This document shows, piece after piece, positions 1 to 64,000 of a DNA stretch of 64,000 nucleotides. The stretch's first letter is position 1. Every line of letters starts with the position of its first letter. The stretch lies in NCBI RefSeq assembly GCF_038003525.1, contig NZ_JBBOPI010000001.1, positions 611,001 to 675,000 on the forward strand. The letters run 5' to 3'. The stretch comes from Solibacillus sp. FSL H8-0538. GTDB lineage: Bacteria; Bacillota; Bacilli; Bacillales_A; Planococcaceae. The notes beneath the pieces are model-generated. The model searched no databases and was not told the origin of the DNA. It saw nothing but the letters and a program-made list of their open reading frames with translations. The position numbers were made by a program, and so were the translations under genes.

Positions 1-154
1 GAATTGTTTTCGTTATGTCAAAAGATTTGAGGTGATTTACTTATCTACTGCGTGACCGCACAGTAGTTAAAACCATTCTCCTATTCCGTCATTATATGCT
101 ATCGCTTCATGATGAACGGAAAACTTACAACTGAATATGTGTAGAGAAGTAAGC

Positions 155-203
155 AAAAATAAGAGAGTCCAGCTTCAAGGCGTAGAGGCCAGACTCTCTC
201 TAT
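155..203 (-). terminator. Terminator of the helicase operon
   Basis: An inverted repeat (arms near 162-173 and 188-199, AGAGAGTC against GACTCTCT) lies directly after the helicase stop. On the minus strand it is followed by a T-rich stretch, as expected for an intrinsic terminator. Positions 1-150 hold no gene I can support. Confidence 0.7.
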
Positions 204-2977
204 TATTTCAACACAGTCGTATCGAGCATCATCAAATCGAATAGCTCATCATTTTGTAGCTCAGTTAACCACTGACTCGATTGAATAAGCTCCTCAGATA
301 ATGCAGATTTCATCGTAATCATCTTATCAATTTTTTCCTCGATTGTTCCGATTGTAATAAATTTATGAACTTGAACGAACTGTGTTTGTCCAATTCGGTA
401 GGCGCGATCGGTAGCCTGATTTTCTACCGCCGGATTCCACCAACGATCCGCATGCAGCACATGATTCGCAGCTGTTAAATTCAGCCCCGTCCCACCAGCC
501 TTTAATGACAAAAGAAAAATCGGGAACTCACCAGCTTGGAACGCTTCAACCAAACGATCGCGCTGCTGCTTGGGCATACTACCTGTTAAAAAAGGTACGT
601 CAATATCATAAATCTCAGACAAGCAATGTTGAAGCAAATTGCCCATGCCAATATATTGCGTGAAAATCAAACATTGCTCACCATTTTCAACAATCCCTGC
701 AGCGAGCTCAACAATACGCTTTAACTTCACAGAACGGTTCAGCATCGTCTGTGCATCATCAAAAGGCTCCTTTAAATACAAAGCTGGATGATTACATAGC
801 TGTTTTAACTTACTCAGCATCTTTAAAATACGGCCCTTTTTTTCAAAACCGGTCATTTGCTCTAGCTGTGCAAGCGTATCTTCAATATAGCCTTCATAAA
901 GCGCAGCCTGTTCACTCGTTAGCGCACAAAACTCCTGTATTTCCTGTTTATCCGGCAAGTTTAACATTAAATCCGGATCACGCTTCGTACGGCGCAGTAA
1001 GAACGGGCGAATTTTTGTACGTAAAATGCGCTTATGCTGTTCGGACTCGTCTCGTTCAATGGGTAAAATAAACTGCTCCTGGAATTTGCCGAAGCTACCT
1101 AGATAACCTTTATGAATAAAGTCAAAGATCGCCCATAGCTCAGAAAGACGATTTTCTACCGGCGTTCCTGTCAGTGCAATATGGTGAATGCCTTGTAGCT
1201 TGCGGATCGAACGAGATTGAAGCGTTTGCATATTTTTAATATTTTGTGCTTCATCGAGCGTCACGGTTGACCATTCGACTTGCTGTAAAAACTCAGCATC
1301 TTGTGACACGGTTCCGTACGTTGATAAAATAACGTGTGGCTTATGTTCTTTTAAATAGGTAGTGAATTCCACTTCTTTTAAGCGCTTCGAGCCGTAATGC
1401 GTATAGACATTTAACATTGGTGCAAAACGAGCAAGTTCTTTTTGCCAGTTGCCTACAACGGACGTTGGACAAATGATAATTGTCGGCTTATCCTCCTGTA
1501 GCGTCTCAATGGTATACAGTAAATACGTAATGAGCTGCACAGTTTTTCCAAGGCCCATATCATCAGCAAGACAAGCGCCAAACTTTTGCTCGCGCATAAA
1601 CACTAGCCATTCAAAACCTTCCTGCTGATATGGACGGAGCTCTGCTTGCAGTAAGCTTGGCACCATCACTTTAGGCAAGCCTTGCTTATCATGTAGCTGC
1701 TCAATATACTCTTTTAAAGAATTTTGCATTTCAAAAGCGAAAAACGGGTCATCGCGTTCGGCATCTTCCTCGTCATCTTCAAGCGGTGCCGTTAACGTTT
1801 CAGGAAGCTCACGGAACAGTAATTCACGTACCGTCCAGTTTTCCTCGTCCGCTTGTTCCATTAATTCGCGCATTTCCATCATCCAGTTCGCATCAATACG
1901 GAACCATTCCGCACCAATTCGTACAAACTCACGCTTTTCTTCAACAAGCTTGCGGAACTGCTCGGCGGACATATCTTCTCCATTCATCGAGAACTGCCAT
2001 TTGAACGTTAAAATATCATCTAGTCCAGCAACCTTTCTCGCAGAAGCATTGCCTGCACTCACACGGACACGCATTTTCGACTGTTTTAGTTCTTTTAACC
2101 ATGCCGGCAAAATAATATCAAAGCCAAGCGCCTGTAATTTTGCTAACTCATCACGTAAAAAGCGACGTACGTGAGCATCCTTCATCGGTACATGTATAAA
2201 TGTTGAAGCAGTAGGAAACATATCAGTATCCGTCAAGTCCATCAGCTCTAAGATTTGGTGCTGCAGGCTTTCAATATCTGCTGCTAAATGTACCCATTTT
2301 TCAGGTAGCGCCATTTCAAGCGGCAGTGCGCGCTTACGAATGGCAGGTGTCCAAAGCTTCGCTGAGGTAGGACCTGTGAGCACCGTTTCAAGCAGCCACA
2401 TTTCTTCCATTTCCTCGGGCTCGCTTAAACGTAGTGAAACTTTAATACCATCAATGACACGTTCCGTTTGTAGCGGCCAGCCACCATTACGGAAAAATGG
2501 GATAAGCGCTGGTACATCTGCGGTTAAAATGCCTGCAGCGGCTAGCTTTTGTTCAGTCGCGACCGTTAATAATTCGGCATTGTCCATTGCAAATGTAAAA
2601 CGTCCATCAGTTAGCTCGGCAAAATCCCATAGCTTTTCACTCGTCCAGTACGGCAGTGTTTGCTGAATTTGTTCAAATAGCTGCTGTGTCTCTTCGTCTG
2701 CCGCATTTGTTTGGATAAACGGATGCTTATAAGCAGGGGACAGTACTTCGAGTAGCTCTGCAGCGGTCATCGTTAGATCTCGTTCCTCAAGTGATGCTTG
2801 AAGTCCGTAAAAATTCGCTTCATATTTAAAAAATAGCGTAGGAATCCAGTTAATTGGTGGAAGAATTAAGCCTGCATCATTGACCGCCATGACAGAAAAA
2901 AGACCGGGGCGAATCGTGGTGATTTTGAGGCGTAGCGATTTTACGAATGGCATTGTCTTGTCAAATGTTTTGTTCAT
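203..2977 (-). CDS. ywqA: SNF2-family DNA helicase (YwqA-like)
   Basis: A 924-residue Swi2/Snf2-type ATPase that should translocate on double-stranded DNA or remodel nucleoprotein. The N-terminal ~440 residues resemble the bacterial SNF2-associated region. The ATPase core follows: Walker A DDMGLGKT near residue 472, Walker B DEAQ near 574, LTGTP near 604. A C-terminal helicase lobe carries the Snf2 signature (GGTGLNL, then DRAYRIGQ, about 830-865). Length is close to B. subtilis YwqA as I recall it. The SWIM-protein gene lies just upstream on the same strand, a pairing common in Firmicutes. The ATG at 2977 has no Shine-Dalgarno of its own and an in-frame stop just upstream. A strong site 34 bases upstream instead serves a 10-codon cistron whose TGA overlaps this ATG, so translation is probably coupled. 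The cellular role is not established. Confidence 0.92.
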   Translation of the reverse strand: MNKTFDKTMPFVKSLRLKITTIRPGLFSVMAVNDAGLILPPINWIPTLFFKYEANFYGLQASLEERDLTMTAAELLEVLSPAYKHPFIQTNAADEETQQLFEQIQQTLPYWTSEKLWDFAELTDGRFTFAMDNAELLTVATEQKLAAAGILTADVPALIPFFRNGGWPLQTERVIDGIKVSLRLSEPEEMEEMWLLETVLTGPTSAKLWTPAIRKRALPLEMALPEKWVHLAADIESLQHQILELMDLTDTDMFPTASTFIHVPMKDAHVRRFLRDELAKLQALGFDIILPAWLKELKQSKMRVRVSAGNASARKVAGLDDILTFKWQFSMNGEDMSAEQFRKLVEEKREFVRIGAEWFRIDANWMMEMRELMEQADEENWTVRELLFRELPETLTAPLEDDEEDAERDDPFFAFEMQNSLKEYIEQLHDKQGLPKVMVPSLLQAELRPYQQEGFEWLVFMREQKFGACLADDMGLGKTVQLITYLLYTIETLQEDKPTIIICPTSVVGNWQKELARFAPMLNVYTHYGSKRLKEVEFTTYLKEHKPHVILSTYGTVSQDAEFLQQVEWSTVTLDEAQNIKNMQTLQSRSIRKLQGIHHIALTGTPVENRLSELWAIFDFIHKGYLGSFGKFQEQFILPIERDESEQHKRILRTKIRPFLLRRTKRDPDLMLNLPDKQEIQEFCALTSEQAALYEGYIEDTLAQLEQMTGFEKKGRILKMLSKLKQLCNHPALYLKEPFDDAQTMLNRSVKLKRIVELAAGIVENGEQCLIFTQYIGMGNLLQHCLSEIYDIDVPFLTGSMPKQQRDRLVEAFQAGEFPIFLLSLKAGGTGLNLTAANHVLHADRWWNPAVENQATDRAYRIGQTQFVQVHKFITIGTIEEKIDKMITMKSALSEELIQSSQWLTELQNDELFDLMMLDTTVLK

Positions 2978-3006
2978 AACTTAAGCGCTTTACGCGTAAA
3001 ACGCAT
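2974..3006 (-). CDS. 10-codon leader cistron overlapping the helicase start
   Basis: Reads M-R-F-T-R-K-A-L-K-L-stop. It is preceded at ideal spacing by AAAGGAGGTG, which itself overlaps the stop codon of the SWIM gene. Its TGA shares the ATGA of the helicase start. Because the helicase start has no ribosome site and its frame is closed upstream, this cistron is the most likely route by which ribosomes reach it. Whether the peptide itself matters is unknown. Confidence 0.55.
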   Translation of the reverse strand: MRFTRKALKL

Positions 3007-3017
3007 CTGCACCTCCT

Positions 3018-4592
3018 TTATGTGAGTAGATTACTCTTTTCAATTTCCTCCTGCAATGCACGGAGTCGTTTATAATTTTGTCGTACGGCTTGAATATAAT
3101 CATGCCAAAACGTCATTTTACCTGCTTTTTTAGCTGCAGACTTCATTGACCTCCAAATTCGCACAGCTTGCTTATAATTCATCCGTGATTTTTGGCCAAC
3201 TTCATCCATCGCATAATAATGGTAGAGCGGCAATGTTACTTCCGGTGCTTCAGCAAGCACAACCTTCAAGCCGCATGCATCTAGGTACGAAATCGACGAA
3301 GGGTATAGCTGATGCAACGCCGCCCAGTCTGAAAAACGCTTTTTGCGAATTAAATACTCAGAAAAAGGCTGTACCCCGTACTTTCCAAAAGCCGAATAAA
3401 GCGTCAGCTCCTGTTCCTCCGTTAGCTCAATCTCTGCATACAGCTGATCAATTGAGCGCGTAAACATTTGGCGTCGCATCGGCTGTAAGATTTGCTGAAT
3501 AAACTGTTCTAAATACGGCAGAACGGCTTTTAAAATTTGTGCTGAGGCCTCTATGAAAGACTGTTTTTGTGAAAAGCGCGCAATTGCAATAAATGTGTCC
3601 AAATTGTCTGGTGAAACCTTCGTTAATACTTGCTCGAGCGCTTCGTCGTTTTTAAGCATCACATAAAACAACGCAGGAATCGTGTCAATCGCAATATCCG
3701 TTTTAACCAGTCTTAGTCCTTCTAGCGCAACAAGTTCAGCCGTAATTCGCTTGTTTTCGGTAAAGACGCTCGACCAAAACAGCAAATATATATTTAGACG
3801 TAAATGAGGCACTCCTTTTTCTTGAAGGAGTAGGGTAAGCACCATGTCCTGCAATGCATCATAAAACGGATCCGTTGCGAACAAGCGTGATCTTGCCTCC
3901 AGCTCTTTGACGTAGGACGCAATCGTTTCCAATGATTTATCAACAAAATACTGGAAATAATCCGATTCGATGGGTGAACTTGTTTTAATCAAATGCGCCC
4001 ACACTTTATTTAACATTGCCAACTCGATGAATAATTTATACAATGGCTGCCACTCACGTTCAAATGGCATATGACGGAGTAGCTTCGTCCGTGCTGCATC
4101 TACTAAAGAAGCAACTAAATAGCTCTCAATGCGGCGATCTTCTTTTAGTAAATGGCTAAGCACTTCATCGACCATGCGCTGCCAACTTTCGGGGCTACGA
4201 TCACTCGCTAATGAATTCAGCTGCACACTTCTTTTCGCGCGCCATGTACTCGACCAGTCCTGCACCGAACCAAAATATTGATACAGAGCTAATATGACGC
4301 CTACTTGATGACGGCAAATGTCTGGTTGCGGACAACTACAGGTAATTTGCTTTCGCTTAAAATCAACTAACACGTCAGCAGCGCGTACATCTTGAACAAT
4401 GGTATATAACACCGTACTAAATGGAATAAAACGATCAAATAGTATGGATTTATTACGAACAGAAAAAACTGCCCGTCGCACGAGTTCTATATCCTCACTT
4501 GAAGATGGGTGCAATTGTTGCTCGTATTTCTCGAGCTCTTGCTGAATAAACATCGCATTGTCACGCGCAATTTCGGAAATTGATAATCCCAT
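3018..4592 (-). CDS. ywqB: SWIM zinc-finger protein (YwqB-like)
   Basis: A 524-residue cytoplasmic protein with a SWIM zinc-binding motif near the N-terminus: C85, C87, C93 and H95, giving C-x-C-x5-C-x-H. The rest is largely helical with no recognisable catalytic motif. SWIM proteins next to SNF2 helicases are thought to act with them in DNA binding or as subunits; that is family context, not something the sequence proves. A good ribosome site (AAGGAGAG) precedes the ATG. It is the first gene of a two-gene minus-strand operon with ywqA, and its stop overlaps the ribosome site of the leader cistron. A TATAAT at 4714-4719 (minus) could be the operon promoter, although its -35 is poor. Confidence 0.88.
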   Translation of the reverse strand: MGLSISEIARDNAMFIQQELEKYEQQLHPSSSEDIELVRRAVFSVRNKSILFDRFIPFSTVLYTIVQDVRAADVLVDFKRKQITCSCPQPDICRHQVGVILALYQYFGSVQDWSSTWRAKRSVQLNSLASDRSPESWQRMVDEVLSHLLKEDRRIESYLVASLVDAARTKLLRHMPFEREWQPLYKLFIELAMLNKVWAHLIKTSSPIESDYFQYFVDKSLETIASYVKELEARSRLFATDPFYDALQDMVLTLLLQEKGVPHLRLNIYLLFWSSVFTENKRITAELVALEGLRLVKTDIAIDTIPALFYVMLKNDEALEQVLTKVSPDNLDTFIAIARFSQKQSFIEASAQILKAVLPYLEQFIQQILQPMRRQMFTRSIDQLYAEIELTEEQELTLYSAFGKYGVQPFSEYLIRKKRFSDWAALHQLYPSSISYLDACGLKVVLAEAPEVTLPLYHYYAMDEVGQKSRMNYKQAVRIWRSMKSAAKKAGKMTFWHDYIQAVRQNYKRLRALQEEIEKSNLLT

Positions 4593-5400
4593 TTCATCTC
4601 TCCTTAGAAAACTCGGCGATTACCGAGCCTTTTGACGACCGTAAAGTTTAATTGCACTTTTTAGATCGTCAATATTAAATACTTTCTGACGTTCCAAAAA
4701 AGTCGTTCCTTTCATTATACTTCGAAAACGAATCGTGCGTAAATGAGAACGACTGCATACAATTTTCGACAAACAAAAAAGCAACCATCTACTGGCTACT
4801 TTTTGTTTTCAAGCATATAATTTTTTCCATTTTATGTGATCCAATAACCCAACAATGAACTTAATTCTTGAAGTGCGAGCAGAGAAGTGAATAATCGGAA
4901 GTACTTATTACCGAAATTCACAATATTTAAGTTCCTTAGGAGGCGGCGGATATTTATATACAGTAGAAATTTATATTCCGCGATGCTGAAGTCACAAGTA
5001 AGGAACATCGCTTTTCAATGGTTTCTGGAATTAAGGCATACGAATTATGTAAATCAACATAAGTTAATTGTATGATGCATCCTTCCGGTATACACAGACA
5101 CACGTTTTTCGTTTAACAGTTTTGGCAAAAGACCCATTCGAAAAAATAATAAAGTACTACAAAATGTGGTTGTTTGAAATGGAGCAAGTATGGGGAAAAT
5201 AGTGAGGAAGTAAGCTCTGATTAATCAGATTTTACCGACTTTCTGATGATTCTACCAAAAAATAACACACTATTGTTCGTATTTAAAGGTATTCGTCACT
5301 TGAAAGCACTAAGCGTGCCATGGACATCTAAATTTACCTATCCTCATATACTGTGTTAAAATTAGAAAAATCAGAATATTTTAACGTTAGGAGGGATATT
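4593..5400. other. Intergenic region between the helicase operon and the IDEAL gene
   Basis: Holds a possible minus-strand promoter (TATAAT 4714-4719) and an imperfect terminator-like hairpin at about 4773-4805. A possible 25-codon minus-strand reading frame with a TTG start spans 4620-4697, with AAAGGA upstream; I do not trust it because the candidate promoter would start transcription at its ribosome site. A coding-like remnant at 5068-5202 is listed separately. The rest looks non-coding. Confidence 0.4.
5068..5202 (+). pseudogene. C-terminal coding remnant, family unknown
   Basis: An open stretch of 44 codons ending in TAG whose composition looks like real protein (…AKDPFEKIIKYYKMW…), with no ribosome site and no credible start. 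It may be the tail of a lost gene. I do not recognise the family. Confidence 0.25.
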
Positions 5401-5877
5401 ATGATTCACGTGCAATTCATGAAACCATTCTATACAAAAGTGTCCGGTACTAAGCTACGACTTGTTTTCGCATATCAGTACTTTTCAATTACGAAAGACG
5501 ACGAGGTTTTTCACTTCATTCCCATTGAAGGTAAAGAAATGGTCGTTAATTTAAATACGATGCAAGTCGAAAATTTATCTGAAGTATTTGTTTTTCAGCG
5601 CGGCAATCGATTTATCCGCTTACCACTCTACCAGCTCCTACTCATTTCAAACGTACACGAGCATTTAATGCCAATTTTGGAGAACGCTTCATCCCACGTC
5701 CCAATGGCGCAGTTCGTACCAAATGAAATGGACGACGAAGTGCAAGAAATCATTCACGCACTGGAAGAGGAAAACCTAGCTCGCCTAATCGACGACGCCC
5801 TAACCGATCGGAACGAACTCCTTTTCAACGACCTCTTGCTTCAAAAAGCAAAGCTCAACGGAGGATATACAACGTGA
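5401..5877 (+). CDS. IDEAL-domain protein
   Basis: A 158-residue cytoplasmic protein. A short C-terminal segment (residues ~125-147, ARLIDDALTDRNELLFNDL) fits the IDEAL domain found in YpiB and at the end of ComK. The rest (beta-rich residues 1-90) has no family I recognise. I chose the ATG at 5401 because AGGAGGG lies just upstream; an upstream in-frame ATG at 5353 lacks a ribosome site. It is monocistronic, with a terminator immediately downstream. In known proteins the IDEAL segment is a protein-interaction or adaptor motif, so a regulatory role is possible but unproven. Confidence 0.7.
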   Translation: MIHVQFMKPFYTKVSGTKLRLVFAYQYFSITKDDEVFHFIPIEGKEMVVNLNTMQVENLSEVFVFQRGNRFIRLPLYQLLLISNVHEHLMPILENASSHVPMAQFVPNEMDDEVQEIIHALEEENLARLIDDALTDRNELLFNDLLLQKAKLNGGYTT

Positions 5878-5893
5878 ACAAAGCTTACATTTA

Positions 5894-5933
5894 AAGCACT
5901 TTCGATTAAGTTAATCGGAAGTGCTGTTTTTTT
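5894..5933 (+). terminator. Terminator after the IDEAL gene
   Basis: A 13-bp stem (AGCACTTTCGATT against AATCGGAAGTGCT, one mismatch) with a short loop is followed by eight T residues. Confidence 0.85.
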
Positions 5934-6060
5934 ATCGATTGAACGCACCAACACAGCTCCAGAACGAACTAACAGACATCACCAACGAACTAAGCCCACC
6001 AAAAACCGCATCAAATCGCACCCAAAACCCCACATTCTACACCAATCCCAATAAAAATAT

Positions 6061-6089
6061 TTCACACAACGAGAAGAAAGTTGTATACT
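6061..6089 (+). promoter_or_regulatory. Probable sigma-A promoter of wecC
   Basis: TTCACA (6061-6066), a 17-bp spacer and TATACT (6084-6089). This would give a 5' leader of about 220 nt before wecC, within which I see no clear structure. Confidence 0.45.
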
Positions 6090-6316
6090 TTCATGTAGGA
6101 TAATTTTATTTCCTATTAAATGCAACTTACTCAGAACAGCAAGCGTTCTAATAAATGCAGGATTCGAATGGATACGTTTCGGGAATAATAAGTTATTATG
6201 CGGAACAACCTAGAGCGCAGCATAACAACTAAAGCGTATTTATACTAAGCGAATCACCCATAAAAACTACAACAATCACATATATTCGTTTTCGAAATTG
6301 AAAGGAAGTAACGGTC

Positions 6317-7585
6317 ATGACAAAATCAATTTGTGTCGTTGGATTAGGGTATATTGGTTTACCAACGGCGGTAATGTTTGCAAATCACGGCGTAAAGGTA
6401 CACGGAGTTGACTTGAATCCGGCAGCAGTGAAAAGTATTCAAGAAAAACAATTGCACATCGAGGAAAACGGTCTTCAAGAACGTTTAAATAATGCAGTAG
6501 ATGGAGGTTTCCTAACAGCATCTACAACACCAGTAGTCGCGGATGTGTTTATTATTGCCGTTCCATCGCCGATTAATCCGGATAATACAGCGAACTTAGA
6601 GTATGTTCGCCTGGCGACAGCCTCGATCGTTCCTTACGTGAAAAAAGGGGACTTAGTAATTTTAGAGTCTACAGTACCACCGAAAACAGTTGAAAATATT
6701 ATGCTACCAGAATTAATTAAGTCCGGTCTTGAAATTGGCACGGAGCTATATGTGTCTCACTCACCTGAGCGCGTGATTCCGGGCCGCATCTTTGAAGAGT
6801 TAGTAAATAATGACCGAATTGTTGGCGGTATCAATCAAAAATCTGCGGAATTAACAAAAGAGCTATACGAAACATTTGTACAAGGTGCTATCCATATAAC
6901 GGACGCAACGACTGCGGAGCTCGTAAAAGTTATGGAAAACACATACCGAGACGTAAATATTGCGTTTGCCAACGAACTTGCGAAAATGGCTGAAAAGTTA
7001 GACGTAAACATTTGGGAAGCGATTAAATTCGCGAACTATCACCCACGCGTAAACGTTCACTTCCCAGGTCCGGGCGTAGGCGGTCACTGTATCGCAGTCG
7101 ATCCTTGGTTCCTAGTGGAGCTAGGTGGGGATACGGCACAAATTATTCACCTTTCTCGTCACACGAATGACTCTATGCCAAGCTACACGGCACAAAAAAC
7201 GCAAGCCATCCTGAATCAAAACGGCATCGCGGGCGCAACGGTAGCTGTTCTTGGACTAGCATTCAAAGGAAACGTGGATGATATGCGCGAAAGCCCATCG
7301 ACAATCGTAATCGACGAGCTGCATAAACTTGGCTTAACTGTTATTTCGCATGATCCACATATTAAAGAAAACAAACATGCAACGCAGACACAAAGCTTGG
7401 ACGAAGCGGTTGAAAATGCAGACATCCTGCTATTCTTAACGGATCACAACGAATTCAAATCACTAGCAGCGGCTACAGTAAAATCGAAAAACAAAATTGT
7501 TTTCGATACGAAAAATTGCTTAAACCGCTCACAATGGGAGCAAGCAGGCTTCCAGTTCCACCTATTAGGCGACGCAAAAAACTAA
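6317..7585 (+). CDS. wecC: UDP-N-acetyl-D-mannosamine dehydrogenase
   Basis: A 422-residue NAD-dependent UDP-sugar dehydrogenase, expected to oxidise UDP-ManNAc to UDP-ManNAc-uronic acid in two steps. The N-terminal Rossmann motif VGLGYIGLP is at residues 8-16. The catalytic cysteine is C258 in GPGVGGHCIAVDPW, and the C-terminal UDP-binding domain carries GLAFKGNVDDMRESP. The pattern (SRDVNIAFANEL-like segment, then HPRVN) is closer to E. coli WecC than to UDP-glucose dehydrogenases. AAAGGAAG lies upstream of the ATG. The next gene, tagA, transfers ManNAc, and csaB lies at the far end of the window, so the product most likely feeds a cell wall polymer containing ManNAc-type sugars. A uronic-acid residue in this strain's polymer is an inference. 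Confidence 0.85.
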   Translation: MTKSICVVGLGYIGLPTAVMFANHGVKVHGVDLNPAAVKSIQEKQLHIEENGLQERLNNAVDGGFLTASTTPVVADVFIIAVPSPINPDNTANLEYVRLATASIVPYVKKGDLVILESTVPPKTVENIMLPELIKSGLEIGTELYVSHSPERVIPGRIFEELVNNDRIVGGINQKSAELTKELYETFVQGAIHITDATTAELVKVMENTYRDVNIAFANELAKMAEKLDVNIWEAIKFANYHPRVNVHFPGPGVGGHCIAVDPWFLVELGGDTAQIIHLSRHTNDSMPSYTAQKTQAILNQNGIAGATVAVLGLAFKGNVDDMRESPSTIVIDELHKLGLTVISHDPHIKENKHATQTQSLDEAVENADILLFLTDHNEFKSLAAATVKSKNKIVFDTKNCLNRSQWEQAGFQFHLLGDAKN

Positions 7586-7598
7586 TGAAGTAATTACT

Positions 7599-7632
7599 GG
7601 CAGTGTGCACTCGCGCACTGCCGTATCTTTTA
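7599..7632 (+). terminator. Terminator after wecC
   Basis: GGCAGTG pairs with CACTGCC across a short loop, followed by a weak T-rich stretch (TCTTTTAT). Confidence 0.55.
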
Positions 7633-7693
7633 TATTGGTATGTTACATTTCGTTGTTTTTCTAACGCGTATTGTTACAATCGGCGAAATTGAC

Positions 7694-7748
7694 ATACAAC
7701 TTATTTGAAATTAAGCGTCATTGGCACTTATTTACGGATAAGTTGTAT
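7694..7748. repeat. 11-bp inverted repeat between wecC and tagA
   Basis: ATACAACTTAT at 7694-7704 is exactly inverted at 7738-7748. The similarity continues outward through AATTG and a flanking CGAAATTGAC/GTCAATTTTCG pair, so the whole 7684-7777 segment is loosely palindromic. It could be an operator, a leader structure for tagA or a decayed small mobile element. Confidence 0.5.
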
Positions 7749-7873
7749 CTCCAATTCGTCAATTTTCGTCTTTTAACAAAAAAATTCTATGTTCTAAAAA
7801 TGACATTTATATAAACGAACCAACATCCAACAACAGACATAAAAAAATCCCACCCAAAGAAAGGAATATCCAA

Positions 7874-8593
7874 ATGAAAGAATCCGTACTCGGTATTCAA
7901 GTAAACACGGAAAACTATGATGAATTGTTGCCGAAAGTATTCGAACGCATCGAAACGCAGCAGAAATCTCTTGTCGTAGCGATCAATCCGGAAAAAATAA
8001 TAAAAGCCAAAGAAGACCCAGCGCTAAAAACGCTCCTAAACAATGCGGAATTCCAAATTCCAGATGGGATCGGTGTTATCCTTGCCTCGAAAATCCAAAA
8101 GGGGCAAATCACAACGCGGGTTACCGGTGTAGATATGATGATGCGCCTTTGCGAAGAATCAGCGACACGCCAAAAGCCAATCTTCTTATATGGAGGAAAG
8201 CCGGGCGTTGCTGACAAAGCTGCACAAAAACTAAAAGAACTGTACCCCAACATCCTAATAAGCGGCACACAGGATGGTTATGAAAAGAACAACCAAAACG
8301 TACTCGACAAAATCAACGCGGCCAAGCCAGACCTCTTATTCGTTGCGATGGGTTCACCGAAGCAGGAAAATTGGATCAACGCGAACCGTGACCAGCTGCA
8401 CCCGACGATTTATCAAGGTGTTGGAGGCTCATTTGACGTGCTGGCGGGAACGGTGAAGCGCGCACCGGAGATTTTCCAAAAGGTAGGGATGGAGTGGTTT
8501 TACCGTTTAATGAAGGAACCCCACCGAATTAAACGTCAAATCGCACTACCATTATTTCTATTAGAAGTAGCACGCAACTCGAAAAAGCAGTAG
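7874..8593 (+). CDS. tagA: WecG/TagA/CpsF-family N-acetylmannosaminyltransferase
   Basis: A 239-residue GT26 glycosyltransferase that transfers ManNAc from UDP-ManNAc to undecaprenyl-linked GlcNAc on the inner face of the membrane. This is a committed step in wall teichoic acid or SCWP linkage synthesis. The family core is clear: NPEK at 38-41, the PDGIG segment with D64, GSPKQE-W in the middle, GGSFDVLAG near the end, and the C-terminal basic appendage (YRLMKEPHRIKRQ) that docks on the membrane. At the position of the active-site-pocket Thr of T. italicus TagA (alignment from memory) I read Ala36, which deserves checking. AAAGGAA lies upstream of the ATG. The SLH-gene context favours SCWP synthesis over teichoic acid. 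Confidence 0.88.
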   Translation: MKESVLGIQVNTENYDELLPKVFERIETQQKSLVVAINPEKIIKAKEDPALKTLLNNAEFQIPDGIGVILASKIQKGQITTRVTGVDMMMRLCEESATRQKPIFLYGGKPGVADKAAQKLKELYPNILISGTQDGYEKNNQNVLDKINAAKPDLLFVAMGSPKQENWINANRDQLHPTIYQGVGGSFDVLAGTVKRAPEIFQKVGMEWFYRLMKEPHRIKRQIALPLFLLEVARNSKKQ

Positions 8594-8649
8594 TGTCAAG
8601 CATTTACACATGGCAGTAAAAAAAATCCTGTAATCTTTGTAATATTTCA

Positions 8650-8678
8650 TTGTACATTTGTAATGTAAGTGTTACACT
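8650..8678 (+). promoter_or_regulatory. Possible promoter of a small RNA downstream of tagA
   Basis: TTGTAC, a 17-bp spacer and TACACT, starting 57 bp after the tagA stop. Transcription would begin near 8685, with no open reading frame before the strong terminator that follows. Confidence 0.4.
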
Positions 8679-8684
8679 GTATGC

Positions 8685-8808
8685 AGTAGTAAGATTTCCT
8701 CTATGATATACAGTAACTTTCAAACTTTTCCCTGCAAGGAAAAAAAACGGTTGGTAGCCCGAGAAGAAGGCTTTAGCATTTAGATGCTAAAGCCTTCTTC
8801 TTTTTTTT
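8685..8808 (+). ncRNA. Candidate small RNA between tagA and the S-layer gene
   Basis: About 124 nt, from the predicted start to the T-run of a very strong terminator. No coding potential is visible. It contains a 28-nt motif (TTTCCCTGCAAGG, 8 nt, CGGTTGG; 8728-8754) that recurs in the opposite orientation at 53208-53235, inside the 3' UTR of the NlpC/P60 gene. The RNA could therefore pair with that mRNA. An alternative is that this is just the 3' UTR of tagA. No known RNA family is recognised. Confidence 0.35.
8763..8808 (+). terminator. Strong intrinsic terminator
   Basis: A perfect stem of about 17 bp (AGAAGAAGGCTTTAGCAT against its complement) closes on a 4-nt loop and runs into about ten T residues. 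Confidence 0.92.
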
Positions 8809-8887
8809 GTGGATAAGAAAGTATAACTTTCTTATCCACATAAGTAAGGACATCAACTCGCCCTATTTTGGGCGAGTTGTGTTTTTC
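8809..8887 (+). repeat. Double-hairpin intergenic repeat, copy 1
   Basis: Hairpin I (8809-8839) is GTGGATAAGAAAG, loop, CTTTCTTATCCAC. After a linker containing AAGTAAGGACAT, hairpin II (8855-8878) is AACTCGCCC, TATTTT, GGGCGAGTT, followed by GTGTTTTTC. A near-identical copy lies at 59761-59838 and a diverged one at about 34275-34327. Stem changes between copies are compensated. Confidence 0.8.
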
Positions 8888-9255
8888 TAATCATTAAAAA
8901 GAAAATGAGACATATACTGATTCGGTACTGCGCAAAAATTAAAAAACAACAAAATAACTATATTATAAAAGTTAAATATTAGTAATTTGTTTTGCTGTAC
9001 AAAACTCAAACTAAGCACCACAGAATCTAGCATTATTGGTAGAAAAATACCCATCAAAAAACACTGAATACAATATATACCATGAAAAATAACTATATTA
9101 ATATACTATTATACTATTAGAGGTAAAGAAAACATTGTTTTTATTAGTAATATTATGTCATAATGGAAGAAATTCTAAGTTATTTGAATTTACATTATGT
9201 CACTCACTAAATTACAACTAATTAGTATATTTATGGATTTGTTGTTAAAAAATGA
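8888..9255. other. AT-rich region upstream of the S-layer promoter
   Basis: Very AT-rich with no open reading frame or hairpin I can support. A similarly AT-rich block precedes the second S-layer gene (about 36640-36985). Such tracts can act as upstream promoter elements, but that is inference. Confidence 0.4.
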
Positions 9256-9284
9256 TTGACATAGTAAGTGTATACTACTAGAAT
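9256..9284 (+). promoter_or_regulatory. Sigma-A promoter of the interrupted S-layer gene
   Basis: TTGACA (9256-9261), a 17-bp spacer and TAGAAT (9279-9284), followed by a leader of about 75 nt and GAGGAGG before the ATG. The promoter looks fully functional although the gene behind it is interrupted. Confidence 0.8.
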
Positions 9285-9368
9285 TTATGTGTAGTTAGCT
9301 TTTCTGCATGTCACTATGTAGGGATGACTAAAATATTATTTTTTTACTTATGAGGAGGAAATTTTTCA

Positions 9369-12300
9369 ATGGCTAACCAACCAAAGAAATACAAAAAATT
9401 CGTAGCAACAGCTGCGACGGCTACATTAGTAGCATCAGCAATCGTACCAGTTGCTTCGGCAGCATCATTATCAGATATCTCAGGTACACATGAAGAAGCA
9501 ATCACTTCATTAGTGGAAGCTGGCGTAGTATCAGGATATGCGGATGGCACATTCAAACCTAATAAAGAATTAACTCGTTCTGACGTAGTTAAATTATTAG
9601 GTAAATTTTTAGTAACTAAAGGATTCGAAGTTCCAGCAGATGCTGTAACTAACCCACGTTTCAACGACTTAAATTCTAAGTCAAACAAAGAATTACTTGA
9701 GTATGCTGCAGTAGTTTACGATGCAGGTGTATTCTAAGGCTCTAACGGTAAGCTACTAGCAGGTGACAAAATCACTCGCGAAAACATGGCTGTCGTTTTA
9801 GTTCGTGCTTTCAACACAATCAATGATATCAACCTTGAAGCTTATGTAGCTGATCAAGACTTCTCAGGCGATGTAAAAGATCTTTTCGTAGCTAAAGCTG
9901 AAGCTCGTTCTGCTATCGAAGTATTAGACTTCTTCGATATCACAAACCCATCTGTAGCGAACTTCAATCCAAAAGGCTCAACTACTCGTGGCCAATTCGC
10001 TACATTCTTATACAAAACTATCAATACTGATTTCTCATCTGTAACAGGCGCTGTTGGTGCTGTAGCTTCTATTAAGGCTATTAACACTACAACGGTTGAA
10101 GTAACTTTCAAAGATGCTATCGAAGACATTAAAGCAGTTGACTTCGCTATCGAAGGTCTTGAAATTTCTAACGCAGTAGTTAAACAAACGGACGCTAAAA
10201 CTGCAGTATTAACTACAGCAGTACAAACTGGCGATAAAGTTTATACATTGACTGTTAATGGAAACAAAGCTGGTACATTCAAAGGTGTATCTGCTGTAAT
10301 TCCAACTAAAATTGATGTTGTTACTAAATCAATCCAAGGTGTTCTTGGTAAAGAAGTAACTGTATCTGCTAAAGTAACAGTTCCAGAAGGACAATCTGCT
10401 GCAGGTATACCTGTAACATTCAACGTTCCACAACAAGGCTCTTTAGCAAACGCGATCACTGCTGAAGCAATTACTAACGCTGACGGTGTAGCATCTTATA
10501 CTTACACTCGTTATACAAAAGTAACAGACGATGTTGTAGCATACGCTACTGGTGATCGTACGAAATACTCTGCTGGTAAAGTTTACTGGGCTGACAAAAT
10601 CCAATTAGCAGTTTCAGAGATTACTACAGGTAATGATCTGACTAATAACACTAAAAAATCATACAAAGTAACTGGTGCTAAAAACACAACTTACTTTGTA
10701 ACAGTTAAAGAAAATATCGATGTTACACCTGATAAAATTACAAAATTAAATGTTCAAAATGCTGGCTCAAGCCTATTTGTAATTCCTACTGAATTATCAA
10801 CAGGCGGAAATAATATAGTTGCAGAAGTTCGTACTGATGCAGATGGTGAAGCAACATTCACTGTATACGGAGAAAACTTAACAGCAACTCCAGTTGTATA
10901 TGATGCTAATACAGTGTCTGACAACTTAAATTCTGCAGGTACTCGCATTGATGATGAGTATTCTAAAACAGCATTACAAGCTGAAGCTCCAGCCGTTAAA
11001 TACTCAAAAATTGATGCATTAAAAGTATCTGTAGTAGCAGAAGGTACTGCAAACTCAGCAGAATATGTTGCAACTCCATTTGCTTATAATCAAAATTCAG
11101 TTGGTGGTCGTACTTATACAGTTACTGTAACTGATAAAGATGGAAAATTAGCACCAGAAGGTTCAACTGCTTATGTTACGTTCGAAAAAGATAACTTCTT
11201 TGGTTCTGTTTACTTCACTACAGCTAAAGAAAACTTCAGAACAGTAGTACAAGATGTTGCTTATGCAATTACAGTTGGTAAAGATGGTAAAGCAACATTC
11301 CGTGTAGCTGGTTCTGGTGCAACTTCATTCGCCAAACCAACGGTATTCTTAAATACTGCAGGTAATGAAATTCCTGCAAAATTAAATAAAGAAGACGTTC
11401 AACAAGTTGCTGAAGTAACTTACTTCAAATCTCCAGTTGTTAAAAATGCAGTGATTAAAGTTAAAGATGCTAATGGAAATGAAATTACATCAACAACTGC
11501 TGGTACAGAAGCATATGTAACTTACCAATCAGTAGACCAAAATGGTTTTGCTTATAGACCGACTACTGCTAACTACCAATTAGCATTTGATGTAACTTCT
11601 ACATTCGGAAACGCAATCGTAACTGATAATGTTTCTGGTAGTGTATTAAATCCATCACAAAACCTTGGTAATACAAAAACTTACCAAGTAGTATCTAATT
11701 CAACTGGTGAAGCGACTATTCGTGTAACTACAACTAGTGCAGATACAGTTACTGTAAATGTAACTGGAGCAAATGGAATTCTTCCAACTCAAGCTGCAAC
11801 TGTAAGCTTTACAAATTCAAATGTAATACCATCTATATTTACTGGTGATGCAAAAATTGATGCAGTTAAAGATGAAATTACATTCGCTAAAACAACTGGT
11901 GGATTCTACCAATCTGTAAGCTATGCTAATGCATCATTTGCAGAATATGGATTAACTATCGATAAAGATAAATTTGAAAGCTTAATTTCAGAGGATAATG
12001 ATGATGATAATCTTTATTCTGAAGTAACAGCTATTCGTGATGCAAATGGTAACTATAAATTCGATTATCGTGGTTCAGGCAATCCATTGCCTACTACACC
12101 AGCTCCAAGTGTAACTGGAGATGTTAAGTTTACAAATGCAACATTCAATGCTTCAGCTAGCCAAACAATTACTGTTACAGATGCTGACTTAAATACAAGT
12201 ACAGCATCTCAACAAACAACTACTGTAACTGTTGCAGATACTACTGGTAGAACAGTTTCTGTAACATTAACTGAAGTAGATAATGATGATTCAGTATTCA

Positions 12301-13049
12301 CAGGTACTATTTCACCAGCTCAACTTGCAACTTTAGCCGATGGAACGTTAACTGTAACTTATAACGATGCTAAAACAGCAGCTAATGTTGCTGGTGTTGA
12401 TACAGATACTGCAACGCTTAATACTACAGTTGCTACATTATCAAGTGCAACAACAGTTGCTACACCAGCAACTGCGATAATTAGTTCTCTTGGTCAAACA
12501 ATCACTGTAGGTTTAGAAGGTGCTGTAGCTACTTCTCATGCTGGTGCTTTCGGTAACGAACTTGACATCGTAATCGCAGATGGTACTGGAAATAGTGCTG
12601 CTACAACTATTCTTTTAGCTGGCAATGTTTTAACAGTAACTCGTGCTACAGACGCTGGAGGAGCTCAATTACCACTAGATCAATTAACACTTGCTTCACT
12701 AATTGATGGTCATGCTGGTTTCACTGCAACTCTAAGTGGTACAGGAACACCAACTGTTGCTAATGGCACTACTGACTTCACGGGCGGTAAAGATGTAGTT
12801 ACAGTTAACTTCTCTAAAGCAGTTACTGCATCTACTGTAAATCTTGCTAATGCAACTACGGACTTTGCTTTAAGTGGTCCAACTACATTTGCTGGTACTA
12901 CAGTACTAGGCGCTGACAATAAATCTGCAGTAATCACTATTACTACTGCTACTGCTCTTGTAAAAGGTAAAAACATTAATGTTATTGCAACTGAAATTGA
13001 AGATGAAAATGGTACTGATCTTTCTGCAGCACCTACTGCTATCCAATAA
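9369..13049 (+). pseudogene. S-layer protein gene interrupted by an in-frame TAA
   Basis: A frame of 1227 codons encoding an S-layer precursor (signal peptide through ASA near residue 31, three SLH domains to ~220, then repeated Ig-like modules). It is broken only by TAA at 9735-9737, codon 123. The paralogues at 37097 and 40130 read GVFNGSNG at this point; here it reads GVF-stop-GSNG, so the stop replaces a conserved Asn inside SLH domain 2. No frame change follows, and the remaining 1104 codons stay open. AAC/AAT to TAA needs two base changes. No ribosome site precedes the next ATG (9786), so as read only a 122-residue fragment would be made. Promoter, ribosome site and terminator are intact. 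It may be a silent S-layer copy, a recent inactivation or a sequencing error. Confidence 0.85.
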
Positions 13050-13153
13050 TTTAAGTTTTGATACATTATATTTTAAAACAACTCTAGTTAATGCTAGATG
13101 TTAGATTACGCGATTCAGATTATATAGTTTAGTAAAGATGAATTGTGAAAGTC

Positions 13154-13195
13154 GAAAAGGCTCTGTAGAGAGAAAATCTCTACAGGGCTTTTTTG
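13154..13195 (+). terminator. Terminator after the interrupted S-layer gene
   Basis: GGCTCTGTAGAGA pairs with TCTCTACAGGGC around a short A-rich loop, followed by six T residues. Confidence 0.88.
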
Positions 13196-13221
13196 TATGT
13201 TTTGAAAACCCCCTGCTATGC

Positions 13222-13465
13222 GAGGGCACTGAAAAAGTGGATTTCTACTGAAAACTCCACTAAATATAGGCTAAATAGTGATAGGGCATTGGTGCCGCGG
13301 TACACGCTTTTTTGCGGGCGTTGGCGACCCTCCTCGAGGCTACGCTCCTGTAGGATCTCACCTGTACTACGTCCCTTGCAGAAGTCTCGCATCGCCGTGC
13401 CTATGCTTTTTGGATAAAATATCGAAGAAGTATAAAAATACTGATTAAGGGTTTTTCAGTGCTCT
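13222..13465. mobile_element. 244-bp MITE with IS1182-type ends, flanked by a 9-10 bp target duplication
   Basis: The left end GAGGGCACTGAAAAAGT is inverted at the right end (AGAGCACTGAAAAACC when complemented). CTGCTATGC flanks it directly at 13213-13221 and 13466-13474; counting one more G gives 10 bp. Removing the element restores a perfect hairpin, AACCCCCTGC-TAT-GCGGGGGGTT, with the duplicated bases at its apex. The element has a GC-rich core and no gene. The same ends bound the IS1182-type remnant at 62284-63293, which probably identifies the transposase that moved it. Confidence 0.8.
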
Positions 13466-13514
13466 CTGCTATGCGGGGGGTTCCAAAAAGCTTTTAGCTA
13501 TGGACAAAAAAAAA

Positions 13515-13569
13515 ACTCCAGTCGTACAATAAAGTCAGGTCTAGTCAACCGACTTCGTACGAAAGGAGT
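13515..13569 (+). promoter_or_regulatory. Leader stem-loop covering the tnpA ribosome site
   Basis: ACTCC (13515-13519) and GTCGTAC (13521-13527) can pair with GTACGA and the ribosome site AAAGGAGT (13562-13569). This would sequester the Shine-Dalgarno, as in characterised IS200 leaders, which keep transposase synthesis very low. Confidence 0.6.
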
Positions 13570-13576
13570 ATCCAAA

Positions 13577-14050
13577 ATGGATAATAAAAGTTTAGCACAT
13601 ACAACATGGAATTGTAAGTATCACATCGTCTTCGCACCAAAGTACAGAAGACAAATTATTTATGGTCAAATAAAAGCGGACATAGGTCGTATACTACGCC
13701 AACTATGTGAAAGAAAAGGTGTAAAAATTATTGAAGCAACGGCATGTCCAGATCATATTCATATGTTAGTAAGTATCCCACCGAAGTTAAGCGTATCGGC
13801 ATTTGTAGGTTATTTAAAAGGGAAAAGTAGTCTCATGATATTCGATCGACATGCGAATTTGAAATATCGATATGGAAATCGTAAATTTTGGTGTCGAGGA
13901 TATTATGTAGACACTGTAGGACGAAACCGAAAAGTAATTCAAGAGTACATCAAAAACCAATTACAAGAAGATATCCTGGAAGATCAAATGACAATGAAAG
14001 AATTCATTGACCCATTCACAGGAGAAGAAATCAAGAGAAAGAAAAGATAA
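13577..14050 (+). CDS. tnpA: IS200/IS605-family TnpA transposase
   Basis: A 157-residue Y1 HUH transposase that cuts and rejoins single-stranded DNA at hairpin ends. The HUH motif is H60-I-H62 (CPDHIHM) and the catalytic tyrosine is most likely Y124 in IQEYIKNQ, matching IS608 TnpA spacing. Length is normal for the family and the gene looks intact, so the element may still be mobile. The ribosome site AAAGGAG lies within a stem-loop, suggesting translational repression. Confidence 0.92.
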   Translation: MDNKSLAHTTWNCKYHIVFAPKYRRQIIYGQIKADIGRILRQLCERKGVKIIEATACPDHIHMLVSIPPKLSVSAFVGYLKGKSSLMIFDRHANLKYRYGNRKFWCRGYYVDTVGRNRKVIQEYIKNQLQEDILEDQMTMKEFIDPFTGEEIKRKKR

Positions 14051-14185
14051 AATAAGCCGCTTTAGCGGTCTGTGAGGAAACGGAGTGCGGTTGGCGGACC
14101 TTTCAGAATGTCTTTAGACATGAGCCAGTACCCCAGCGTTTCACGCGTAGAGCAAACCACCAGTTATACTGGTGGTTTTGATTTT

Positions 14186-14417
14186 AGTCTCAGTTCCCTT
14201 TTCAAATATATTATCGTGCACAGGGTGTCCCCTTCAAAAAATATATACGAGTTTAAATCATCCTATTTTTAAAGAAGGATTCGTTTTTATCTTGAGTGGT
14301 AAGTCTATTTTTGACGAAATGGAATCGGAACATACGAGAGGAATGAAAGAATGTGAAAAAGAAAGGAATGACAAATAAACCTTTCCATGAAGGTTTTAAA
14401 AAAAAGATAGTGATGGA
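14186..14417. other. Short spacer between IS200 and the rve transposase
   Basis: Open stretches on the plus strand (for example 14291-14378) have no ribosome site or recognisable family. A small hairpin, ACCTTTCCATGAAGGTTTT, lies near 14381-14399. I see no gene here. Confidence 0.3.
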
Positions 14418-15607
14418 TTATGCTACATTTTTATAGGTATGATAAAGACCGTTTAACACGATGGTTGCTTCTAGTTTTGTTTCCGCTGCTGATGTCGGAA
14501 GATAGATTGGAGAAGCAATAGGTGTTTTTCCTTCAATTCCTTGATGTGTTCGATTCGTATTGTAGTAGTCGTTGATGTATTCGTGAAGTAGTTTATGTAA
14601 GTGTAATTGGTTAAGTGGGATGATGTGGTTTACTAGCTCACGCTTAAACGTACCAATTACTCTTTCTGCATAAGGATTCTGCCACGGAGAGCGATAAGAC
14701 GTTCTCTTAGAGGTAATCCCTGATGATAGTAAAAAACGTTGGAATGCTTTAGAACGGAAAATAGGATCATAATCATGAATAAGGTATTTAGGTACTTCAC
14801 CAAAGGGCGTTGCATTTCTGAACTGTTGTATGGTCCATTGTGCAGTAGGATTAGATGTGACGCCAAAAGAAATAATCTTTCGGTTTTGATGATCAATAAT
14901 TACTAATACATAAAGTACATTGAAAGTTAATGTAGGTATCGTAAAGAAATCAGTTGCCCAACTAACAGACTGATGGTTATTCAGGAAAGTCTGCCATGTT
15001 TGAATTCGTTTTTCAGTAGGTGGTTTTCTTGTACTGGGTATATATTTAGCAATTGTATTTGGTGCAGGTGGTTTTTCAATTCCTAATAGAAGTAGTTTTT
15101 CATTGATTTTTTCTGGTGATAGTAAAGGGTTTTCATGATGTACTTGCTTTATTAGCTTGATCGTATCTTGAGATATTTTCGGTCGACCTGTTTTTCTTGA
15201 TTTACGTTTCCAGTATAATTTGAAAGCTGTTTGATGCCATTTAATGACGGTTTCTGGTTTCACAACAATTAAGTAATCCTCCAGTTTTCTAAATACTTGG
15301 AAAGGAATACCCAAAGCTTTCGAAAGGCTGGTGTCGGTCTTGGCTTCGGGAGTTTTTGTTTTTCGTATCGTTGGACATATAGTGCTAGCTGACTTCTGAG
15401 AGCTATATTTTCCATTTTAATAGCATGCGACGTTTTAAAGTAGAGTTGTAGAAATTGAAAAAGATAGTGAAACCATTCTTTGGAGCATACATATAAAGAA
15501 CGAATAGACGCTATTGTTAATCCTCCTAGTAGTTTATATACTTTTATTAATAAATTTATACAAGTTTTGTTTGGAGTTCCAGATAAAATGATGTAATGCT
15601 TTCTCAT
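14418..15607 (-). pseudogene. Integrase-core (rve) transposase, frameshifted
   Basis: Two overlapping frames together make one transposase of about 395 residues. The upstream frame (15607-15269) ends …KYLENWRIT-stop; the downstream frame (from 15314) continues …DYLIVVKPETVIKWH. Inserting one G in the GGAGGATTAC stretch near 15275-15290 would join them, so a single-base deletion is likely. The catalytic triad survives in the downstream part: D in WATDFFT, D in IHDYDPIF and E in NPYAERVIG. Homologues I know are single reading frames, so decay is likelier than programmed frameshifting. Just upstream of its start lies the tail of another gene (15610-15788), which the insertion may have cut. Confidence 0.75.
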
Positions 15608-15609
15608 AA

Positions 15610-15788
15610 ATACAAGGTGGATAGAAAAAAATTCTCGCCCAAAACAGCTATTAAATATTCAACCAGCAGAGGACAATGTGGTAAGTAATGAACTACTAAC
15701 TCTTTTAGATGAGTTAGCAGAAGTTGAAACTAAAATGGATTCATTAATAAGTAAAATTGAATCATTGCCATTAATGGCAGTAGACTAA
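15610..15788 (+). pseudogene. 3' remnant of an unidentified gene
   Basis: An open frame of about 58 codons ending in TAA (…RPKQLLNIQPAEDN… to …IESLPLMAVD) with clear protein character but no start. It abuts the rve transposase and is followed by a strong terminator at 15873-15909. It is probably the C-terminus of a gene whose front was lost at the insertion junction. I do not recognise the family. Confidence 0.4.
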
Positions 15789-15872
15789 AGCACTTGTCAA
15801 AGCATGAACATACATAAAACCGCATCAAACAAAGCTTCAAGCATATACCATAATAATGAATAGTATCACTAA

Positions 15873-15909
15873 AAGCCTTTCATTCCATCGTGGAGTGAAA
15901 GGCTTTTTC
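15873..15909 (+). terminator. Strong terminator
   Basis: AAGCCTTTCATTCCA pairs with TGGAGTGAAAGGCTT (one mismatch), followed by a T-run. A very similar stem (GCCTTTCACT…AGTGAAAGGC) lies at 50860-50893. Confidence 0.88.
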
Positions 15910-15959
15910 TAATTTGTATTAATTCTATCTTATAGGGTACATTTTAAATCCTTCTGAAG

Positions 15960-16172
15960 TTTTATGAAGCGGTAGAAGAAGCTGATATTCCAGAGTTTAA
16001 ACGCAGTGTGAAAAATCTCTAAAATTGGCAAACAGAAATCCTCAACTTTTCAAACGGCTTCGTAGAAGGTTTAAATAATTTAACAAAAGTAATTAAACGC
16101 AATGCTTTTGGCTACCTTCGATTTGATCGATTACCGCCAAAATTGTATTATCACATCAATACAAAACAATAA
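15960..16172 (+). pseudogene. ISL3-family transposase, C-terminal remnant
   Basis: The frame reads FYEAVEEADIPEFKRSVKNL, a stop, then NWQTEILNFSNGFVEGLNN and KVIKRNAFGY to a final stop. The segment with N-G-x-x-E-G-x-N-N and K-R-N-A-F-G-Y is the end of the ISL3 DDE transposase domain. An internal stop and the missing front make it dead. The sequence at 16211-16232 (CCCCAACTATTGACAAAGAACC) looks like an ISL3 terminal repeat. Confidence 0.7.
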
Positions 16173-16299
16173 GCAATGAAATAGGATAAGGGTGGATAAT
16201 TGTATCCCCACCCCAACTATTGACAAAGAACCATTTTTTTTAAGTCGCTTAATTTTCCGATGCCCATTTCGATATTTTGTTGGCTTACACAATTAAATT

Positions 16300-16630
16300 A
16301 TCTTTTGCTCCACATCCGTTAATTCTTCATTCACTCCTTCCTTCAACCAACGATAATACGTCGCTCTAGGAATGCCTAAAACCTTTAAAATCATTGTCAC
16401 TGTCTATTTTTTACGTAGTTTCTCGACAGTTGGTAGTGCTACGTTCCGTTCAACTCCTTTTCGATCGCCATCAACTTTTTTAAGATTTCATTTTCCATTT
16501 CTAAATGCGCCATTTTTCGGTTCATTTTATCTGTTTCTAATTTACCCTTAGGATAGGTATATTGCTTGTCAATCGGCTAGTCAAATCGATAGAGTTCATT
16601 GTTTCTATACCATCTCATCCATATTTTAAT
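16300..16630 (-). pseudogene. IS3-family transposase remnants (OrfA end, OrfB start)
   Basis: On the minus strand a broken OrfA (…RWYRNNELYRFD, stop, …MNRKMAHLEMENEILKKL…) with the typical coiled-coil end is followed by a short OrfB-like start (KVLGIPRATYYRWLKEGV). Several stops and frame breaks are present. Weaker OrfA-like sequence may extend to about 16810. Confidence 0.65.
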
Positions 16631-17025
16631 TTGTGATCTATTTTTAATGACAAATTACATCATGATTTGTTCGTTTGTTAACTTACCTGTAATATTTGAC
16701 TTTACTACTGCCCATTTAATATCCTTTGCATTTGATAGTTCTATTTACCTGACGTTTTCCGTTACATTTATCGTGATTTCTTCTTGTAAAATACAATTCC
16801 ATAGCGTCTAAATTTAGTACATATAATTCAAAAGAATGATGCTATATTAAGCTAGATTAAGTAAATAGTAAATTTAATATAATCTAATATAGGTACATAT
16901 TATCCATGGTATTTAAACAAATAGTCTACAAAATTGGTAATTATATAGAAGTACCTGGTTATTTATTATATAATTGTATTGTTCAATAAATATAGAATAT
17001 TTTTTTAATATAGGAGGAATAAAGA
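16631..17025. other. Region upstream of the large SLH gene
   Basis: The first part may be decayed IS3 OrfA. From about 16830 it is AT-rich, with TATAAT-like hexamers near 16970 but no convincing -35. AGGAGG at 17012-17017 is the ribosome site of the next gene. Confidence 0.35.
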
Positions 17026-20000
17026 TTGAAGAAAAATACAAAGAAGTATGCAAAAACTTCTATGGTAGCTGCTGTAGCTGTAGGTAGTATCGTAGTTGTG
17101 GCACCAGTGGCAACTCAAGCAAGTACTCAATTCTCAGATGTGAAGGCAAACGATTATTTCTATGGGGACGTTTTACAGTTAGCGGAACGTGGTGTAATAG
17201 GCGGCTTTAGCGATGGCACATTCAAACCCAAACAAGATGTGACACGTGGACAAGCAGCAAAAATTATTGCGGGTGTTTTAGGGCTAGATACGACAAATGT
17301 TACGAACCCTGGCTTTAAAGATGTTCCTACTTCTCACCAATATTACGGAGCAATCGCTGCTCTAGCCAATGCTGGGATTATTAATGGTTATGAGGACAGC
17401 ACATTCCGTCCAGGTGCTGCTGTACAACGTAATCATATGGCGAAAATTATTGCTGGCGCATTTAACTTAGAAGCACCAGCTAATTCTAAAACACCATTAA
17501 GAGATGTAAGAGCAGACTATGCACAATATGTTAATGCACTTTATTCAGCTGGTGTAACAACTGGTAAAACAGCTACAACATTTGATGGTTCTTCAAACGT
17601 AACACGTGGTCAGTTAGCTTCATTTGTAATTCGTGCAGAAACGACAACAGCAGTTGTTACAAAAGATGTAACATTCACAATTTCACAAGTAGCTGATAAT
17701 AAAGTAGGGGAATACAAAATTTCAACAGCATTAAAAGGACTATTAAATGAAGCAAATAATGCTGCTTTAGAGGGTGCCGTTGTAAATGCAACATTATTAG
17801 GTGATGAAATTGTAGGAATAAACTCATTACAATTAAATGTTGCGGGTGCAGAAGGTGCGCTTGTCACATTAGATGGCGGTAATTTGACAATTGCAGGTGA
17901 TTTAGTTGTCAACGCGGATTACGTGAAAGTGAAAAATATTACAGTTCAAGGCAATATCTCACTTACTAACAGCGTCGTGAACGAATTTTCTGCAGATGCA
18001 TTAATAAACGATGGTGATTTCATTGTTGAAGATGCTAGTGGTCCAGTTGCCTCAGTTACACCAATCTTTGCAAACACAACAAAAGGTCCGAAAATTGGCT
18101 TTAAAAATAGTAATGTGAAGAACGTACACGTAAAGCGTGACAATGTAGCTTTAGCTTCAGATGTAAAACTACCAGAGTTAACTGTGTCAGCAAAAGTTTC
18201 TGCAATTCAAGTAGATGCAGATGTAGCAAAAGTAACAGTTAACGTAACAGTAAATATTGCAATTTCAGGTGCAGGGTCATTTGATGAAGTAACACTTGAA
18301 AAGGCAGTAGATGTAGCTTTAGGAATTATTGGATCTATTGCGAAATTGGTAGTTAACAATACAGATGCAAGAGTAGATGTAGCAGCATCCATCAAAATTG
18401 GTGAGGTAACTTTGCCGGCAAATACTACAGCTGCAGGCATCATCAAAAACTACGAATCAATTAAATCAAATATAAATAATGTAGTAACTGGTAATGCCAC
18501 TACACCACCAGGAAGCAATGGTTCAGGCACAGGATCAGGAGGCAGTGACTCAAACTCGGGAATTGAGACTACTGTAACTGTTACTGGAGTAAGTGCCATT
18601 ACAGATATAGCAGTAGTAAATAAAGCTTATACATTGCCAACTACAGTAACAGTAACTTTAAGCAATGGTAAAACAGATACTAAATCTGTAACTTGGACTG
18701 CTCCAGAAGGTATTACGATTACAGGTGGTAAAGTAACATTTACTGAATATAAAAAGGATGCTATCTTCACAGGGACTGTAGCAGGTACACCAATTAAAGC
18801 ATCATTAAAACTCACTGCAATTACTGAAATTGAAGCAATAACAGCAGAAAATCTTATCTTAGAAGCAGAAAATCTTAAAAATGAAATTAACGAAAAAGTA
18901 GCTAAAGCAGATGAATTAATCAAACAAATAAAACAGGCTGAAGAAGCAACATCAGCAGCATTCAATAATAATGTTCGTTTAGCATCACTTACACCAGTAC
19001 TTGCTAATGCGACAGTCGATGTCGATACATTAAAACAACAATTGGCCAATCTGTTGGGAGAAATTACAACATTAACTAAGAAATTAGAAAACTGTGTTAC
19101 AGGCTTAGGAAAACTTGAATTAACTAATGAGCAAAAAGCAAAGGTTGAAAAAGCTACTAAAGCAGTTACCGAAGCTAAAAATGTAGAAACAGCAGCAAAA
19201 GCAGTTGGTGTAGATCCAGCAGTAACGATTAATGCTGTAAATGCAATTATCGGTACTGACGGTAAGAGGATTACAATAACAGCTTCAGTAGCAAATTCAA
19301 AAGCGACAAAAGCAACTGTTGAATTTTATAAAGTAGAAAATGATGTAGTAGCCAGTACTCCATTAGCTGACTACACTCGTAATGCAGATATTATAGATGG
19401 TAAAGTTGATTTCTCGTCTTCGGAATTACCAGCAGGCACATATCAAGTAAAAGTAACTGTAGGTAGTGTGTCAGGTGTAGCATCTGAATATGTAACTGTA
19501 TTTTCAGGTGACCAAACTGCGCCAACATTAACAGTAGGTTTACCTTCGATTGGAGAAGGTGAAAATGTATATTTTAAGAGCAATGAAATAGGTGAAGTTT
19601 ACTTAGTACATGGTTCACAAAGTCCAACTAACAAAAGTGAATTAGAAAACTTGGTTTCAGGAAATAATGCTAAAAAAACTTCAGTATCTACTGCGAATAC
19701 GGATTTTAAAATTACTACAACAAATTTAGCTCCAGGTGAGTATAAAATTTATGCAGTTGATAGTGCTGGTAATGTCTCAACGCCACAAGTAGTTACTATT
19801 ATTAACAATGTAACTGATGGGGTTGATGTTCAAGCTATAAAAACAAATAATAAGTGGGAAATTCAAGCTAGTGTAACGAATAGTGAAGTTCCACAAGGTA
19901 CACAAAAAATTGCTATGCTTAGTAATAGAGCATACAATTTATTAAGTCAATTTATAGAATACGAGTTGCCTAATGCAGTAAAACAATCATTAAGTACTGC

Positions 20001-22182
20001 GTCAAGTACAGGAATGACACAGGACTTAAGTAGTTATGATAATCCTGATGGTAGTTATAATGTATTTGTACTATTCTTTGACGCTAATGACAAAGTAATT
20101 GCTTATCATTATAAATCTGTATTGGTGGGTGACCTACCTGCGCCAACACCAGGAGTGGATGCATTAGCAGTAGCGAAAGATGCGGCATCTAAGTTAGTAG
20201 CAGCAAACTACACTGCAGAGTCATATAAAGCAGTAACAGACGCAGTGGCAGCAGCAGATGCAGCAACAACAGATGGCGAAAAATTAGCAGCAGCGAAAGT
20301 AATCACAGATGCGATCGCGGCATTAGTAAACGCACCATCAGCAACACCAGGAGCGGATGCATTAGCAGCAGCGAAAGATGCGGCATCTAAGTTAGTAGTA
20401 GCAGACTACACTGCAGAGTCATATAAAGCAGTAACAGACGCAGTGGCAGCAGCAGATGCAGCAACAACAGATGGCGAAAAATTAGCAGCAGCGAAAGTAA
20501 TCACAGATGCGATCGCGGCATTAGTAAACGCACCATCAGCAACACCAGGAGCGGATGCATTAGCAGCAGCGAAAGATGCGGCATCTAAGTTAGTAGCAGC
20601 AGACTACACTGCAGAGTCATATAAAGCAGTAACAGACGCAGTGGCAGCAGCAGATGCAGCAACAACAGATGGCGAAAAATTAGCAGCAGCGAAAGTAATC
20701 ACAGATGCGATCGCGGCATTAGTAAACGCACCATCAGCAACACCAGGAGCGGATGCATTAGCAGCAGCGAAAGATGCGGCATCTAAGTTAGTAGCAGCAG
20801 ACTACACTGCAGAGTCATATAAAGAAGTAACAGACGCAGTGGCAGCAGCAGATGCAGCAACAACAGATGGTGAAAAATTAGTAGCAGCGAAAGTGATCAC
20901 AGATGCAATCGCGGCATTAGTGGACAAAGCTACGCCTACAACTGTGTTACAAGCAGCAAAAACTGCGGCATCAGGTAAGCAAGAAGCTGATTACACAGCA
21001 GCAAGCTGGACAGCATTCCAAGGTGCATTAACAACAGCATTAGGATTACCAGAAACAAACGATACAGAAAAAGCAGACAAAACAACTGCGATCAACGATG
21101 CGATTGCGTTGTTAGTATCTAATGTAGATGGAGCATTAACAGTAGCAAAAACTGCGGCATCAGGTAAGCAAGAAGCTGATTACACAGCAGCAAGCTGGAC
21201 AGCATTCCAAGGTGCATTAACAACAGCATTAGGATTACCAGAAACAAACGATACAGAAAAAGCAGACAAAACAACTGCGATCAACGATGCGATTGCGTTG
21301 TTAGTATCTAATGTAGATGGAGCATTAACAGCAGCAAAAACTGCGGCATCAGGTAAGCAAGAAGCTGATTACACAGCAGCAAGCTGGACAGCATTCCAAG
21401 GTGCATTAACAACAGCATTAGGATTACCAGAAACAAACGATACAGAAAAAGCAGACAAAACAACTGCGATCAACGATGCGATTGCGTTGTTAGTATTTAA
21501 TGTAGATGGAGCATTAACAGCAGCAAAAACTGCGGCATCAGGTAAGCAAGAAGCTGATTACACAGCAGCAAGCTGGACAGCATTCCAAGGTGCATTAACA
21601 ACAGCATTAGGATTACCAGAAACAAACGATACAGAAAAAGCAGACAAAACAACTGCGATCAACGATGCGATTGCGTTGTTAGTATTTAATGTAAATGGAG
21701 CATTAACAGCAGCAAAAACTGCGGCATCAGGTAAGCAAGAAGCTGATTACACAGCAGCAAGCTGGACAGCATTCCAAGGTGCATTAACAACAGCACTAGG
21801 ATTACCAGAAACAAACGATACAGAAAAAGCAGACAAAACAACTGCGATCAACGATGCGATTGATCTGTTAGTAGCAAATATAGATGGAGAAAATTCTACT
21901 GTAACACTTGGAACTGTTGCGGAAGGTAATGTTGAATTATCCATTGTAATTAAAGATGATGCAGGTAATCTAATAACAACACAACCAACATACAGTGTTG
22001 TTGTTTTATCTGAAAATGAAGTAGATAAATTAGCAACTGTAAACGGTGTAGTATTCAATGATAAAGGTATAGCTACAACAACTATAACTTTAGAAGAAGG
22101 TAATTATACAGGCTTAAAAGTATTAGTGAATGGTGTCGAAATTGGAACAATAAATGTTAATGTTACCATTTCAAATCCTTAA
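17026..22182 (+). CDS. Large SLH-anchored protein with tandem FIVAR repeats
   Basis: A 1718-residue secreted surface protein. The start is TTG at 17026, 8 nt after AGGAGG, followed directly by a signal peptide (…VATQAS, ~33). Three SLH domains (~34-210) should bind the pyruvylated wall polymer. Residues ~215-480 look like a beta-solenoid (regular VKVKN/LTIAGDL turns). A Gly/Ser-rich linker (~490-515) is followed by an Ig-like module, a coiled-coil stretch (~600-720) and more Ig-like modules to ~1035. Four 66-residue repeats and five 63-residue repeats follow (FIVAR type, YTAESY or YTAASW cores), then a short beta domain. FIVAR modules commonly act as stalks or ligand binders. Function is probably adhesive or structural; no catalytic motif is visible. 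Confidence 0.85.
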   Translation: MKKNTKKYAKTSMVAAVAVGSIVVVAPVATQASTQFSDVKANDYFYGDVLQLAERGVIGGFSDGTFKPKQDVTRGQAAKIIAGVLGLDTTNVTNPGFKDVPTSHQYYGAIAALANAGIINGYEDSTFRPGAAVQRNHMAKIIAGAFNLEAPANSKTPLRDVRADYAQYVNALYSAGVTTGKTATTFDGSSNVTRGQLASFVIRAETTTAVVTKDVTFTISQVADNKVGEYKISTALKGLLNEANNAALEGAVVNATLLGDEIVGINSLQLNVAGAEGALVTLDGGNLTIAGDLVVNADYVKVKNITVQGNISLTNSVVNEFSADALINDGDFIVEDASGPVASVTPIFANTTKGPKIGFKNSNVKNVHVKRDNVALASDVKLPELTVSAKVSAIQVDADVAKVTVNVTVNIAISGAGSFDEVTLEKAVDVALGIIGSIAKLVVNNTDARVDVAASIKIGEVTLPANTTAAGIIKNYESIKSNINNVVTGNATTPPGSNGSGTGSGGSDSNSGIETTVTVTGVSAITDIAVVNKAYTLPTTVTVTLSNGKTDTKSVTWTAPEGITITGGKVTFTEYKKDAIFTGTVAGTPIKASLKLTAITEIEAITAENLILEAENLKNEINEKVAKADELIKQIKQAEEATSAAFNNNVRLASLTPVLANATVDVDTLKQQLANLLGEITTLTKKLENCVTGLGKLELTNEQKAKVEKATKAVTEAKNVETAAKAVGVDPAVTINAVNAIIGTDGKRITITASVANSKATKATVEFYKVENDVVASTPLADYTRNADIIDGKVDFSSSELPAGTYQVKVTVGSVSGVASEYVTVFSGDQTAPTLTVGLPSIGEGENVYFKSNEIGEVYLVHGSQSPTNKSELENLVSGNNAKKTSVSTANTDFKITTTNLAPGEYKIYAVDSAGNVSTPQVVTIINNVTDGVDVQAIKTNNKWEIQASVTNSEVPQGTQKIAMLSNRAYNLLSQFIEYELPNAVKQSLSTASSTGMTQDLSSYDNPDGSYNVFVLFFDANDKVIAYHYKSVLVGDLPAPTPGVDALAVAKDAASKLVAANYTAESYKAVTDAVAAADAATTDGEKLAAAKVITDAIAALVNAPSATPGADALAAAKDAASKLVVADYTAESYKAVTDAVAAADAATTDGEKLAAAKVITDAIAALVNAPSATPGADALAAAKDAASKLVAADYTAESYKAVTDAVAAADAATTDGEKLAAAKVITDAIAALVNAPSATPGADALAAAKDAASKLVAADYTAESYKEVTDAVAAADAATTDGEKLVAAKVITDAIAALVDKATPTTVLQAAKTAASGKQEADYTAASWTAFQGALTTALGLPETNDTEKADKTTAINDAIALLVSNVDGALTVAKTAASGKQEADYTAASWTAFQGALTTALGLPETNDTEKADKTTAINDAIALLVSNVDGALTAAKTAASGKQEADYTAASWTAFQGALTTALGLPETNDTEKADKTTAINDAIALLVFNVDGALTAAKTAASGKQEADYTAASWTAFQGALTTALGLPETNDTEKADKTTAINDAIALLVFNVNGALTAAKTAASGKQEADYTAASWTAFQGALTTALGLPETNDTEKADKTTAINDAIDLLVANIDGENSTVTLGTVAEGNVELSIVIKDDAGNLITTQPTYSVVVLSENEVDKLATVNGVVFNDKGIATTTITLEEGNYTGLKVLVNGVEIGTINVNVTISNP
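20155..20930 (+). repeat. Four tandem 198-bp repeats (FIVAR type A)
   Basis: Copies start at about 20155, 20353, 20551 and 20749, nearly identical at the DNA level, with the last copy the most diverged. Each encodes 66 residues beginning ADALAAAKDAASKLV. Confidence 0.95.
20953..21890 (+). repeat. Five tandem 189-bp repeats (FIVAR type B)
   Basis: Copies start at 20953, 21142, 21331, 21520 and 21709, again almost identical in DNA. Each encodes 63 residues beginning AAKTAASGKQEADYTAASW. Near-identity implies recent amplification or homogenisation by recombination, and predicts copy-number variation between strains. Confidence 0.95.
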
Positions 22183-22316
22183 AATGGAGTATCTAATCAT
22201 TTTAAATTAGTTGTTCTGTGATTCTGAACAAAACTCTACCAAACTACGGGGTATAGGTTCTAGGAACTACCAATAGACATTTTGCTAGATTTGTTCAGGT
22301 CGGATGAATAGTTAAA

Positions 22317-22356
22317 AAGGGAGTTATCGCATTCAATTGCGGTAACTTCCTTTCGC
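22317..22356 (+). terminator. Terminator after the large SLH gene
   Basis: AAGGGAGTTATCGCA pairs with TGCGGTAACTTCCTT around a 6-nt loop, with a short T-rich tail. It lies 135 bp after the stop codon; the sequence before it contains no gene. Confidence 0.7.
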
Positions 22357-22429
22357 TTACTTCTAAACTCGCATCAACTAACATTTCAACCATATATTAT
22401 ATTCATAGAATAGCTATTCTAACTTACCC

Positions 22430-22469
22430 AGCTCTAATTCCTTTCGAGGGATTAGAGCTATTTTTATTT
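22430..22469 (+). terminator. Terminator or attenuator just before the RadC-like gene
   Basis: AGCTCTAAT pairs with ATTAGAGCT around CCTTTCGAGGG-type bases, followed by ATTTTTATTTT. The T-run ends only 2-5 bases before the ribosome site of the next gene, so it could attenuate that gene or simply insulate it. Confidence 0.7.
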
Positions 22470-22484
22470 TAGGAGGAATGTGAA

Positions 22485-22997
22485 ATGAGAAAGTATGATT
22501 ACACCGTACAGTTACCGTTGCCATTTGTTGATGTTGTGAAGGAAGAGAAACAGGAGCAAGCGAAGCGAGTGAATATTGTGAGTGTAAAATTAGTGAGGGA
22601 AAAAACGATGATGTACAAGAACCGTCGTATTCGTTCTCCACATGATGCGTATTTATTAATGAAAGAGTTTTTAGGTGATGTAGATCGTGAGCACTTTGTG
22701 GTCCTATGTATGGACACGAAGAATCAGCCAACTTGCATTCAGACGGTTCATATTGGCAGCCTTAACTCTAGCATAGTACATCCTAGGGAGGTACTGAAAC
22801 CAGCAATACTATCTAACTCTGCAAGCATAATTTGTTTTCATAACCATCCTAGCAACGACAGTACACCAAGTCCTGAAGACATTGCTGTTACGAAAAGATT
22901 AGTAGAAGCAGGTGAAATCATAGGCATTGAAGTAATCGATCATTTAATATTGTGCGAAGATAATTTCCGTTCACTAAAAGAATCAGGTTACATTTAA
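22485..22997 (+). CDS. RadC-like JAB/MPN-domain protein
   Basis: A 170-residue protein covering the RadC JAB domain with the metal-binding signature HNHPS-x5-PS-x2-D (HNHPSNDSTPSPED). The N-terminal helix-hairpin-helix part of chromosomal RadC is missing, and the first ~45 residues are basic and variable. This short form is typical of plasmids, phages and integrative elements, where its job is not settled. AGGAGG lies 8 nt upstream of the ATG, and the next gene follows after 13 bp with its own AGGAGG, so the two form an operon. With its neighbours to 24106 it looks like a small acquired cluster. Confidence 0.85.
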   Translation: MRKYDYTVQLPLPFVDVVKEEKQEQAKRVNIVSVKLVREKTMMYKNRRIRSPHDAYLLMKEFLGDVDREHFVVLCMDTKNQPTCIQTVHIGSLNSSIVHPREVLKPAILSNSASIICFHNHPSNDSTPSPEDIAVTKRLVEAGEIIGIEVIDHLILCEDNFRSLKESGYI

Positions 22998-23010
22998 AGG
23001 AGGAATTCAA

Positions 23011-23235
23011 ATGGCAGCTGAACAACGTCTATCGCAAGTGTTAACGAAGAAACTAGGTTACTATGTTCCGATAAGTGAGATCGGCTACGAAACGATTTGG
23101 TTTGAGAAAGATGAAGTGGATGAAACAATAGTACTTCCGCACGTCATTGAACAATTAGCTGATCCATATAAAGTATGGCTTGTTAATGATGAAGTCGTAT
23201 CAAACTTTACAGAGGGAGTTGAGTTAGCCAGTTAA
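23011..23235 (+). CDS. Small hypothetical protein
   Basis: A 74-residue acidic protein beginning MAAEQRLSQVL, with a strong AGGAGG site, cotranscribed with the RadC-like gene. No domain is recognised. Sequence after its stop stays coding-like in another frame (…SQLNESNISVTIDHETYYRE…), so the gene may once have been longer and suffered a one-base shift near 23232. Confidence 0.6.
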   Translation: MAAEQRLSQVLTKKLGYYVPISEIGYETIWFEKDEVDETIVLPHVIEQLADPYKVWLVNDEVVSNFTEGVELAS

Positions 23236-23474
23236 ACGAATCTAATATTAGCGTAACTATTGACCATGAAACCTACTATCGTGAAATTTTAGCAGATGAT
23301 AAGTTAGGTGAATTGATTTCTGAAAATGAATTTCGTGAATTACTTTTAGAAGAAGCACTTTCACAAGTAGTTAGTGATGAATACATTGTCAATCTAAACC
23401 GAATCAATAGAATTTTTGAGAGTTTAATAGATTTAGGTGATCGAAAAATCATGCGGATCGATGGGATTCTCTAA
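23231..23474 (+). pseudogene. Coding-like continuation without a start
   Basis: About 80 open codons (VSQLNESNISVTIDHE… to …KIMRIDGIL) end in TAA at 23472-23474. No start codon with a ribosome site is present. It overlaps the end of the preceding 74-codon gene in a different frame, which suits either a frameshifted tail of that gene or a separate broken gene. A further short coding-like piece follows to about 23533. Confidence 0.4.
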
Positions 23475-23629
23475 GGAGCTCACGACATTATTAAAGTAAA
23501 TCTTACGACAAAAGTAAATGTAGAAAATAGTTAATTGGAGAAGTGCATACGATACATGGCATGTGCTCATTTTGCGTATTTAAAAACTGAAGTCATTATT
23601 ATAATACTGTCGTGAATTCCTTCTTTTTC

Positions 23630-23700
23630 CCGTTTTAGTAGATGAATATGTAAACAAAAAATTAGACAACTACGTAGACGTAAACATCTACTAAAAACGG
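23630..23700 (+). promoter_or_regulatory. Long-range inverted repeat before the basic protein gene
   Basis: CCGTTTTAGTAGATG at 23630-23644 is inverted at 23685-23700 (one extra A). The right arm ends against the GGAG ribosome site (23699-23702) of the next gene. The intervening bases contain CTACGTAG. It could be a regulatory stem or a protein-binding operator. Confidence 0.45.
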
Positions 23701-23710
23701 AGTGAGTGAA

Positions 23711-24106
23711 ATGAATAGTCGGGATGGATTTAAAAGAACTGTTGAAAAGTACCAAAAGCAGAAGGAGTTGCGGGAACCGTTGGCTCAGGAAAATCTAACA
23801 TCAACTACGGAGCCAAATGTCGAAGAACAGCCGAAACGGAGAGTCATCAAAATAAAATCGAAAAGTGAGGAAACAACATTGGAAAAGGTCATTCCCCATA
23901 CACAAGAATTGTTAGAGGCTTCAGAAAAAGCTGTGAATTTTCCAAATGATGCTCGTCGTCCACCTAAGAAAGCAACATCGTTTGAAGAAAGCCATAAGCG
24001 CTTTACTAATTACGTGAAAAAAGATTACTACCAAATCATCCAACGATTAAGAATACGAGATGACATTGAATCCATGACAGCTCTATTAAACGATGCTATT
24101 CATTAA
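23711..24106 (+). CDS. Charged hypothetical protein, plasmid-type
   Basis: A 131-residue, highly charged protein. I prefer the ATG at 23711 with GGAG 8 nt upstream over an in-frame GTG at 23702. The first ~85 residues (rich in K, E, P) look disordered. The last ~40 (FTNYVKKDYYQIIQRLRIR…) look helical and could be a small DNA-binding or oligomerisation domain such as ribbon-helix-helix. Its position next to a plasmid-type RadC protein suggests a plasmid or integrative-element accessory role. No function is assigned. Confidence 0.55.
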   Translation: MNSRDGFKRTVEKYQKQKELREPLAQENLTSTTEPNVEEQPKRRVIKIKSKSEETTLEKVIPHTQELLEASEKAVNFPNDARRPPKKATSFEESHKRFTNYVKKDYYQIIQRLRIRDDIESMTALLNDAIH

Positions 24107-24142
24107 TATCTAGTAAGTTACTTTTCAAATGACCTAAAAGAA

Positions 24143-24176
24143 TGACCAATCTCTCATGGCAGAGGTTGGTCTTTTC
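24143..24176 (+). terminator. Terminator of the RadC-like cluster
   Basis: GACCAATCTCT pairs with AGAGGTTGGTC (one wobble), followed by TTTTC. Confidence 0.75.
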
Positions 24177-24380
24177 ATAAAAGGGGGTGAAATGAAAATG
24201 TGGAATGTAATCCTTTCTGATTCATGTATTTGCGCGATGATCATTAGTTTCAGTAACTTAGAGGCTGTCAGTTTTTTGAGGTATTTATCCACGTCAACGC
24301 AATTAATCAATGTAGAAAAAGTTCACTCATCTACAACTTTTAATAGTTCATTTAATGCGATGCCAGTGTAATGGGTTATG

Positions 24381-24408
24381 TTACAATTATGTTATCACTT
24401 TCTAGAAT
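24381..24408 (+). promoter_or_regulatory. Probable promoter of the protease gene
   Basis: TTACAA, a 16-bp spacer and TAGAAT, ending 22 bp before the ATG, with GTGGAGG between. Confidence 0.5.
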
Positions 24409-24430
24409 ATGAAATTAGTGGAGGTTTAGG

Positions 24431-26242
24431 ATGAGACGAACGTTTGTTATAAGTATTTTGACAGTCATCATGTTTATAGTTGGCTACCAACCTTCATTTG
24501 CTGCAGCAGATGTAGAACGTGCTGTTATCGTACATTTTGCGAATGAAGAGGGCAAACAAGCTACGATAAATGCAAGTACAGACATCATTACAAGCTACGA
24601 TCATTTACAAATGCTTGCTGTCACAATGAATAATAGTGAATTAGTGCAGCTACAAAAGCATCCAGACATTGTAACAATTGAAACAAATGACACAGTCCAG
24701 TTGTTGGAAGAAGCAGTGAGCATTAGCCCGACATTTGCTACAACTGAGGCGAATCAATGGAATATAACAGCGGTTAATAGTTCGGTGACCTGGCAGGAAG
24801 GGTTGACTGGTAAAGGGGTTAAAATTGCTATTATTGATTCCGGTATTGCAAGTCATAATGACCTTTCTATTGCAGGTGGTGTGTCCTTTATTAGTGATGA
24901 CTATGACGATGAACATGGTCATGGCACACACATAGCTGGCATTATCGGAGCACAGCATAATGGTTTTGGTGCGGCAGGAATTGCGCCTAATTCCGAAATT
25001 TATGCAGTGAGGGTGCTAGATAAAGAGGGTGTCGGCGATGTTGCACATGTGTTACAGGGCATTGACTGGGCGATCGAAAACGGCATGGATATCATTAATT
25101 TAAGTTTTGGTGATACTAGTGATCTCGGTCCGTTAAAAGAAGCGATTCAAACGGCTTACAGTAAAGGAATACTCGTTGTTGCCGCTAGCGGAAATAATGG
25201 GACTTCAAATGTGTCAGAGAACACTGTATTTTATCCTGCACTCTATGACGAAGTGATTGCGGTTGCTGCGCTTGATCAAAATTTTAGCCGCAGTGGCTGG
25301 AGTGCAACCGGACCGAAAAATGAATTTACTGCACCAGGCGAAGGCGTGTATAGTACGTTTTTAAATGACCAATTCGCGACGAAGCAAGGTACTTCTGTAG
25401 CAGCACCTCATGTTGTAGGAGTTTTAGCATTATTAAAAGAAAAGTATCCATATTTATCGAATGACGAGCTGCGACTAGGTTTGCAAGTATATGTTAGAGA
25501 TTTAGGGGCGACAGGTCGCGATGAATTATACGGCTACGGTCTCGTGCATTATGTTACATCTAGCGCATCTAGCCCACAAGAGGCGCAATTAGTTACAGAG
25601 GCACTACAAAGTTCTTCCGCTGTTACCGTCGAACAAGCAAGAACAGCTGTAAATAATATGAAAGCAAGCACGACAAAGCTAGAGCTCATCAATGAGTTGA
25701 ATTCCATTCATTATAAGCTCTTACAACATCTGCGAACAGCGATTACGGAATTTGAAAAAAGACCATCTACAACTAATTATGAACGTGTAGAAGCGCTACT
25801 TAGCAAAATGGAAGAGACAAACTTGAAAGCTGAAGCGGAGAAAAATCTAGCGCTCATTATGGAACAGCTAAGCGAGAGTGCCGTAGAAACGGTAAACACC
25901 TTTGAAAAAAATAAAACGGTTGTCAATTATAATCGTGCTGCCGTAGAGCTCGCTACTTTGCCAAAAAATGAAGTGAAAAACAAGTTGGCCAAGCAATTAG
26001 AGGAAGCGTTATACATAATGGTCGCTAGTAATCTGGAGGTTGTCGAGGCTTTTGAGAAAGCCCCAACTGCTAAAAGTTATAAGGTTGCCCAAGTAGCAAT
26101 TAATAATATTCCGGCGTCGGAGCTTCGAACTTCATTGAATGTACGGCTACAACAGCAGGTAAAAACTTTGTTAGCAATAGCGAACTCAACTGTTGAGGCA
26201 TACGAAAATCACAAAAGCTCGCAAGTTATTCAGTTGCGATAA
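24431..26242 (+). CDS. Secreted subtilisin-like serine protease (S8), C-terminally frameshifted
   Basis: A 603-residue secreted endopeptidase. It has a signal peptide (~1-25), an inhibitor I9 propeptide (~27-93) and a peptidase S8 domain (~110-375) with an intact triad D136 (IIDSGI), H164 (HGTH), S322 (GTSVAAPH) and the oxyanion Asn in ASGNNG. Residues ~385-603 are helical repeats of about 44 residues with a F/Y-E-K…Y pattern. The frame closes at 26242 inside the fourth repeat. Reading on in another frame gives SYSVAIKAQNQV and a fifth repeat to 26466, so one base seems lost near 26222-26228. The protease itself should still work. It has no SLH or LPXTG anchor. Confidence 0.85.
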   Translation: MRRTFVISILTVIMFIVGYQPSFAAADVERAVIVHFANEEGKQATINASTDIITSYDHLQMLAVTMNNSELVQLQKHPDIVTIETNDTVQLLEEAVSISPTFATTEANQWNITAVNSSVTWQEGLTGKGVKIAIIDSGIASHNDLSIAGGVSFISDDYDDEHGHGTHIAGIIGAQHNGFGAAGIAPNSEIYAVRVLDKEGVGDVAHVLQGIDWAIENGMDIINLSFGDTSDLGPLKEAIQTAYSKGILVVAASGNNGTSNVSENTVFYPALYDEVIAVAALDQNFSRSGWSATGPKNEFTAPGEGVYSTFLNDQFATKQGTSVAAPHVVGVLALLKEKYPYLSNDELRLGLQVYVRDLGATGRDELYGYGLVHYVTSSASSPQEAQLVTEALQSSSAVTVEQARTAVNNMKASTTKLELINELNSIHYKLLQHLRTAITEFEKRPSTTNYERVEALLSKMEETNLKAEAEKNLALIMEQLSESAVETVNTFEKNKTVVNYNRAAVELATLPKNEVKNKLAKQLEEALYIMVASNLEVVEAFEKAPTAKSYKVAQVAINNIPASELRTSLNVRLQQQVKTLLAIANSTVEAYENHKSSQVIQLR

Positions 26243-26466
26243 AAGCTCAGAATCAAGTATTTATTACCGCGGAACAAGCAATTTTACAAAAGCGCGTAAA
26301 TAAAGTACATGCAAATAGCTTAAAAAAAGCGACGACACGCGTAGTAAACTATGAAAAATCCAAAACGACTAAAACATATAATTTAGCGCTTGCGTTAGTA
26401 AATGAGCTACCGAATAGCAAAGATAAAACGAAGTTATTAAACCGTATGACAAAAGTGAAAAAATAA
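26229..26466 (+). pseudogene. Out-of-frame tail of the protease
   Basis: About 78 open codons (…VAIKAQNQVFITAEQAILQK… to …LLNRMTKVKK) follow the protease stop in the next frame. They continue its repeat pattern (YEKSKTTKTYNLALALVNELP matches earlier units such as FEKAPTAKSY…). There is no separate start or ribosome site. Confidence 0.7.
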
Positions 26467-26494
26467 AGTATTGTGCACCACAGGTATTTCAAAA

Positions 26495-26540
26495 ATAAAG
26501 AGTCATGAATGCATAAATAGCATTGATGGCTCTTTATCGT
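26495..26540 (+). terminator. Terminator after the protease
   Basis: An 18-bp stem (ATAAAGAGTCATGAATGC against GCATTGATGGCTCTTTAT, two mismatches), seven-base loop. Confidence 0.8.
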
Positions 26541-26675
26541 TAGCAAGGAAAATCAATGTGGATTATATAACAAATCATGATATTTTTTTGCAAAAACCTA
26601 CATTTTAAGTTCCTTATGTAAAGTTGAATCGTTGCATACACTGTACAGGTCACAATATTTTACAGGAGGTTTGAG

Positions 26676-29519
26676 ATGAATAGGAAGACTTATATAAAGT
26701 TTGTTAAAGCTGGCCTAACGACAGCATTGGTTACTTCAGCGGTTGTTGCAGTAGCACCAAACACCTCAGAAGCAAACGGAAAGAAAGAATCAGAGAAGGA
26801 ACACGGAAAAGATCAAGACAAAGATTATGGGAAAGGACATGGAAAAGATCACGACAAAGACCATGGAAAAGGTCACGATAAGGATCACGACAAAGATCAT
26901 GAAAAACCAACACCTATAGTGGACAAGGCCAAACTACAGACCGCCATTAATAATGTAGTTAGTCTAAAAAAAGAAGATTATACAATAGATAGTTGGAATA
27001 AATTGCAACAAGCTCTTTCAGAAGCACAAAAAGTAGTAAAGGATAAAAAAGCTTCTTCAAAAGACGTAGCAAAAGCTTTAAATGATTTAATAGCGGCGAC
27101 CGATAAGTTAGTCGTAAAAATTGATCCAACTGTAGCGACAGTCAATACATTTAAAGAATTAAAAGCAGCAATAAACAATCCAAAAGTTAAGACTATTTCT
27201 ATTAATAACGGTATGGAAATAACAGAAAAGCTAAAGGTTTCATCAGAAAAGCATATTTATGGAAATGGTTATACGTTGACTAGCGATTTTTCGGGAAAAG
27301 GGGATAATTCCTATGTCCTGCAATTTGATAAAACGAGCGGCTCAATAACAAATATTAAATTGACAGGTGCAGATACTGCAATTGAAATAAGTGGTTCATC
27401 GGTTACGTTAAGCGGAACAATTGATGTGAGCGGCAACAAATTAGGTGGCATCATCGTGTCAAAAGATTCCGGAGCCAAGTCCAAATCGAAATTAGACATT
27501 ACGAACGCGACACTGTTGAATAAAGACGAAGCGAATAATAAGCCGACCATTCTTGAGGAGCAAATTGAAAGCACGGATGCACCTAACAGAGTCGTTGGAT
27601 ATGAAGGAATGTATGTTGATTACAATCAAAAAGCAGCTAATAATCTCCAAAGATTCTACTTTATAAATCATGAATTGAGACCACCAAATCCTCTGAAATC
27701 TTTTACCTTATCACTCATGCATTCCAATGACACGCATGCAAATTTAAATCAAATCGCTAAAAAAGCGACGGCTGTGAAGGAAGTTCGAGCAGCTAAACCA
27801 AACGCGCTACTTGTAGATGCGGGCGATGTATTCTCTGGTACATTATATTTCAATGAATTTAAAGGACAAGCTGATCTTCAATTTATGAATGTAATGGGTT
27901 ATGACATCATGACATTTGGTAACCATGAATTTGATTTAGGGTCCAGTGCTGAGGGACATAAAGCATTGGCAGACTTTGTTAAAGGCGCGCAGTTCTCGTT
28001 TGTCAGTTCTAATGTGAATTTTTCAAATGATGCTAATCTTCAAGGTTTATTCTCCGACTTGATTTCAAGTAATCCTAAAAACGGGAAAATTTACAATGGT
28101 ATTGTGAAAGAAATTGACGGGGAAAAAGTAGGTTTCTTTGGACTTACAACTGCAGAAACACGGGATATTTCAAATCCAGGGGCTATTACGTTTGAGAACT
28201 ATATCGAAGAAGCAAATAAAGCAGTCAAAGCATTTGAAGGAATGGGTGTTAACAAAATTGTTGCCATCACACATATCGGATATGATGACAACCCGGCCTT
28301 TGACAATGATCTAAATTTAGCGGCAATGGTTGAAGGGATCGATGTCATTGTTGGTGGACATAGCCATACACAATTAGCTACGCCAGTGATCGTTGATGCA
28401 GATGGAACACCTACAATTATTGTGCAAGCCTATCAATACAATGATTACTTAGGGACGTTAGATGTTGAATTTAATAAAAAAGGTGTTGTTGTTAAACATG
28501 AAGGTCAGCTAATAAAAATAGCAGACAAAGTAGACGATTTAGAGGCTTCAACATTACTTGGACCATATAAAGCGAAAGTAGAAGAGTTAGCAGCTCAAGA
28601 AATCGGTGCAACAGCGGTGAGCCTCTTAGAAAATCCACGTACCAATGGAGATAATACAAAACCGAGTGTACGTAAAAATGAAACACCACTAGGAAACGTA
28701 ATTACTGACGGTATGCTTCAAAAAGCAAAGACATACAATCAAAACGTAATTATGGCATTCCAAAATGGTGGTGGAATTAGAGCGGGGATTAATGAAGGGT
28801 CGATTACAATAGGTGAGGTTATTACAGTGCTACCATTTGGCAACACATTAGCAACGATGAATTTGACAGGAGCTGAAATAAAAGAAACGTTTGAACATAG
28901 CCTGAAAGATCTCCCGCGAGAAAATGGTGGATTCCTTCATGTATCGGGTGCAAAAGTAGAATATGATTCTTCCAAACCTGCTGGAGAACGCATCGTCTCT
29001 ATTAAATATAAAAATGCAGATAATACCTACACGGAAGTACTAGATAATGCAACGTACACAATTGCAACAAATGCCTTCACAGCGAAAGGCGGAGATGGTT
29101 TTACTGTTTTGGCTAAAGCGTACAGTGAGGGTCGAGTAACGGATTTAGGTTTATCTGATTGGGAAAATTTCCGCGATCATCTAGTGAGTCTAGGTAGTGT
29201 TGATCCAAAAGTAGAAGGACGCATTGTAGACGTAATAGGAAAAGGAACGGAACTTCCAGGTGGAAATATTTCAGAAAGAGATTTCTCGGGCACAATGGAA
29301 GCACCAAAAGTATACAAAGGCGACGTGACAGTAAATATTACTGATGTGGCCCTCCTTCGTCATGCGGTAGTAAAAGGGAACTTAATTATTAGAGGAACCC
29401 GATCAGGTGCATTTTCTTTAGCGGATATACTTGTGGAAGGTAACTTGGACCTCTCTGGACTTGATGCAAGTGACTTTGATCTTGGGAATATTGAAGTCTA
29501 TGGAGATACTAATTTTTAG
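26676..29519 (+). CDS. Secreted 5'-nucleotidase / metallophosphoesterase
   Basis: A 947-residue extracellular nucleotide phosphohydrolase. It has a signal peptide (~1-34) and a low-complexity K/D/H/G stretch (~36-78) that could bind metal or the wall. A FIVAR module (~82-150) and a beta-helix-like part (~150-290) come next. The metallophosphoesterase domain (~345-615) has D352-x-H354, GD in DAGDVFSG, GNHE at 415-418 and GGHSH near 560. The 5'-nucleotidase C-terminal domain (~640-810) has NGGGIRAG, FGNTL and GGDGF, and a beta-solenoid tail ends the protein. No SLH or LPXTG anchor is present. AGGAGG precedes the ATG. The nuclease gene follows after 34 bp, so the pair likely degrades external nucleic acid and then dephosphorylates the products. 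Confidence 0.9.
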   Translation: MNRKTYIKFVKAGLTTALVTSAVVAVAPNTSEANGKKESEKEHGKDQDKDYGKGHGKDHDKDHGKGHDKDHDKDHEKPTPIVDKAKLQTAINNVVSLKKEDYTIDSWNKLQQALSEAQKVVKDKKASSKDVAKALNDLIAATDKLVVKIDPTVATVNTFKELKAAINNPKVKTISINNGMEITEKLKVSSEKHIYGNGYTLTSDFSGKGDNSYVLQFDKTSGSITNIKLTGADTAIEISGSSVTLSGTIDVSGNKLGGIIVSKDSGAKSKSKLDITNATLLNKDEANNKPTILEEQIESTDAPNRVVGYEGMYVDYNQKAANNLQRFYFINHELRPPNPLKSFTLSLMHSNDTHANLNQIAKKATAVKEVRAAKPNALLVDAGDVFSGTLYFNEFKGQADLQFMNVMGYDIMTFGNHEFDLGSSAEGHKALADFVKGAQFSFVSSNVNFSNDANLQGLFSDLISSNPKNGKIYNGIVKEIDGEKVGFFGLTTAETRDISNPGAITFENYIEEANKAVKAFEGMGVNKIVAITHIGYDDNPAFDNDLNLAAMVEGIDVIVGGHSHTQLATPVIVDADGTPTIIVQAYQYNDYLGTLDVEFNKKGVVVKHEGQLIKIADKVDDLEASTLLGPYKAKVEELAAQEIGATAVSLLENPRTNGDNTKPSVRKNETPLGNVITDGMLQKAKTYNQNVIMAFQNGGGIRAGINEGSITIGEVITVLPFGNTLATMNLTGAEIKETFEHSLKDLPRENGGFLHVSGAKVEYDSSKPAGERIVSIKYKNADNTYTEVLDNATYTIATNAFTAKGGDGFTVLAKAYSEGRVTDLGLSDWENFRDHLVSLGSVDPKVEGRIVDVIGKGTELPGGNISERDFSGTMEAPKVYKGDVTVNITDVALLRHAVVKGNLIIRGTRSGAFSLADILVEGNLDLSGLDASDFDLGNIEVYGDTNF

Positions 29520-29553
29520 TTTAGTAATATTTTGATAAAAGCTTGGAGGAGAA

Positions 29554-32500
29554 ATGTTGGAAAAACAGAAACGTAAAATTTCCCTGATTCTCATCTTTAT
29601 GATGATTGTCAGTCTGATTAATCCGTTAATAATAAACAAGTCCCAGGCAGCAACGTTCGCAGAAAACTTTAACAATCTCACTATTGCAGGAACTAGTTAT
29701 GTTGACGGTAGTTTTCAAGGTGAAAATGGCGTTGTGTGGTCTTATAGCGGGGCAAGAGCAGCTACAGGATATGAAATTGATGGTAAAGGGATTTTATTTA
29801 GAGATACTGTAAAATTTATTGAATCTAATACCATAGAGGGTGGTATAAGCGCCTTTTCCGTTAAGTTCAAAAAAGCATTTACAGGAGCAGGAGAAAGAAA
29901 GATAGAAGTATTTATAAACGGACAATCCATTGGGGTCTCCACTGGTTATGATGACACAGAGATTCATAATTTTACTGTTGATAATTTAAATGTAGAAGGT
30001 CCATTTACGATTAAAATCACGAATGCCTCTCCGGGTAATAAACAAATCGTATTAGATGATATTAGCTGGTCAAGTGCTAAGAATGAGGATCCCATAAATG
30101 TCTCCACGGTAACAGCAACAGTTTCTTCCGGTCAAGTAAATGCTGGAACGAAAGTGGAGTTATCAACAAAAACAGATAATGCAACAATCTACTATACGAC
30201 TGATGAATCAGCTCCAACTACCTCAAGTATTAAATATGAAGCTCCTATTGTTATTGACAAAGATATGATTATTAAGGCCATCGCTGTTAAAGAGGGGCTA
30301 GAGGACAGTGCGGTATCAGAGTTCACGTATACAGTAGCAACGGAATCGGGGATACTTTCCATCGCAGCAGCTCGTAACACAGCTATTGGTGAAACCGTTA
30401 CGATTAAAGGCATAGTAGCTGCCAACTTGAAGAATACAATTTCCGTACAGGATTCCACTGGTGGTATTGCTGTACGTCCGACTAGTTTACCTATAATAGT
30501 GGGCGATGAGGTAACACTTACTGGTAAATTAGCGAATTTCCGTGGTCTTCTTCAATTAGATAGCGCAACAGTCGTTGAAAAGACAGGAACTATTGGAGCC
30601 CCAACAGCTAAAGTTGTGACAGGTGCTGAAGTGACTGAAAGCAATGAATCACTTCTTGTTCAAGCAAAAAACATAACATTAACTGCAGTTAATGCACTTA
30701 ACTATACAGCAACAGATGGAACGACAGACTTCATCGTACGTGATGAAAACAGTTCATTAAATTTAGTGGTAGGCCAAAAATATGAGTCAATTACTGGTAT
30801 TGTCCAACAATTTGATGCTGTCTATCAGATTATCCCGCGCTCGGTGCAAGATATAGTGGAGGATAGCTCTATATTACAACCGGTTGTAGCAAGTCCTGGA
30901 AGCGGAACGTTCATTGGTAGTACAACAGTAACATTGTCTACAACTACGGCAAATGCTGAAATTTATTACACAATAGATGGAACGGAGCCAACAGTAACTA
31001 GTACAAAATACATTTCGCCCATTACTGTTCAACAAAATACAACACTCAAAGCAATTGTCATAACAGCAAATGGCTCCTCTGAAGTGAAGACATTTAACTA
31101 TATTATTACAGATAGTCTTCAAATTCATGATATTCAAGGTGGAGGGCATGTTTCTTCCTTTGATAATAAAACAGTGGAAGGTATTAAAGGGGTTGTTACC
31201 TACTCATTTGTTTTGAATGGTTCAAATTACTACAACATCCAAACGCCAGATGAATTAGCGGACAATAACCCCGATACTTCTGAAGGGATTGTTCTTTACA
31301 GTGGTAATAACAATTGGCCAATTCAAGTAGGAGACCTAGTAGCCGTAACAGGTAAAGTAAGTGAATTTGCATATGATGGATATGATGATCGTCAACAAAC
31401 CGATTTGAAAACAACGCAAATCAATGTTCGAAATGATCAAGGTGGAAAAGTGACAGTAGTAGAACGAGGCGTCGCATTACCAGCGCCGATCATCATTGAC
31501 GAATCCAAAATGTCGTTAGCGAAAATCGATAGTGATAATCTACAAGTTTTCAATCCAACAGTAGACGCGATTGACTTCTGGGAAAGTATTGAAGGGATGC
31601 GCGTACAGGTTGGAAATGTGAAAACTGTAGCACCACAAGAGCATGGCGATTTGATTACCGTTTTGGAAAGTGCACGTACGAACTCACTTCATGGGGGCCT
31701 ATTATATGAAGAAATGAATCAAAATCCAAACCGAATTCAGTTCCGTTTAGAACCAAATGGACCTGGTCGAGATTTTGAAGTGGCGACAGGTGATAAGTTC
31801 AGGGGTCCTATTACGGGAGTAGTTGGATACTCTTATCAAAACTTTAAAATCTATGTTTCTTTAAATGAAATGAAAGCAGCACATTTAAAAGGTACAGCAA
31901 CACCAGAAAAAACAACAATTGTTAAAGCAGAGGATAAGTTAACAATTGCTTCATACAACTTAGAAAATTTCTCGAATAATAAAACATCGTCTTCTGACGA
32001 CAAAGCGCGAAAACTAGCAAGAGCTTTTGCGCAAGACATGAAAAGCCCGGACATCATTGGCGTAACAGAAGTGCAGGATAATAACGGTGAAACTACTGGA
32101 GACTCCAAGGCAAATCAAAGCTACGAAAGATTGATTCAAGCGATTGTTGATGCGGGTGGTCCGAGATACAACTACCTCAACATCGATCCTATCAACAATG
32201 CAGATGGTGGTGCACCAAATGCAAACATCCGTGTAGGATTCCTTTATAATCGAGAACGCGTTTCGTTACCAGAAGGCATTCTAGTTGGGAATGCGACTAC
32301 TGCGGTTGGTTACGAAAATGGCAAGTTAACACTTAACCCAGGTCGTATCGATCCAACTAATGCCGCATTTAACAGTAGCCGTAAACCTTTAGCAGCACAA
32401 TTTACCTTCCAAGGTGAAGAAGTAATTGTCATTGCCAACCACTGGAACTCAAAATCAGGTGATACGCCATTGTTCGGAGCGATCCAACCACCTGTTTATA

Positions 32501-34200
32501 ACAGTGAAATTCAACGTAAGAAAATTGCGCAAATCGTTTATAGCTTTGCAAATGATATTAAAACAAAAAATCCTGATGCTAATATCGTTTCCTTAGGTGA
32601 TTTTAACGACTATCAATTCGCAGATGCCCTTAAAATTCATGAGGGCGAATTGATGACAAATATGATCAATAAAGTAGAAACTTCTGATCGCTATACGTAT
32701 CTATATCAAGGTAACTCACAAGTTTTAGACCATATTTTAGTTTCTAATAACCTAGTAAGCAAAACAGTCATTGATATTTTACACATCAATGCAGACTTTA
32801 CGGATATGGCTGGCCGTGCAAGTGACCACGATCCTGTCATGGTACAAATTGATTTGGCAGGTGGAGAAGTTGTAGAGCCAATCACTGCTGAAAAAACAAT
32901 CAATATCAAAAATCTTCAAACGAAGAAATTAACGATTGGCAAACCAAGTGTATCCGTAACACTGGATGAGGATTCCGTAATAACAGAAGGTATTTTATTC
33001 ACAGGAAACTATGCAGAATTCCACGGGGTAGGTTTTGCAGCGCATACTGTAAAGCTTAAACCAATAAATACTGGAGCGATTATTGATTTTAAAGGAACAG
33101 TAGTGAAAAAAGTTATCATCGATGGTACGAATGTGAAAGAAATTAGAGGCGCTGAAAATATTCAAGAAATTGAATTTAGTAATGGTGCGAGTAGCAAAAA
33201 TATTAAATTCACAAATTCGAAAGGGGAGCCCATTGCGGTTCCTTCTTTTCCAGGTGAAAACAACGCGCCTATTGTGAAAAAAAATATCCCTAACGCAACA
33301 GTAAAAGTAGGAGAGTCTATATCTATTTCATTAACGGATTATTTTTCTGATTCTGATAATGACGTTCTAACCTTTGTCGCGACAAAAGGAACGATAGAAA
33401 GTTCTACTTTAACATTAAATCTTGAAGAAGGAAGCCATATTGTTGGTGTTACAGCTTCAGATGGTGAAAAAAGTGTTACGACGAGCTTCAGTGTAACCGT
33501 AACATCCAGTGAATCGCCAGCTGATGAATACTACAAAGACGCATTAGGCAAAGAGGGGCAAGCATTAAAAGCAGCCTTACATGAAATTATCGAGGGTCAT
33601 ACTCAACTTTCATATGACCAAGTATGGGATGCACTGCGTGAAACAGATGAAGATCCAAATAACTCGAATAATGTTATTTTGTTCTATTCTGGTGTATCAC
33701 GTTCTAAAACGAGTAATGGTGGGAACGTGGGGCAGTGGAATCGTGAACATACATGGGCACAATCACACGGCGGCTTCGGTACTAGCAAGGGACCTGGGAC
33801 TGACATCCACCATTTGCGTCCGACAGATGTACAAGTAAATAGCTCTAGAAGTAATTTGGATTTTGATAATGGGGGAAGTCCTGTTAATGGTTGTAATGGG
33901 TGTTATAAAGATTCGGATTCCTTTGAACCACCTAATCGTGTCAAAGGCGATGTCGCTCGAATATTATTCTACATGGCAACTCGCTATGAAGCTGGAGATA
34001 GTGTTGACCTCGAATTAAATGACAGAGTAAATAATGGGAGCATTCCTTTCCACGGCAAACTGTCCGTTCTTTTACAGTGGCATGAGCAAGATCCAGTCGA
34101 TGAATTTGAAAGAAAACGTAATACTGTCATTCAAAAGTGGCAAGGTAACCGCAATCCATTTATCGACCATCCAGAGTGGGTGAGTTCTATTTGGGAGTAA
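29554..34200 (+). CDS. Giant secreted nuclease with two different nuclease domains
   Basis: A 1548-residue extracellular nuclease. It has a signal peptide (~1-33), a beta-sandwich domain (~35-175), a CHB_HEX-type module (~185-262), an OB-fold-like domain (~265-430), a second CHB_HEX-type module (~445-515) and a second OB-like domain. An endonuclease/exonuclease/phosphatase domain (~785-1110) has YNLENF, VTEVQD, ANHWNS, LGDFND and SDHDPV. A beta-solenoid (~1115-1230) and cadherin-like module (~1235-1320) lead to a C-terminal endonuclease I (His-Me finger) domain (~1325-1548) with NREHTWAQSHG and the catalytic His near 1398. It parallels B. subtilis YhcR in spirit but adds the EndA-type domain. 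GGAGG precedes the ATG; cotranscription with the nucleotidase is likely. No surface anchor motif. Confidence 0.88.
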   Translation: MLEKQKRKISLILIFMMIVSLINPLIINKSQAATFAENFNNLTIAGTSYVDGSFQGENGVVWSYSGARAATGYEIDGKGILFRDTVKFIESNTIEGGISAFSVKFKKAFTGAGERKIEVFINGQSIGVSTGYDDTEIHNFTVDNLNVEGPFTIKITNASPGNKQIVLDDISWSSAKNEDPINVSTVTATVSSGQVNAGTKVELSTKTDNATIYYTTDESAPTTSSIKYEAPIVIDKDMIIKAIAVKEGLEDSAVSEFTYTVATESGILSIAAARNTAIGETVTIKGIVAANLKNTISVQDSTGGIAVRPTSLPIIVGDEVTLTGKLANFRGLLQLDSATVVEKTGTIGAPTAKVVTGAEVTESNESLLVQAKNITLTAVNALNYTATDGTTDFIVRDENSSLNLVVGQKYESITGIVQQFDAVYQIIPRSVQDIVEDSSILQPVVASPGSGTFIGSTTVTLSTTTANAEIYYTIDGTEPTVTSTKYISPITVQQNTTLKAIVITANGSSEVKTFNYIITDSLQIHDIQGGGHVSSFDNKTVEGIKGVVTYSFVLNGSNYYNIQTPDELADNNPDTSEGIVLYSGNNNWPIQVGDLVAVTGKVSEFAYDGYDDRQQTDLKTTQINVRNDQGGKVTVVERGVALPAPIIIDESKMSLAKIDSDNLQVFNPTVDAIDFWESIEGMRVQVGNVKTVAPQEHGDLITVLESARTNSLHGGLLYEEMNQNPNRIQFRLEPNGPGRDFEVATGDKFRGPITGVVGYSYQNFKIYVSLNEMKAAHLKGTATPEKTTIVKAEDKLTIASYNLENFSNNKTSSSDDKARKLARAFAQDMKSPDIIGVTEVQDNNGETTGDSKANQSYERLIQAIVDAGGPRYNYLNIDPINNADGGAPNANIRVGFLYNRERVSLPEGILVGNATTAVGYENGKLTLNPGRIDPTNAAFNSSRKPLAAQFTFQGEEVIVIANHWNSKSGDTPLFGAIQPPVYNSEIQRKKIAQIVYSFANDIKTKNPDANIVSLGDFNDYQFADALKIHEGELMTNMINKVETSDRYTYLYQGNSQVLDHILVSNNLVSKTVIDILHINADFTDMAGRASDHDPVMVQIDLAGGEVVEPITAEKTINIKNLQTKKLTIGKPSVSVTLDEDSVITEGILFTGNYAEFHGVGFAAHTVKLKPINTGAIIDFKGTVVKKVIIDGTNVKEIRGAENIQEIEFSNGASSKNIKFTNSKGEPIAVPSFPGENNAPIVKKNIPNATVKVGESISISLTDYFSDSDNDVLTFVATKGTIESSTLTLNLEEGSHIVGVTASDGEKSVTTSFSVTVTSSESPADEYYKDALGKEGQALKAALHEIIEGHTQLSYDQVWDALRETDEDPNNSNNVILFYSGVSRSKTSNGGNVGQWNREHTWAQSHGGFGTSKGPGTDIHHLRPTDVQVNSSRSNLDFDNGGSPVNGCNGCYKDSDSFEPPNRVKGDVARILFYMATRYEAGDSVDLELNDRVNNGSIPFHGKLSVLLQWHEQDPVDEFERKRNTVIQKWQGNRNPFIDHPEWVSSIWE

Positions 34201-34238
34201 TGTAAATTTATAGAGAGACAATCTAAACTGCATCAAAA

Positions 34239-34272
34239 ACCGTGAGCTATGTATTCCTAGCTGGCGTTTTTT
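34239..34272 (+). terminator. Terminator after the nuclease gene
   Basis: CGTGAGCTA pairs imperfectly with TAGCTGGCG, followed by six T residues. Confidence 0.6.
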
Positions 34273-34274
34273 GG

Positions 34275-34327
34275 TAAATAAGTAAGCTCAGCATCTCGTC
34301 CAATTTTGTGCGAGATGTGTCTTTTTA
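34275..34327 (+). repeat. Double-hairpin intergenic repeat, diverged copy 3
   Basis: Shares AAGTAAG, a hairpin (CATCTCG … ATTTTG … CGAGATG) and the trailing GTGTCTTTTTAA with the copies at 8809 and 59761. The first hairpin is missing. The stem differs from theirs (CAACTCG/CGAGTTG) by a compensated pair. The rest of the 34201-34546 gap holds only the preceding terminator and the ribosome site of the next gene. Confidence 0.6.
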
Positions 34328-34546
34328 ATGCAGTAAATTCCAAATATTGTATAAAGCATGAAATGCGCACAACATCTAACTATTTACATGCTGGATGTTG
34401 TTTTTTGGAAATTGAAGGCAAGCTCGTATTTAATATCTCCCCCACAGCTCCCACCATCTTTGTTAAAATACTAATATTGGTATATAAAGAAAATTAGGAC
34501 ATTTTATTGTTTTGAAGTGTTCGGGTTAATGAAGCGAGGACATACG

Positions 34547-36382
34547 ATGAAATACATTTTTTCGATAGTGATGGCCGCTGTGCTGAGTGTATATGTTCTG
34601 CCTTCCACGAGTCAGGCTAATGCGACGCCTTATTATATCGTAACGCCGGAAGTGGGTGTGACTATGACGGCGACGGCTGATGCGGCAGGGATGACAGTGG
34701 CAAAATTGAAGCAAGGCGCGCGCGTGGAGCCGATTGCGCAAGAGAATGGGTGGACGAAGGTGCTCTATCATAATCGGCTTGGCTGGGTGAAGAGTGATTT
34801 CATCAAGCCCTTTACGATTGATTTGACACGTTCGTATTCAACCTATTACAAGCAATTGTCAGAGACGGCGAATATTGTGTATGCACTTGTCCATGACTTT
34901 ACGCAGGACGGTGTGGAGGAACTGTATGTTGTGACGGATTCGGATACATCAAAAGGGGAGTATGTTGAAACGGTTTATAGTGGTCCGGATGTCATTTACA
35001 AAAAGACGCTCACAGACGGTTTAACTATTGTAAGAAATACAAATGATTACTACGTCAAGCATGATACCCGTACAAAGCGAGGCTCAGCATATCCGTTATC
35101 AAAGTTAAATGACCAAGCCAAAACAGATTACTATGTAATAAGCGGCGGCAATGAAAAATATGAAGTGCCAACAAACTCATATTTCAATTCTCTATTTGTA
35201 CTGCAATCAGGGAGTGGTGCCGTTAGTGAACGGACTTATTTAATAGAAGAAGTTGTATCGAAGGAATACTTTGGTGGTCAACAAAAAAATGCCTACAATG
35301 AAACCATTTACGCCATGCATTATTCAATGACTGAAAACGGTAAGAAAAAATCTGTGACGAACAAAGATTTCGAAATGGAAATTTCCCCATATGTGAACGC
35401 AAAAGCAGTCATGGAAATTTATAAAGATGACGATCAATCAGCAACACTTTCAAATTCTTATTCATTTCATGTAGAAAACGTGCAGCAACAATTATTAGCG
35501 TTAGCCGAAAAATCTACCGGTACGCAGCAAGAACTAGTGAAGTCGTATGCAGGGTGGGATGAGGAAGAACTAGTAACATTACAACAGAAGTTAGCTCAGT
35601 CATTAATTTTAGAAATTCCATTTAGATTCGAGATGGAGCGGAATTTAGTTTCTTATTTTTCTAATGTTGAAATCGGCATAGCAAGGGGGCTCCCTTACTA
35701 TGATCCGGTGTTTTTCACTCGCAGTCGAACGGGTGAAGATGAGCGCGGCTATACATATTACGACAGAGCGCCAATTGATCAAGTCATTTATGATTTTTAT
35801 GGTGTGAAAATGGATACAGCAACATTTAATGCGCAAGCCGGTGAAAATGGTCCGTCAGTAGATGATTTTCAGTACATCTCATTATTTAGTGAAACTCAGC
35901 CAGGTGAAACCTATCCATACCGCCAATTGATCGACATTAAAGAGCTGGAAAATGACTATGTGGCCATGCAATTTGACGATTATTCTGTGCCATGGGATAT
36001 CATCATTGACCATACGAATGAAAGTGCATTAATCGCAGGAACGTATGACAAATCAGGCTCGGTTATTTTCAAACGTCTTCCGTTCGAACAAGGGACAAAG
36101 TGGGTATATATTGATACGGTCGAATCCTTAAATGAAGTGAATATTGAACAGTACAAACACTATGTAAACAATTTACACGTTATACAAGAACTATCTGCTG
36201 AGCAAAAAGTAAACGAGGTAGCGGTTACACCAGCCCAAACAACTGAACAACCGTTGCTAGCACCAGTTGAAGACCGAGCTGAATCATCAATTGGAATCTG
36301 GCTTATCTTTGCAACGCTAATCTTTGCGTTAGCATCAGGTGGAGCTTTATTTTGGTTTAAAAGAAAAAAAGATGCGGTATAG
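34547..36382 (+). CDS. SH3-domain surface protein with C-terminal membrane anchor
   Basis: A 611-residue exported protein. I chose the ATG at 34547 because a typical signal peptide (MKYIFSIVMAAVLSVYV…SQA) starts there; an in-frame GTG at 34517 would only add a short extension. A bacterial SH3 domain (~27-85) resembles peptidoglycan-binding modules. The large middle region (~95-560) is unknown, with a VLVHDFTQDGVEELYVV-like repeat segment that recalls integrin-like metal loops (D-x-T-x-D-G-x-E-E). The end has one transmembrane segment (GIWLIFATLIFALASGGALF) followed by RKKD. There is no LPXTG, so it is probably membrane-tethered facing outward. Function unknown. Confidence 0.65.
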   Translation: MKYIFSIVMAAVLSVYVLPSTSQANATPYYIVTPEVGVTMTATADAAGMTVAKLKQGARVEPIAQENGWTKVLYHNRLGWVKSDFIKPFTIDLTRSYSTYYKQLSETANIVYALVHDFTQDGVEELYVVTDSDTSKGEYVETVYSGPDVIYKKTLTDGLTIVRNTNDYYVKHDTRTKRGSAYPLSKLNDQAKTDYYVISGGNEKYEVPTNSYFNSLFVLQSGSGAVSERTYLIEEVVSKEYFGGQQKNAYNETIYAMHYSMTENGKKKSVTNKDFEMEISPYVNAKAVMEIYKDDDQSATLSNSYSFHVENVQQQLLALAEKSTGTQQELVKSYAGWDEEELVTLQQKLAQSLILEIPFRFEMERNLVSYFSNVEIGIARGLPYYDPVFFTRSRTGEDERGYTYYDRAPIDQVIYDFYGVKMDTATFNAQAGENGPSVDDFQYISLFSETQPGETYPYRQLIDIKELENDYVAMQFDDYSVPWDIIIDHTNESALIAGTYDKSGSVIFKRLPFEQGTKWVYIDTVESLNEVNIEQYKHYVNNLHVIQELSAEQKVNEVAVTPAQTTEQPLLAPVEDRAESSIGIWLIFATLIFALASGGALFWFKRKKDAV

Positions 36383-36989
36383 AGCTATTTCTGAGGAGTT
36401 AGCTAGTCAGAATTATGAACATCTAAAAGCATTTGATAAGGAATCTAAAATAGCTGTACAGATCATTTAAAAGAAAGAAGTAATTTTAGAATATACGAAA
36501 TAAGCAAAAGAAAACGGCTTCGAAGTAGTTCAATCTACTCGGAACGGGTTTTGTCTTTATTCGATTAAACGGTTTAAAATGGTACTACTCTCTTAGATTA
36601 GATCTGGGTTCATTACTAATATTTTCAATGGATTAGTGGTGGTGATTCTACCAAAGATTATATCTACTTTAGTATAAATAGTTTCCAATAAACAATATAT
36701 AAAGGAATTATATTCTTTTATACAAAAATATAACCATGAATAATAACATTATGTATTAATATGTAAAATAGACCTACAATTAAATAGTCAGCACACCTAA
36801 ATCCTTTTAATCAAAAAAATGTTAAAAATGGTAATATATAAAACAGTAAAACATAAGATAATGCTATATTTATATACTAAATAATACCATGAGTTAAATT
36901 ATTTACCAATAATATGTCTATTAAATTAAGGGAATGATAGTTGTGATATCAAGACTTGCATCTATTACCGTATATTTCTTAAAATAGCA
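36383..36989. other. Intergenic region before the main S-layer gene
   Basis: A short coding-like remnant (RAISEELASQNYEHLKAFD…, 36382-36469) lacks a start. A terminator-like hairpin lies at about 36510-36553 (AAAACGGCTTCGAAGTAG against CTACTCGGAACGGGTTTT). The rest, to the promoter, is very AT-rich without an open reading frame. Confidence 0.45.
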
Positions 36990-37018
36990 TTGACAATGAA
37001 ATTCCATACTAATATACT
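36990..37018 (+). promoter_or_regulatory. Sigma-A promoter of the main S-layer gene
   Basis: TTGACA (36990-36995), a 17-bp spacer and TATACT (37013-37018), followed by a ~70-nt leader and AGGAGG at 37081. The layout matches the promoter of the interrupted paralogue at 9256. Confidence 0.85.
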
Positions 37019-37096
37019 TTTAGATGTTATCGTAATTTACGAGACAACTTTACTACTATAGTAAAATTTTGTTATTTATTAGGAGGAAATTATTCT

Positions 37097-39997
37097 ATGG
37101 CTAACCAACCAAAGAAATATACTAAATTCGTAGCAACTGCTGCGACTGCTACTTTAGTAGCATCTGCAATCGTTCCTGTAGCTTCTGCTTCATTCTCGGA
37201 CGTTGCTGAAACTAACTCACACGCGGTAAACATCAACGCTCTAGTTGAAGCTGGAATCATCGGTGGATACGCTGACGGTACATTCAAACCAAACCAAGAT
37301 TTAACTCGTGGTCAAGTTGTTAAAATGTTAGGTAAATGGGTTGAAGCTCAAGGGCACACAATTCCTGCTGACTACGCAACTGTAGCTCGTTTCACTGACG
37401 TAGCTGTAGACGCTAAAGACCAAGAATTAGTTAAATATGCTGCTCTTGTAAAAGACACTGGCGTATTCAACGGTTCTAACGGTGCTTTAAACGCTGCTGG
37501 TAAAATCACTCGTGAAAACATGGCTGTAACATTAGACCGCGCTTTCAAAGCTGTAAACGGTACTTCTTTAGTAGAATTAGCTGCTGACATCGAAGACGTA
37601 ACAGTTGCTGACTTAGCTACTGCTAAAGAGGAAGCTCGCACTGCAATCCAAGCTGTACGCGACTTAGGTATCTCTGGTGTTGAAAACTTCAACCCTAAAG
37701 CTGCTGTAACTCGTGGCCAATTCGCTTCATTCTTAAACAAAACAATCAACGTTGAAGTAAAAGCTGCTGAATTAACAGTTAAAACTGCAGTTGCAACATC
37801 TGCAACTACTTTAGAAGTTGTTCTTTCTGACGATTCTAAACACACTGTAACTTTACCAACTGCTTTAGAAGCTAACAAAGCAACTACAGTAACTTTCACG
37901 ATCGGTGAAAAAGAATACACTGCTGAAGTTACATACGTATTAGACGTTAAAACTGCAACTGTTGTTGATGCAACAACTTTAGAAGTAGTATTAACTGATG
38001 ACACTAAACACGAAGTAGCTTTAACTTCTCCATTAGAAGCTAACAAAGCAACTACAGTAACTTTCAAAATTAACGGTGTTGATTACACTACAACAGTAAC
38101 TTATGTAGTAACTGACTTAGCTGTAACTTCTGTACAAGCTACTAACTCACAAATCGTAGTAACTTTCAGCAAAGCAATTGACAAAGATACTGTTGTTCAA
38201 GCTGACGGTACTTTAGTAGATGGCGTTGTTAAAATTGACGGTACATTAGTTAATACGTATATCGCTGAATTAAGCAAAGATGGTAAAACATTAACACTTA
38301 CTCCAGCTGCTGAAACTGCATTTGCTGAAGGCGTATACAAATTCGAAATCGCTGCAAACACTGTAGAAACGGAAGCTGGCGAGCAATTAAAAGCTTTCCA
38401 AGAGTCATTCCGTGTAGCTAAAGATACTACTCGCCCAGAAATCACTGGCGTAACTGCTACTTCTAAATATGTTTATGAAGTAAAATTCTCTGAGCCAGTA
38501 ACTGATGCTTCTGCTAAGGCATTCACAGCTTCTTACAAAAATACAGAAGTTGAAACTACATTAACAGCTCCAGTTGGAAATTTATCTAAAGATGGTAAAA
38601 CATTAACTCTTACATTTGCTCCTACAACTGAAGTTAATGAAGAAATTAATATTTTATTCTCTGGTTTAACTGACTTCGCTGGTAACAAAGCTGTACCAAC
38701 AACAAAATCAGTTACAATTAGCGATGCTGACAAAACTAAACCTGAAGTAACTTCAATCACAGCTACTTCTGCAACAACAATGGAAATTAAAGTAAGCGAA
38801 AAAGTTGCAAACTTAGACGCTTCAAAAATTACATTTAAAGGTGCAGCAGTTGTTAAAGCTGAAGTTTCTGACAAAGATGCAACAATTATCGTAGTAGAAG
38901 TAGCAAGCACAATTACTACTGGTACTCTTGAAATTGCTAAAAATGCATTCGAAGACTTAAGTGGTAACACAAATGCTGCTAAATCTCAAACAGTTTACTT
39001 CAACGCTGACAAAACAGCTCCAACTTTAACTTCTTCAACAGTTAAAAAAGTAAACAACAACAACGTTTTAGTACTTAAATTCTCTGAAAAAGTTACTGAA
39101 AACGTAACTTCTGATTTAACATTAAAATATGTTGATGAGTACGGTGTAACTCAATCAGTAGTAGTACCAGCAGCTAACCTTTCTGTAGATGCTGACGATG
39201 CTACTAAAGTAAACGTAGAATTAACTAAAGCTGATGCTTCAGCTGTAAAAGTTGATGTAAACTACACTATCGAATTTGCAGCAGCTAGCTTCACAGATTT
39301 ATTCACAAATGATTCTGCTAAATTCTCAGTATCATTCAAAAATACTGGTGCAGCTATTTCAACTAACAAATTAGAAGTAGTTTCAGTAACTCCTGCAACT
39401 GTAGGTCAACGTACTACAGAAGGCTCTGCATTCGTAGACGTAGTATTCAACAACGCAGTAGACTTAGCAACAGCTAAAAATGCTGCTAACTACACAGTTG
39501 AAGGCGCAACTGTTACTTCAGTTGAATTAACTGCAAACAACCCAGCTGCATCAACTGCAACAGTTCGTGTATTCATCACAAACGAAACAGTTGAATTAAC
39601 TGGTACTTACAACGTAACAGTTTCTAACGTTAAAGGTTACTCTTCTGACGTAACAGTAATGGACGTTGCAACTGAAGGCGTAACAATTGCTGAAAACGTA
39701 ACTGCAGTTGTTAAAAAAGCAGTAATTAAAAATGCTACTGACGTTGAATTAACATTCAGCGAAGCGGTATCATCAGTAGATGGTACTGACTTCGAATTCT
39801 TCGTAGACGGTAAAAAAGTAACTGCTACAATCACTGCTTCTGCTTCTTCAGAAGTTGTAACTGTATCTGTAACTGATAAAGACATCTATGAATTAATCGC
39901 TGATGGCAAAAAAGTTGAATTACGCGCTGCAAGCACAATCAATATTGCTGATGCTGCTGGTAACGTAACTTCTTTCAAAGCTATCGAAGTTAAATAA
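37097..39997 (+). CDS. Main S-layer protein
   Basis: A 966-residue S-layer precursor, very likely the main array protein. The signal peptide (MANQPKKYTKF… to ASA, ~31) is followed by three SLH domains (~32-215) for wall polymer binding. About 750 residues of Ig-like modules then form the lattice (repeated KxVTxxTxxxPxxxV and Big/SbsA-type strands). The protein has no Cys and is rich in Thr, Ala, Val and Lys. Codon choice is strongly biased (GCT, ACT, GTA, TTA, CGT), as in highly expressed genes and more so than in neighbouring genes. A perfect -35 hexamer, long leader, AGGAGG and a strong terminator all suggest high expression. It is closely related at its N-terminus to the interrupted gene at 9369. 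Confidence 0.92.
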   Translation: MANQPKKYTKFVATAATATLVASAIVPVASASFSDVAETNSHAVNINALVEAGIIGGYADGTFKPNQDLTRGQVVKMLGKWVEAQGHTIPADYATVARFTDVAVDAKDQELVKYAALVKDTGVFNGSNGALNAAGKITRENMAVTLDRAFKAVNGTSLVELAADIEDVTVADLATAKEEARTAIQAVRDLGISGVENFNPKAAVTRGQFASFLNKTINVEVKAAELTVKTAVATSATTLEVVLSDDSKHTVTLPTALEANKATTVTFTIGEKEYTAEVTYVLDVKTATVVDATTLEVVLTDDTKHEVALTSPLEANKATTVTFKINGVDYTTTVTYVVTDLAVTSVQATNSQIVVTFSKAIDKDTVVQADGTLVDGVVKIDGTLVNTYIAELSKDGKTLTLTPAAETAFAEGVYKFEIAANTVETEAGEQLKAFQESFRVAKDTTRPEITGVTATSKYVYEVKFSEPVTDASAKAFTASYKNTEVETTLTAPVGNLSKDGKTLTLTFAPTTEVNEEINILFSGLTDFAGNKAVPTTKSVTISDADKTKPEVTSITATSATTMEIKVSEKVANLDASKITFKGAAVVKAEVSDKDATIIVVEVASTITTGTLEIAKNAFEDLSGNTNAAKSQTVYFNADKTAPTLTSSTVKKVNNNNVLVLKFSEKVTENVTSDLTLKYVDEYGVTQSVVVPAANLSVDADDATKVNVELTKADASAVKVDVNYTIEFAAASFTDLFTNDSAKFSVSFKNTGAAISTNKLEVVSVTPATVGQRTTEGSAFVDVVFNNAVDLATAKNAANYTVEGATVTSVELTANNPAASTATVRVFITNETVELTGTYNVTVSNVKGYSSDVTVMDVATEGVTIAENVTAVVKKAVIKNATDVELTFSEAVSSVDGTDFEFFVDGKKVTATITASASSEVVTVSVTDKDIYELIADGKKVELRAASTINIADAAGNVTSFKAIEVK

Positions 39998-40026
39998 TTT
40001 ATCCCATCATTTGATGAGTAAATTTC

Positions 40027-40062
40027 AAACCCCCTACCTTTCCGGTAGGGGGTTTTTCTTTT
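40027..40062 (+). terminator. Strong terminator of the S-layer gene
   Basis: AAACCCCCTACC pairs perfectly with GGTAGGGGGTTT around a short loop, followed by TTCTTTTC. Confidence 0.93.
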
Positions 40063-40129
40063 CCTTCTTTCCCGATAATGGTAAAATTAACTATAATAAT
40101 AGAATAATATACCATTGGAGGATACATAT

Positions 40130-42925
40130 ATGAAACAACATTCAAGATTCATCGCATCCGCAGCAGCGATCACTGTAGCTACTTCGGCAATCATACCAGC
40201 AGCTTCAGCGGCAACATTCACAGATTTAAAAGGCAATGCACATGAAAATACAATCATGTCATTAGTGAATATGGGGGTAATTAATGGCTATCCAGATGGC
40301 ACATTCCGCCCGAACCAATCATTAACACGCTCGGATGTTGTAAAATTGCTTGGGAAATATTTAGTGTCACTTGGTCATAAAGTGCCAACAGATTACAAAA
40401 CGAAAATGCGTTTTGCCGATTTAACTGCAAAATCGCAGGACGAGCTTTTACAATATGCGGCGCTTGTGAAAGATGTGGGTGTCTTTAATGGAAGCAACGG
40501 CAAACTAATGCACAACGATGTCATTCGTCGCGATCAAATGGCTTCAGTGCTTGTACGTGCATTTAAAGTAATCAATGACTTCGATTATGTTGCACATGTG
40601 AAAGAGCAAAAGTTCACAGGGGAGATTACGGACCTTAATAAGACGACAGAGGAGCATCAAGAGTCAATTAACGTCTTCGATTATTATGATATTACAAAAC
40701 AAAAAATATTTACGCCAAAGGACGAAACAAAGCGCGGCCAATTTGCTTCCTTCCTATATAATATGATGAAAGTTGAAACACCGAACAAAACGCCAGAAGA
40801 GCCGGAAGCACCAATATTAACAATTAAAACGGTTGAAGTGCAAGCAAACAACAAGCTACGCGTTGTGTTATCAGATGACAAAGCGTATATTGTGACGTTA
40901 AAAACACCACTTGTTGATAATGTTGCAACAGAAGTATCCTTTGAAATCGGTGATAAAACATATAAAACAACAGTGAAATATGAAGTAGCGGATTTAAAAG
41001 TTACATCGATTACAAATGACAATGGTAGCCAGTTTAAGATTCAATTTAATCATCCAGTGAAACTTGATAAAACATTAAATGCAGCAGCGATTGCGAAGTT
41101 AGTATCGGTAACAGGGATTGACCGGATAGGTGCGGTGCAGTTATTGAAAGCCGAACTAAGTGAAGACCAACGTACACTAGTAATTACAACAAATAATGCA
41201 GTAAGCCTTGAAGGACGTTATCGCATCGTTGTAGATGGTATTACATCACAAACAGCAAAGCCATTAGTAAAATTTGATGATATTGTAACATTTACTGGCG
41301 ATAAAACAGCCCCAACAATTACTTCTGTTCAAAATATTAGTGCAACGAAAGTAAAAGTACTATTCTCTGAACCAATTAATAATCCAGTAGGTTCAACGCG
41401 TTTCACATTAGTGGATGGTACCGTTGTATCAGGTATTACAGGAACAATTGGCACAAATGCGACTGAGGTTATTTACGATTTAGCGGGAGCTACAGTGAGA
41501 GGAACGTTACTAGCATCAGGCACAACAGTTCAAGCGACATTTGGTACAATTATTGACCTTGCAAACAATTTATCATCACCAAATCCATTAACAACGTATT
41601 TAACAAAAGGGAATAAAGATGGGTTTGTACCAACGCTTGTTAATGTAACGCAGCTCGGAGCGAAAAAATTTAAGCTAACCTTCTCTGAAGAATTGTATGC
41701 GATTCAGCCAAGTGATTTAACAATTGTTCAAAATACATACACACCAGGTATCGTATCTGTTCAAGTAGATCCAACTGATGCGAAATCATATATTGTCACG
41801 ACAAATGCTTATTTAACAGGCTATATGACAATTTCTACAACACCTGGTCGGACAATTACCGATTTATCTGGTGAAGTAAATTCCTTCTCAACTGCGTTTA
41901 ATTTTGTAACAGATACAACAAAGCCTACAGTTATTAACTCGGCAGTTGTATCGGACAAAGGGGAAGAGTATTTAGAATTTACGTTTGATCGTAATGTTGA
42001 CATTCCAACAGTAGCAACTCTATCGATGACGGGAAGCTATGTTGCACAAGGCTATACAGTGGATATTCCTGCAAACCGTGTAACACAAATGACAAAGCAT
42101 GCGACGAATGACCGCATTATTCGTGTAAAACTTGCTCATTTACTCGGTACAACCGTTCCTGCTGGTGCGACCGTGTATGGCAATGTGAGTTTTACGGGTT
42201 TAACTGGTGAATTTGGACAAGAAGTAAATAATTATGCATCAACAACTTTTGTACGTGGCTATGATTCACAGTATTCAGACCAACAATTATCGCTGCTATC
42301 TGTGCAAACATCAGCGACAGCAACACCAGGTACAGCGATTGATAATAATACTATTGTATTAACGTTCTCGGCAAATGTGGACCCAATTACAGGATCTAAC
42401 CCAGCGAACTATTTTATTGGTCAAAATGCAACAATTGAAAAAGCAACCATTCGTCAAGATGCACCAACTAAAGTAGTATTAACATTGAAGGATAACGAGC
42501 GTTATGTTCAACGTGGTGAAACATTAACAATTAGCAATTTGAAGGCGAATGGCTCGACTTTCATCATGCCAACGAGACAAGAAATTATTTACTTACAAGA
42601 GAATATTCGTCCAGTATTTGAAACAGGCTATCAATTTGTAACCGGCTATGACACGGTTACATTAACATTTAGTGAAGAGTTGATAAATGTATTGGATAGT
42701 TCATTTATTGTCTACGTAAACAATATGCCTGTTCAAGTAAAAACAGCGATGGTATCACCACAAAATCGCCGTCAGGTTTCAATTCAACTAAATCATTTGT
42801 TTAGTTCGAATCAATTTGTTTCGATCAGCTTATCACAAAGTGCTGCGATTACAGATTCGGCGAAAAATCCATTGCTATTACAAACACCTATTCAATTTAC
42901 AGTTCCAGCAGGTATATATTTCTAA
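40130..42925 (+). CDS. Second S-layer-like SLH protein
   Basis: A 931-residue secreted protein with the same plan as the S-layer proteins: signal peptide (MKQHSRFIASAAAITVATSA…, ~29), three SLH domains (~30-215), then Ig-like modules of the SbsA/Big_5 kind (TAPTITSVQNISATKVKV and similar starts). I chose the ATG at 40130 because GGAGG lies 9 nt upstream; an upstream in-frame TTG (40115) sits inside the ribosome site. Codon bias is weaker than in the S-layer gene at 37097, so it is probably a minor or conditional surface protein. It is separated from that gene by its terminator and has its own terminator. Confidence 0.85.
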   Translation: MKQHSRFIASAAAITVATSAIIPAASAATFTDLKGNAHENTIMSLVNMGVINGYPDGTFRPNQSLTRSDVVKLLGKYLVSLGHKVPTDYKTKMRFADLTAKSQDELLQYAALVKDVGVFNGSNGKLMHNDVIRRDQMASVLVRAFKVINDFDYVAHVKEQKFTGEITDLNKTTEEHQESINVFDYYDITKQKIFTPKDETKRGQFASFLYNMMKVETPNKTPEEPEAPILTIKTVEVQANNKLRVVLSDDKAYIVTLKTPLVDNVATEVSFEIGDKTYKTTVKYEVADLKVTSITNDNGSQFKIQFNHPVKLDKTLNAAAIAKLVSVTGIDRIGAVQLLKAELSEDQRTLVITTNNAVSLEGRYRIVVDGITSQTAKPLVKFDDIVTFTGDKTAPTITSVQNISATKVKVLFSEPINNPVGSTRFTLVDGTVVSGITGTIGTNATEVIYDLAGATVRGTLLASGTTVQATFGTIIDLANNLSSPNPLTTYLTKGNKDGFVPTLVNVTQLGAKKFKLTFSEELYAIQPSDLTIVQNTYTPGIVSVQVDPTDAKSYIVTTNAYLTGYMTISTTPGRTITDLSGEVNSFSTAFNFVTDTTKPTVINSAVVSDKGEEYLEFTFDRNVDIPTVATLSMTGSYVAQGYTVDIPANRVTQMTKHATNDRIIRVKLAHLLGTTVPAGATVYGNVSFTGLTGEFGQEVNNYASTTFVRGYDSQYSDQQLSLLSVQTSATATPGTAIDNNTIVLTFSANVDPITGSNPANYFIGQNATIEKATIRQDAPTKVVLTLKDNERYVQRGETLTISNLKANGSTFIMPTRQEIIYLQENIRPVFETGYQFVTGYDTVTLTFSEELINVLDSSFIVYVNNMPVQVKTAMVSPQNRRQVSIQLNHLFSSNQFVSISLSQSAAITDSAKNPLLLQTPIQFTVPAGIYF

Positions 42926-42930
42926 TATTC

Positions 42931-42966
42931 GAAAGCACACTCGGTCATTGAGTGTGCTTTCATTTT
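42931..42966 (+). terminator. Terminator after the second S-layer-like gene
   Basis: GAAAGCACACTC pairs with GAGTGTGCTTTC, followed by ATTTTG. Confidence 0.85.
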
Positions 42967-43154
42967 GTAAGAGGTCTAGGGAAGTATGAACAAGGATTTG
43001 TAGCCACTAGTAGTTAACAATGGATTTTGCAAAAATGCTCATTAAATGAGGGGCATCTTTCTACTTTTATAATAGAAGAAAAACATTTCATATGATTATA
43101 GAAGGCGTCCAGTTTCTTGTATAATAGAAGTACTGTAGCAAGGAGGAACAAAAT

Positions 43155-43829
43155 ATGAAAAAATCTACTGTTTCTAACAACTTTTTAAAATATAGTGCGG
43201 TACTTTTAGCTGCCGCAACAACCGCTGCATTCGTAGCACAAGCACCGGCAACAGCCCAAACGAATCCATTTACCGATGTGAAATCAAATAATACACATTA
43301 TCATGCCATCATGAACATGTACAGTGAAGGAATCGTCACAGGGGTAACGGCTACATCCTACAAACCAGGGCAGGATGCTACGCGCGGAGAAGCGGCATTA
43401 TTTCTTGCGAATGCGCTCGGTCTTAATACGAAAAACGTTAAAAATCCTGGCTTTACCGATGTTTCTTCTTCAAGTAACTATTACGGAGCGGTTGCTGCAT
43501 TGTATGAAAAAGGGATTGTCGGTGGCTACGGTACAATGTTTAAACCGAATAATACGCTAACCCGAGCACAACTTGCCAAAATGTTAACGCTTGGTTTTGA
43601 GCTTGAGCAATCGGCTGCTACAACGACAAAGTTTGCAGATGTGAATAAGTTAACGGATGCTGCGACCAAGCGTTATATTCAAACGCTCGTGCAGTACAGT
43701 ATCACAAGTGGTACGACAGCAACAACCTTTAGTCCGAACAAAAATTTAACACGCGGACAGCTCGCAACCTTTTTAGATAATGCGATGAATGCGGTTAGTG
43801 ATGATTTTGATGTAATCGACGTACAGTAA
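43155..43829 (+). CDS. Minimal SLH protein (three SLH domains only)
   Basis: A 224-residue secreted protein made of a signal peptide (~1-35) and three SLH domains (~38-210, each with the F-x-D-V and T-R-G/A motifs), with almost nothing else. Such a protein should bind the wall polymer but display no cargo. It could compete for or cap anchoring sites, or pair with another protein. AAGGAGGA precedes the ATG, and TTGTATAATAG near 43117-43127 may be its -10 region. A terminator follows at once. Confidence 0.85.
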   Translation: MKKSTVSNNFLKYSAVLLAAATTAAFVAQAPATAQTNPFTDVKSNNTHYHAIMNMYSEGIVTGVTATSYKPGQDATRGEAALFLANALGLNTKNVKNPGFTDVSSSSNYYGAVAALYEKGIVGGYGTMFKPNNTLTRAQLAKMLTLGFELEQSAATTTKFADVNKLTDAATKRYIQTLVQYSITSGTTATTFSPNKNLTRGQLATFLDNAMNAVSDDFDVIDVQ

Positions 43830-43833
43830 TTGG

Positions 43834-43866
43834 AAAAGTGAATGCATCTGCATTCACTTTTTTATT
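43834..43866 (+). terminator. Terminator after the minimal SLH gene
   Basis: AAAAGTGAATGCA pairs with TGCATTCACTTTT, followed by further T residues. Confidence 0.88.
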
Positions 43867-43926
43867 TGGGCTGTAAACGGTATAATGGTTAACGTTAATA
43901 AGTTTGTAAGGAGGAATTTTACGAAA

Positions 43927-46446
43927 ATGAATAAAATATTTTCGGCTTTCTTGTCAATGATGCTACTTTGTTCTACTGTGCTACCTGCGAATGCTTTTGC
44001 AGCAGTAGGGACAGTAGTGGAAGAGGGGATCGTACAGCAGGAAGAAAGCTTAAATACAGAAGGAACGAACGTGGTTGATCCACAAAATGCTGCGGATTCC
44101 ACAACAGTAACGGAAGCAGAGGAAACGACAAAACCAACTGTGGAAGATGAAGTAGTAAAGGAAACGATTACAGAAGAAGAGACAACAAAACCTGAAGCTA
44201 CAGAAGTAGAAAAAGAAAAAGAAACGACGGAAGAAGAGTTAACAGAAGAAACAAATCCAACAACTCCTCTAAATCCGCAACAGTTAAACGTGGCACAAAA
44301 GCTAGCAGATATTCCAAATGACTTTTGGGCAAAAAATGAAGTCATGCAGCTTGTTGAAATGGAAGTAATCAATGGTTACCCAGACGGAGAATTCCGCCCA
44401 TCACTTGCGATTAACCGTGGACAGGCAGCGAATCTTTTTAAAGGAGCACTAAAGTTACCAGAGGCTACATATCAAGCGAAGTTTTCTGACGTTAGCAGTA
44501 AGTCAGGCTTTATTCAAGGTGTATTTTCTACATATGCAGCAGGTATTTTTAGCGGGAAACCAGACGGACGCTTCGGTGTGGCGGATGCGCTAACACGTGA
44601 ACAAATGGCGACAACTTTAGTTCGTGCTTTTAAATTACAAGATACAGGCGAACAATTAACGTTTAAGGACTGGGATACTATTAGTGTGTCGCACCGTGAA
44701 AATGTAAAAATTTTAGCACAGCACGGCATTACAACGGGACGCGCGGACGGAACATTTGATCCGAAGGCAACAGTAAATCGCGTGACATTCTCAGTTATGC
44801 TGCACCGTGCACTAGTAGCATCGAATCAAATTGCAGCAAATGACTATACAATTCAAGAAGCAGATACGTCAGCTAATTTCAATTTAAGTCGGGTTGCTAC
44901 GAACTTTGTCCAAGTGACAAACGGTACTTCACCGCTTTATATTCGTTCGGCATCAAGTGTTGCGCTGAAAAGTAAAAAAACTGCAAGCTTCGGCGTAGCA
45001 GAGGATACGATTTATACGTATGCGATAGGCTCTCAAGGGGCAACATTACAAATTACAGTTCGCGCATTAACAAATGGCGATGAATTTGTATTTTCTACAT
45101 TAAATAACACAACAAAAAATAAAATCTCGGTGGATTTATTCCAAAAGGCAACGAATGTAACGAATTACCGTTTATACCGCTATGATCGTTTCCCAATCGA
45201 TAAAAATGCAACGGATGTATTTGGTCACGATTCATCAAGCTATCCAACAGGACTACTACGTTTCATGACGGACGGCAAGCTTGCAAATGATCGTATGGTT
45301 GGTCAAGCGTATCGTTCAGCACAGCTAACACAAAAGTATCCAAATGGTGGCACAAGCTATATGCGCGATTTGCAGGCAGAATATGAAGCTCTCTCTACTA
45401 TTTGGCTAGAATCTGATTTTATGAGCTTCTACACGCTCTCATCAAAAGGTCAAGATATTGTGGATACATGGTATATGGATTCAACGGAACGCTTATTTAC
45501 AACAGACGAAAACATGAATGACTGGATGCTCGAGACGGCGCGTAACTATAAAAAGCGCAATAATTGGTATACAGCAAACGGCCCGTACAATAAAATGGCG
45601 ACAACAACAGAGCCGATGCCAAGCTCATATCAAGGCTTCGGGCGTAATTTACTCCTTGTAAAAGAAGACCGCGCACTTGTTCTTTATAAGGAACAGGGTG
45701 ATCGTTATTTTGCCAACCTTGTGAAAAACTCCTTCGTCAGCCTGACAAAGTTTAAAGGGGACAAGTCATACTGGGAAACAGAAGTAACGAGTACGTATTT
45801 AAAAAGTTTGTACAATATGAATGCACCGTTCATTGATACACGTTTTAATGAACAAATCGCGTTATTCTACTACAACTCAGGTGAGGAATTTAATATTCCA
45901 AACTATAAGCAACCGCTGAAAAACTATGCAGACTTACTCGTATCGCGTAAAGCGGCTGGACATGTTATTGAAGTACAAAGGGATGCATACTATATTTCAG
46001 ATTACTTCCCAATCAATCAAAATATCACGACACATTCTTCTATGAACCATATGCTTGGTGGGATGAACCTCCTATTAATGGCCTACAAGGAATTTGGCGA
46101 CACGAAATATATCGAAACGGCAACAGCGATTCAAAAAGGTATTGCCATCGAAAAGGATAAATGGATTCGTTCAAATGGCGACATTTGGTACCGCGTTAGT
46201 CCAAAAGGTCAATTTGCTGGAACGGATTACCAGCACTTAACGCTAGAGGATTTAATTAATTCGTATTGTTTATGGAAAGACATTGATACAACGTATTTAC
46301 CAGTATTAGAAGAAATGATCGCTTCAAAGTCAGGTTATTTATCGATCCATCAATACGGCTACACTATTAAAATTAAAAAAGGTCTTGAGGAACTTGATAT
46401 GCTGAAATACCTACCACAAGGCCCTCAACATACAGACGCATTATAA
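43927..46446 (+). CDS. SLH-anchored alpha/alpha-toroid protein (C5-epimerase-like)
   Basis: An 839-residue surface protein. The ATG at 43927 follows AAGGAGG and starts a good signal peptide (to ~27). A Thr/Glu-rich acidic linker (~28-105) leads to three SLH domains (~108-300). The remaining ~530 residues are mainly helical with many aromatic residues (LQAEYEALSTIWLESD, MNHMLGGMNLLLMAY, YHRVS-like ends). They resemble the (alpha/alpha) toroid of D-glucuronyl C5-epimerase-like or polysaccharide-acting domains. That assignment is from pattern and is tentative. If correct, it would modify uronic-acid-containing polymer at the surface, which would fit the wecC gene. It has its own terminator. Confidence 0.7.
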   Translation: MNKIFSAFLSMMLLCSTVLPANAFAAVGTVVEEGIVQQEESLNTEGTNVVDPQNAADSTTVTEAEETTKPTVEDEVVKETITEEETTKPEATEVEKEKETTEEELTEETNPTTPLNPQQLNVAQKLADIPNDFWAKNEVMQLVEMEVINGYPDGEFRPSLAINRGQAANLFKGALKLPEATYQAKFSDVSSKSGFIQGVFSTYAAGIFSGKPDGRFGVADALTREQMATTLVRAFKLQDTGEQLTFKDWDTISVSHRENVKILAQHGITTGRADGTFDPKATVNRVTFSVMLHRALVASNQIAANDYTIQEADTSANFNLSRVATNFVQVTNGTSPLYIRSASSVALKSKKTASFGVAEDTIYTYAIGSQGATLQITVRALTNGDEFVFSTLNNTTKNKISVDLFQKATNVTNYRLYRYDRFPIDKNATDVFGHDSSSYPTGLLRFMTDGKLANDRMVGQAYRSAQLTQKYPNGGTSYMRDLQAEYEALSTIWLESDFMSFYTLSSKGQDIVDTWYMDSTERLFTTDENMNDWMLETARNYKKRNNWYTANGPYNKMATTTEPMPSSYQGFGRNLLLVKEDRALVLYKEQGDRYFANLVKNSFVSLTKFKGDKSYWETEVTSTYLKSLYNMNAPFIDTRFNEQIALFYYNSGEEFNIPNYKQPLKNYADLLVSRKAAGHVIEVQRDAYYISDYFPINQNITTHSSMNHMLGGMNLLLMAYKEFGDTKYIETATAIQKGIAIEKDKWIRSNGDIWYRVSPKGQFAGTDYQHLTLEDLINSYCLWKDIDTTYLPVLEEMIASKSGYLSIHQYGYTIKIKKGLEELDMLKYLPQGPQHTDAL

Positions 46447-46450
46447 AAAC

Positions 46451-46494
46451 AAAGGCATTGTCCCGAAAGTGAATTCGGGGCAATGCCTTTTTCG
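46451..46494 (+). terminator. Terminator after the alpha/alpha-toroid gene
   Basis: AAAGGCATTGTCCCGAA pairs with TTCGGGGCAATGCCTTT, followed by a T-run. Confidence 0.88.
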
Positions 46495-46690
46495 GTAAGA
46501 ATACGTTAAGTTTGTCATTTTAGTGCCCATTACTTTAAAAAAATGCTATTTTGTCGATAGTACTGTTAGAATAATGGAAATTTATTCATCGTTCAGTTCG
46601 GTTGTAAATGCCATTGAATGAAGATAAATTCTCCAACGGATATAACTGATTTGGAATTGTATTTTTACATAGAAAAGGAAGGGTGAGAAA

Positions 46691-49600
46691 ATGAAGAAAA
46701 ATTTACGTGTTGGTATTTTAGCTAGCTTACTATTAGCCCCAGCAGCAGTTGCTCATGCGAATGACGCAGAAATAATTACAAATTTAAGTCAAGCACCTTA
46801 TAATACGGTAGCTTCCGTTACATCAGTTGAAAGTTTATTAAATTTATTTACGGGAGTAGATGAATCGTACTCAAGTGCCAGTATTTCAGTACACAGAGGA
46901 TATTATAATAGTTTGACAGATGCAGAGAAAACATTACTAGGCACTGAGAATATGGCGTTGATCAATGCGAAGTTAACTTACTTAGAGCAGTTTGAGCAAT
47001 TCAAAGTTAGCGCGAATAGCTTGAAAACGCTAATTGATAAACTGACATTAACGAGTAAAACCTTAGTTGTGGATACTGATACAGCAACGGCACAACATAA
47101 TAAATTAATAGTAGATGTTTCCGCAGCAGGAGCTACACTTTCAACAGTAGCGGGCGGTACAGATGCAACAGTAGCAAAATCATTACTTGCAAGTTTAGAT
47201 TATTATAGTGGAACAGGTCCAGATGATTTTGTTAAAGGGATTGTCACGAATTTAAGCACACTTGAAACGCGTAAAGGTGAAATTGTCTTACCAAAAGAAT
47301 TTATAACAACGTATATTGGGCCAATCGAAGCAGCCGCTACAGATGTGGACAATCTAAATAAAACGTCTTACGGAGCGGCAATTGATGGGGCGCGTGCGGC
47401 ATATGATCTGCTCGAAAGCTCTGTGAAAACAATTGTGAATGCGCAGTTAATGACATCGGGTGTAACAGCACAAAAAACATTAACAAATGCTGAAACGGAT
47501 TTAACGAAGGCAGCCGCGGTAGAAGAGCAAATTGCAGAACTTAAAACGACTGAATTTGAAACGGCTTCCGCCTTTAAAACTAAAATAACGGCTGTTACGA
47601 AAGCCTATAATGAGTTAAGTGTGCTCCAAAAGAAACTAGTTGATAATTATAGTGAGCTCGAAACGTATGACAGTGTAATGAATGTTATTAATGCCATTGA
47701 TCTATTAAAAGTAGCACCTACAAAGGATTTCCGTGATGCGGTAGATGCTGCAGATCTACTTTATAGCGCATTAGAGGGCACGGTGTTAAAAAGCTATGTT
47801 ACAAATGCTGAGAAATTAGAAGAAATGAAAATATTAATTGCAAAAGCAGAAACGGTAGAAGTAGTTATTGACGCGATTACCCCAGCTAATGCATCAACAC
47901 AAGTAACACTAGCGCGTGCGGCATACAAAGGGTTACTGTCAGTAGAAAATAAATATGTGTTAAAAGAAAAATATGAAGTATTAACAGCATGGGAAAAATC
48001 AGCTACAACCGCTGCAACTGTCGTGAAACAAATAAATGCAATTGTAGTGTCAAAATCAGACTTCGTATCGAAAACGAAGACGGCTATAGCAGGCTATACA
48101 AAAATTGGTTCAACGACAACAACTGGGCCAACGCGTGAGCAGGAGCTTGTAACAAATTCAGCGCGCTTACTCGCATTACAACCATTTGCTGACATTGCAA
48201 ATCTCGTAAGTACATTAAAGGTAACGAGCAAAACGTATGTAGCTGATTTAGAAGTAGCAAAAACTGCTTTTGAAGGTTGGAGTACGATTGGCTACGCTGG
48301 ACTTGAGCAAGTAGACATAGATGCACTTAATACGTTAGAAGAAGCTCTTTCTACAAAACTAACAACAGCTGTTAATGAAAAAGAAATAGCTGCGGGTTTA
48401 GTTGCGCGAATTGATGCGGTCAAGAACAATATGAACTTAGCAGAGATGGCTGCTATACGCGCAGAATATAATGCTAAAACATTCTCATCAAACGCGAAAA
48501 AGCTCGTAACAAATATTAAAGTGTTAACGGATTTAGAAAAACAATATAAAGCCGCATTAAATGTTGTGACACTTATTAACAAGTTAGATGTAAAGGCAAA
48601 GGATTACGCAAAAAAGGTAATTGCGGCAGAGGCGGCTTACTTGAAAATTTCACCAACTACGTTACAGCAATATGTAAACAATTACGCAATAGTTTCTACA
48701 AACTTACCAGCAGTAAATCTTATGATCGAAATTGATGCATTAAAGCCGACAGATGCCGATTTTAGAACGAAGCTAAATGCTGCAAAAGAGAGATACACAA
48801 CGATTGCAGGTTCAACAGCAGTACAAGATGAGCCAAAAAATGCGGTTGATCTCCTCGTGAAGAACTACCCGGCAAAACTGAGTGTTTTACAAGAATACTT
48901 GACTGATGCAGATGCGATGATTGCAGATATTACAAAACTTCGTGGATTAACAGGTCAACCGTTTATGGATGCATTAAACACAGCAACAGAAAAGTTCAAA
49001 AAATTGCCAGCAACGACAAAAAAGCTAGTTACAAACGCCAATGTTTTAACAGATATACAAAAGGATTATACGGCTTCGTTAAAGGTATTTAATTTAATAG
49101 AAAATCTACCAACAACAATAGATAAAACATGTTCGAATAAGGTTGCAGATGCCGAAAAAGCCTATCAAAAGCTAACAACGGTACAAAAAGGGTATGTGTA
49201 TAATTACGCAACGAAGATAACGCCTATATTAAAGATTGCAGATTTAATTGGTCGTATTGAAGCGCTAAAAATATCGAGTAAAACGTATGAGGTAGAGGTT
49301 GAAGCAATTCGCTCAGAGTACAATGTATTATCTGAGGCGGAAAAAGCGCTTGTGCATAACTATAAAAAGCTTGAATCAGCAGAATCAAATATGTCAGGTG
49401 CGGATGCTGTGATTTTATTAATTGATCAGGCTATACCGAATGCAGCAGACTATATTGCAAAATTATTAGCAGCACGTCAAGCCTTTGACTCCCTGTCAAA
49501 AGATCAGCAAAAGCTTGTGTTAAATATAAAAGATTTAACGACGCGCGAAAATTCAGTGAAGCCTGTTTTAACATTAGATAAAGAAATTATTGCACTAGAT

Positions 49601-50707
49601 CCATCCAACGCAAAAACGTTCATCAGTAAATTCAGTGCGGCAATCAAGGCTTATGAAAAACTTTCTTATTCAGAGCGTTCGCTATTGACGAAGGAAGATC
49701 AATTAAGTAAAGTCCTTCAACCTTTATACAATGTTATAAATGGTATTAACGTCATTAAGTCTTCTAGTAAAACATTTGTGCAGGAAACGCAAGCCGTGCG
49801 CAATGCCTATAATGCCTTAACAGAGGAGCAGAAGGCATTAATTTCAAATTACAGTACATTACTTGAGCATGAGATGAATGTTCAAGGTGGAGCAAGTGTA
49901 GATGCATTAATTCAAGCATTAAGAAGCAATAGCCCAGCTGAATATGTCCAAAAAGTAAAAGAGGCTCGTGAAGCATATAATGCACTGAGTTCAGCGAATA
50001 AAAAGGCTGTGACATTGCTTGATACACTAACTACAGAAGAAAAGTATATTAAGCCGGTAGAGACGGTCATTGATGCGATTAACGGGTTGAGTAATCCACG
50101 TAATGATTTAAGTAAACAATATGATAAGGCAAGGGCTGCACTTGAAAAACTAAATGCAGAGCAAATCACTTTTGTTTCCAATTATGACCGTTTCACTGAT
50201 TTATCACAGGTTATTAACGTCTACCAACTAATCGCAAAACTAAAACCATCCGATAAATATTATTTGGGGAACTTAGAAGCAGCAAAACTTGCGTATGAAC
50301 GATTGACGGTAGAAGATAAGCAACGAGTGACAAATTATTATAAATTACAAGAGGCTGAAACAGATGTGGGTGAAATACAGCAAGTTATTAATATTATTGC
50401 ATCGCTTTCTTCCAACTCAAGCACATACTTTACGGATATTGCAAATGCGGTGGCTGTGTATAAAAAATTGCCATCTGCTTCAAAAAAACAAGTGATGAAC
50501 TACTCGGTATTACAAGAGGCTGAGAAAAATATGAAGGCCGCTCAAAAGGTAATGGATTCAATCAACGAATTAGACCCGGATTTACGCACGTTTGAGTCCA
50601 AAACAAAAGCAACTTTAAAAGCGTATGATAAATTAACAGATGAGCAAAAGAAAATCGTATCGAATTATAACTTATTAAGACAATACGCGTTTGATTTAGG
50701 TCTTTAA
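46691..50707 (+). CDS. Giant secreted helical-repeat protein
   Basis: A 1338-residue exported protein with a signal peptide (to AHA, ~24). It then consists almost entirely of degenerate alpha-helical repeats of about 70 residues with the recurring pattern V-x-x-I-x-x-L, A-Y-x-x-L, and Q-K-x-L-V-x-N-Y-x-x-L. At least fifteen units can be picked out. It has no SLH, LPXTG or catalytic motif. The repeats are diverged in DNA, unlike the FIVAR blocks at 20155-21890. An elongated rod or stalk is likely. How it stays on the cell is unclear; it may bind other surface proteins. A GGAAGGGTG ribosome site precedes the ATG. Confidence 0.75.
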   Translation: MKKNLRVGILASLLLAPAAVAHANDAEIITNLSQAPYNTVASVTSVESLLNLFTGVDESYSSASISVHRGYYNSLTDAEKTLLGTENMALINAKLTYLEQFEQFKVSANSLKTLIDKLTLTSKTLVVDTDTATAQHNKLIVDVSAAGATLSTVAGGTDATVAKSLLASLDYYSGTGPDDFVKGIVTNLSTLETRKGEIVLPKEFITTYIGPIEAAATDVDNLNKTSYGAAIDGARAAYDLLESSVKTIVNAQLMTSGVTAQKTLTNAETDLTKAAAVEEQIAELKTTEFETASAFKTKITAVTKAYNELSVLQKKLVDNYSELETYDSVMNVINAIDLLKVAPTKDFRDAVDAADLLYSALEGTVLKSYVTNAEKLEEMKILIAKAETVEVVIDAITPANASTQVTLARAAYKGLLSVENKYVLKEKYEVLTAWEKSATTAATVVKQINAIVVSKSDFVSKTKTAIAGYTKIGSTTTTGPTREQELVTNSARLLALQPFADIANLVSTLKVTSKTYVADLEVAKTAFEGWSTIGYAGLEQVDIDALNTLEEALSTKLTTAVNEKEIAAGLVARIDAVKNNMNLAEMAAIRAEYNAKTFSSNAKKLVTNIKVLTDLEKQYKAALNVVTLINKLDVKAKDYAKKVIAAEAAYLKISPTTLQQYVNNYAIVSTNLPAVNLMIEIDALKPTDADFRTKLNAAKERYTTIAGSTAVQDEPKNAVDLLVKNYPAKLSVLQEYLTDADAMIADITKLRGLTGQPFMDALNTATEKFKKLPATTKKLVTNANVLTDIQKDYTASLKVFNLIENLPTTIDKTCSNKVADAEKAYQKLTTVQKGYVYNYATKITPILKIADLIGRIEALKISSKTYEVEVEAIRSEYNVLSEAEKALVHNYKKLESAESNMSGADAVILLIDQAIPNAADYIAKLLAARQAFDSLSKDQQKLVLNIKDLTTRENSVKPVLTLDKEIIALDPSNAKTFISKFSAAIKAYEKLSYSERSLLTKEDQLSKVLQPLYNVINGINVIKSSSKTFVQETQAVRNAYNALTEEQKALISNYSTLLEHEMNVQGGASVDALIQALRSNSPAEYVQKVKEAREAYNALSSANKKAVTLLDTLTTEEKYIKPVETVIDAINGLSNPRNDLSKQYDKARAALEKLNAEQITFVSNYDRFTDLSQVINVYQLIAKLKPSDKYYLGNLEAAKLAYERLTVEDKQRVTNYYKLQEAETDVGEIQQVINIIASLSSNSSTYFTDIANAVAVYKKLPSASKKQVMNYSVLQEAEKNMKAAQKVMDSINELDPDLRTFESKTKATLKAYDKLTDEQKKIVSNYNLLRQYAFDLGL

Positions 50708-50855
50708 CTCATACCTAAATATTTAATGGAATTTCTATGTTATACTGCTAAAATGATTTGAAAATTATTTATTGTATTTCAAAGAAAATTTGATAATATA
50801 GATTAAGTGTTTCTTGTTAAAATTTCCACAATAGGGAAACGATAAATCTTAATAA

Positions 50856-50896
50856 ACATGCCTTTCACTTTGCGGAGTGAAAGGCTTATTTTTCTA
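50856..50896 (+). terminator. Terminator before the CAP-domain gene
   Basis: GCCTTTCACT (50860-50869) pairs with AGTGAAAGGC (50876-50885), then TTATTTTTC. It lies 150 bp after the giant repeat gene and 40 bp before the next start. Confidence 0.85.
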
Positions 50897-50933
50897 CATA
50901 AATTTACAGAGGCAAACGAAGGAGGTACATGAA

Positions 50934-52019
50934 ATGAAACGAATGGTAGTTGCAGGGTCACTTACGATGCTGCTCATGCAACCTGTACTTCCTACGACAG
51001 CTTTTGCACTAGAAAAGCCAGTAGTTACAGAAAGCACCCATTATTTTTCGGACTTAAAGAAAACGCACTGGGCTGCGCCAGCAATTATGCAACTCGTTGA
51101 CAAGGGCTTTATGGATGCTTATGCAGATCATAGCTTCAAGCCCAATAACTATACAACTCGAGCAGAAGCGGCGGCGGTCATCGCGCGTACTATGGGTATT
51201 TCACTTGAATCAGATTTTAATCTACAGGCAATGGACGTCACAAAATCGCATCCTTATTATAAGGAGATTCGTAAGCTTGCAGAGCTTGGAATTATTCAAA
51301 ATGGGGAATGGTTTAACCCAGAGGAGCCACTGAAGCGCGCACATATTTCAAAAATGATTGCCCTAGCATATGACATTGAAGTGGATGAAAAGAATAAAAT
51401 GTCTTTCAAGGATTTCCCCAAAAACTACTGGGCCAAAAATTATATTGAATCACTAGCCGATACAGGTGTTGTAACAGGTAAAACGTCAAAAACATTCGAG
51501 CCGAATAGTTATGTTACCCGCGCTCATGTAGCGGCACTCACAGTTCGTGGGATGGAATTTCAGCGAAAAGTGAAAAACTTAGAGATGGCCTATGATTATT
51601 TATCAAAGAATTACATCCCAACAACTAATGACTATAGCAAATGGACCCAAGAGGTTATCGAATTAGTGAATAAAATACGTGTTGAAAAGGGGCTTCAACC
51701 TTTATTACAAGATCTAGCCTTAACACAACTTGCAATTATTAAAGCACAGGATATGCTGGTTCATAATTACTTTGAGCATCAGTCACCGTTTTACGGAAAC
51801 CCGTGGGATATGGCGACATTATTTGACTATGAATATTCGAGCTATGGGGAAAATATTGCCCGCAACTTTAAAACACCGAAAGATACAGTCGCAGGGTGGA
51901 TGGCTTCGCCGAAACACCGCGATAATATATTGAAGCTAAATTACACGCATATTGGGGTAGGAATTAAAAAGACAAAAAATGACAACTTTTACTGGGTTCA
52001 ACAATTTTCTAGTAAGTAA
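50934..52019 (+). CDS. SLH-anchored CAP (SCP/PR1) domain protein
   Basis: A 361-residue surface protein. The ATG at 50934 follows GGAGG at 9-nt spacing and starts a signal peptide (to ~25); an earlier ATG at 50929 is followed by a stop after one codon. Three SLH domains (~35-215) precede a CAP domain (~235-361) with WTQEVIELVNKIR, the His in NYFEHQSP, GENIA and SPKHRDNIL. It resembles the C-terminal half of YkwD-type proteins. CAP domains in Gram-positive bacteria are linked to the wall and spores but their activity is unresolved. It is monocistronic by layout. Confidence 0.9.
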   Translation: MKRMVVAGSLTMLLMQPVLPTTAFALEKPVVTESTHYFSDLKKTHWAAPAIMQLVDKGFMDAYADHSFKPNNYTTRAEAAAVIARTMGISLESDFNLQAMDVTKSHPYYKEIRKLAELGIIQNGEWFNPEEPLKRAHISKMIALAYDIEVDEKNKMSFKDFPKNYWAKNYIESLADTGVVTGKTSKTFEPNSYVTRAHVAALTVRGMEFQRKVKNLEMAYDYLSKNYIPTTNDYSKWTQEVIELVNKIRVEKGLQPLLQDLALTQLAIIKAQDMLVHNYFEHQSPFYGNPWDMATLFDYEYSSYGENIARNFKTPKDTVAGWMASPKHRDNILKLNYTHIGVGIKKTKNDNFYWVQQFSSK

Positions 52020-52157
52020 ATGGTAAATAATAGTTAGTAATATTACAATACTATTACAACTCAATATAATAGAGTTTAAATATTGTTCTTTATACCTTTA
52101 TTTTCTGCTTAATGATGTAAATTCGGTAGTTTTTGTTTTTGTGCGAATATTCGTGTT

Positions 52158-52186
52158 CTGTTACAGAAGTGAAAAATTACTATACT
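52158..52186 (+). promoter_or_regulatory. Possible promoter of the NlpC/P60 gene
   Basis: CTGTTA, a 17-bp spacer and TATACT. It lies 65 bp before the ATG, with GAGAGGAG between. Confidence 0.4.
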
Positions 52187-52251
52187 CTTTTCTATGGTAG
52201 GCTATTAGTAGGTCAAAAAAGCCTTCGTTTTGAGAGGAGTATTAATTTACT

Positions 52252-53175
52252 ATGAACAAGAAATGGTTACTTCCGATTTTTGCAGCATTTATGTTATTTG
52301 CAGGAACGGATCATAATACAGCTGAAGCAGCATCAACTACAGAATTAACTTCAACAGCAAATAAATACATAGGCGTGCCATATGTATATGGTGGCACAAC
52401 AACGCGCGGATTAGATTGCTCAGGATTTACACAATTAGTATTTTCTGATTTAGATATTAAATTAAATCGCACAGCAGCAACACAATATACTCAAGGAACG
52501 AGCGTGTCTAAAAGTAATTTAAAAGCTGGCGATCTCGTTTTCTTTAACACACTTGGTGGTGTCTCACACGTAGGTATCTACGTTGGAAATAGCAAATTTG
52601 TTCACGCTGGATCAAGCACAGGCGTAACAACAGCAAGTTTAAACAGTTCTTACTGGAGCCAGCGCTATATAGGTGCGAAGCGTATTTCAACATTTACTTC
52701 GGGCACTGAAGTAGCAGTTTTAGATAAAGAAGAAGTAAAAGATGCAGCAATTGATTTCTCGATCTACGCTTCACGCGGAGAAGTAGCAATCCAACTTGCT
52801 GAAGCTCTTGGGTTAGACACTTCTGATACAAACTCACCATTTTCGGACATAAAGCCAACTTCTAAATACGCAGGTGCAGCCACTGCTCTACAAAAAGAAG
52901 GCGTATTTACAGGGGATGAAAACGGTAAATTTAATCCCGCTTCACCGTTAACACGAGGACAAATGGCGAAAGTATTAGTTGTAGCATTTGATTTAGCGCA
53001 AAAAGGTGAAGGAATGACATTTACAGATGTTCCAGAATCACATTGGTCAAAAGAATACGTATCTGTATTAGCATCAACAGGAATCACAGTTGGTAAGGGT
53101 GACGGTACATATGGCTTAAATGACAATGTAACATTAACACATTTAGCGGCATTTATTGATCGTGCAACACGTTAA
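52252..53175 (+). CDS. SLH-anchored NlpC/P60 endopeptidase
   Basis: A 307-residue secreted peptidoglycan hydrolase, expected to cut D-Glu-to-diamino-acid bonds in stem peptides. A signal peptide (~1-27) is followed by an NlpC/P60 domain (~30-145) with catalytic C56 (LDCSGF), H106 (SHVGIYVG) and a third residue in KFVHAGS (H~118). Two full SLH domains and a shortened first one fill the C-terminus (~165-307). Most other SLH proteins here carry their SLH domains at the N-terminus. Its 3' UTR contains a sequence complementary to the RNA candidate at 8685-8808. Confidence 0.92.
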   Translation: MNKKWLLPIFAAFMLFAGTDHNTAEAASTTELTSTANKYIGVPYVYGGTTTRGLDCSGFTQLVFSDLDIKLNRTAATQYTQGTSVSKSNLKAGDLVFFNTLGGVSHVGIYVGNSKFVHAGSSTGVTTASLNSSYWSQRYIGAKRISTFTSGTEVAVLDKEEVKDAAIDFSIYASRGEVAIQLAEALGLDTSDTNSPFSDIKPTSKYAGAATALQKEGVFTGDENGKFNPASPLTRGQMAKVLVVAFDLAQKGEGMTFTDVPESHWSKEYVSVLASTGITVGKGDGTYGLNDNVTLTHLAAFIDRATR

Positions 53176-53204
53176 TTTGGTTATAAGGTACTTTTTGTAA
53201 TTCG

Positions 53205-53236
53205 GGGCCAACCGATTTTACACCTTGCAGGGAAAG
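53205..53236 (+). promoter_or_regulatory. 3' UTR motif complementary to the tagA-side RNA
   Basis: The plus strand reads CCAACCG, 8 nt, CCTTGCAGGGAAA, the reverse complement of the motif at 8728-8754 with the same 8-nt spacing. A CCCGA/TCGGG pair extends the match on one side. It lies between the NlpC stop and its terminator. It may be a pairing site or an inverted copy of a DNA-binding motif. Confidence 0.5.
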
Positions 53237-53253
53237 TTCTTTAACATAATATG

Positions 53254-53293
53254 AAATAGGAGAGGACGCAAATAAGCGCCTCTCCTATTTTTT
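53254..53293 (+). terminator. Terminator of the NlpC gene
   Basis: AATAGGAGAGGACGC pairs with GCGCCTCTCCTATT, followed by seven T residues. The rest of the gap to 53531 holds AT-rich DNA without a clear promoter and the ribosome site GGGAGG (53517). Confidence 0.88.
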
Positions 53294-53531
53294 TAATTCT
53301 AACTATTTTCCAGAAAAGGATTTCGTTTACAAGGTAAATTTATTACAATAAATAGTAAGTTTGGGTGCTAGTGTTTTAATAGGCTTTGTTTAATAGAAAG
53401 AGTCTGCTTTTGAAACTATTAAACTACAAGAAAAAACACCTTGTAAACTATGAATAAGGTAGATTAGCCCGATGTTTTTTGTGAGAATTTTTTGATAAAA
53501 TGGTTTTTAATTGGAAGGGAGGAAAGAGACA

Positions 53532-55514
53532 TTGTCTTTTAGAAAAGTCAGTCTGATGCTTGCAGTTATCATCATGTCAATGTTAAGTCTAAACCCAGTG
53601 TTTGCGAGTCAACGCTTCGCTGATGTCCCTTCTTCGCATGGTGCGTATGAAGAGATTGCTTATTTAGTAGATTTAAACGTTATCAAGGGTTATACGGAAA
53701 ATGGCAAAACGACTTTCAAACCAAATGCATCCGTTACGCGTGGACAAGCTGCTAAAATGGTCATTGTGGCAACGAATAACAAGCCGTTAGCCGTTACGAA
53801 TTCATCATTTTCTGATGTGAAAGATAAGGAGCTTTCGGGCTATGTAGAAAGCGCAATTAAACTAGGTTTTTTCAAGGAATATTCAAATGGTAAGTTCGGG
53901 CCGAATGTGCCTTTAACTCGAGATGAAATGAGTAAGGTGCTTTCAATCGCATTTAACTTAAATGTGGAGCAATATTCAAAGTTGGCGCTACCATTTACAG
54001 ATATCGTAGAAACGAATAGCTACTATAAATATATTGCAGCTATTTATTACAATGGTATAGCAAAGGAAAGTATAAAATACAATGCAAGTGATGTGGTCAC
54101 GCGCTCACAATTTGCATCATTTGTCACACGTGCAAGCGCGATGGAGTACCGACTAGAAATACCAGTACAAGGTGTAACAGTACCAGATGACAGTGGAGTA
54201 ATCGCTACTGTAAAAGCAACCGTGGATAATTTAAATGTTCGTTCATCCGCCTCATCGACGTCTACAGCGAATATTTTAAATAAGGTAAATAAAGGTACGA
54301 CTTTCCCTGTTTATGAAGTACAGGAAAATGGCTGGCTAAAGGTTTCTTATAATGGGCGCTATGCTTATATTTATAAGGACTATATTCAGTTTGTAGATGA
54401 GGCAGGGAAGGAAATTGGCTCGGTTCAAAAACAAGTAAAAGCATTCGGTGCCATTGAGGTTTATAAAACGCGAGATGTCGCTGGCAAAGTAATTAGTACT
54501 GTGGCAGCAGACGAAACGATTCCAGTATACGGCTTATTCGGTAATTGGTATTTAACAATGGTGAACGGGATTCCTGGTTATGTGCGCATATCACAAACAA
54601 CAGAAATCGTTGCAACCCCAACTCCAACACCGGATGAAGAGAAACCAGTCGACAATATTGTAGAGGAAGAGCAGACGATCGTTGAGGAAGTAGAGGAAGC
54701 AGAATCTGGGGCGGCTACTGAACCTGAACTTGAGCAAGAGCCTCAAAAGTTAACAACGAAGACAATTGGGCGTGCGACGGTAGATAACTTACAAATTCGC
54801 GAAAAAGCATCCGGATCATCTACGTCCCTTGGTAAGGTTGCTCGAGGAACATTAGTGGAAGTGCATTCGATTTCAGGAAATTGGGTAAAAGTTACTTCCA
54901 ATGGCGTCAACGGGTACATAAATAAAACGTATTTACGGTTGCTCAACCAAAATGGGACAGCGGTTGAAGGGCGTATTATTGTGCTAGACCCAGGTCATGG
55001 GGGCAAAGATCCAGGCACCTCTCGTGATAAGGCAATCGAAAAAACAATTACTTTAAAAGTGGCAACATTAGTGAAGCAAAAGCTTGAGAGTGATGGAGCA
55101 ATTGTGAAAATGACTCGATCTGGAGATACGTATCCAACCTTACCAGAGCGTGTACAATATGCGAAAGATCAATTCGGCGAAGTATTCGTCAGCATCCATG
55201 CAAATTCAGCCACAAAATCATCAGCTAAAGGAACGGAAACCTATTATAGTGTGACATCTAATGATAACGAAAAGGAAGATTTTGCGTTAGCTTCTGCTAT
55301 CAACAATCAAATTGTCACAAATGCGCATATGTATAATCGCGGTGTGAAGCGTGCGGATTATGTTGTACTAAGAGGAACGGTTATTCCGGCCGTTTTAGTC
55401 GAGTTAGGTTTCGTATCCAATGATGAAGACCGCGCGAAGCTGGTGGATGACGCCTATCTTGAAATATTCGCACAATCGATTTATAACGGGATTGTGAAGT
55501 ACTATACGAAGTGA
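53532..55514 (+). CDS. SLH-anchored N-acetylmuramoyl-L-alanine amidase
   Basis: A 660-residue wall hydrolase that cleaves the bond between MurNAc and L-Ala. The start is TTG at 53532, 9 nt after GGGAGG, which gives a standard signal peptide (…NPVFA, ~25); an upstream TTG at 53511 would begin inside the ribosome site. Three SLH domains (~27-195) and two SH3b domains (~214-280, ~290-352) come first. An acidic linker (EEEQTIVEEVEE, ~362-395), a third SH3b (~405-465) and an Amidase_3 domain (~480-660) follow. Zinc ligands H489 (DPGHGG), E503 and H556 (SIHAN) and catalytic E624 (VELGF) are all present. It is monocistronic with its own terminator. Confidence 0.93.
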   Translation: MSFRKVSLMLAVIIMSMLSLNPVFASQRFADVPSSHGAYEEIAYLVDLNVIKGYTENGKTTFKPNASVTRGQAAKMVIVATNNKPLAVTNSSFSDVKDKELSGYVESAIKLGFFKEYSNGKFGPNVPLTRDEMSKVLSIAFNLNVEQYSKLALPFTDIVETNSYYKYIAAIYYNGIAKESIKYNASDVVTRSQFASFVTRASAMEYRLEIPVQGVTVPDDSGVIATVKATVDNLNVRSSASSTSTANILNKVNKGTTFPVYEVQENGWLKVSYNGRYAYIYKDYIQFVDEAGKEIGSVQKQVKAFGAIEVYKTRDVAGKVISTVAADETIPVYGLFGNWYLTMVNGIPGYVRISQTTEIVATPTPTPDEEKPVDNIVEEEQTIVEEVEEAESGAATEPELEQEPQKLTTKTIGRATVDNLQIREKASGSSTSLGKVARGTLVEVHSISGNWVKVTSNGVNGYINKTYLRLLNQNGTAVEGRIIVLDPGHGGKDPGTSRDKAIEKTITLKVATLVKQKLESDGAIVKMTRSGDTYPTLPERVQYAKDQFGEVFVSIHANSATKSSAKGTETYYSVTSNDNEKEDFALASAINNQIVTNAHMYNRGVKRADYVVLRGTVIPAVLVELGFVSNDEDRAKLVDDAYLEIFAQSIYNGIVKYYTK

Positions 55515-55517
55515 TGG

Positions 55518-55551
55518 AAAGAGGAATGGCTAGTGCCCATTCCTCTTTTTT
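55518..55551 (+). terminator. Terminator of the amidase gene
   Basis: GAGGAATGGC pairs with GCCCATTCCTC (one bulge), followed by six T residues. Confidence 0.85.
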
Positions 55552-55552
55552 C

Positions 55553-56013
55553 ATTTGGTTTAGCAAAGCATAATCTTTTGGCACAACCATATCGTAAATC
55601 GTCATAAACGGGCTTAATTTTAGTGTTTCCTGATTTTAAATAATTTAGAAAAACTGTATTAAAATATATTATTTTAGAATATAAAAAAATCATCCCTTCT
55701 AGATGAGAGAATGACGCATTCATTATTAACAGGTACAAGTTGATTGGAGTGGAGGCGACGACTTCTAGGGGATTAGCGAGCAGCTTGAGACCCTGGAATG
55801 AGGCCAACACGATGTTAGTCACAAAGGCGTTGCCACAGGACGTGGCGTACTTAGCCTTTGTTCCTTTGTTACCCGAAAGCGGCTCAAGGCTCGCCCCCAG
55901 AAAAGCGTTCGCCGCAACGGAAATCAACGACATCGAAGAAAAAAGCCAGTTCTTAAACGATGTCTCGTTCAAGAACTGGCTAAATTACTTTATAGACTTT
56001 TTCATTGCCCACC
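55553..56013 (-). mobile_element. Truncated IS1182-type left end with leader terminator
   Basis: On the minus strand it starts with GGGCAATGAAAAAGTCTATA at about 56012, a diverged form of the end at 62284. A hairpin (55944-55981: AGCCAGTTCTTGAAC pairing with its complement) followed by a T-run comes next, then a GC-rich segment, then a transposase start at 55605 (MTIYDMVVPKDYALLNQMK) that soon breaks. The layout matches 62284-62640. It abuts the stop codon of the glucosaminidase gene, so its internal hairpin now serves as that gene's likely terminator. Compared with the 62 kb copy it carries a ~65-bp insertion in the GC-rich part. Confidence 0.75.
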
Positions 56014-56014
56014 C

Positions 56015-58048
56015 TTAATAAGCAGGTAATTTTTTTACTAAATCTGAACGAATCCATACATATTGTTGTGCTGGTGGGTTATCGTCAGAATAGACTTTGT
56101 ACCAAACATAGCCGTCTGCAGCTGATGTTTCTTCAAGAATGATGACAGGATAGCCGAACATGCCTGTTTCACCAACAACTTTAGCCTTATAGGTAAATAC
56201 TTTTGTAGAAGATGCAGATGCTTCTGCACGTGTATTAACGAGATCGCCACCATTGACTGCCATGGCTAACTGGCCGTTACCGAAATCCTTCTTACCAAAA
56301 CGGTTGTCCATGCGGTACATATGACCAGCAATTTTACTACCCCAGAACGGATCCGATGCATAGTGAACATTCATGCCGGCCGTTTTATTACCAGGAGCAG
56401 CCCCTTTTGCAAAGCCACCTGATTGTGGTACATAGTTAAGGTTTACATACATATTTAGGAACGCCATGACACTATCATCACGTGATGCATAGCTTGACCC
56501 TAATGTTGTATCTGAATCGAATACTTTAATTCCAAAAATATTGTTTTTCTCAAGTGAGTTTTTACTAATACCATAATCCCCTTCATGCATCGACGCAGCT
56601 AAAATGAATAGCGCGTTTACGTTATGAGAGGCTTCCACTTGTTTCAGTAATGCCCCCATACCAATTAGACGAGATTCAGTTGTTGCCTTTGCATAGCGGG
56701 CGATCCCTGTTGCTTGACGCTCTTGTAAAAGTGTCATAATCATGTTGTCTAGTTCTTCGGCAGTATAATTTGAATGTTGACGAATCGATGCGAACTGGAA
56801 ATATTGATAGTCTGTGCCGACAAGCTTTGTTTGCAGCTTGTCACTATAGAAATTCACACCGTCCTGGCTGTAATAGTTTACGTTAGATTTCATAAATGCA
56901 GGGGCGGCTCCGACAACATAATCTCCGTTATAGCTTTGCGTTATGTGATTATATGTTTTATGCGTTAAAAAACCACCTGCAATATAATAATAGTTTTGTC
57001 CTTTAATTAGGCTAGTTGGTGTTAACGTGACTTCGCTCATTTTCACATAGCCCTTTGTATCCGCTAACTGGACGATTGCATAATCTTCACCACTGCCGAT
57101 ATATTTGAACTCAGAACCTTCAACTGCATAGGTAACTGCTTTTTTAAAGTCCTTCATTGAATAAACTGATACAGTATTTAATGATGTGTCAGCTGCTGAT
57201 GCAATGCCGCTGCTCATTTTGATAATTTTATCGTCTTGAAAAATTAAATTCAGTGAATCCGATGCTTTGTAAGCCGCTTCAGCTTGCTCATAAGTGAAGT
57301 AAACGGTCGGATTTTTTGTCACTGTAGCGTTTGAAATTGACCCGACATAAAAGACGTTTACTTCGGGTTCAGGTGTCGGTGTTGGCTCCGGCGATGGATC
57401 AGGTGTTGGTTCTGGATCCACATTTACCGCATATTGCTTGACGGTTGTATTCATACGGAATAGAAAGGCAGCTGCGTGTGCAATCGTTGCCGATCCTTGA
57501 GGTTCAAAATAGACACCTTTATTTGTATGAGAACCACGGATGATATTATAGTAAACATTCGTAGCAACAGCTGGTTTAAACTGATCACTAATTTTAATAT
57601 TATCTTTAAATGTTAATGGTGTTACTTCAAGTGGTACATTTTGATAGCGCAGCGCCTTTTGTAATAAGGCAGCCATATGTTGACGTGTAATTTTGTCATT
57701 TGGTCTAAATGTACCGTCTGGATAGCCGCTTAAAATGTTTGACCCAGATGCCGCTTGAATTTCTAAAGTCAGGGCAGAGCCTTCTTTTAAATCCTTAAAC
57801 GTATGCTGCGTTGATGCTGGTAGATTTAATGCGCGCGTTATGTAGGAAGCGAATTCACCACGTGTGACCGCGCGATTTGGATTGTAATTGCCTTTCGCAT
57901 CTGGACGTATTACATTTAAGTTAGCCCAATATGTAAGTTCATTGACCATTTGATGACCCGTTATGTCACTTGCGTAAGATTTTGATTGTGTTGAAATGGA
58001 TACGATTAGCATTAGCGCTAATAGTAGTCCGATAGTTTTTTTGAACAC
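56015..58048 (-). CDS. SLH-anchored glucosaminidase
   Basis: A 677-residue secreted peptidoglycan hydrolase. The start is GTG at 58048 with AGGAG 9 nt upstream. The order is signal peptide (~1-27), three SLH domains (~28-205), a Pro/Glu/Thr linker (~215-240, repeated P-E-P-T-P), a middle beta-rich region (~240-400), and a LytD-type glucosaminidase domain (~425-590). Likely catalytic E489 is in MHEGDYG; NNIFGIK and the downstream Y-A-S-D-P-F motif also fit. A C-terminal SH3-like domain (~600-677) ends it. It should cleave between GlcNAc and MurNAc. It is the only minus-strand gene in this half of the window and is divergent from the Wzy-like gene. Confidence 0.9.
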   Translation of the reverse strand: MFKKTIGLLLALMLIVSISTQSKSYASDITGHQMVNELTYWANLNVIRPDAKGNYNPNRAVTRGEFASYITRALNLPASTQHTFKDLKEGSALTLEIQAASGSNILSGYPDGTFRPNDKITRQHMAALLQKALRYQNVPLEVTPLTFKDNIKISDQFKPAVATNVYYNIIRGSHTNKGVYFEPQGSATIAHAAAFLFRMNTTVKQYAVNVDPEPTPDPSPEPTPTPEPEVNVFYVGSISNATVTKNPTVYFTYEQAEAAYKASDSLNLIFQDDKIIKMSSGIASAADTSLNTVSVYSMKDFKKAVTYAVEGSEFKYIGSGEDYAIVQLADTKGYVKMSEVTLTPTSLIKGQNYYYIAGGFLTHKTYNHITQSYNGDYVVGAAPAFMKSNVNYYSQDGVNFYSDKLQTKLVGTDYQYFQFASIRQHSNYTAEELDNMIMTLLQERQATGIARYAKATTESRLIGMGALLKQVEASHNVNALFILAASMHEGDYGISKNSLEKNNIFGIKVFDSDTTLGSSYASRDDSVMAFLNMYVNLNYVPQSGGFAKGAAPGNKTAGMNVHYASDPFWGSKIAGHMYRMDNRFGKKDFGNGQLAMAVNGGDLVNTRAEASASSTKVFTYKAKVVGETGMFGYPVIILEETSAADGYVWYKVYSDDNPPAQQYVWIRSDLVKKLPAY

Positions 58049-58128
58049 GTAAACACTCTCCTCTCAATCTTTTACTATTTTATCAATTTATTTGTGCGAA
58101 TCATAGAAAAATCCGAATCTTAAAACGT

Positions 58129-58157
58129 TTGTAATATAAATGTAACCATATTATACT
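58129..58157 (+). promoter_or_regulatory. Promoter of the Wzy-like gene
   Basis: TTGTAA (58129-58134), a 17-bp spacer and TATACT (58152-58157). Confidence 0.65.
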
Positions 58158-58233
58158 TAAGTTCGTCTTATTTACTAGAGAGATTATGACCTTTATAATA
58201 ATAGAACTATATAGAGAGAGGGTAAGGACATCA

Positions 58234-59724
58234 ATGAAAGATATTTCTGTGAAAATCGGAAAACAAGAATGGTTGGAACTGCTGCTAGCAATTGCTGTAT
58301 TAATTGCAGCGACACTTTTACCTTCACAAATTGCACTTTATAGTACAGCTGTGTTCTTTACGATATTTGCATTTTTCAAGCCGTTTCAAGCTTTAGTTAT
58401 TTTAGTGCCATATGTTATTTTCCGTTCATTATTTATTGAAATTAATCCAGGAATGAAGTTAATCGGGGATTTAATGACATTTGTTGTTTTAGCCCGTTTA
58501 TTCCTTTTGAATATTCGTCAAGTTAAAACATGGTTCCACTTTAAGCCATTTGAATGGTTCTTCTTTGCCTTTTTACTTTTTGGGGCAGCAATCGGTTATA
58601 AAAACGGGGTATCAATTGGCGCGATCGTGTTCCAATTACGTACGTTCCTCATCATGTATATTCTGTACTACATTTTAAGCCGTAGTGAATTACCGAAAAA
58701 CTTCTTCGTGAAGCTGGCGTGGATAACGGTATTATCAGGCGTCGTTATTTTTGTACAAGGTGTTGTAGAAAAATTAACGTTACGTCAAGAGCTGATGCCA
58801 GAAGCATGGGCGCAGAAAACCTTGTCGTCTACAAACTTTGTACGGATATACGGATTATTAAATAATCCTAACTCATTAGCACTTGTCATGTTCTTTGCGA
58901 TTTGTGCGGCGTTCTTCCTACGCTGGGCTTATAAGGACGTGCAATATAAATGGATACTAATCATTGCAAATGTAGCGTTTGTCGGTATGCTGTTGTTAAC
59001 ACTATCACGCGGTACATGGATTGCATCATTCGTGTTCGTGGTATTCTTCATGTTGCTAGCGCGTAATTGGAAGCTATTTAAACAAATTGTCATTACGTTT
59101 ATCGCGGCCATTGTGTTAGTGTATTACCCTGTGAATTTAGGCCTTTTAGTGCTACAAAATATGGGGATGGATAATGACACAGCCCCAGATATTTCTGAAA
59201 GTGGAATTAGTAACCGCTTCACTGCAACATTTGATGATGAGACACTTACACTCATGAACGAGAGTGGCCGTGTATTCTATATTAAAAAAGGCTTTGAAGT
59301 ATTAAAGGACTATCCAATTACAGGAGCTGGCTTTGGTACATTTGGTGGCTCAGCAACACTTTCATATGATTCACCAATTTATGAGAAATACGAGATTCGC
59401 TCAGATATATACGGAGGGAAAAACTTCTACTCTGACAACCAATACATTCAAGTTATCGCAGAAACAGGTGCGGTCGGCGTCTTATTATTCGCGGGCTTCT
59501 TACTGTCAATGGTATGGATGTTCTGGAAGGAACGAAAAACAGTATTCGGCCAGTATATGTTTGGTTTATGGTTTGCTACAGGGGCAGCCGGCATGTTCTA
59601 TAATATTTGGGAGCTGAAAGTTTATACAATGTTCTTCTTCATGCTATTTGCACTGTTTGTAAGTAGTCGTGCCCTATATCCGATGCTCGAGCTAAGTAAA
59701 TCAGAACGAGAGCAAGCTGAATAA
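58234..59724 (+). CDS. O-antigen ligase / polymerase-like membrane protein
   Basis: A 496-residue multi-pass membrane protein with roughly ten to twelve transmembrane segments and a large outer loop (~305-410) typical of the Wzy_C/WaaL family. The TLSRGT motif after a transmembrane segment and the G-x-G-F-G-T-F-G loop (ITGAGFGTFGG) match polymerases that use lipid-linked oligosaccharide. I chose the ATG at 58234 with GGTAAGGA upstream; an in-frame ATG at 58186 would add a short poorly supported extension. Next to SLH genes and csaB, its likely job is to polymerise or ligate the wall polymer. The substrate is inferred. Confidence 0.82.
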   Translation: MKDISVKIGKQEWLELLLAIAVLIAATLLPSQIALYSTAVFFTIFAFFKPFQALVILVPYVIFRSLFIEINPGMKLIGDLMTFVVLARLFLLNIRQVKTWFHFKPFEWFFFAFLLFGAAIGYKNGVSIGAIVFQLRTFLIMYILYYILSRSELPKNFFVKLAWITVLSGVVIFVQGVVEKLTLRQELMPEAWAQKTLSSTNFVRIYGLLNNPNSLALVMFFAICAAFFLRWAYKDVQYKWILIIANVAFVGMLLLTLSRGTWIASFVFVVFFMLLARNWKLFKQIVITFIAAIVLVYYPVNLGLLVLQNMGMDNDTAPDISESGISNRFTATFDDETLTLMNESGRVFYIKKGFEVLKDYPITGAGFGTFGGSATLSYDSPIYEKYEIRSDIYGGKNFYSDNQYIQVIAETGAVGVLLFAGFLLSMVWMFWKERKTVFGQYMFGLWFATGAAGMFYNIWELKVYTMFFFMLFALFVSSRALYPMLELSKSEREQAE

Positions 59725-59730
59725 CAACTA

Positions 59731-59758
59731 AAACGGTAGCGTCATGCTATCGTTTTTT
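59731..59758 (+). terminator. Terminator of the Wzy-like gene
   Basis: ACGGTAGC pairs with GCTATCGT (one wobble), followed by six T residues. Confidence 0.8.
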
Positions 59759-59760
59759 AT

Positions 59761-59838
59761 GTGGTTAAGAAAGTATAACTTTCTTAACCACATAAGTAAG
59801 GACATCAACTCGCCCTATTTTGGGCGAGTTGTGTCTTT
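59761..59838 (+). repeat. Double-hairpin intergenic repeat, copy 2
   Basis: Hairpin I (59761-59791) is GTGGTTAAGAAAG…CTTTCTTAACCAC and hairpin II (59807-59830) is AACTCGCCC…GGGCGAGTT, followed by GTGTCTTTC. It differs from copy 1 in hairpin I by A to T on one arm and the matching T to A on the other. Confidence 0.85.
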
Positions 59839-59943
59839 CTAACATTCTATTGGGTTTCGCTACTGAAATGTAATATTAATGTTATAGTATGCAACGCCAA
59901 AATTTGTTAAGGTAAAGTGTAACAACTAAGAAAGGAAGGTGAA

Positions 59944-59982
59944 ATGCTTCAAGTTTTGATGAAGCAACACTATGAAAATTAA
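59944..59982 (+). CDS. 12-codon leader cistron overlapping the glycosidase start
   Basis: Reads MLQVLMKQHYEN-stop, with AAAGGAAGGT at ideal spacing. It overlaps the first codons of the glycosidase gene in another frame and stops 10 nt beyond that gene's ATG. The glycosidase ATG has no ribosome site and its frame is closed by TGA just upstream, so re-initiation from this cistron is the likely route. The peptide looks like no known family. Confidence 0.55.
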   Translation: MLQVLMKQHYEN

Positions 59983-62242
59983 ACATTTAATTATTACATG
60001 TATGGTCATGTTGTCTATTGTTTTAGGGGCGCAGGAAAAAGGCTATGCAGCACAAACGACGAATGAATCGTACCCGGTATCACAAGGTGTAGAGTATTCC
60101 AATTATACATACAAAGGGTTAAAAACGAGCGTTGTAAATCATTTACAAGTAGATTTATCAAATCCATTTACAAAAATTGGACTTGGATTACCAACACCTA
60201 TTAATACGTTAATGACGACGACAGAGCATGCGAATAAACATTCTAAAGAGGGCAACCGTGTCGTTGGGGCAATTAACTCAAACTTCTATAATATGAGTGA
60301 CGGTTATCCATTGTATTTAATTTCTCAATATAATTCTATTGTGACACCGAGCGTTATTTCAGACTCAAGCTCAAACTATGTGAGCCAGCCAATTGCCTTT
60401 GGGATTACGGCGAATGGCAATGCAGATATAGCTTATTATAATAGTGATATTACCGTAAATTACAAAGGTGAAGCGCTGAAAGTAAATGGGCTTAATGTTA
60501 AGCGTGGTGACAATGAAGCGATTATTTACACACCGCAAAATCATAGCTCACAAACACCAAACGGCGAAAAGGGAATCGAATTTATCGTGGAGACAGGCTC
60601 TACAGTATCTTCAACAAAATTCGGCCAGACGTTAACAGGGAAAGTAACGGCGATTCGCGGTTACGGCGACACTACGAAGGCGAAAATCCCACGTAACGGT
60701 TTTGTATTATCGTTTAACGGTTCAACATGGGGCGATAAATTCCGTAATATCACAATCGGAGAGGAAGTTTCGGTTACATTCTCGATTGATGATCGCTGGA
60801 TGGATGCGCAGTTTATGATGGCGAGCGGTCCTTTACTCGTATTAGATGGTAAAAAGAATTTAACGATCAATACATCGAGCTCACGTGCAAAAGAAGTAGC
60901 ACCACGTTCAGCAATAGCGATTAGTAAAGATAAAAAGACCGTGCATTTAATAACGGTGGATGGTCGAACAAGCGCAAGTGCGGGGATGAATTTATCGCAG
61001 TTTGCAGATTACTTAGTAAGCCTTGGCGTTGACCGCGCAATTAATTTAGATGGTGGCGGCTCGACAACGATGGGCATCCGTAAATACGGTAGCAATACAG
61101 TGGTACTTGCGAATCAGCCTTCAGGTGGCTCACAGCGCCGCGTGTCGGCAATTATTGAAGCAATTAGTACAGGTGCAACGAGCTCAGCAAAGCATATTAA
61201 AGTATCCCGCGATAAAATAGGCTCATTACTTGTTGGTGCGACCGTAAAATTAGCACCAGAATATGTCTTAGATGAGCATTATAACCCATTAACGGTGAAT
61301 GCTGCTGATTTTGCAGTAGCAGCACAAAATAACAAAGTAACGGTTAATGGCCTAAGCTATACAGGGGTAGCGGGTGGTACAGAGCGCGTAACGGTGACAA
61401 ACGGCGGAGCTTCTCAAACGATAGCTTTTAACGTAGTAGAAGCACCAGTTGGCTTCTCGATTTCAGCCGGCTCGACAACAACGATTGACCCGGATGCATC
61501 AGTGCAATTAAAAGTAAATGTAACAGGTCAAGACAATGAACCATTAATTTACAATGATTCACAATTACAATGGTCAATTGACGGAGATATTGGTACGATC
61601 TTCTCTTCCGGCGTATTCAAGTCAAACGGAAAAGAAGGCAAGGCAACGGTAACGGTAACACTTGGGTCAAAATCAGTTTCTAAAGAAATCATAGTGAAGG
61701 CTGTCGAAAAACCATTATTTAAAGATATTTCGGTAAATAATCGTTACAAAACAGAGCTAAGCTATTTAGTGGAACATGGATTAATTAGTGGTTACCCAGA
61801 TGGCACATTTAAACCGGATCAAGCGTTAACACGTGCACAAGCTGCAGCATTATTAACACGTGCACTAAACTTATCAACGTCGGACGTAGTTAATCCGAAC
61901 TTTGCAGACGTTTCGACGAGCAATACGAATTACAAGCAAATTGCGGCGATTGTCAATGCAGGAATTATGAACGGTACGGGCGATGGTAAATTTAATCCTG
62001 GTGCGCCGTTAACACGTGCACAAATGGCGAAAATTTTAGTTGTTGCCTATGATTTAACAGGCACAACGGATACGAAATTCAAGGACGTTAGCAGTAAGCA
62101 TTGGTCATATGAATATGTGCATACATTAGCTGCGAATAAGATTACCACTGGTTATGAAGACAATACATTCAAGCCAGGTGTCGAAGTTTCGCGTATGCAT
62201 TTTAGCTTATTCCTATATCGAACAATTACGCAGCAACAATAA
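59972..62242 (+). CDS. SLH-anchored phosphodiester glycosidase (NAGPA-type)
   Basis: A 756-residue secreted enzyme with a signal peptide (~1-27). A phosphodiester glycosidase domain (~75-390) contains INSNFYNMSDGYP, RGYGDTTKAKIPRNG, LVLDGKK and the signature INLDGGGSTTM, followed by SQRRVSAII. This family removes sugars linked by phosphodiester (as in the uncovering enzyme NAGPA and some exo-acting wall enzymes). Ig-like modules (~400-570) lead to three SLH domains at the C-terminus (~575-750). Such an enzyme could trim phosphate-linked sugars of wall polymers or exopolysaccharide. The start at 59972 lacks a ribosome site (see the overlapping leader cistron). Its terminator hairpin is split by the insertion at 62284. 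Confidence 0.85.
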   Translation: MKIKHLIITCMVMLSIVLGAQEKGYAAQTTNESYPVSQGVEYSNYTYKGLKTSVVNHLQVDLSNPFTKIGLGLPTPINTLMTTTEHANKHSKEGNRVVGAINSNFYNMSDGYPLYLISQYNSIVTPSVISDSSSNYVSQPIAFGITANGNADIAYYNSDITVNYKGEALKVNGLNVKRGDNEAIIYTPQNHSSQTPNGEKGIEFIVETGSTVSSTKFGQTLTGKVTAIRGYGDTTKAKIPRNGFVLSFNGSTWGDKFRNITIGEEVSVTFSIDDRWMDAQFMMASGPLLVLDGKKNLTINTSSSRAKEVAPRSAIAISKDKKTVHLITVDGRTSASAGMNLSQFADYLVSLGVDRAINLDGGGSTTMGIRKYGSNTVVLANQPSGGSQRRVSAIIEAISTGATSSAKHIKVSRDKIGSLLVGATVKLAPEYVLDEHYNPLTVNAADFAVAAQNNKVTVNGLSYTGVAGGTERVTVTNGGASQTIAFNVVEAPVGFSISAGSTTTIDPDASVQLKVNVTGQDNEPLIYNDSQLQWSIDGDIGTIFSSGVFKSNGKEGKATVTVTLGSKSVSKEIIVKAVEKPLFKDISVNNRYKTELSYLVEHGLISGYPDGTFKPDQALTRAQAAALLTRALNLSTSDVVNPNFADVSTSNTNYKQIAAIVNAGIMNGTGDGKFNPGAPLTRAQMAKILVVAYDLTGTTDTKFKDVSSKHWSYEYVHTLAANKITTGYEDNTFKPGVEVSRMHFSLFLYRTITQQQ

Positions 62243-62283
62243 TAAAACCTTTGCGGAAGTTTGCGAACGAAACATGCAACTTC
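62243..62283 (+). terminator. Left half of a terminator split by an insertion
   Basis: AAAACCTTTGCGGAAGTTTGC (62244-62264) pairs with GCAACTTCCGCAGAGGTTTT, whose remaining part now lies at 63295-63316, followed by its T-run. The IS1182-type element sits in the 3' arm and duplicates TGCAACTTC (62275-62283 and 63294-63302). The left piece alone can still form a smaller hairpin (GAAGTTTGC…GCAACTTC) without a T-run. Confidence 0.75.
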
Positions 62284-62626
62284 GAGGGCACTGAAGAAGT
62301 CTATAAAGTAGTTTAGCCAGTTCTTGAACGATGTCTTGTTCAAGAACTGGCTTTTTTCTTCGATGTCGTTGATTTCCGTTGCGGCGAACGCTTTTCTGGG
62401 GGCGAGCCTTGAGCCGCTTCCCTCGCTGCGCTCAGTCCAGGGTCTCAAGCTGCTCGCTAATCCCCTAGAAGTCGTCGCCTCCACTCCAATCAACTTGTAT
62501 TTGTTAGAAATGAATGCGTCATTCTCTCATCTAAAAAGAATGCTTCATTGTATTCTTAAAGGAACATATTAAAGGTAGTATTTCTAAATTTTTCCAATCC
62601 AATAAACACTCAACTTTAGCCTGTTT

Positions 62627-62966
62627 ATGGCGTTTTACGATGTTAATGTGCCAAAAGATAACATGCTTTGCCAAATCAATGAACTTGATGATTTTTCATT
62701 CATTTTAGAAGAGTTAAAAATAAAATATTGTTTAGACAACGGGTGGAACGCGATACATGATGTATCAGACGTCTACTTAGTGGAACCCTCAAAATACTGA
62801 ATAATTTAAGCAATTACCCGCAAATTACTACAAAGTAGAAAAGAAGAATAGTGAATTGAAAAAGGAAACGGCATCGGGTCTATTGGGCATAGAAATTCAA
62901 AGTGCCACAACGATATTTGCTGTCAAACTGAAACAAATATTAAAGCTACTGAATGAAAAAGAGTAA
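62627..62966 (+). pseudogene. IS1182-family transposase, internally deleted
   Basis: The N-terminus MAFYDVNVPKDNMLCQINEL…LKIKYCLDNGW matches what I know of IS1182 transposases. After a deletion it reads HDVSDVYLVEPSKY and stops at 62800. A second open piece (…VEKKNSELKKETASG… to …LKLLNEKE, ending 62966) looks like the protein's C-terminus. More than half the catalytic domain is gone, so it cannot move itself. Confidence 0.8.
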
Positions 62967-63114
62967 GGAATAGAGAAGGAAATAATTCATTTTCTGTTCA
63001 AAATTGAACAAGAAGTGAATTATTTTTAACTGAAAAAGATTCGTTATTATTAGGGTCTTTACCAAAACATGTCCTTTACTTTAAAAGAAAGTGTACTACT
63101 TTATAGGCACATGG

Positions 63115-63230
63115 AACGGAAGGCGGCGACTCCTGCGGGAAAAGCGTGAGCCTTGAGACCCCGCACGAAGCGAAGCGGAGGAGGAGGCTCAAGCCACGCC
63201 CGCGGAAAGCGACCGCCTGGAGTGGAATGT
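63115..63230. repeat. GC-rich Bacillaceae-type repeat block
   Basis: GGCGGCGACTCCTGCGGGAA … ACCCCGC … GAGGAGG … CGCCCGCGGAAAGCGACCGCC has strong internal dyad symmetry and is much richer in GC than its surroundings. An inverted relative lies at 62380-62500. Similar blocks recur in many Bacillaceae genomes (from memory). Confidence 0.6.
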
Positions 63231-63332
63231 GCTGTCAAGTTCAGATTTTGGTGTAGGGCCCATTATTAAAATATAAGTTTTTCAGTGCCCTTTGCAACTT
63301 CCGCAGAGGTTTTTTCGTTTTAGAGACATTAT

Positions 63333-63341
63333 GCTATACTT
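63333..63341 (+). promoter_or_regulatory. Extended -10 promoter candidate for csaB
   Basis: TGCTATACT, an extended -10 element, starts 40 bp after the IS end. The matching -35 (TTTTCG) is poor. A leader of about 160 nt precedes csaB and holds no gene. Confidence 0.45.
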
Positions 63342-63505
63342 GTAGCAGATAAAAGCAGTGTAGAATAAGCACGAACAACGCATGTAAACAATAGGTTCTG
63401 TTAAATCTATTTGTTGGTAGTTATTAATAAATAACATTGCACACTTGCTTGCAAATCAACAGCAGTGTTTAACAGCGCCAAAATAATAAAAGGATGTATG
63501 AAAAC

Positions 63506-64000
63506 GTGAAAATTGGAATTGTTGGTAACTACGGAAATGATAATAATGGGGATGAAGCAATTTTACTAAGCATCATCCGTCAACTGCAAAAAGTGTTTAA
63601 CATCCCGACTAAGAATTTAGTCGTATTTAGTAATAATCCACAGCAAACAGCGGACCGCTATGAGGTTGAAAGCTACCCGCTATATTATAAAAATGGCAAT
63701 GCCCCGAAAACATTTTTCAAAACGTATAAGGAAAATTCAAAAGTGGTGAAAAATCTGGATTTCGTTGTCATTGGTGGCGGCGGTATTTTAATGGATTTGT
63801 ACAAGCGTGAAGCACCGTTATATGGATCTTATGCGATGATGGCGAACAATGCGGGCGTACCCTATGTAGTATATGGCTGTGGTGCTGGTCCATTAAATAC
63901 GGGTCTAGGCAAATGGTTTATTCGTTATATGGCCAAACATGCAGAAAACATTTCAGTCCGTGATCCACAATCGCAAAAGCTATTGAAGTCAATTGGTGTG
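63506..64000 (+). CDS. csaB: CsaB, polysaccharide pyruvyl transferase (partial, cut by window end)
   Basis: The first 165 codons of the enzyme that adds 4,6-linked pyruvate ketal to the ManNAc of secondary wall polymers, the modification SLH domains recognise. Start GTG at 63506 (IGIVGNYGNDNNGDEAIL…) with AAAGGA 12 nt upstream; an in-frame ATG at 63494 overlaps the ribosome site. N-terminal motifs fit the family: G-N-x-G-D-E-A-I-L, then VVIGGGGILMD and YGCGAGPL. The gene runs off the window. Its presence explains why so many SLH proteins cluster here. Confidence 0.9.
   Translation, partial: MKIGIVGNYGNDNNGDEAILLSIIRQLQKVFNIPTKNLVVFSNNPQQTADRYEVESYPLYYKNGNAPKTFFKTYKENSKVVKNLDFVVIGGGGILMDLYKREAPLYGSYAMMANNAGVPYVVYGCGAGPLNTGLGKWFIRYMAKHAENISVRDPQSQKLLKSIGV

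What the first reader, a model, noticed from the sequence alone, without database searches (positions are those of the whole stretch)
13213..13474. MITE inserted exactly in the loop of a GC-rich hairpin
The 244-bp element has IS1182-type ends (GAGGGCACTGAAAAAGT) and duplicates CTGCTATGC(G). Deleting it restores a near-perfect hairpin, AACCCCCTGC-TAT-GCGGGGGGTT, with the duplicated bases at its apex. The related 1.0-kb element at 62284 also lies within a terminator hairpin. Two of two flank-resolved copies in 64 kb landing in terminator-type hairpins suggests target choice by structure, which would limit damage to genes. I know of no description of this for IS1182-type ends.
Basis: partly seen in the sequence, partly recalled or inferred. 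Interest (0 to 1): 0.72.

Follow-up and report, generated by a model that had tools for sequence, protein, structure and literature searches.

The report
Mobile DNA inserting into hairpin tips
A small mobile DNA element sits exactly at the tip of a DNA hairpin, and most of its relatives examined in other bacteria do the same, apparently choosing where to insert largely by the symmetry or folded shape of the target.

Summary
Confirmed and general. The 245-bp element (13222-13466) is a MITE of an IS1182-family insertion sequence (1872 bp, six identical copies in this genome). An 8-bp duplication, TGCTATGC, marks the apex of AACCCCCTGCTATGCGGGGGGTT. The 1009-bp relic (62284-63292) has a 9-bp duplication in the 3' arm of a terminator hairpin, not at its tip.

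Among 66 non-redundant insertions of relatives, 41 have a strong dyad within 1 bp of the duplication's centre (local control 1.7%); pairing is site-specific, and 8/9-bp length tracks hairpin parity. IS256-family control: 0 of 9. In this genome the signal is weaker (5 of 23, the window MITE included). A distant IS1182 branch duplicates the entire hairpin (25 of 31 copies resolved, all 25 so; 18-44 bp).

Hairpin targeting as such is published for IS1272, an IS1182-family element that removes the hairpin and makes no duplication. Wan et al. (2017) drew loop- and whole-hairpin-duplicating pathways as hypotheses; both appear real and clade-specific. An extruded hairpin as substrate is inferred, not shown.

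The parts
13222..13466 (+). MITE of the IS1182-family element, 245 bp, no transposase gene
   Evidence: no ORF of 80 aa or more inside it
13222..13238 (+). left terminal inverted repeat GAGGGCACTGAAAAAGT
13450..13466 (-). right terminal inverted repeat GAGAGCACTGAAAAACC
13214..13221 (.). left copy of target duplication TGCTATGC
13467..13474 (.). right copy of target duplication TGCTATGC
13207..13213 (.). left arm of the target hairpin (AACCCCC) outside the duplication
13475..13482 (.). right arm of the target hairpin (GGGGGGTT) outside the duplication
13153..13195 (+). separate intrinsic-terminator-like hairpin just upstream of the target hairpin
62284..63292 (+). 1009-bp relative with internal deletion; fragments 71-79% identical to the 1872-bp IS; no intact transposase gene
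62275..62283 (.). left copy of target duplication TGCAACTTC, in the 3' arm of the target hairpin next to its loop
63293..63301 (.). right copy of target duplication TGCAACTTC
62245..62264 (.). 5' arm of the terminator-type target hairpin
63302..63315 (.). rest of the 3' arm and T-run of that terminator-type hairpin

Best explanation
The element is a non-autonomous derivative of an IS1182-family insertion sequence whose transposase (487 aa, same genome) acts on it in trans. This transposase prefers inverted repeats able to form a hairpin, usually intrinsic terminators. It joins the two element ends to the two strands about 4 nt (even palindromes) or 4.5 nt (odd palindromes) either side of the dyad axis; gap repair then duplicates the central 8 or 9 bp and leaves one hairpin arm on each side of the element. 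SHOWN here: family membership; the 8-9 bp duplication; its centring on dyad axes in most relatives; site-specific pairing of the arms; duplication length following dyad parity; natural empty sites of one relative's insertion carrying the hairpin. INFERRED: mobilisation in trans; that the substrate is an extruded hairpin or cruciform rather than symmetric duplex DNA; that insertion at gene ends, together with a terminator-like hairpin carried just inside the IS, limits the cost to the host.
For: Transposase P0001 = NF033551 transpos_IS1182, 358 bits, cut-off 270; DUF772 and DDE domains. Six identical 1872-bp copies plus one at 73%. Relatives: of 116 loci, 77 have a perfect duplication of at least 6 bp, 66 after removing redundancy; dyad score >=16 within 1 bp of the duplication's centre in 41 of 66 against 278 of 16445 control positions; of 52 sites with a dyad of >=15 within 12 bp, 27 are centred exactly. 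Pairing of the 8 positions on either side of the duplication: summed fraction 4.44 against 2.45 (sd 0.16, max of 1000 = 3.05) when right arms are shuffled among sites; own genome 3.17 against 2.43 (sd 0.27, max 3.48). Duplication length against dyad parity, relatives and own sites pooled: 8/even 23, 8/odd 9, 9/odd 12, 9/even 4, Fisher p = 0.0046. Natural empty sites of one insertion (L205): in 10 of 11 related genomes one alignment runs across the site, and all 10 have a hairpin there (-8.1 to -21.4 kcal/mol). IS256-family control in the same host family, 7- or 8-bp duplications: 0 of 9. Plasmid copies of the clade in Priestia (67% identity), Peptoclostridium (66%) and Enterococcus raffinosus (52.5%): apex duplication; a fourth, Metabacillus (63%), has an 8-bp duplication but only a weak hairpin.
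Against: In this genome only 5 of 23 non-redundant sites are apex-centred on a strong hairpin, 4 of 22 without the window MITE that prompted the study. Of the six identical, presumably youngest copies, four share one repeat where the duplication lies in a hairpin arm (d = 11), one lies off-centre in a weak hairpin and one has no hairpin. 25 of 66 relatives' sites lack a strong centred dyad; some have little or none nearby (L138, L229). 14 of 40 own-genome end pairs and 39 of 116 relatives' loci had no usable ends or duplication and were dropped; two of those (L221, L224) have good ends and no duplication. There is primary-sequence bias: C-rich left arm, G-rich right arm, A/T-rich duplication, so recognition is not purely structural. 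Symmetric transposition complexes can prefer symmetric duplex targets without any extruded structure.
Confidence: 0.8

Rival explanations
1. Duplex recognition: the transposase reads dyad-symmetric double-stranded DNA (two-fold symmetric strand-transfer complex) and no hairpin is ever extruded.
For: Symmetric base bias around the site (C-rich left, G-rich right). Some DDE transposases are known to prefer symmetric targets (recalled: IS30, Tn10).
Against: Partner shuffling destroys most of the pairing, so a shared symmetric sequence does not account for it; duplication length shifts between 8 and 9 with dyad parity; the distant IS1182 branch duplicates 18-44 bp centred on the dyad in 25 of 25 resolved copies, which a fixed stagger in duplex DNA does not explain.
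Confidence: 0.25
2. Survival bias: insertions are random, and only those between genes, where terminators lie, are kept.
For: Most strong hairpins are terminator-like (38 of 44; background of the T/A-run rule 844 of 3208).
Against: Selection would hardly centre insertions to the base: 27 of 52 sites with a strong nearby dyad are centred exactly. IS256-family elements in the same host family do not show it (0 of 9).
Confidence: 0.05
3. IS1272-type stem-loop replacement: the element replaces the hairpin and what looks like flanking arms is coincidence.
For: Same IS family; IS1272 targets inverted repeats.
Against: Both hairpin arms are retained and an 8-9 bp duplication is present; natural empty sites of one relative's insertion carry the hairpin.
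Confidence: 0.02
4. The window case is a coincidence: a GC-rich hairpin that happened to be hit, with no general preference.
For: In this genome about half of the sites have no strong fold (12 of 23 with MFE at or below -8).
Against: The own-genome signal still exceeds control (5 of 23 against 1.6%; Mann-Whitney p 0.0017) and relatives show it clearly.
Confidence: 0.03

Closest known systems
IS1272 / TnSha1 (IS1182 family, staphylococci), Wan et al. 2017 PMC5678879 and Furi et al. 2016 PMC4923244
   Same: Same IS family; targets are inverted repeats or hairpins of no fixed sequence, several confirmed as terminators (Furi). Wan also reports some older copies at non-IR targets, as here.
   Different: IS1272 and TnSha1 remove all or part of the hairpin and make no target duplication; here both arms stay and 8-9 bp at the apex are duplicated. 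Wan et al. drew this outcome (pathway c, loop duplication) and whole stem-loop duplication (pathway b) as possibilities, not as observations.
ISBspe1-type IS1182 elements (L269 and relatives among L271-L300)
   Same: IS1182-family transposase (L269: NF033551, 505 bits); targets are hairpins.
   Different: 22% transposase identity to this element; ends mostly of the form TCAGACTGTAGACAAA; the duplication is the whole hairpin, 18-44 bp, in 25 of 25 resolved copies of 31 examined.
MITEPye1 and ISPse1 (IS1182 family, Paracoccus), PMC11578231, PMC3281130
   Same: IS1182-type ends; MITEPye1 is a MITE located preferentially between genes.
   Different: 4-bp duplications; no hairpin target in the passages I read.

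Membership tests
IS1182 family | IS1182-type DDE transposase | tested here: met
   NF033551, 358.3 bits against cut-off 270, for the full-length copy in the same genome
IS1182 family | terminal inverted repeats shared by IS and MITE | tested here: met
   17-bp ends; 76 genome matches with up to 2 mismatches
IS1182 family | direct repeats within the 2-60 bp that PMC7335449 quotes from ISFinder | tested here: met
   8-9 bp at most sites; quotation read as a passage
MITE | short, no transposase gene, ends of a resident IS, target duplication | tested here: met
   245 bp; no ORF of 80 aa or more inside; ends shared with the 1872-bp IS; 8-bp duplication
MITE | mobilised in trans by the resident transposase | not testable with these tools
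   needs a transposition assay
IS1272-type stem-loop replacement | target is an inverted repeat | tested here: met
   window copy; 41 of 66 relatives and 5 of 23 own sites
IS1272-type stem-loop replacement | stem-loop removed and no target duplication | tested here: not met
   arms retained, 8-9 bp duplicated

The most novel reading that the evidence does not exclude
IS1182-family transposases are structure-reading DDE enzymes: they act on extruded target hairpins, each clade cuts the hairpin at its own place, and the target's fold, not the enzyme alone, sets the length of the target duplication. One clade cuts about 4 nt from the apex (apex duplicated), another near the stem base (whole hairpin duplicated, 18-44 bp), and IS1272 removes the hairpin. 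This would explain why ISFinder records direct repeats of 2-60 bp for the family, called an extreme case in PMC7335449.
Probability: 0.6. Interest if true: 0.75.

Novelty: new variant of a known kind. Interest (0 to 1): 0.6.

Why it matters
A cut-and-join transposase normally sets its own target duplication length. Here the target's fold seems to set it, in two branches of one family with different cut positions. That turns the three pathways that Wan et al. sketched for a stem-loop target into a comparison testable with natural enzymes, suggests a way to aim a transposon at terminators, and may offer a genomic readout of which hairpins are accessible in cells. It also offers a reason for the widely varying direct-repeat lengths listed for the IS1182 family.

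Tried and rejected
Considered and rejected: random insertion with survival bias; coincidence; IS1272-type replacement (see rivals). Placing the 62284 copy at the apex was rejected: it is in the 3' arm. My first dyad test on the own-genome set alone gave 7 of 24 sites at or below the 5% level, too weak to settle the matter, so relatives were collected.

Led nowhere: partner ends for most one-ended copies; an orthologous empty site for the L210 insertion (partial matches only, not followed up); an empty site for the window copies themselves (no other genome of the genus is held); Siguier et al. 2014 and 2015 (not held), so what those reviews say about palindromic targets is known to me only through Wan and Furi, who cite Siguier. 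Ten paper searches: I opened passages of seven listed papers (and sections of one of them, Wan) and saw no report of apex or whole-hairpin duplication; most listed papers were not opened, and one search listed only 30 of 50. IS1272's own transposase was not found or aligned, so its place relative to the two clades is untested. Four more distant IS1182 plasmid copies were looked at: L269 duplicates a hairpin; L266 has a 5-bp duplication without an obvious centred hairpin; for L267 and L270 my end-finder gave no duplication. So the family is not uniform.

In the IS256 control 20 of 30 loci had no resolvable duplication and 1 was redundant; two of the nine used (L304, L307) have doubtful ends. 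In the second clade 6 of 31 loci had no duplication of 7 bp or more (L273, L278, L297, L299 with no convincing ends; L272 and L289 with ends but none or 4 bp), and the exact lengths depend on where the ends are set (L269 14 or 18 bp, L286 38 or 44 bp).

Full report
WHAT IS THERE. At 13222-13466 lies a 245-bp element with ends GAGGGCACTGAAAAAGT and GAGAGCACTGAAAAACC. It is flanked by TGCTATGC on both sides. Joining the flanks gives AACCCCCTGCTATGCGGGGGGTT, which folds as DNA with z -4.23 and no shuffle of 200 as good. The second copy, 62284-63292 (1009 bp), has a 9-bp duplication TGCAACTTC inside the 3' arm of a long terminator-type hairpin (z -5.90), next to the loop but not at the tip. The element at 13222 lies downstream of a large ORF, 9786-13049, and just beyond another terminator-like hairpin at 13153-13195.

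FAMILY. The genome holds 76 matches to the end sequence with up to 2 mismatches, against 1 for the reversed pattern, and 28 stretches similar to the MITE, itself included. Six copies of an 1872-bp element are identical and a seventh is 73% alike. Its 487-aa transposase matches NCBIfam NF033551 (IS1182 family) with 358 bits, cut-off 270. The window MITE has no ORF of 80 aa or more, and the 1009-bp copy no intact transposase gene. Both look like non-autonomous derivatives (inference from shared ends).

OWN GENOME. I took stretches around the copies and listed ends and flanks. Of 40 end pairs, 26 had an acceptable duplication; 14 did not and were dropped. Single ends without a partner were also left out. 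Four copies share one target repeat, so 23 sites remain. A dyad scoring 16 or more lies within 1 bp of the duplication's centre at 5 of 23 (4 of 22 without the window MITE), against 62 of 3972 control positions in the same flanks. A 50-nt window at the site folds with -8 kcal/mol or better at 12 of 23, against 282 of 1426 control windows (Mann-Whitney p 0.0017). So the preference is real here but far from a rule. The six identical copies are not good examples: four sit in a hairpin arm of one repeat, one in a weak off-centre hairpin, one in none.

RELATIVES. Of 116 loci examined, 33 had no pair of ends, 6 had ends but no perfect duplication of 6 bp or more, and 77 had one; 72 remained after the first and 66 after the second removal of redundant sites. 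Duplication lengths of the 72: 8 bp 39, 9 bp 29, 10 bp 2, 7 bp 1, 6 bp 1. Ends and duplications were chosen without looking at hairpins. At 41 of 66 sites a dyad scoring 16 or more is centred within 1 bp of the duplication's centre, against 278 of 16445 control positions (1.7%). Of 52 sites with a dyad of 15 or more within 12 bp, 27 are centred exactly. A clear case (L161) reads gaacctacgaAGATCTCTtcgtaggttc, capitals duplicated. By folding energy, 57 of 66 sites reach -8 kcal/mol against 1691 of 5923 control windows.

STRUCTURE OR SEQUENCE? If the enzyme read one fixed symmetric sequence, exchanging right arms among sites would leave the pairing intact. It does not: the summed paired fraction of the 8 positions outside the duplication falls from 4.44 to 2.45 (sd 0.16; max of 1000 shuffles 3.05). 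There is still base bias: C-rich left and G-rich right arms with an A/T-rich centre. The duplication length follows the hairpin: over relatives and own sites pooled, even palindromes have 8 bp in 23 cases and 9 bp in 4, odd ones 9 bp in 12 and 8 bp in 9 (Fisher p 0.0046). Both strands thus seem to be cut at about the same distance from the tip. Of 44 strong hairpins (within 2.5 bp), 38 have a T- or A-run, against 844 of 3208 random flank positions under the same kind of rule; 6 do not, two of these narrowly (L199, L208).

CONTROLS. For one relative's insertion (L205), 11 related genomes were compared: in 10 one alignment runs across the site, and all 10 have a hairpin there, -8.1 to -21.4 kcal/mol; in the eleventh (L257) the alignment breaks near the site. 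IS256-family elements of the same host family, with 7- or 8-bp duplications, show a strong centred dyad at 0 of 9 sites (Fisher p 0.0004 against 41 of 66); only 10 of 30 loci could be resolved, one was redundant, and two of the nine have doubtful ends.

A SECOND MODE. Plasmid copies of the same clade in Priestia (67% identity), Peptoclostridium (66%) and Enterococcus raffinosus (52.5%) also duplicate the apex; a Metabacillus copy has an 8-bp duplication in a weak hairpin. A distant IS1182 element, ISBspe1-type in Alkalihalophilus (22% identity; NF033551 505 bits), duplicates a hairpin. Searching 200 genomes with its transposase and resolving ends gave 25 copies with a duplication of 7 bp or more out of 31 loci. 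In all 25 the duplication is itself a hairpin, 18-44 bp, centred on its dyad, with 25 distinct sequences and at most 2 of 300 shuffles as self-complementary. Exact lengths depend on where the ends are set (L269 14 or 18, L286 38 or 44). Other distant members differ: L266 has a 5-bp duplication, and none was found for L267 and L270.

WHAT IS KNOWN. Wan et al. 2017 (PMC5678879; abstract, passages, section 22 and part 1 of the discussion read) show that newly inserted IS1272 copies replace inverted repeats and make no duplication, while older copies were at IR or non-IR targets; their Figure 13 legend draws loop duplication and whole stem-loop duplication as alternative pathways. Furi et al. 2016 (PMC4923244; passages) show hairpin targeting with partial deletion for TnSha1 and IS1272, hairpins A-E being confirmed as terminators by RNA-seq. 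Both cite Siguier et al. for palindromic targets of some IS1182 members; the two Siguier reviews I tried are not held. PMC7335449 (passages) quotes ISFinder: direct repeats of 2-60 bp in IS1182, an extreme case. PMC9208149 (passages) names IS1182 among ten families over-represented between convergent genes. Ten searches and the passages I opened showed no report of apex or whole-hairpin duplication; most listed papers were not opened.

MECHANISM. The simplest reading is that the transposase docks on a hairpin extruded on each strand and joins each element end at a fixed distance from the tip. Ordinary gap repair then duplicates the apex. The ISBspe1 branch would do the same near the stem base, which duplicates the whole hairpin. 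Extrusion is inferred; a symmetric complex on duplex DNA remains possible, though it does not easily give 18-44 bp duplications that track the palindrome. The 1872-bp IS carries a terminator-like hairpin just inside its left end (L058 924-966), which could replace the terminator it splits; that is inference.

VERDICT. New variant of a known kind, interest 0.6.

Noticed in passing
window 13577-14050, + strand: An IS200/IS605-type transposase gene (PF01797, 140.7 bits; NF033573, 159.2 bits) starts about 95 bp downstream of the right hairpin arm, so two unrelated mobile elements lie at one gene end.
   Followed up: partly
window 14418-15314 and 15269-15607, - strand: Two overlapping ORFs; the first has rve integrase-core domains, suggesting a further insertion sequence next to the IS200-type one.
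   Followed up: no
L038 2711-4582, L047 888-2759, L058 872-2743, L060 864-2735: Four of the six identical 1872-bp copies sit at the same position of one interspersed repeat (duplication GGCGAAAG); in relative G138, copies L230-L233 and L235 likewise share one repeat with 10-bp duplications.
   Followed up: partly
L074 (own genome, C1:2673400-2677400): Several ends of the family close together, and the sequence flanking one left end recurs about 1.1 kb further on, suggesting nested insertions or a rearrangement between copies.
   Followed up: no
window 55996-56012, - strand: A further single end of the family (2 mismatches) whose partner end was not found.
   Followed up: partly
L058 924-966; window about 62313-62352: A 20-pair terminator-like hairpin lies just inside the left end of the IS, and the 1009-bp window copy has an inverted repeat followed by T's near its left end (read by eye); they may stop transcription entering the element.
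   Followed up: partly
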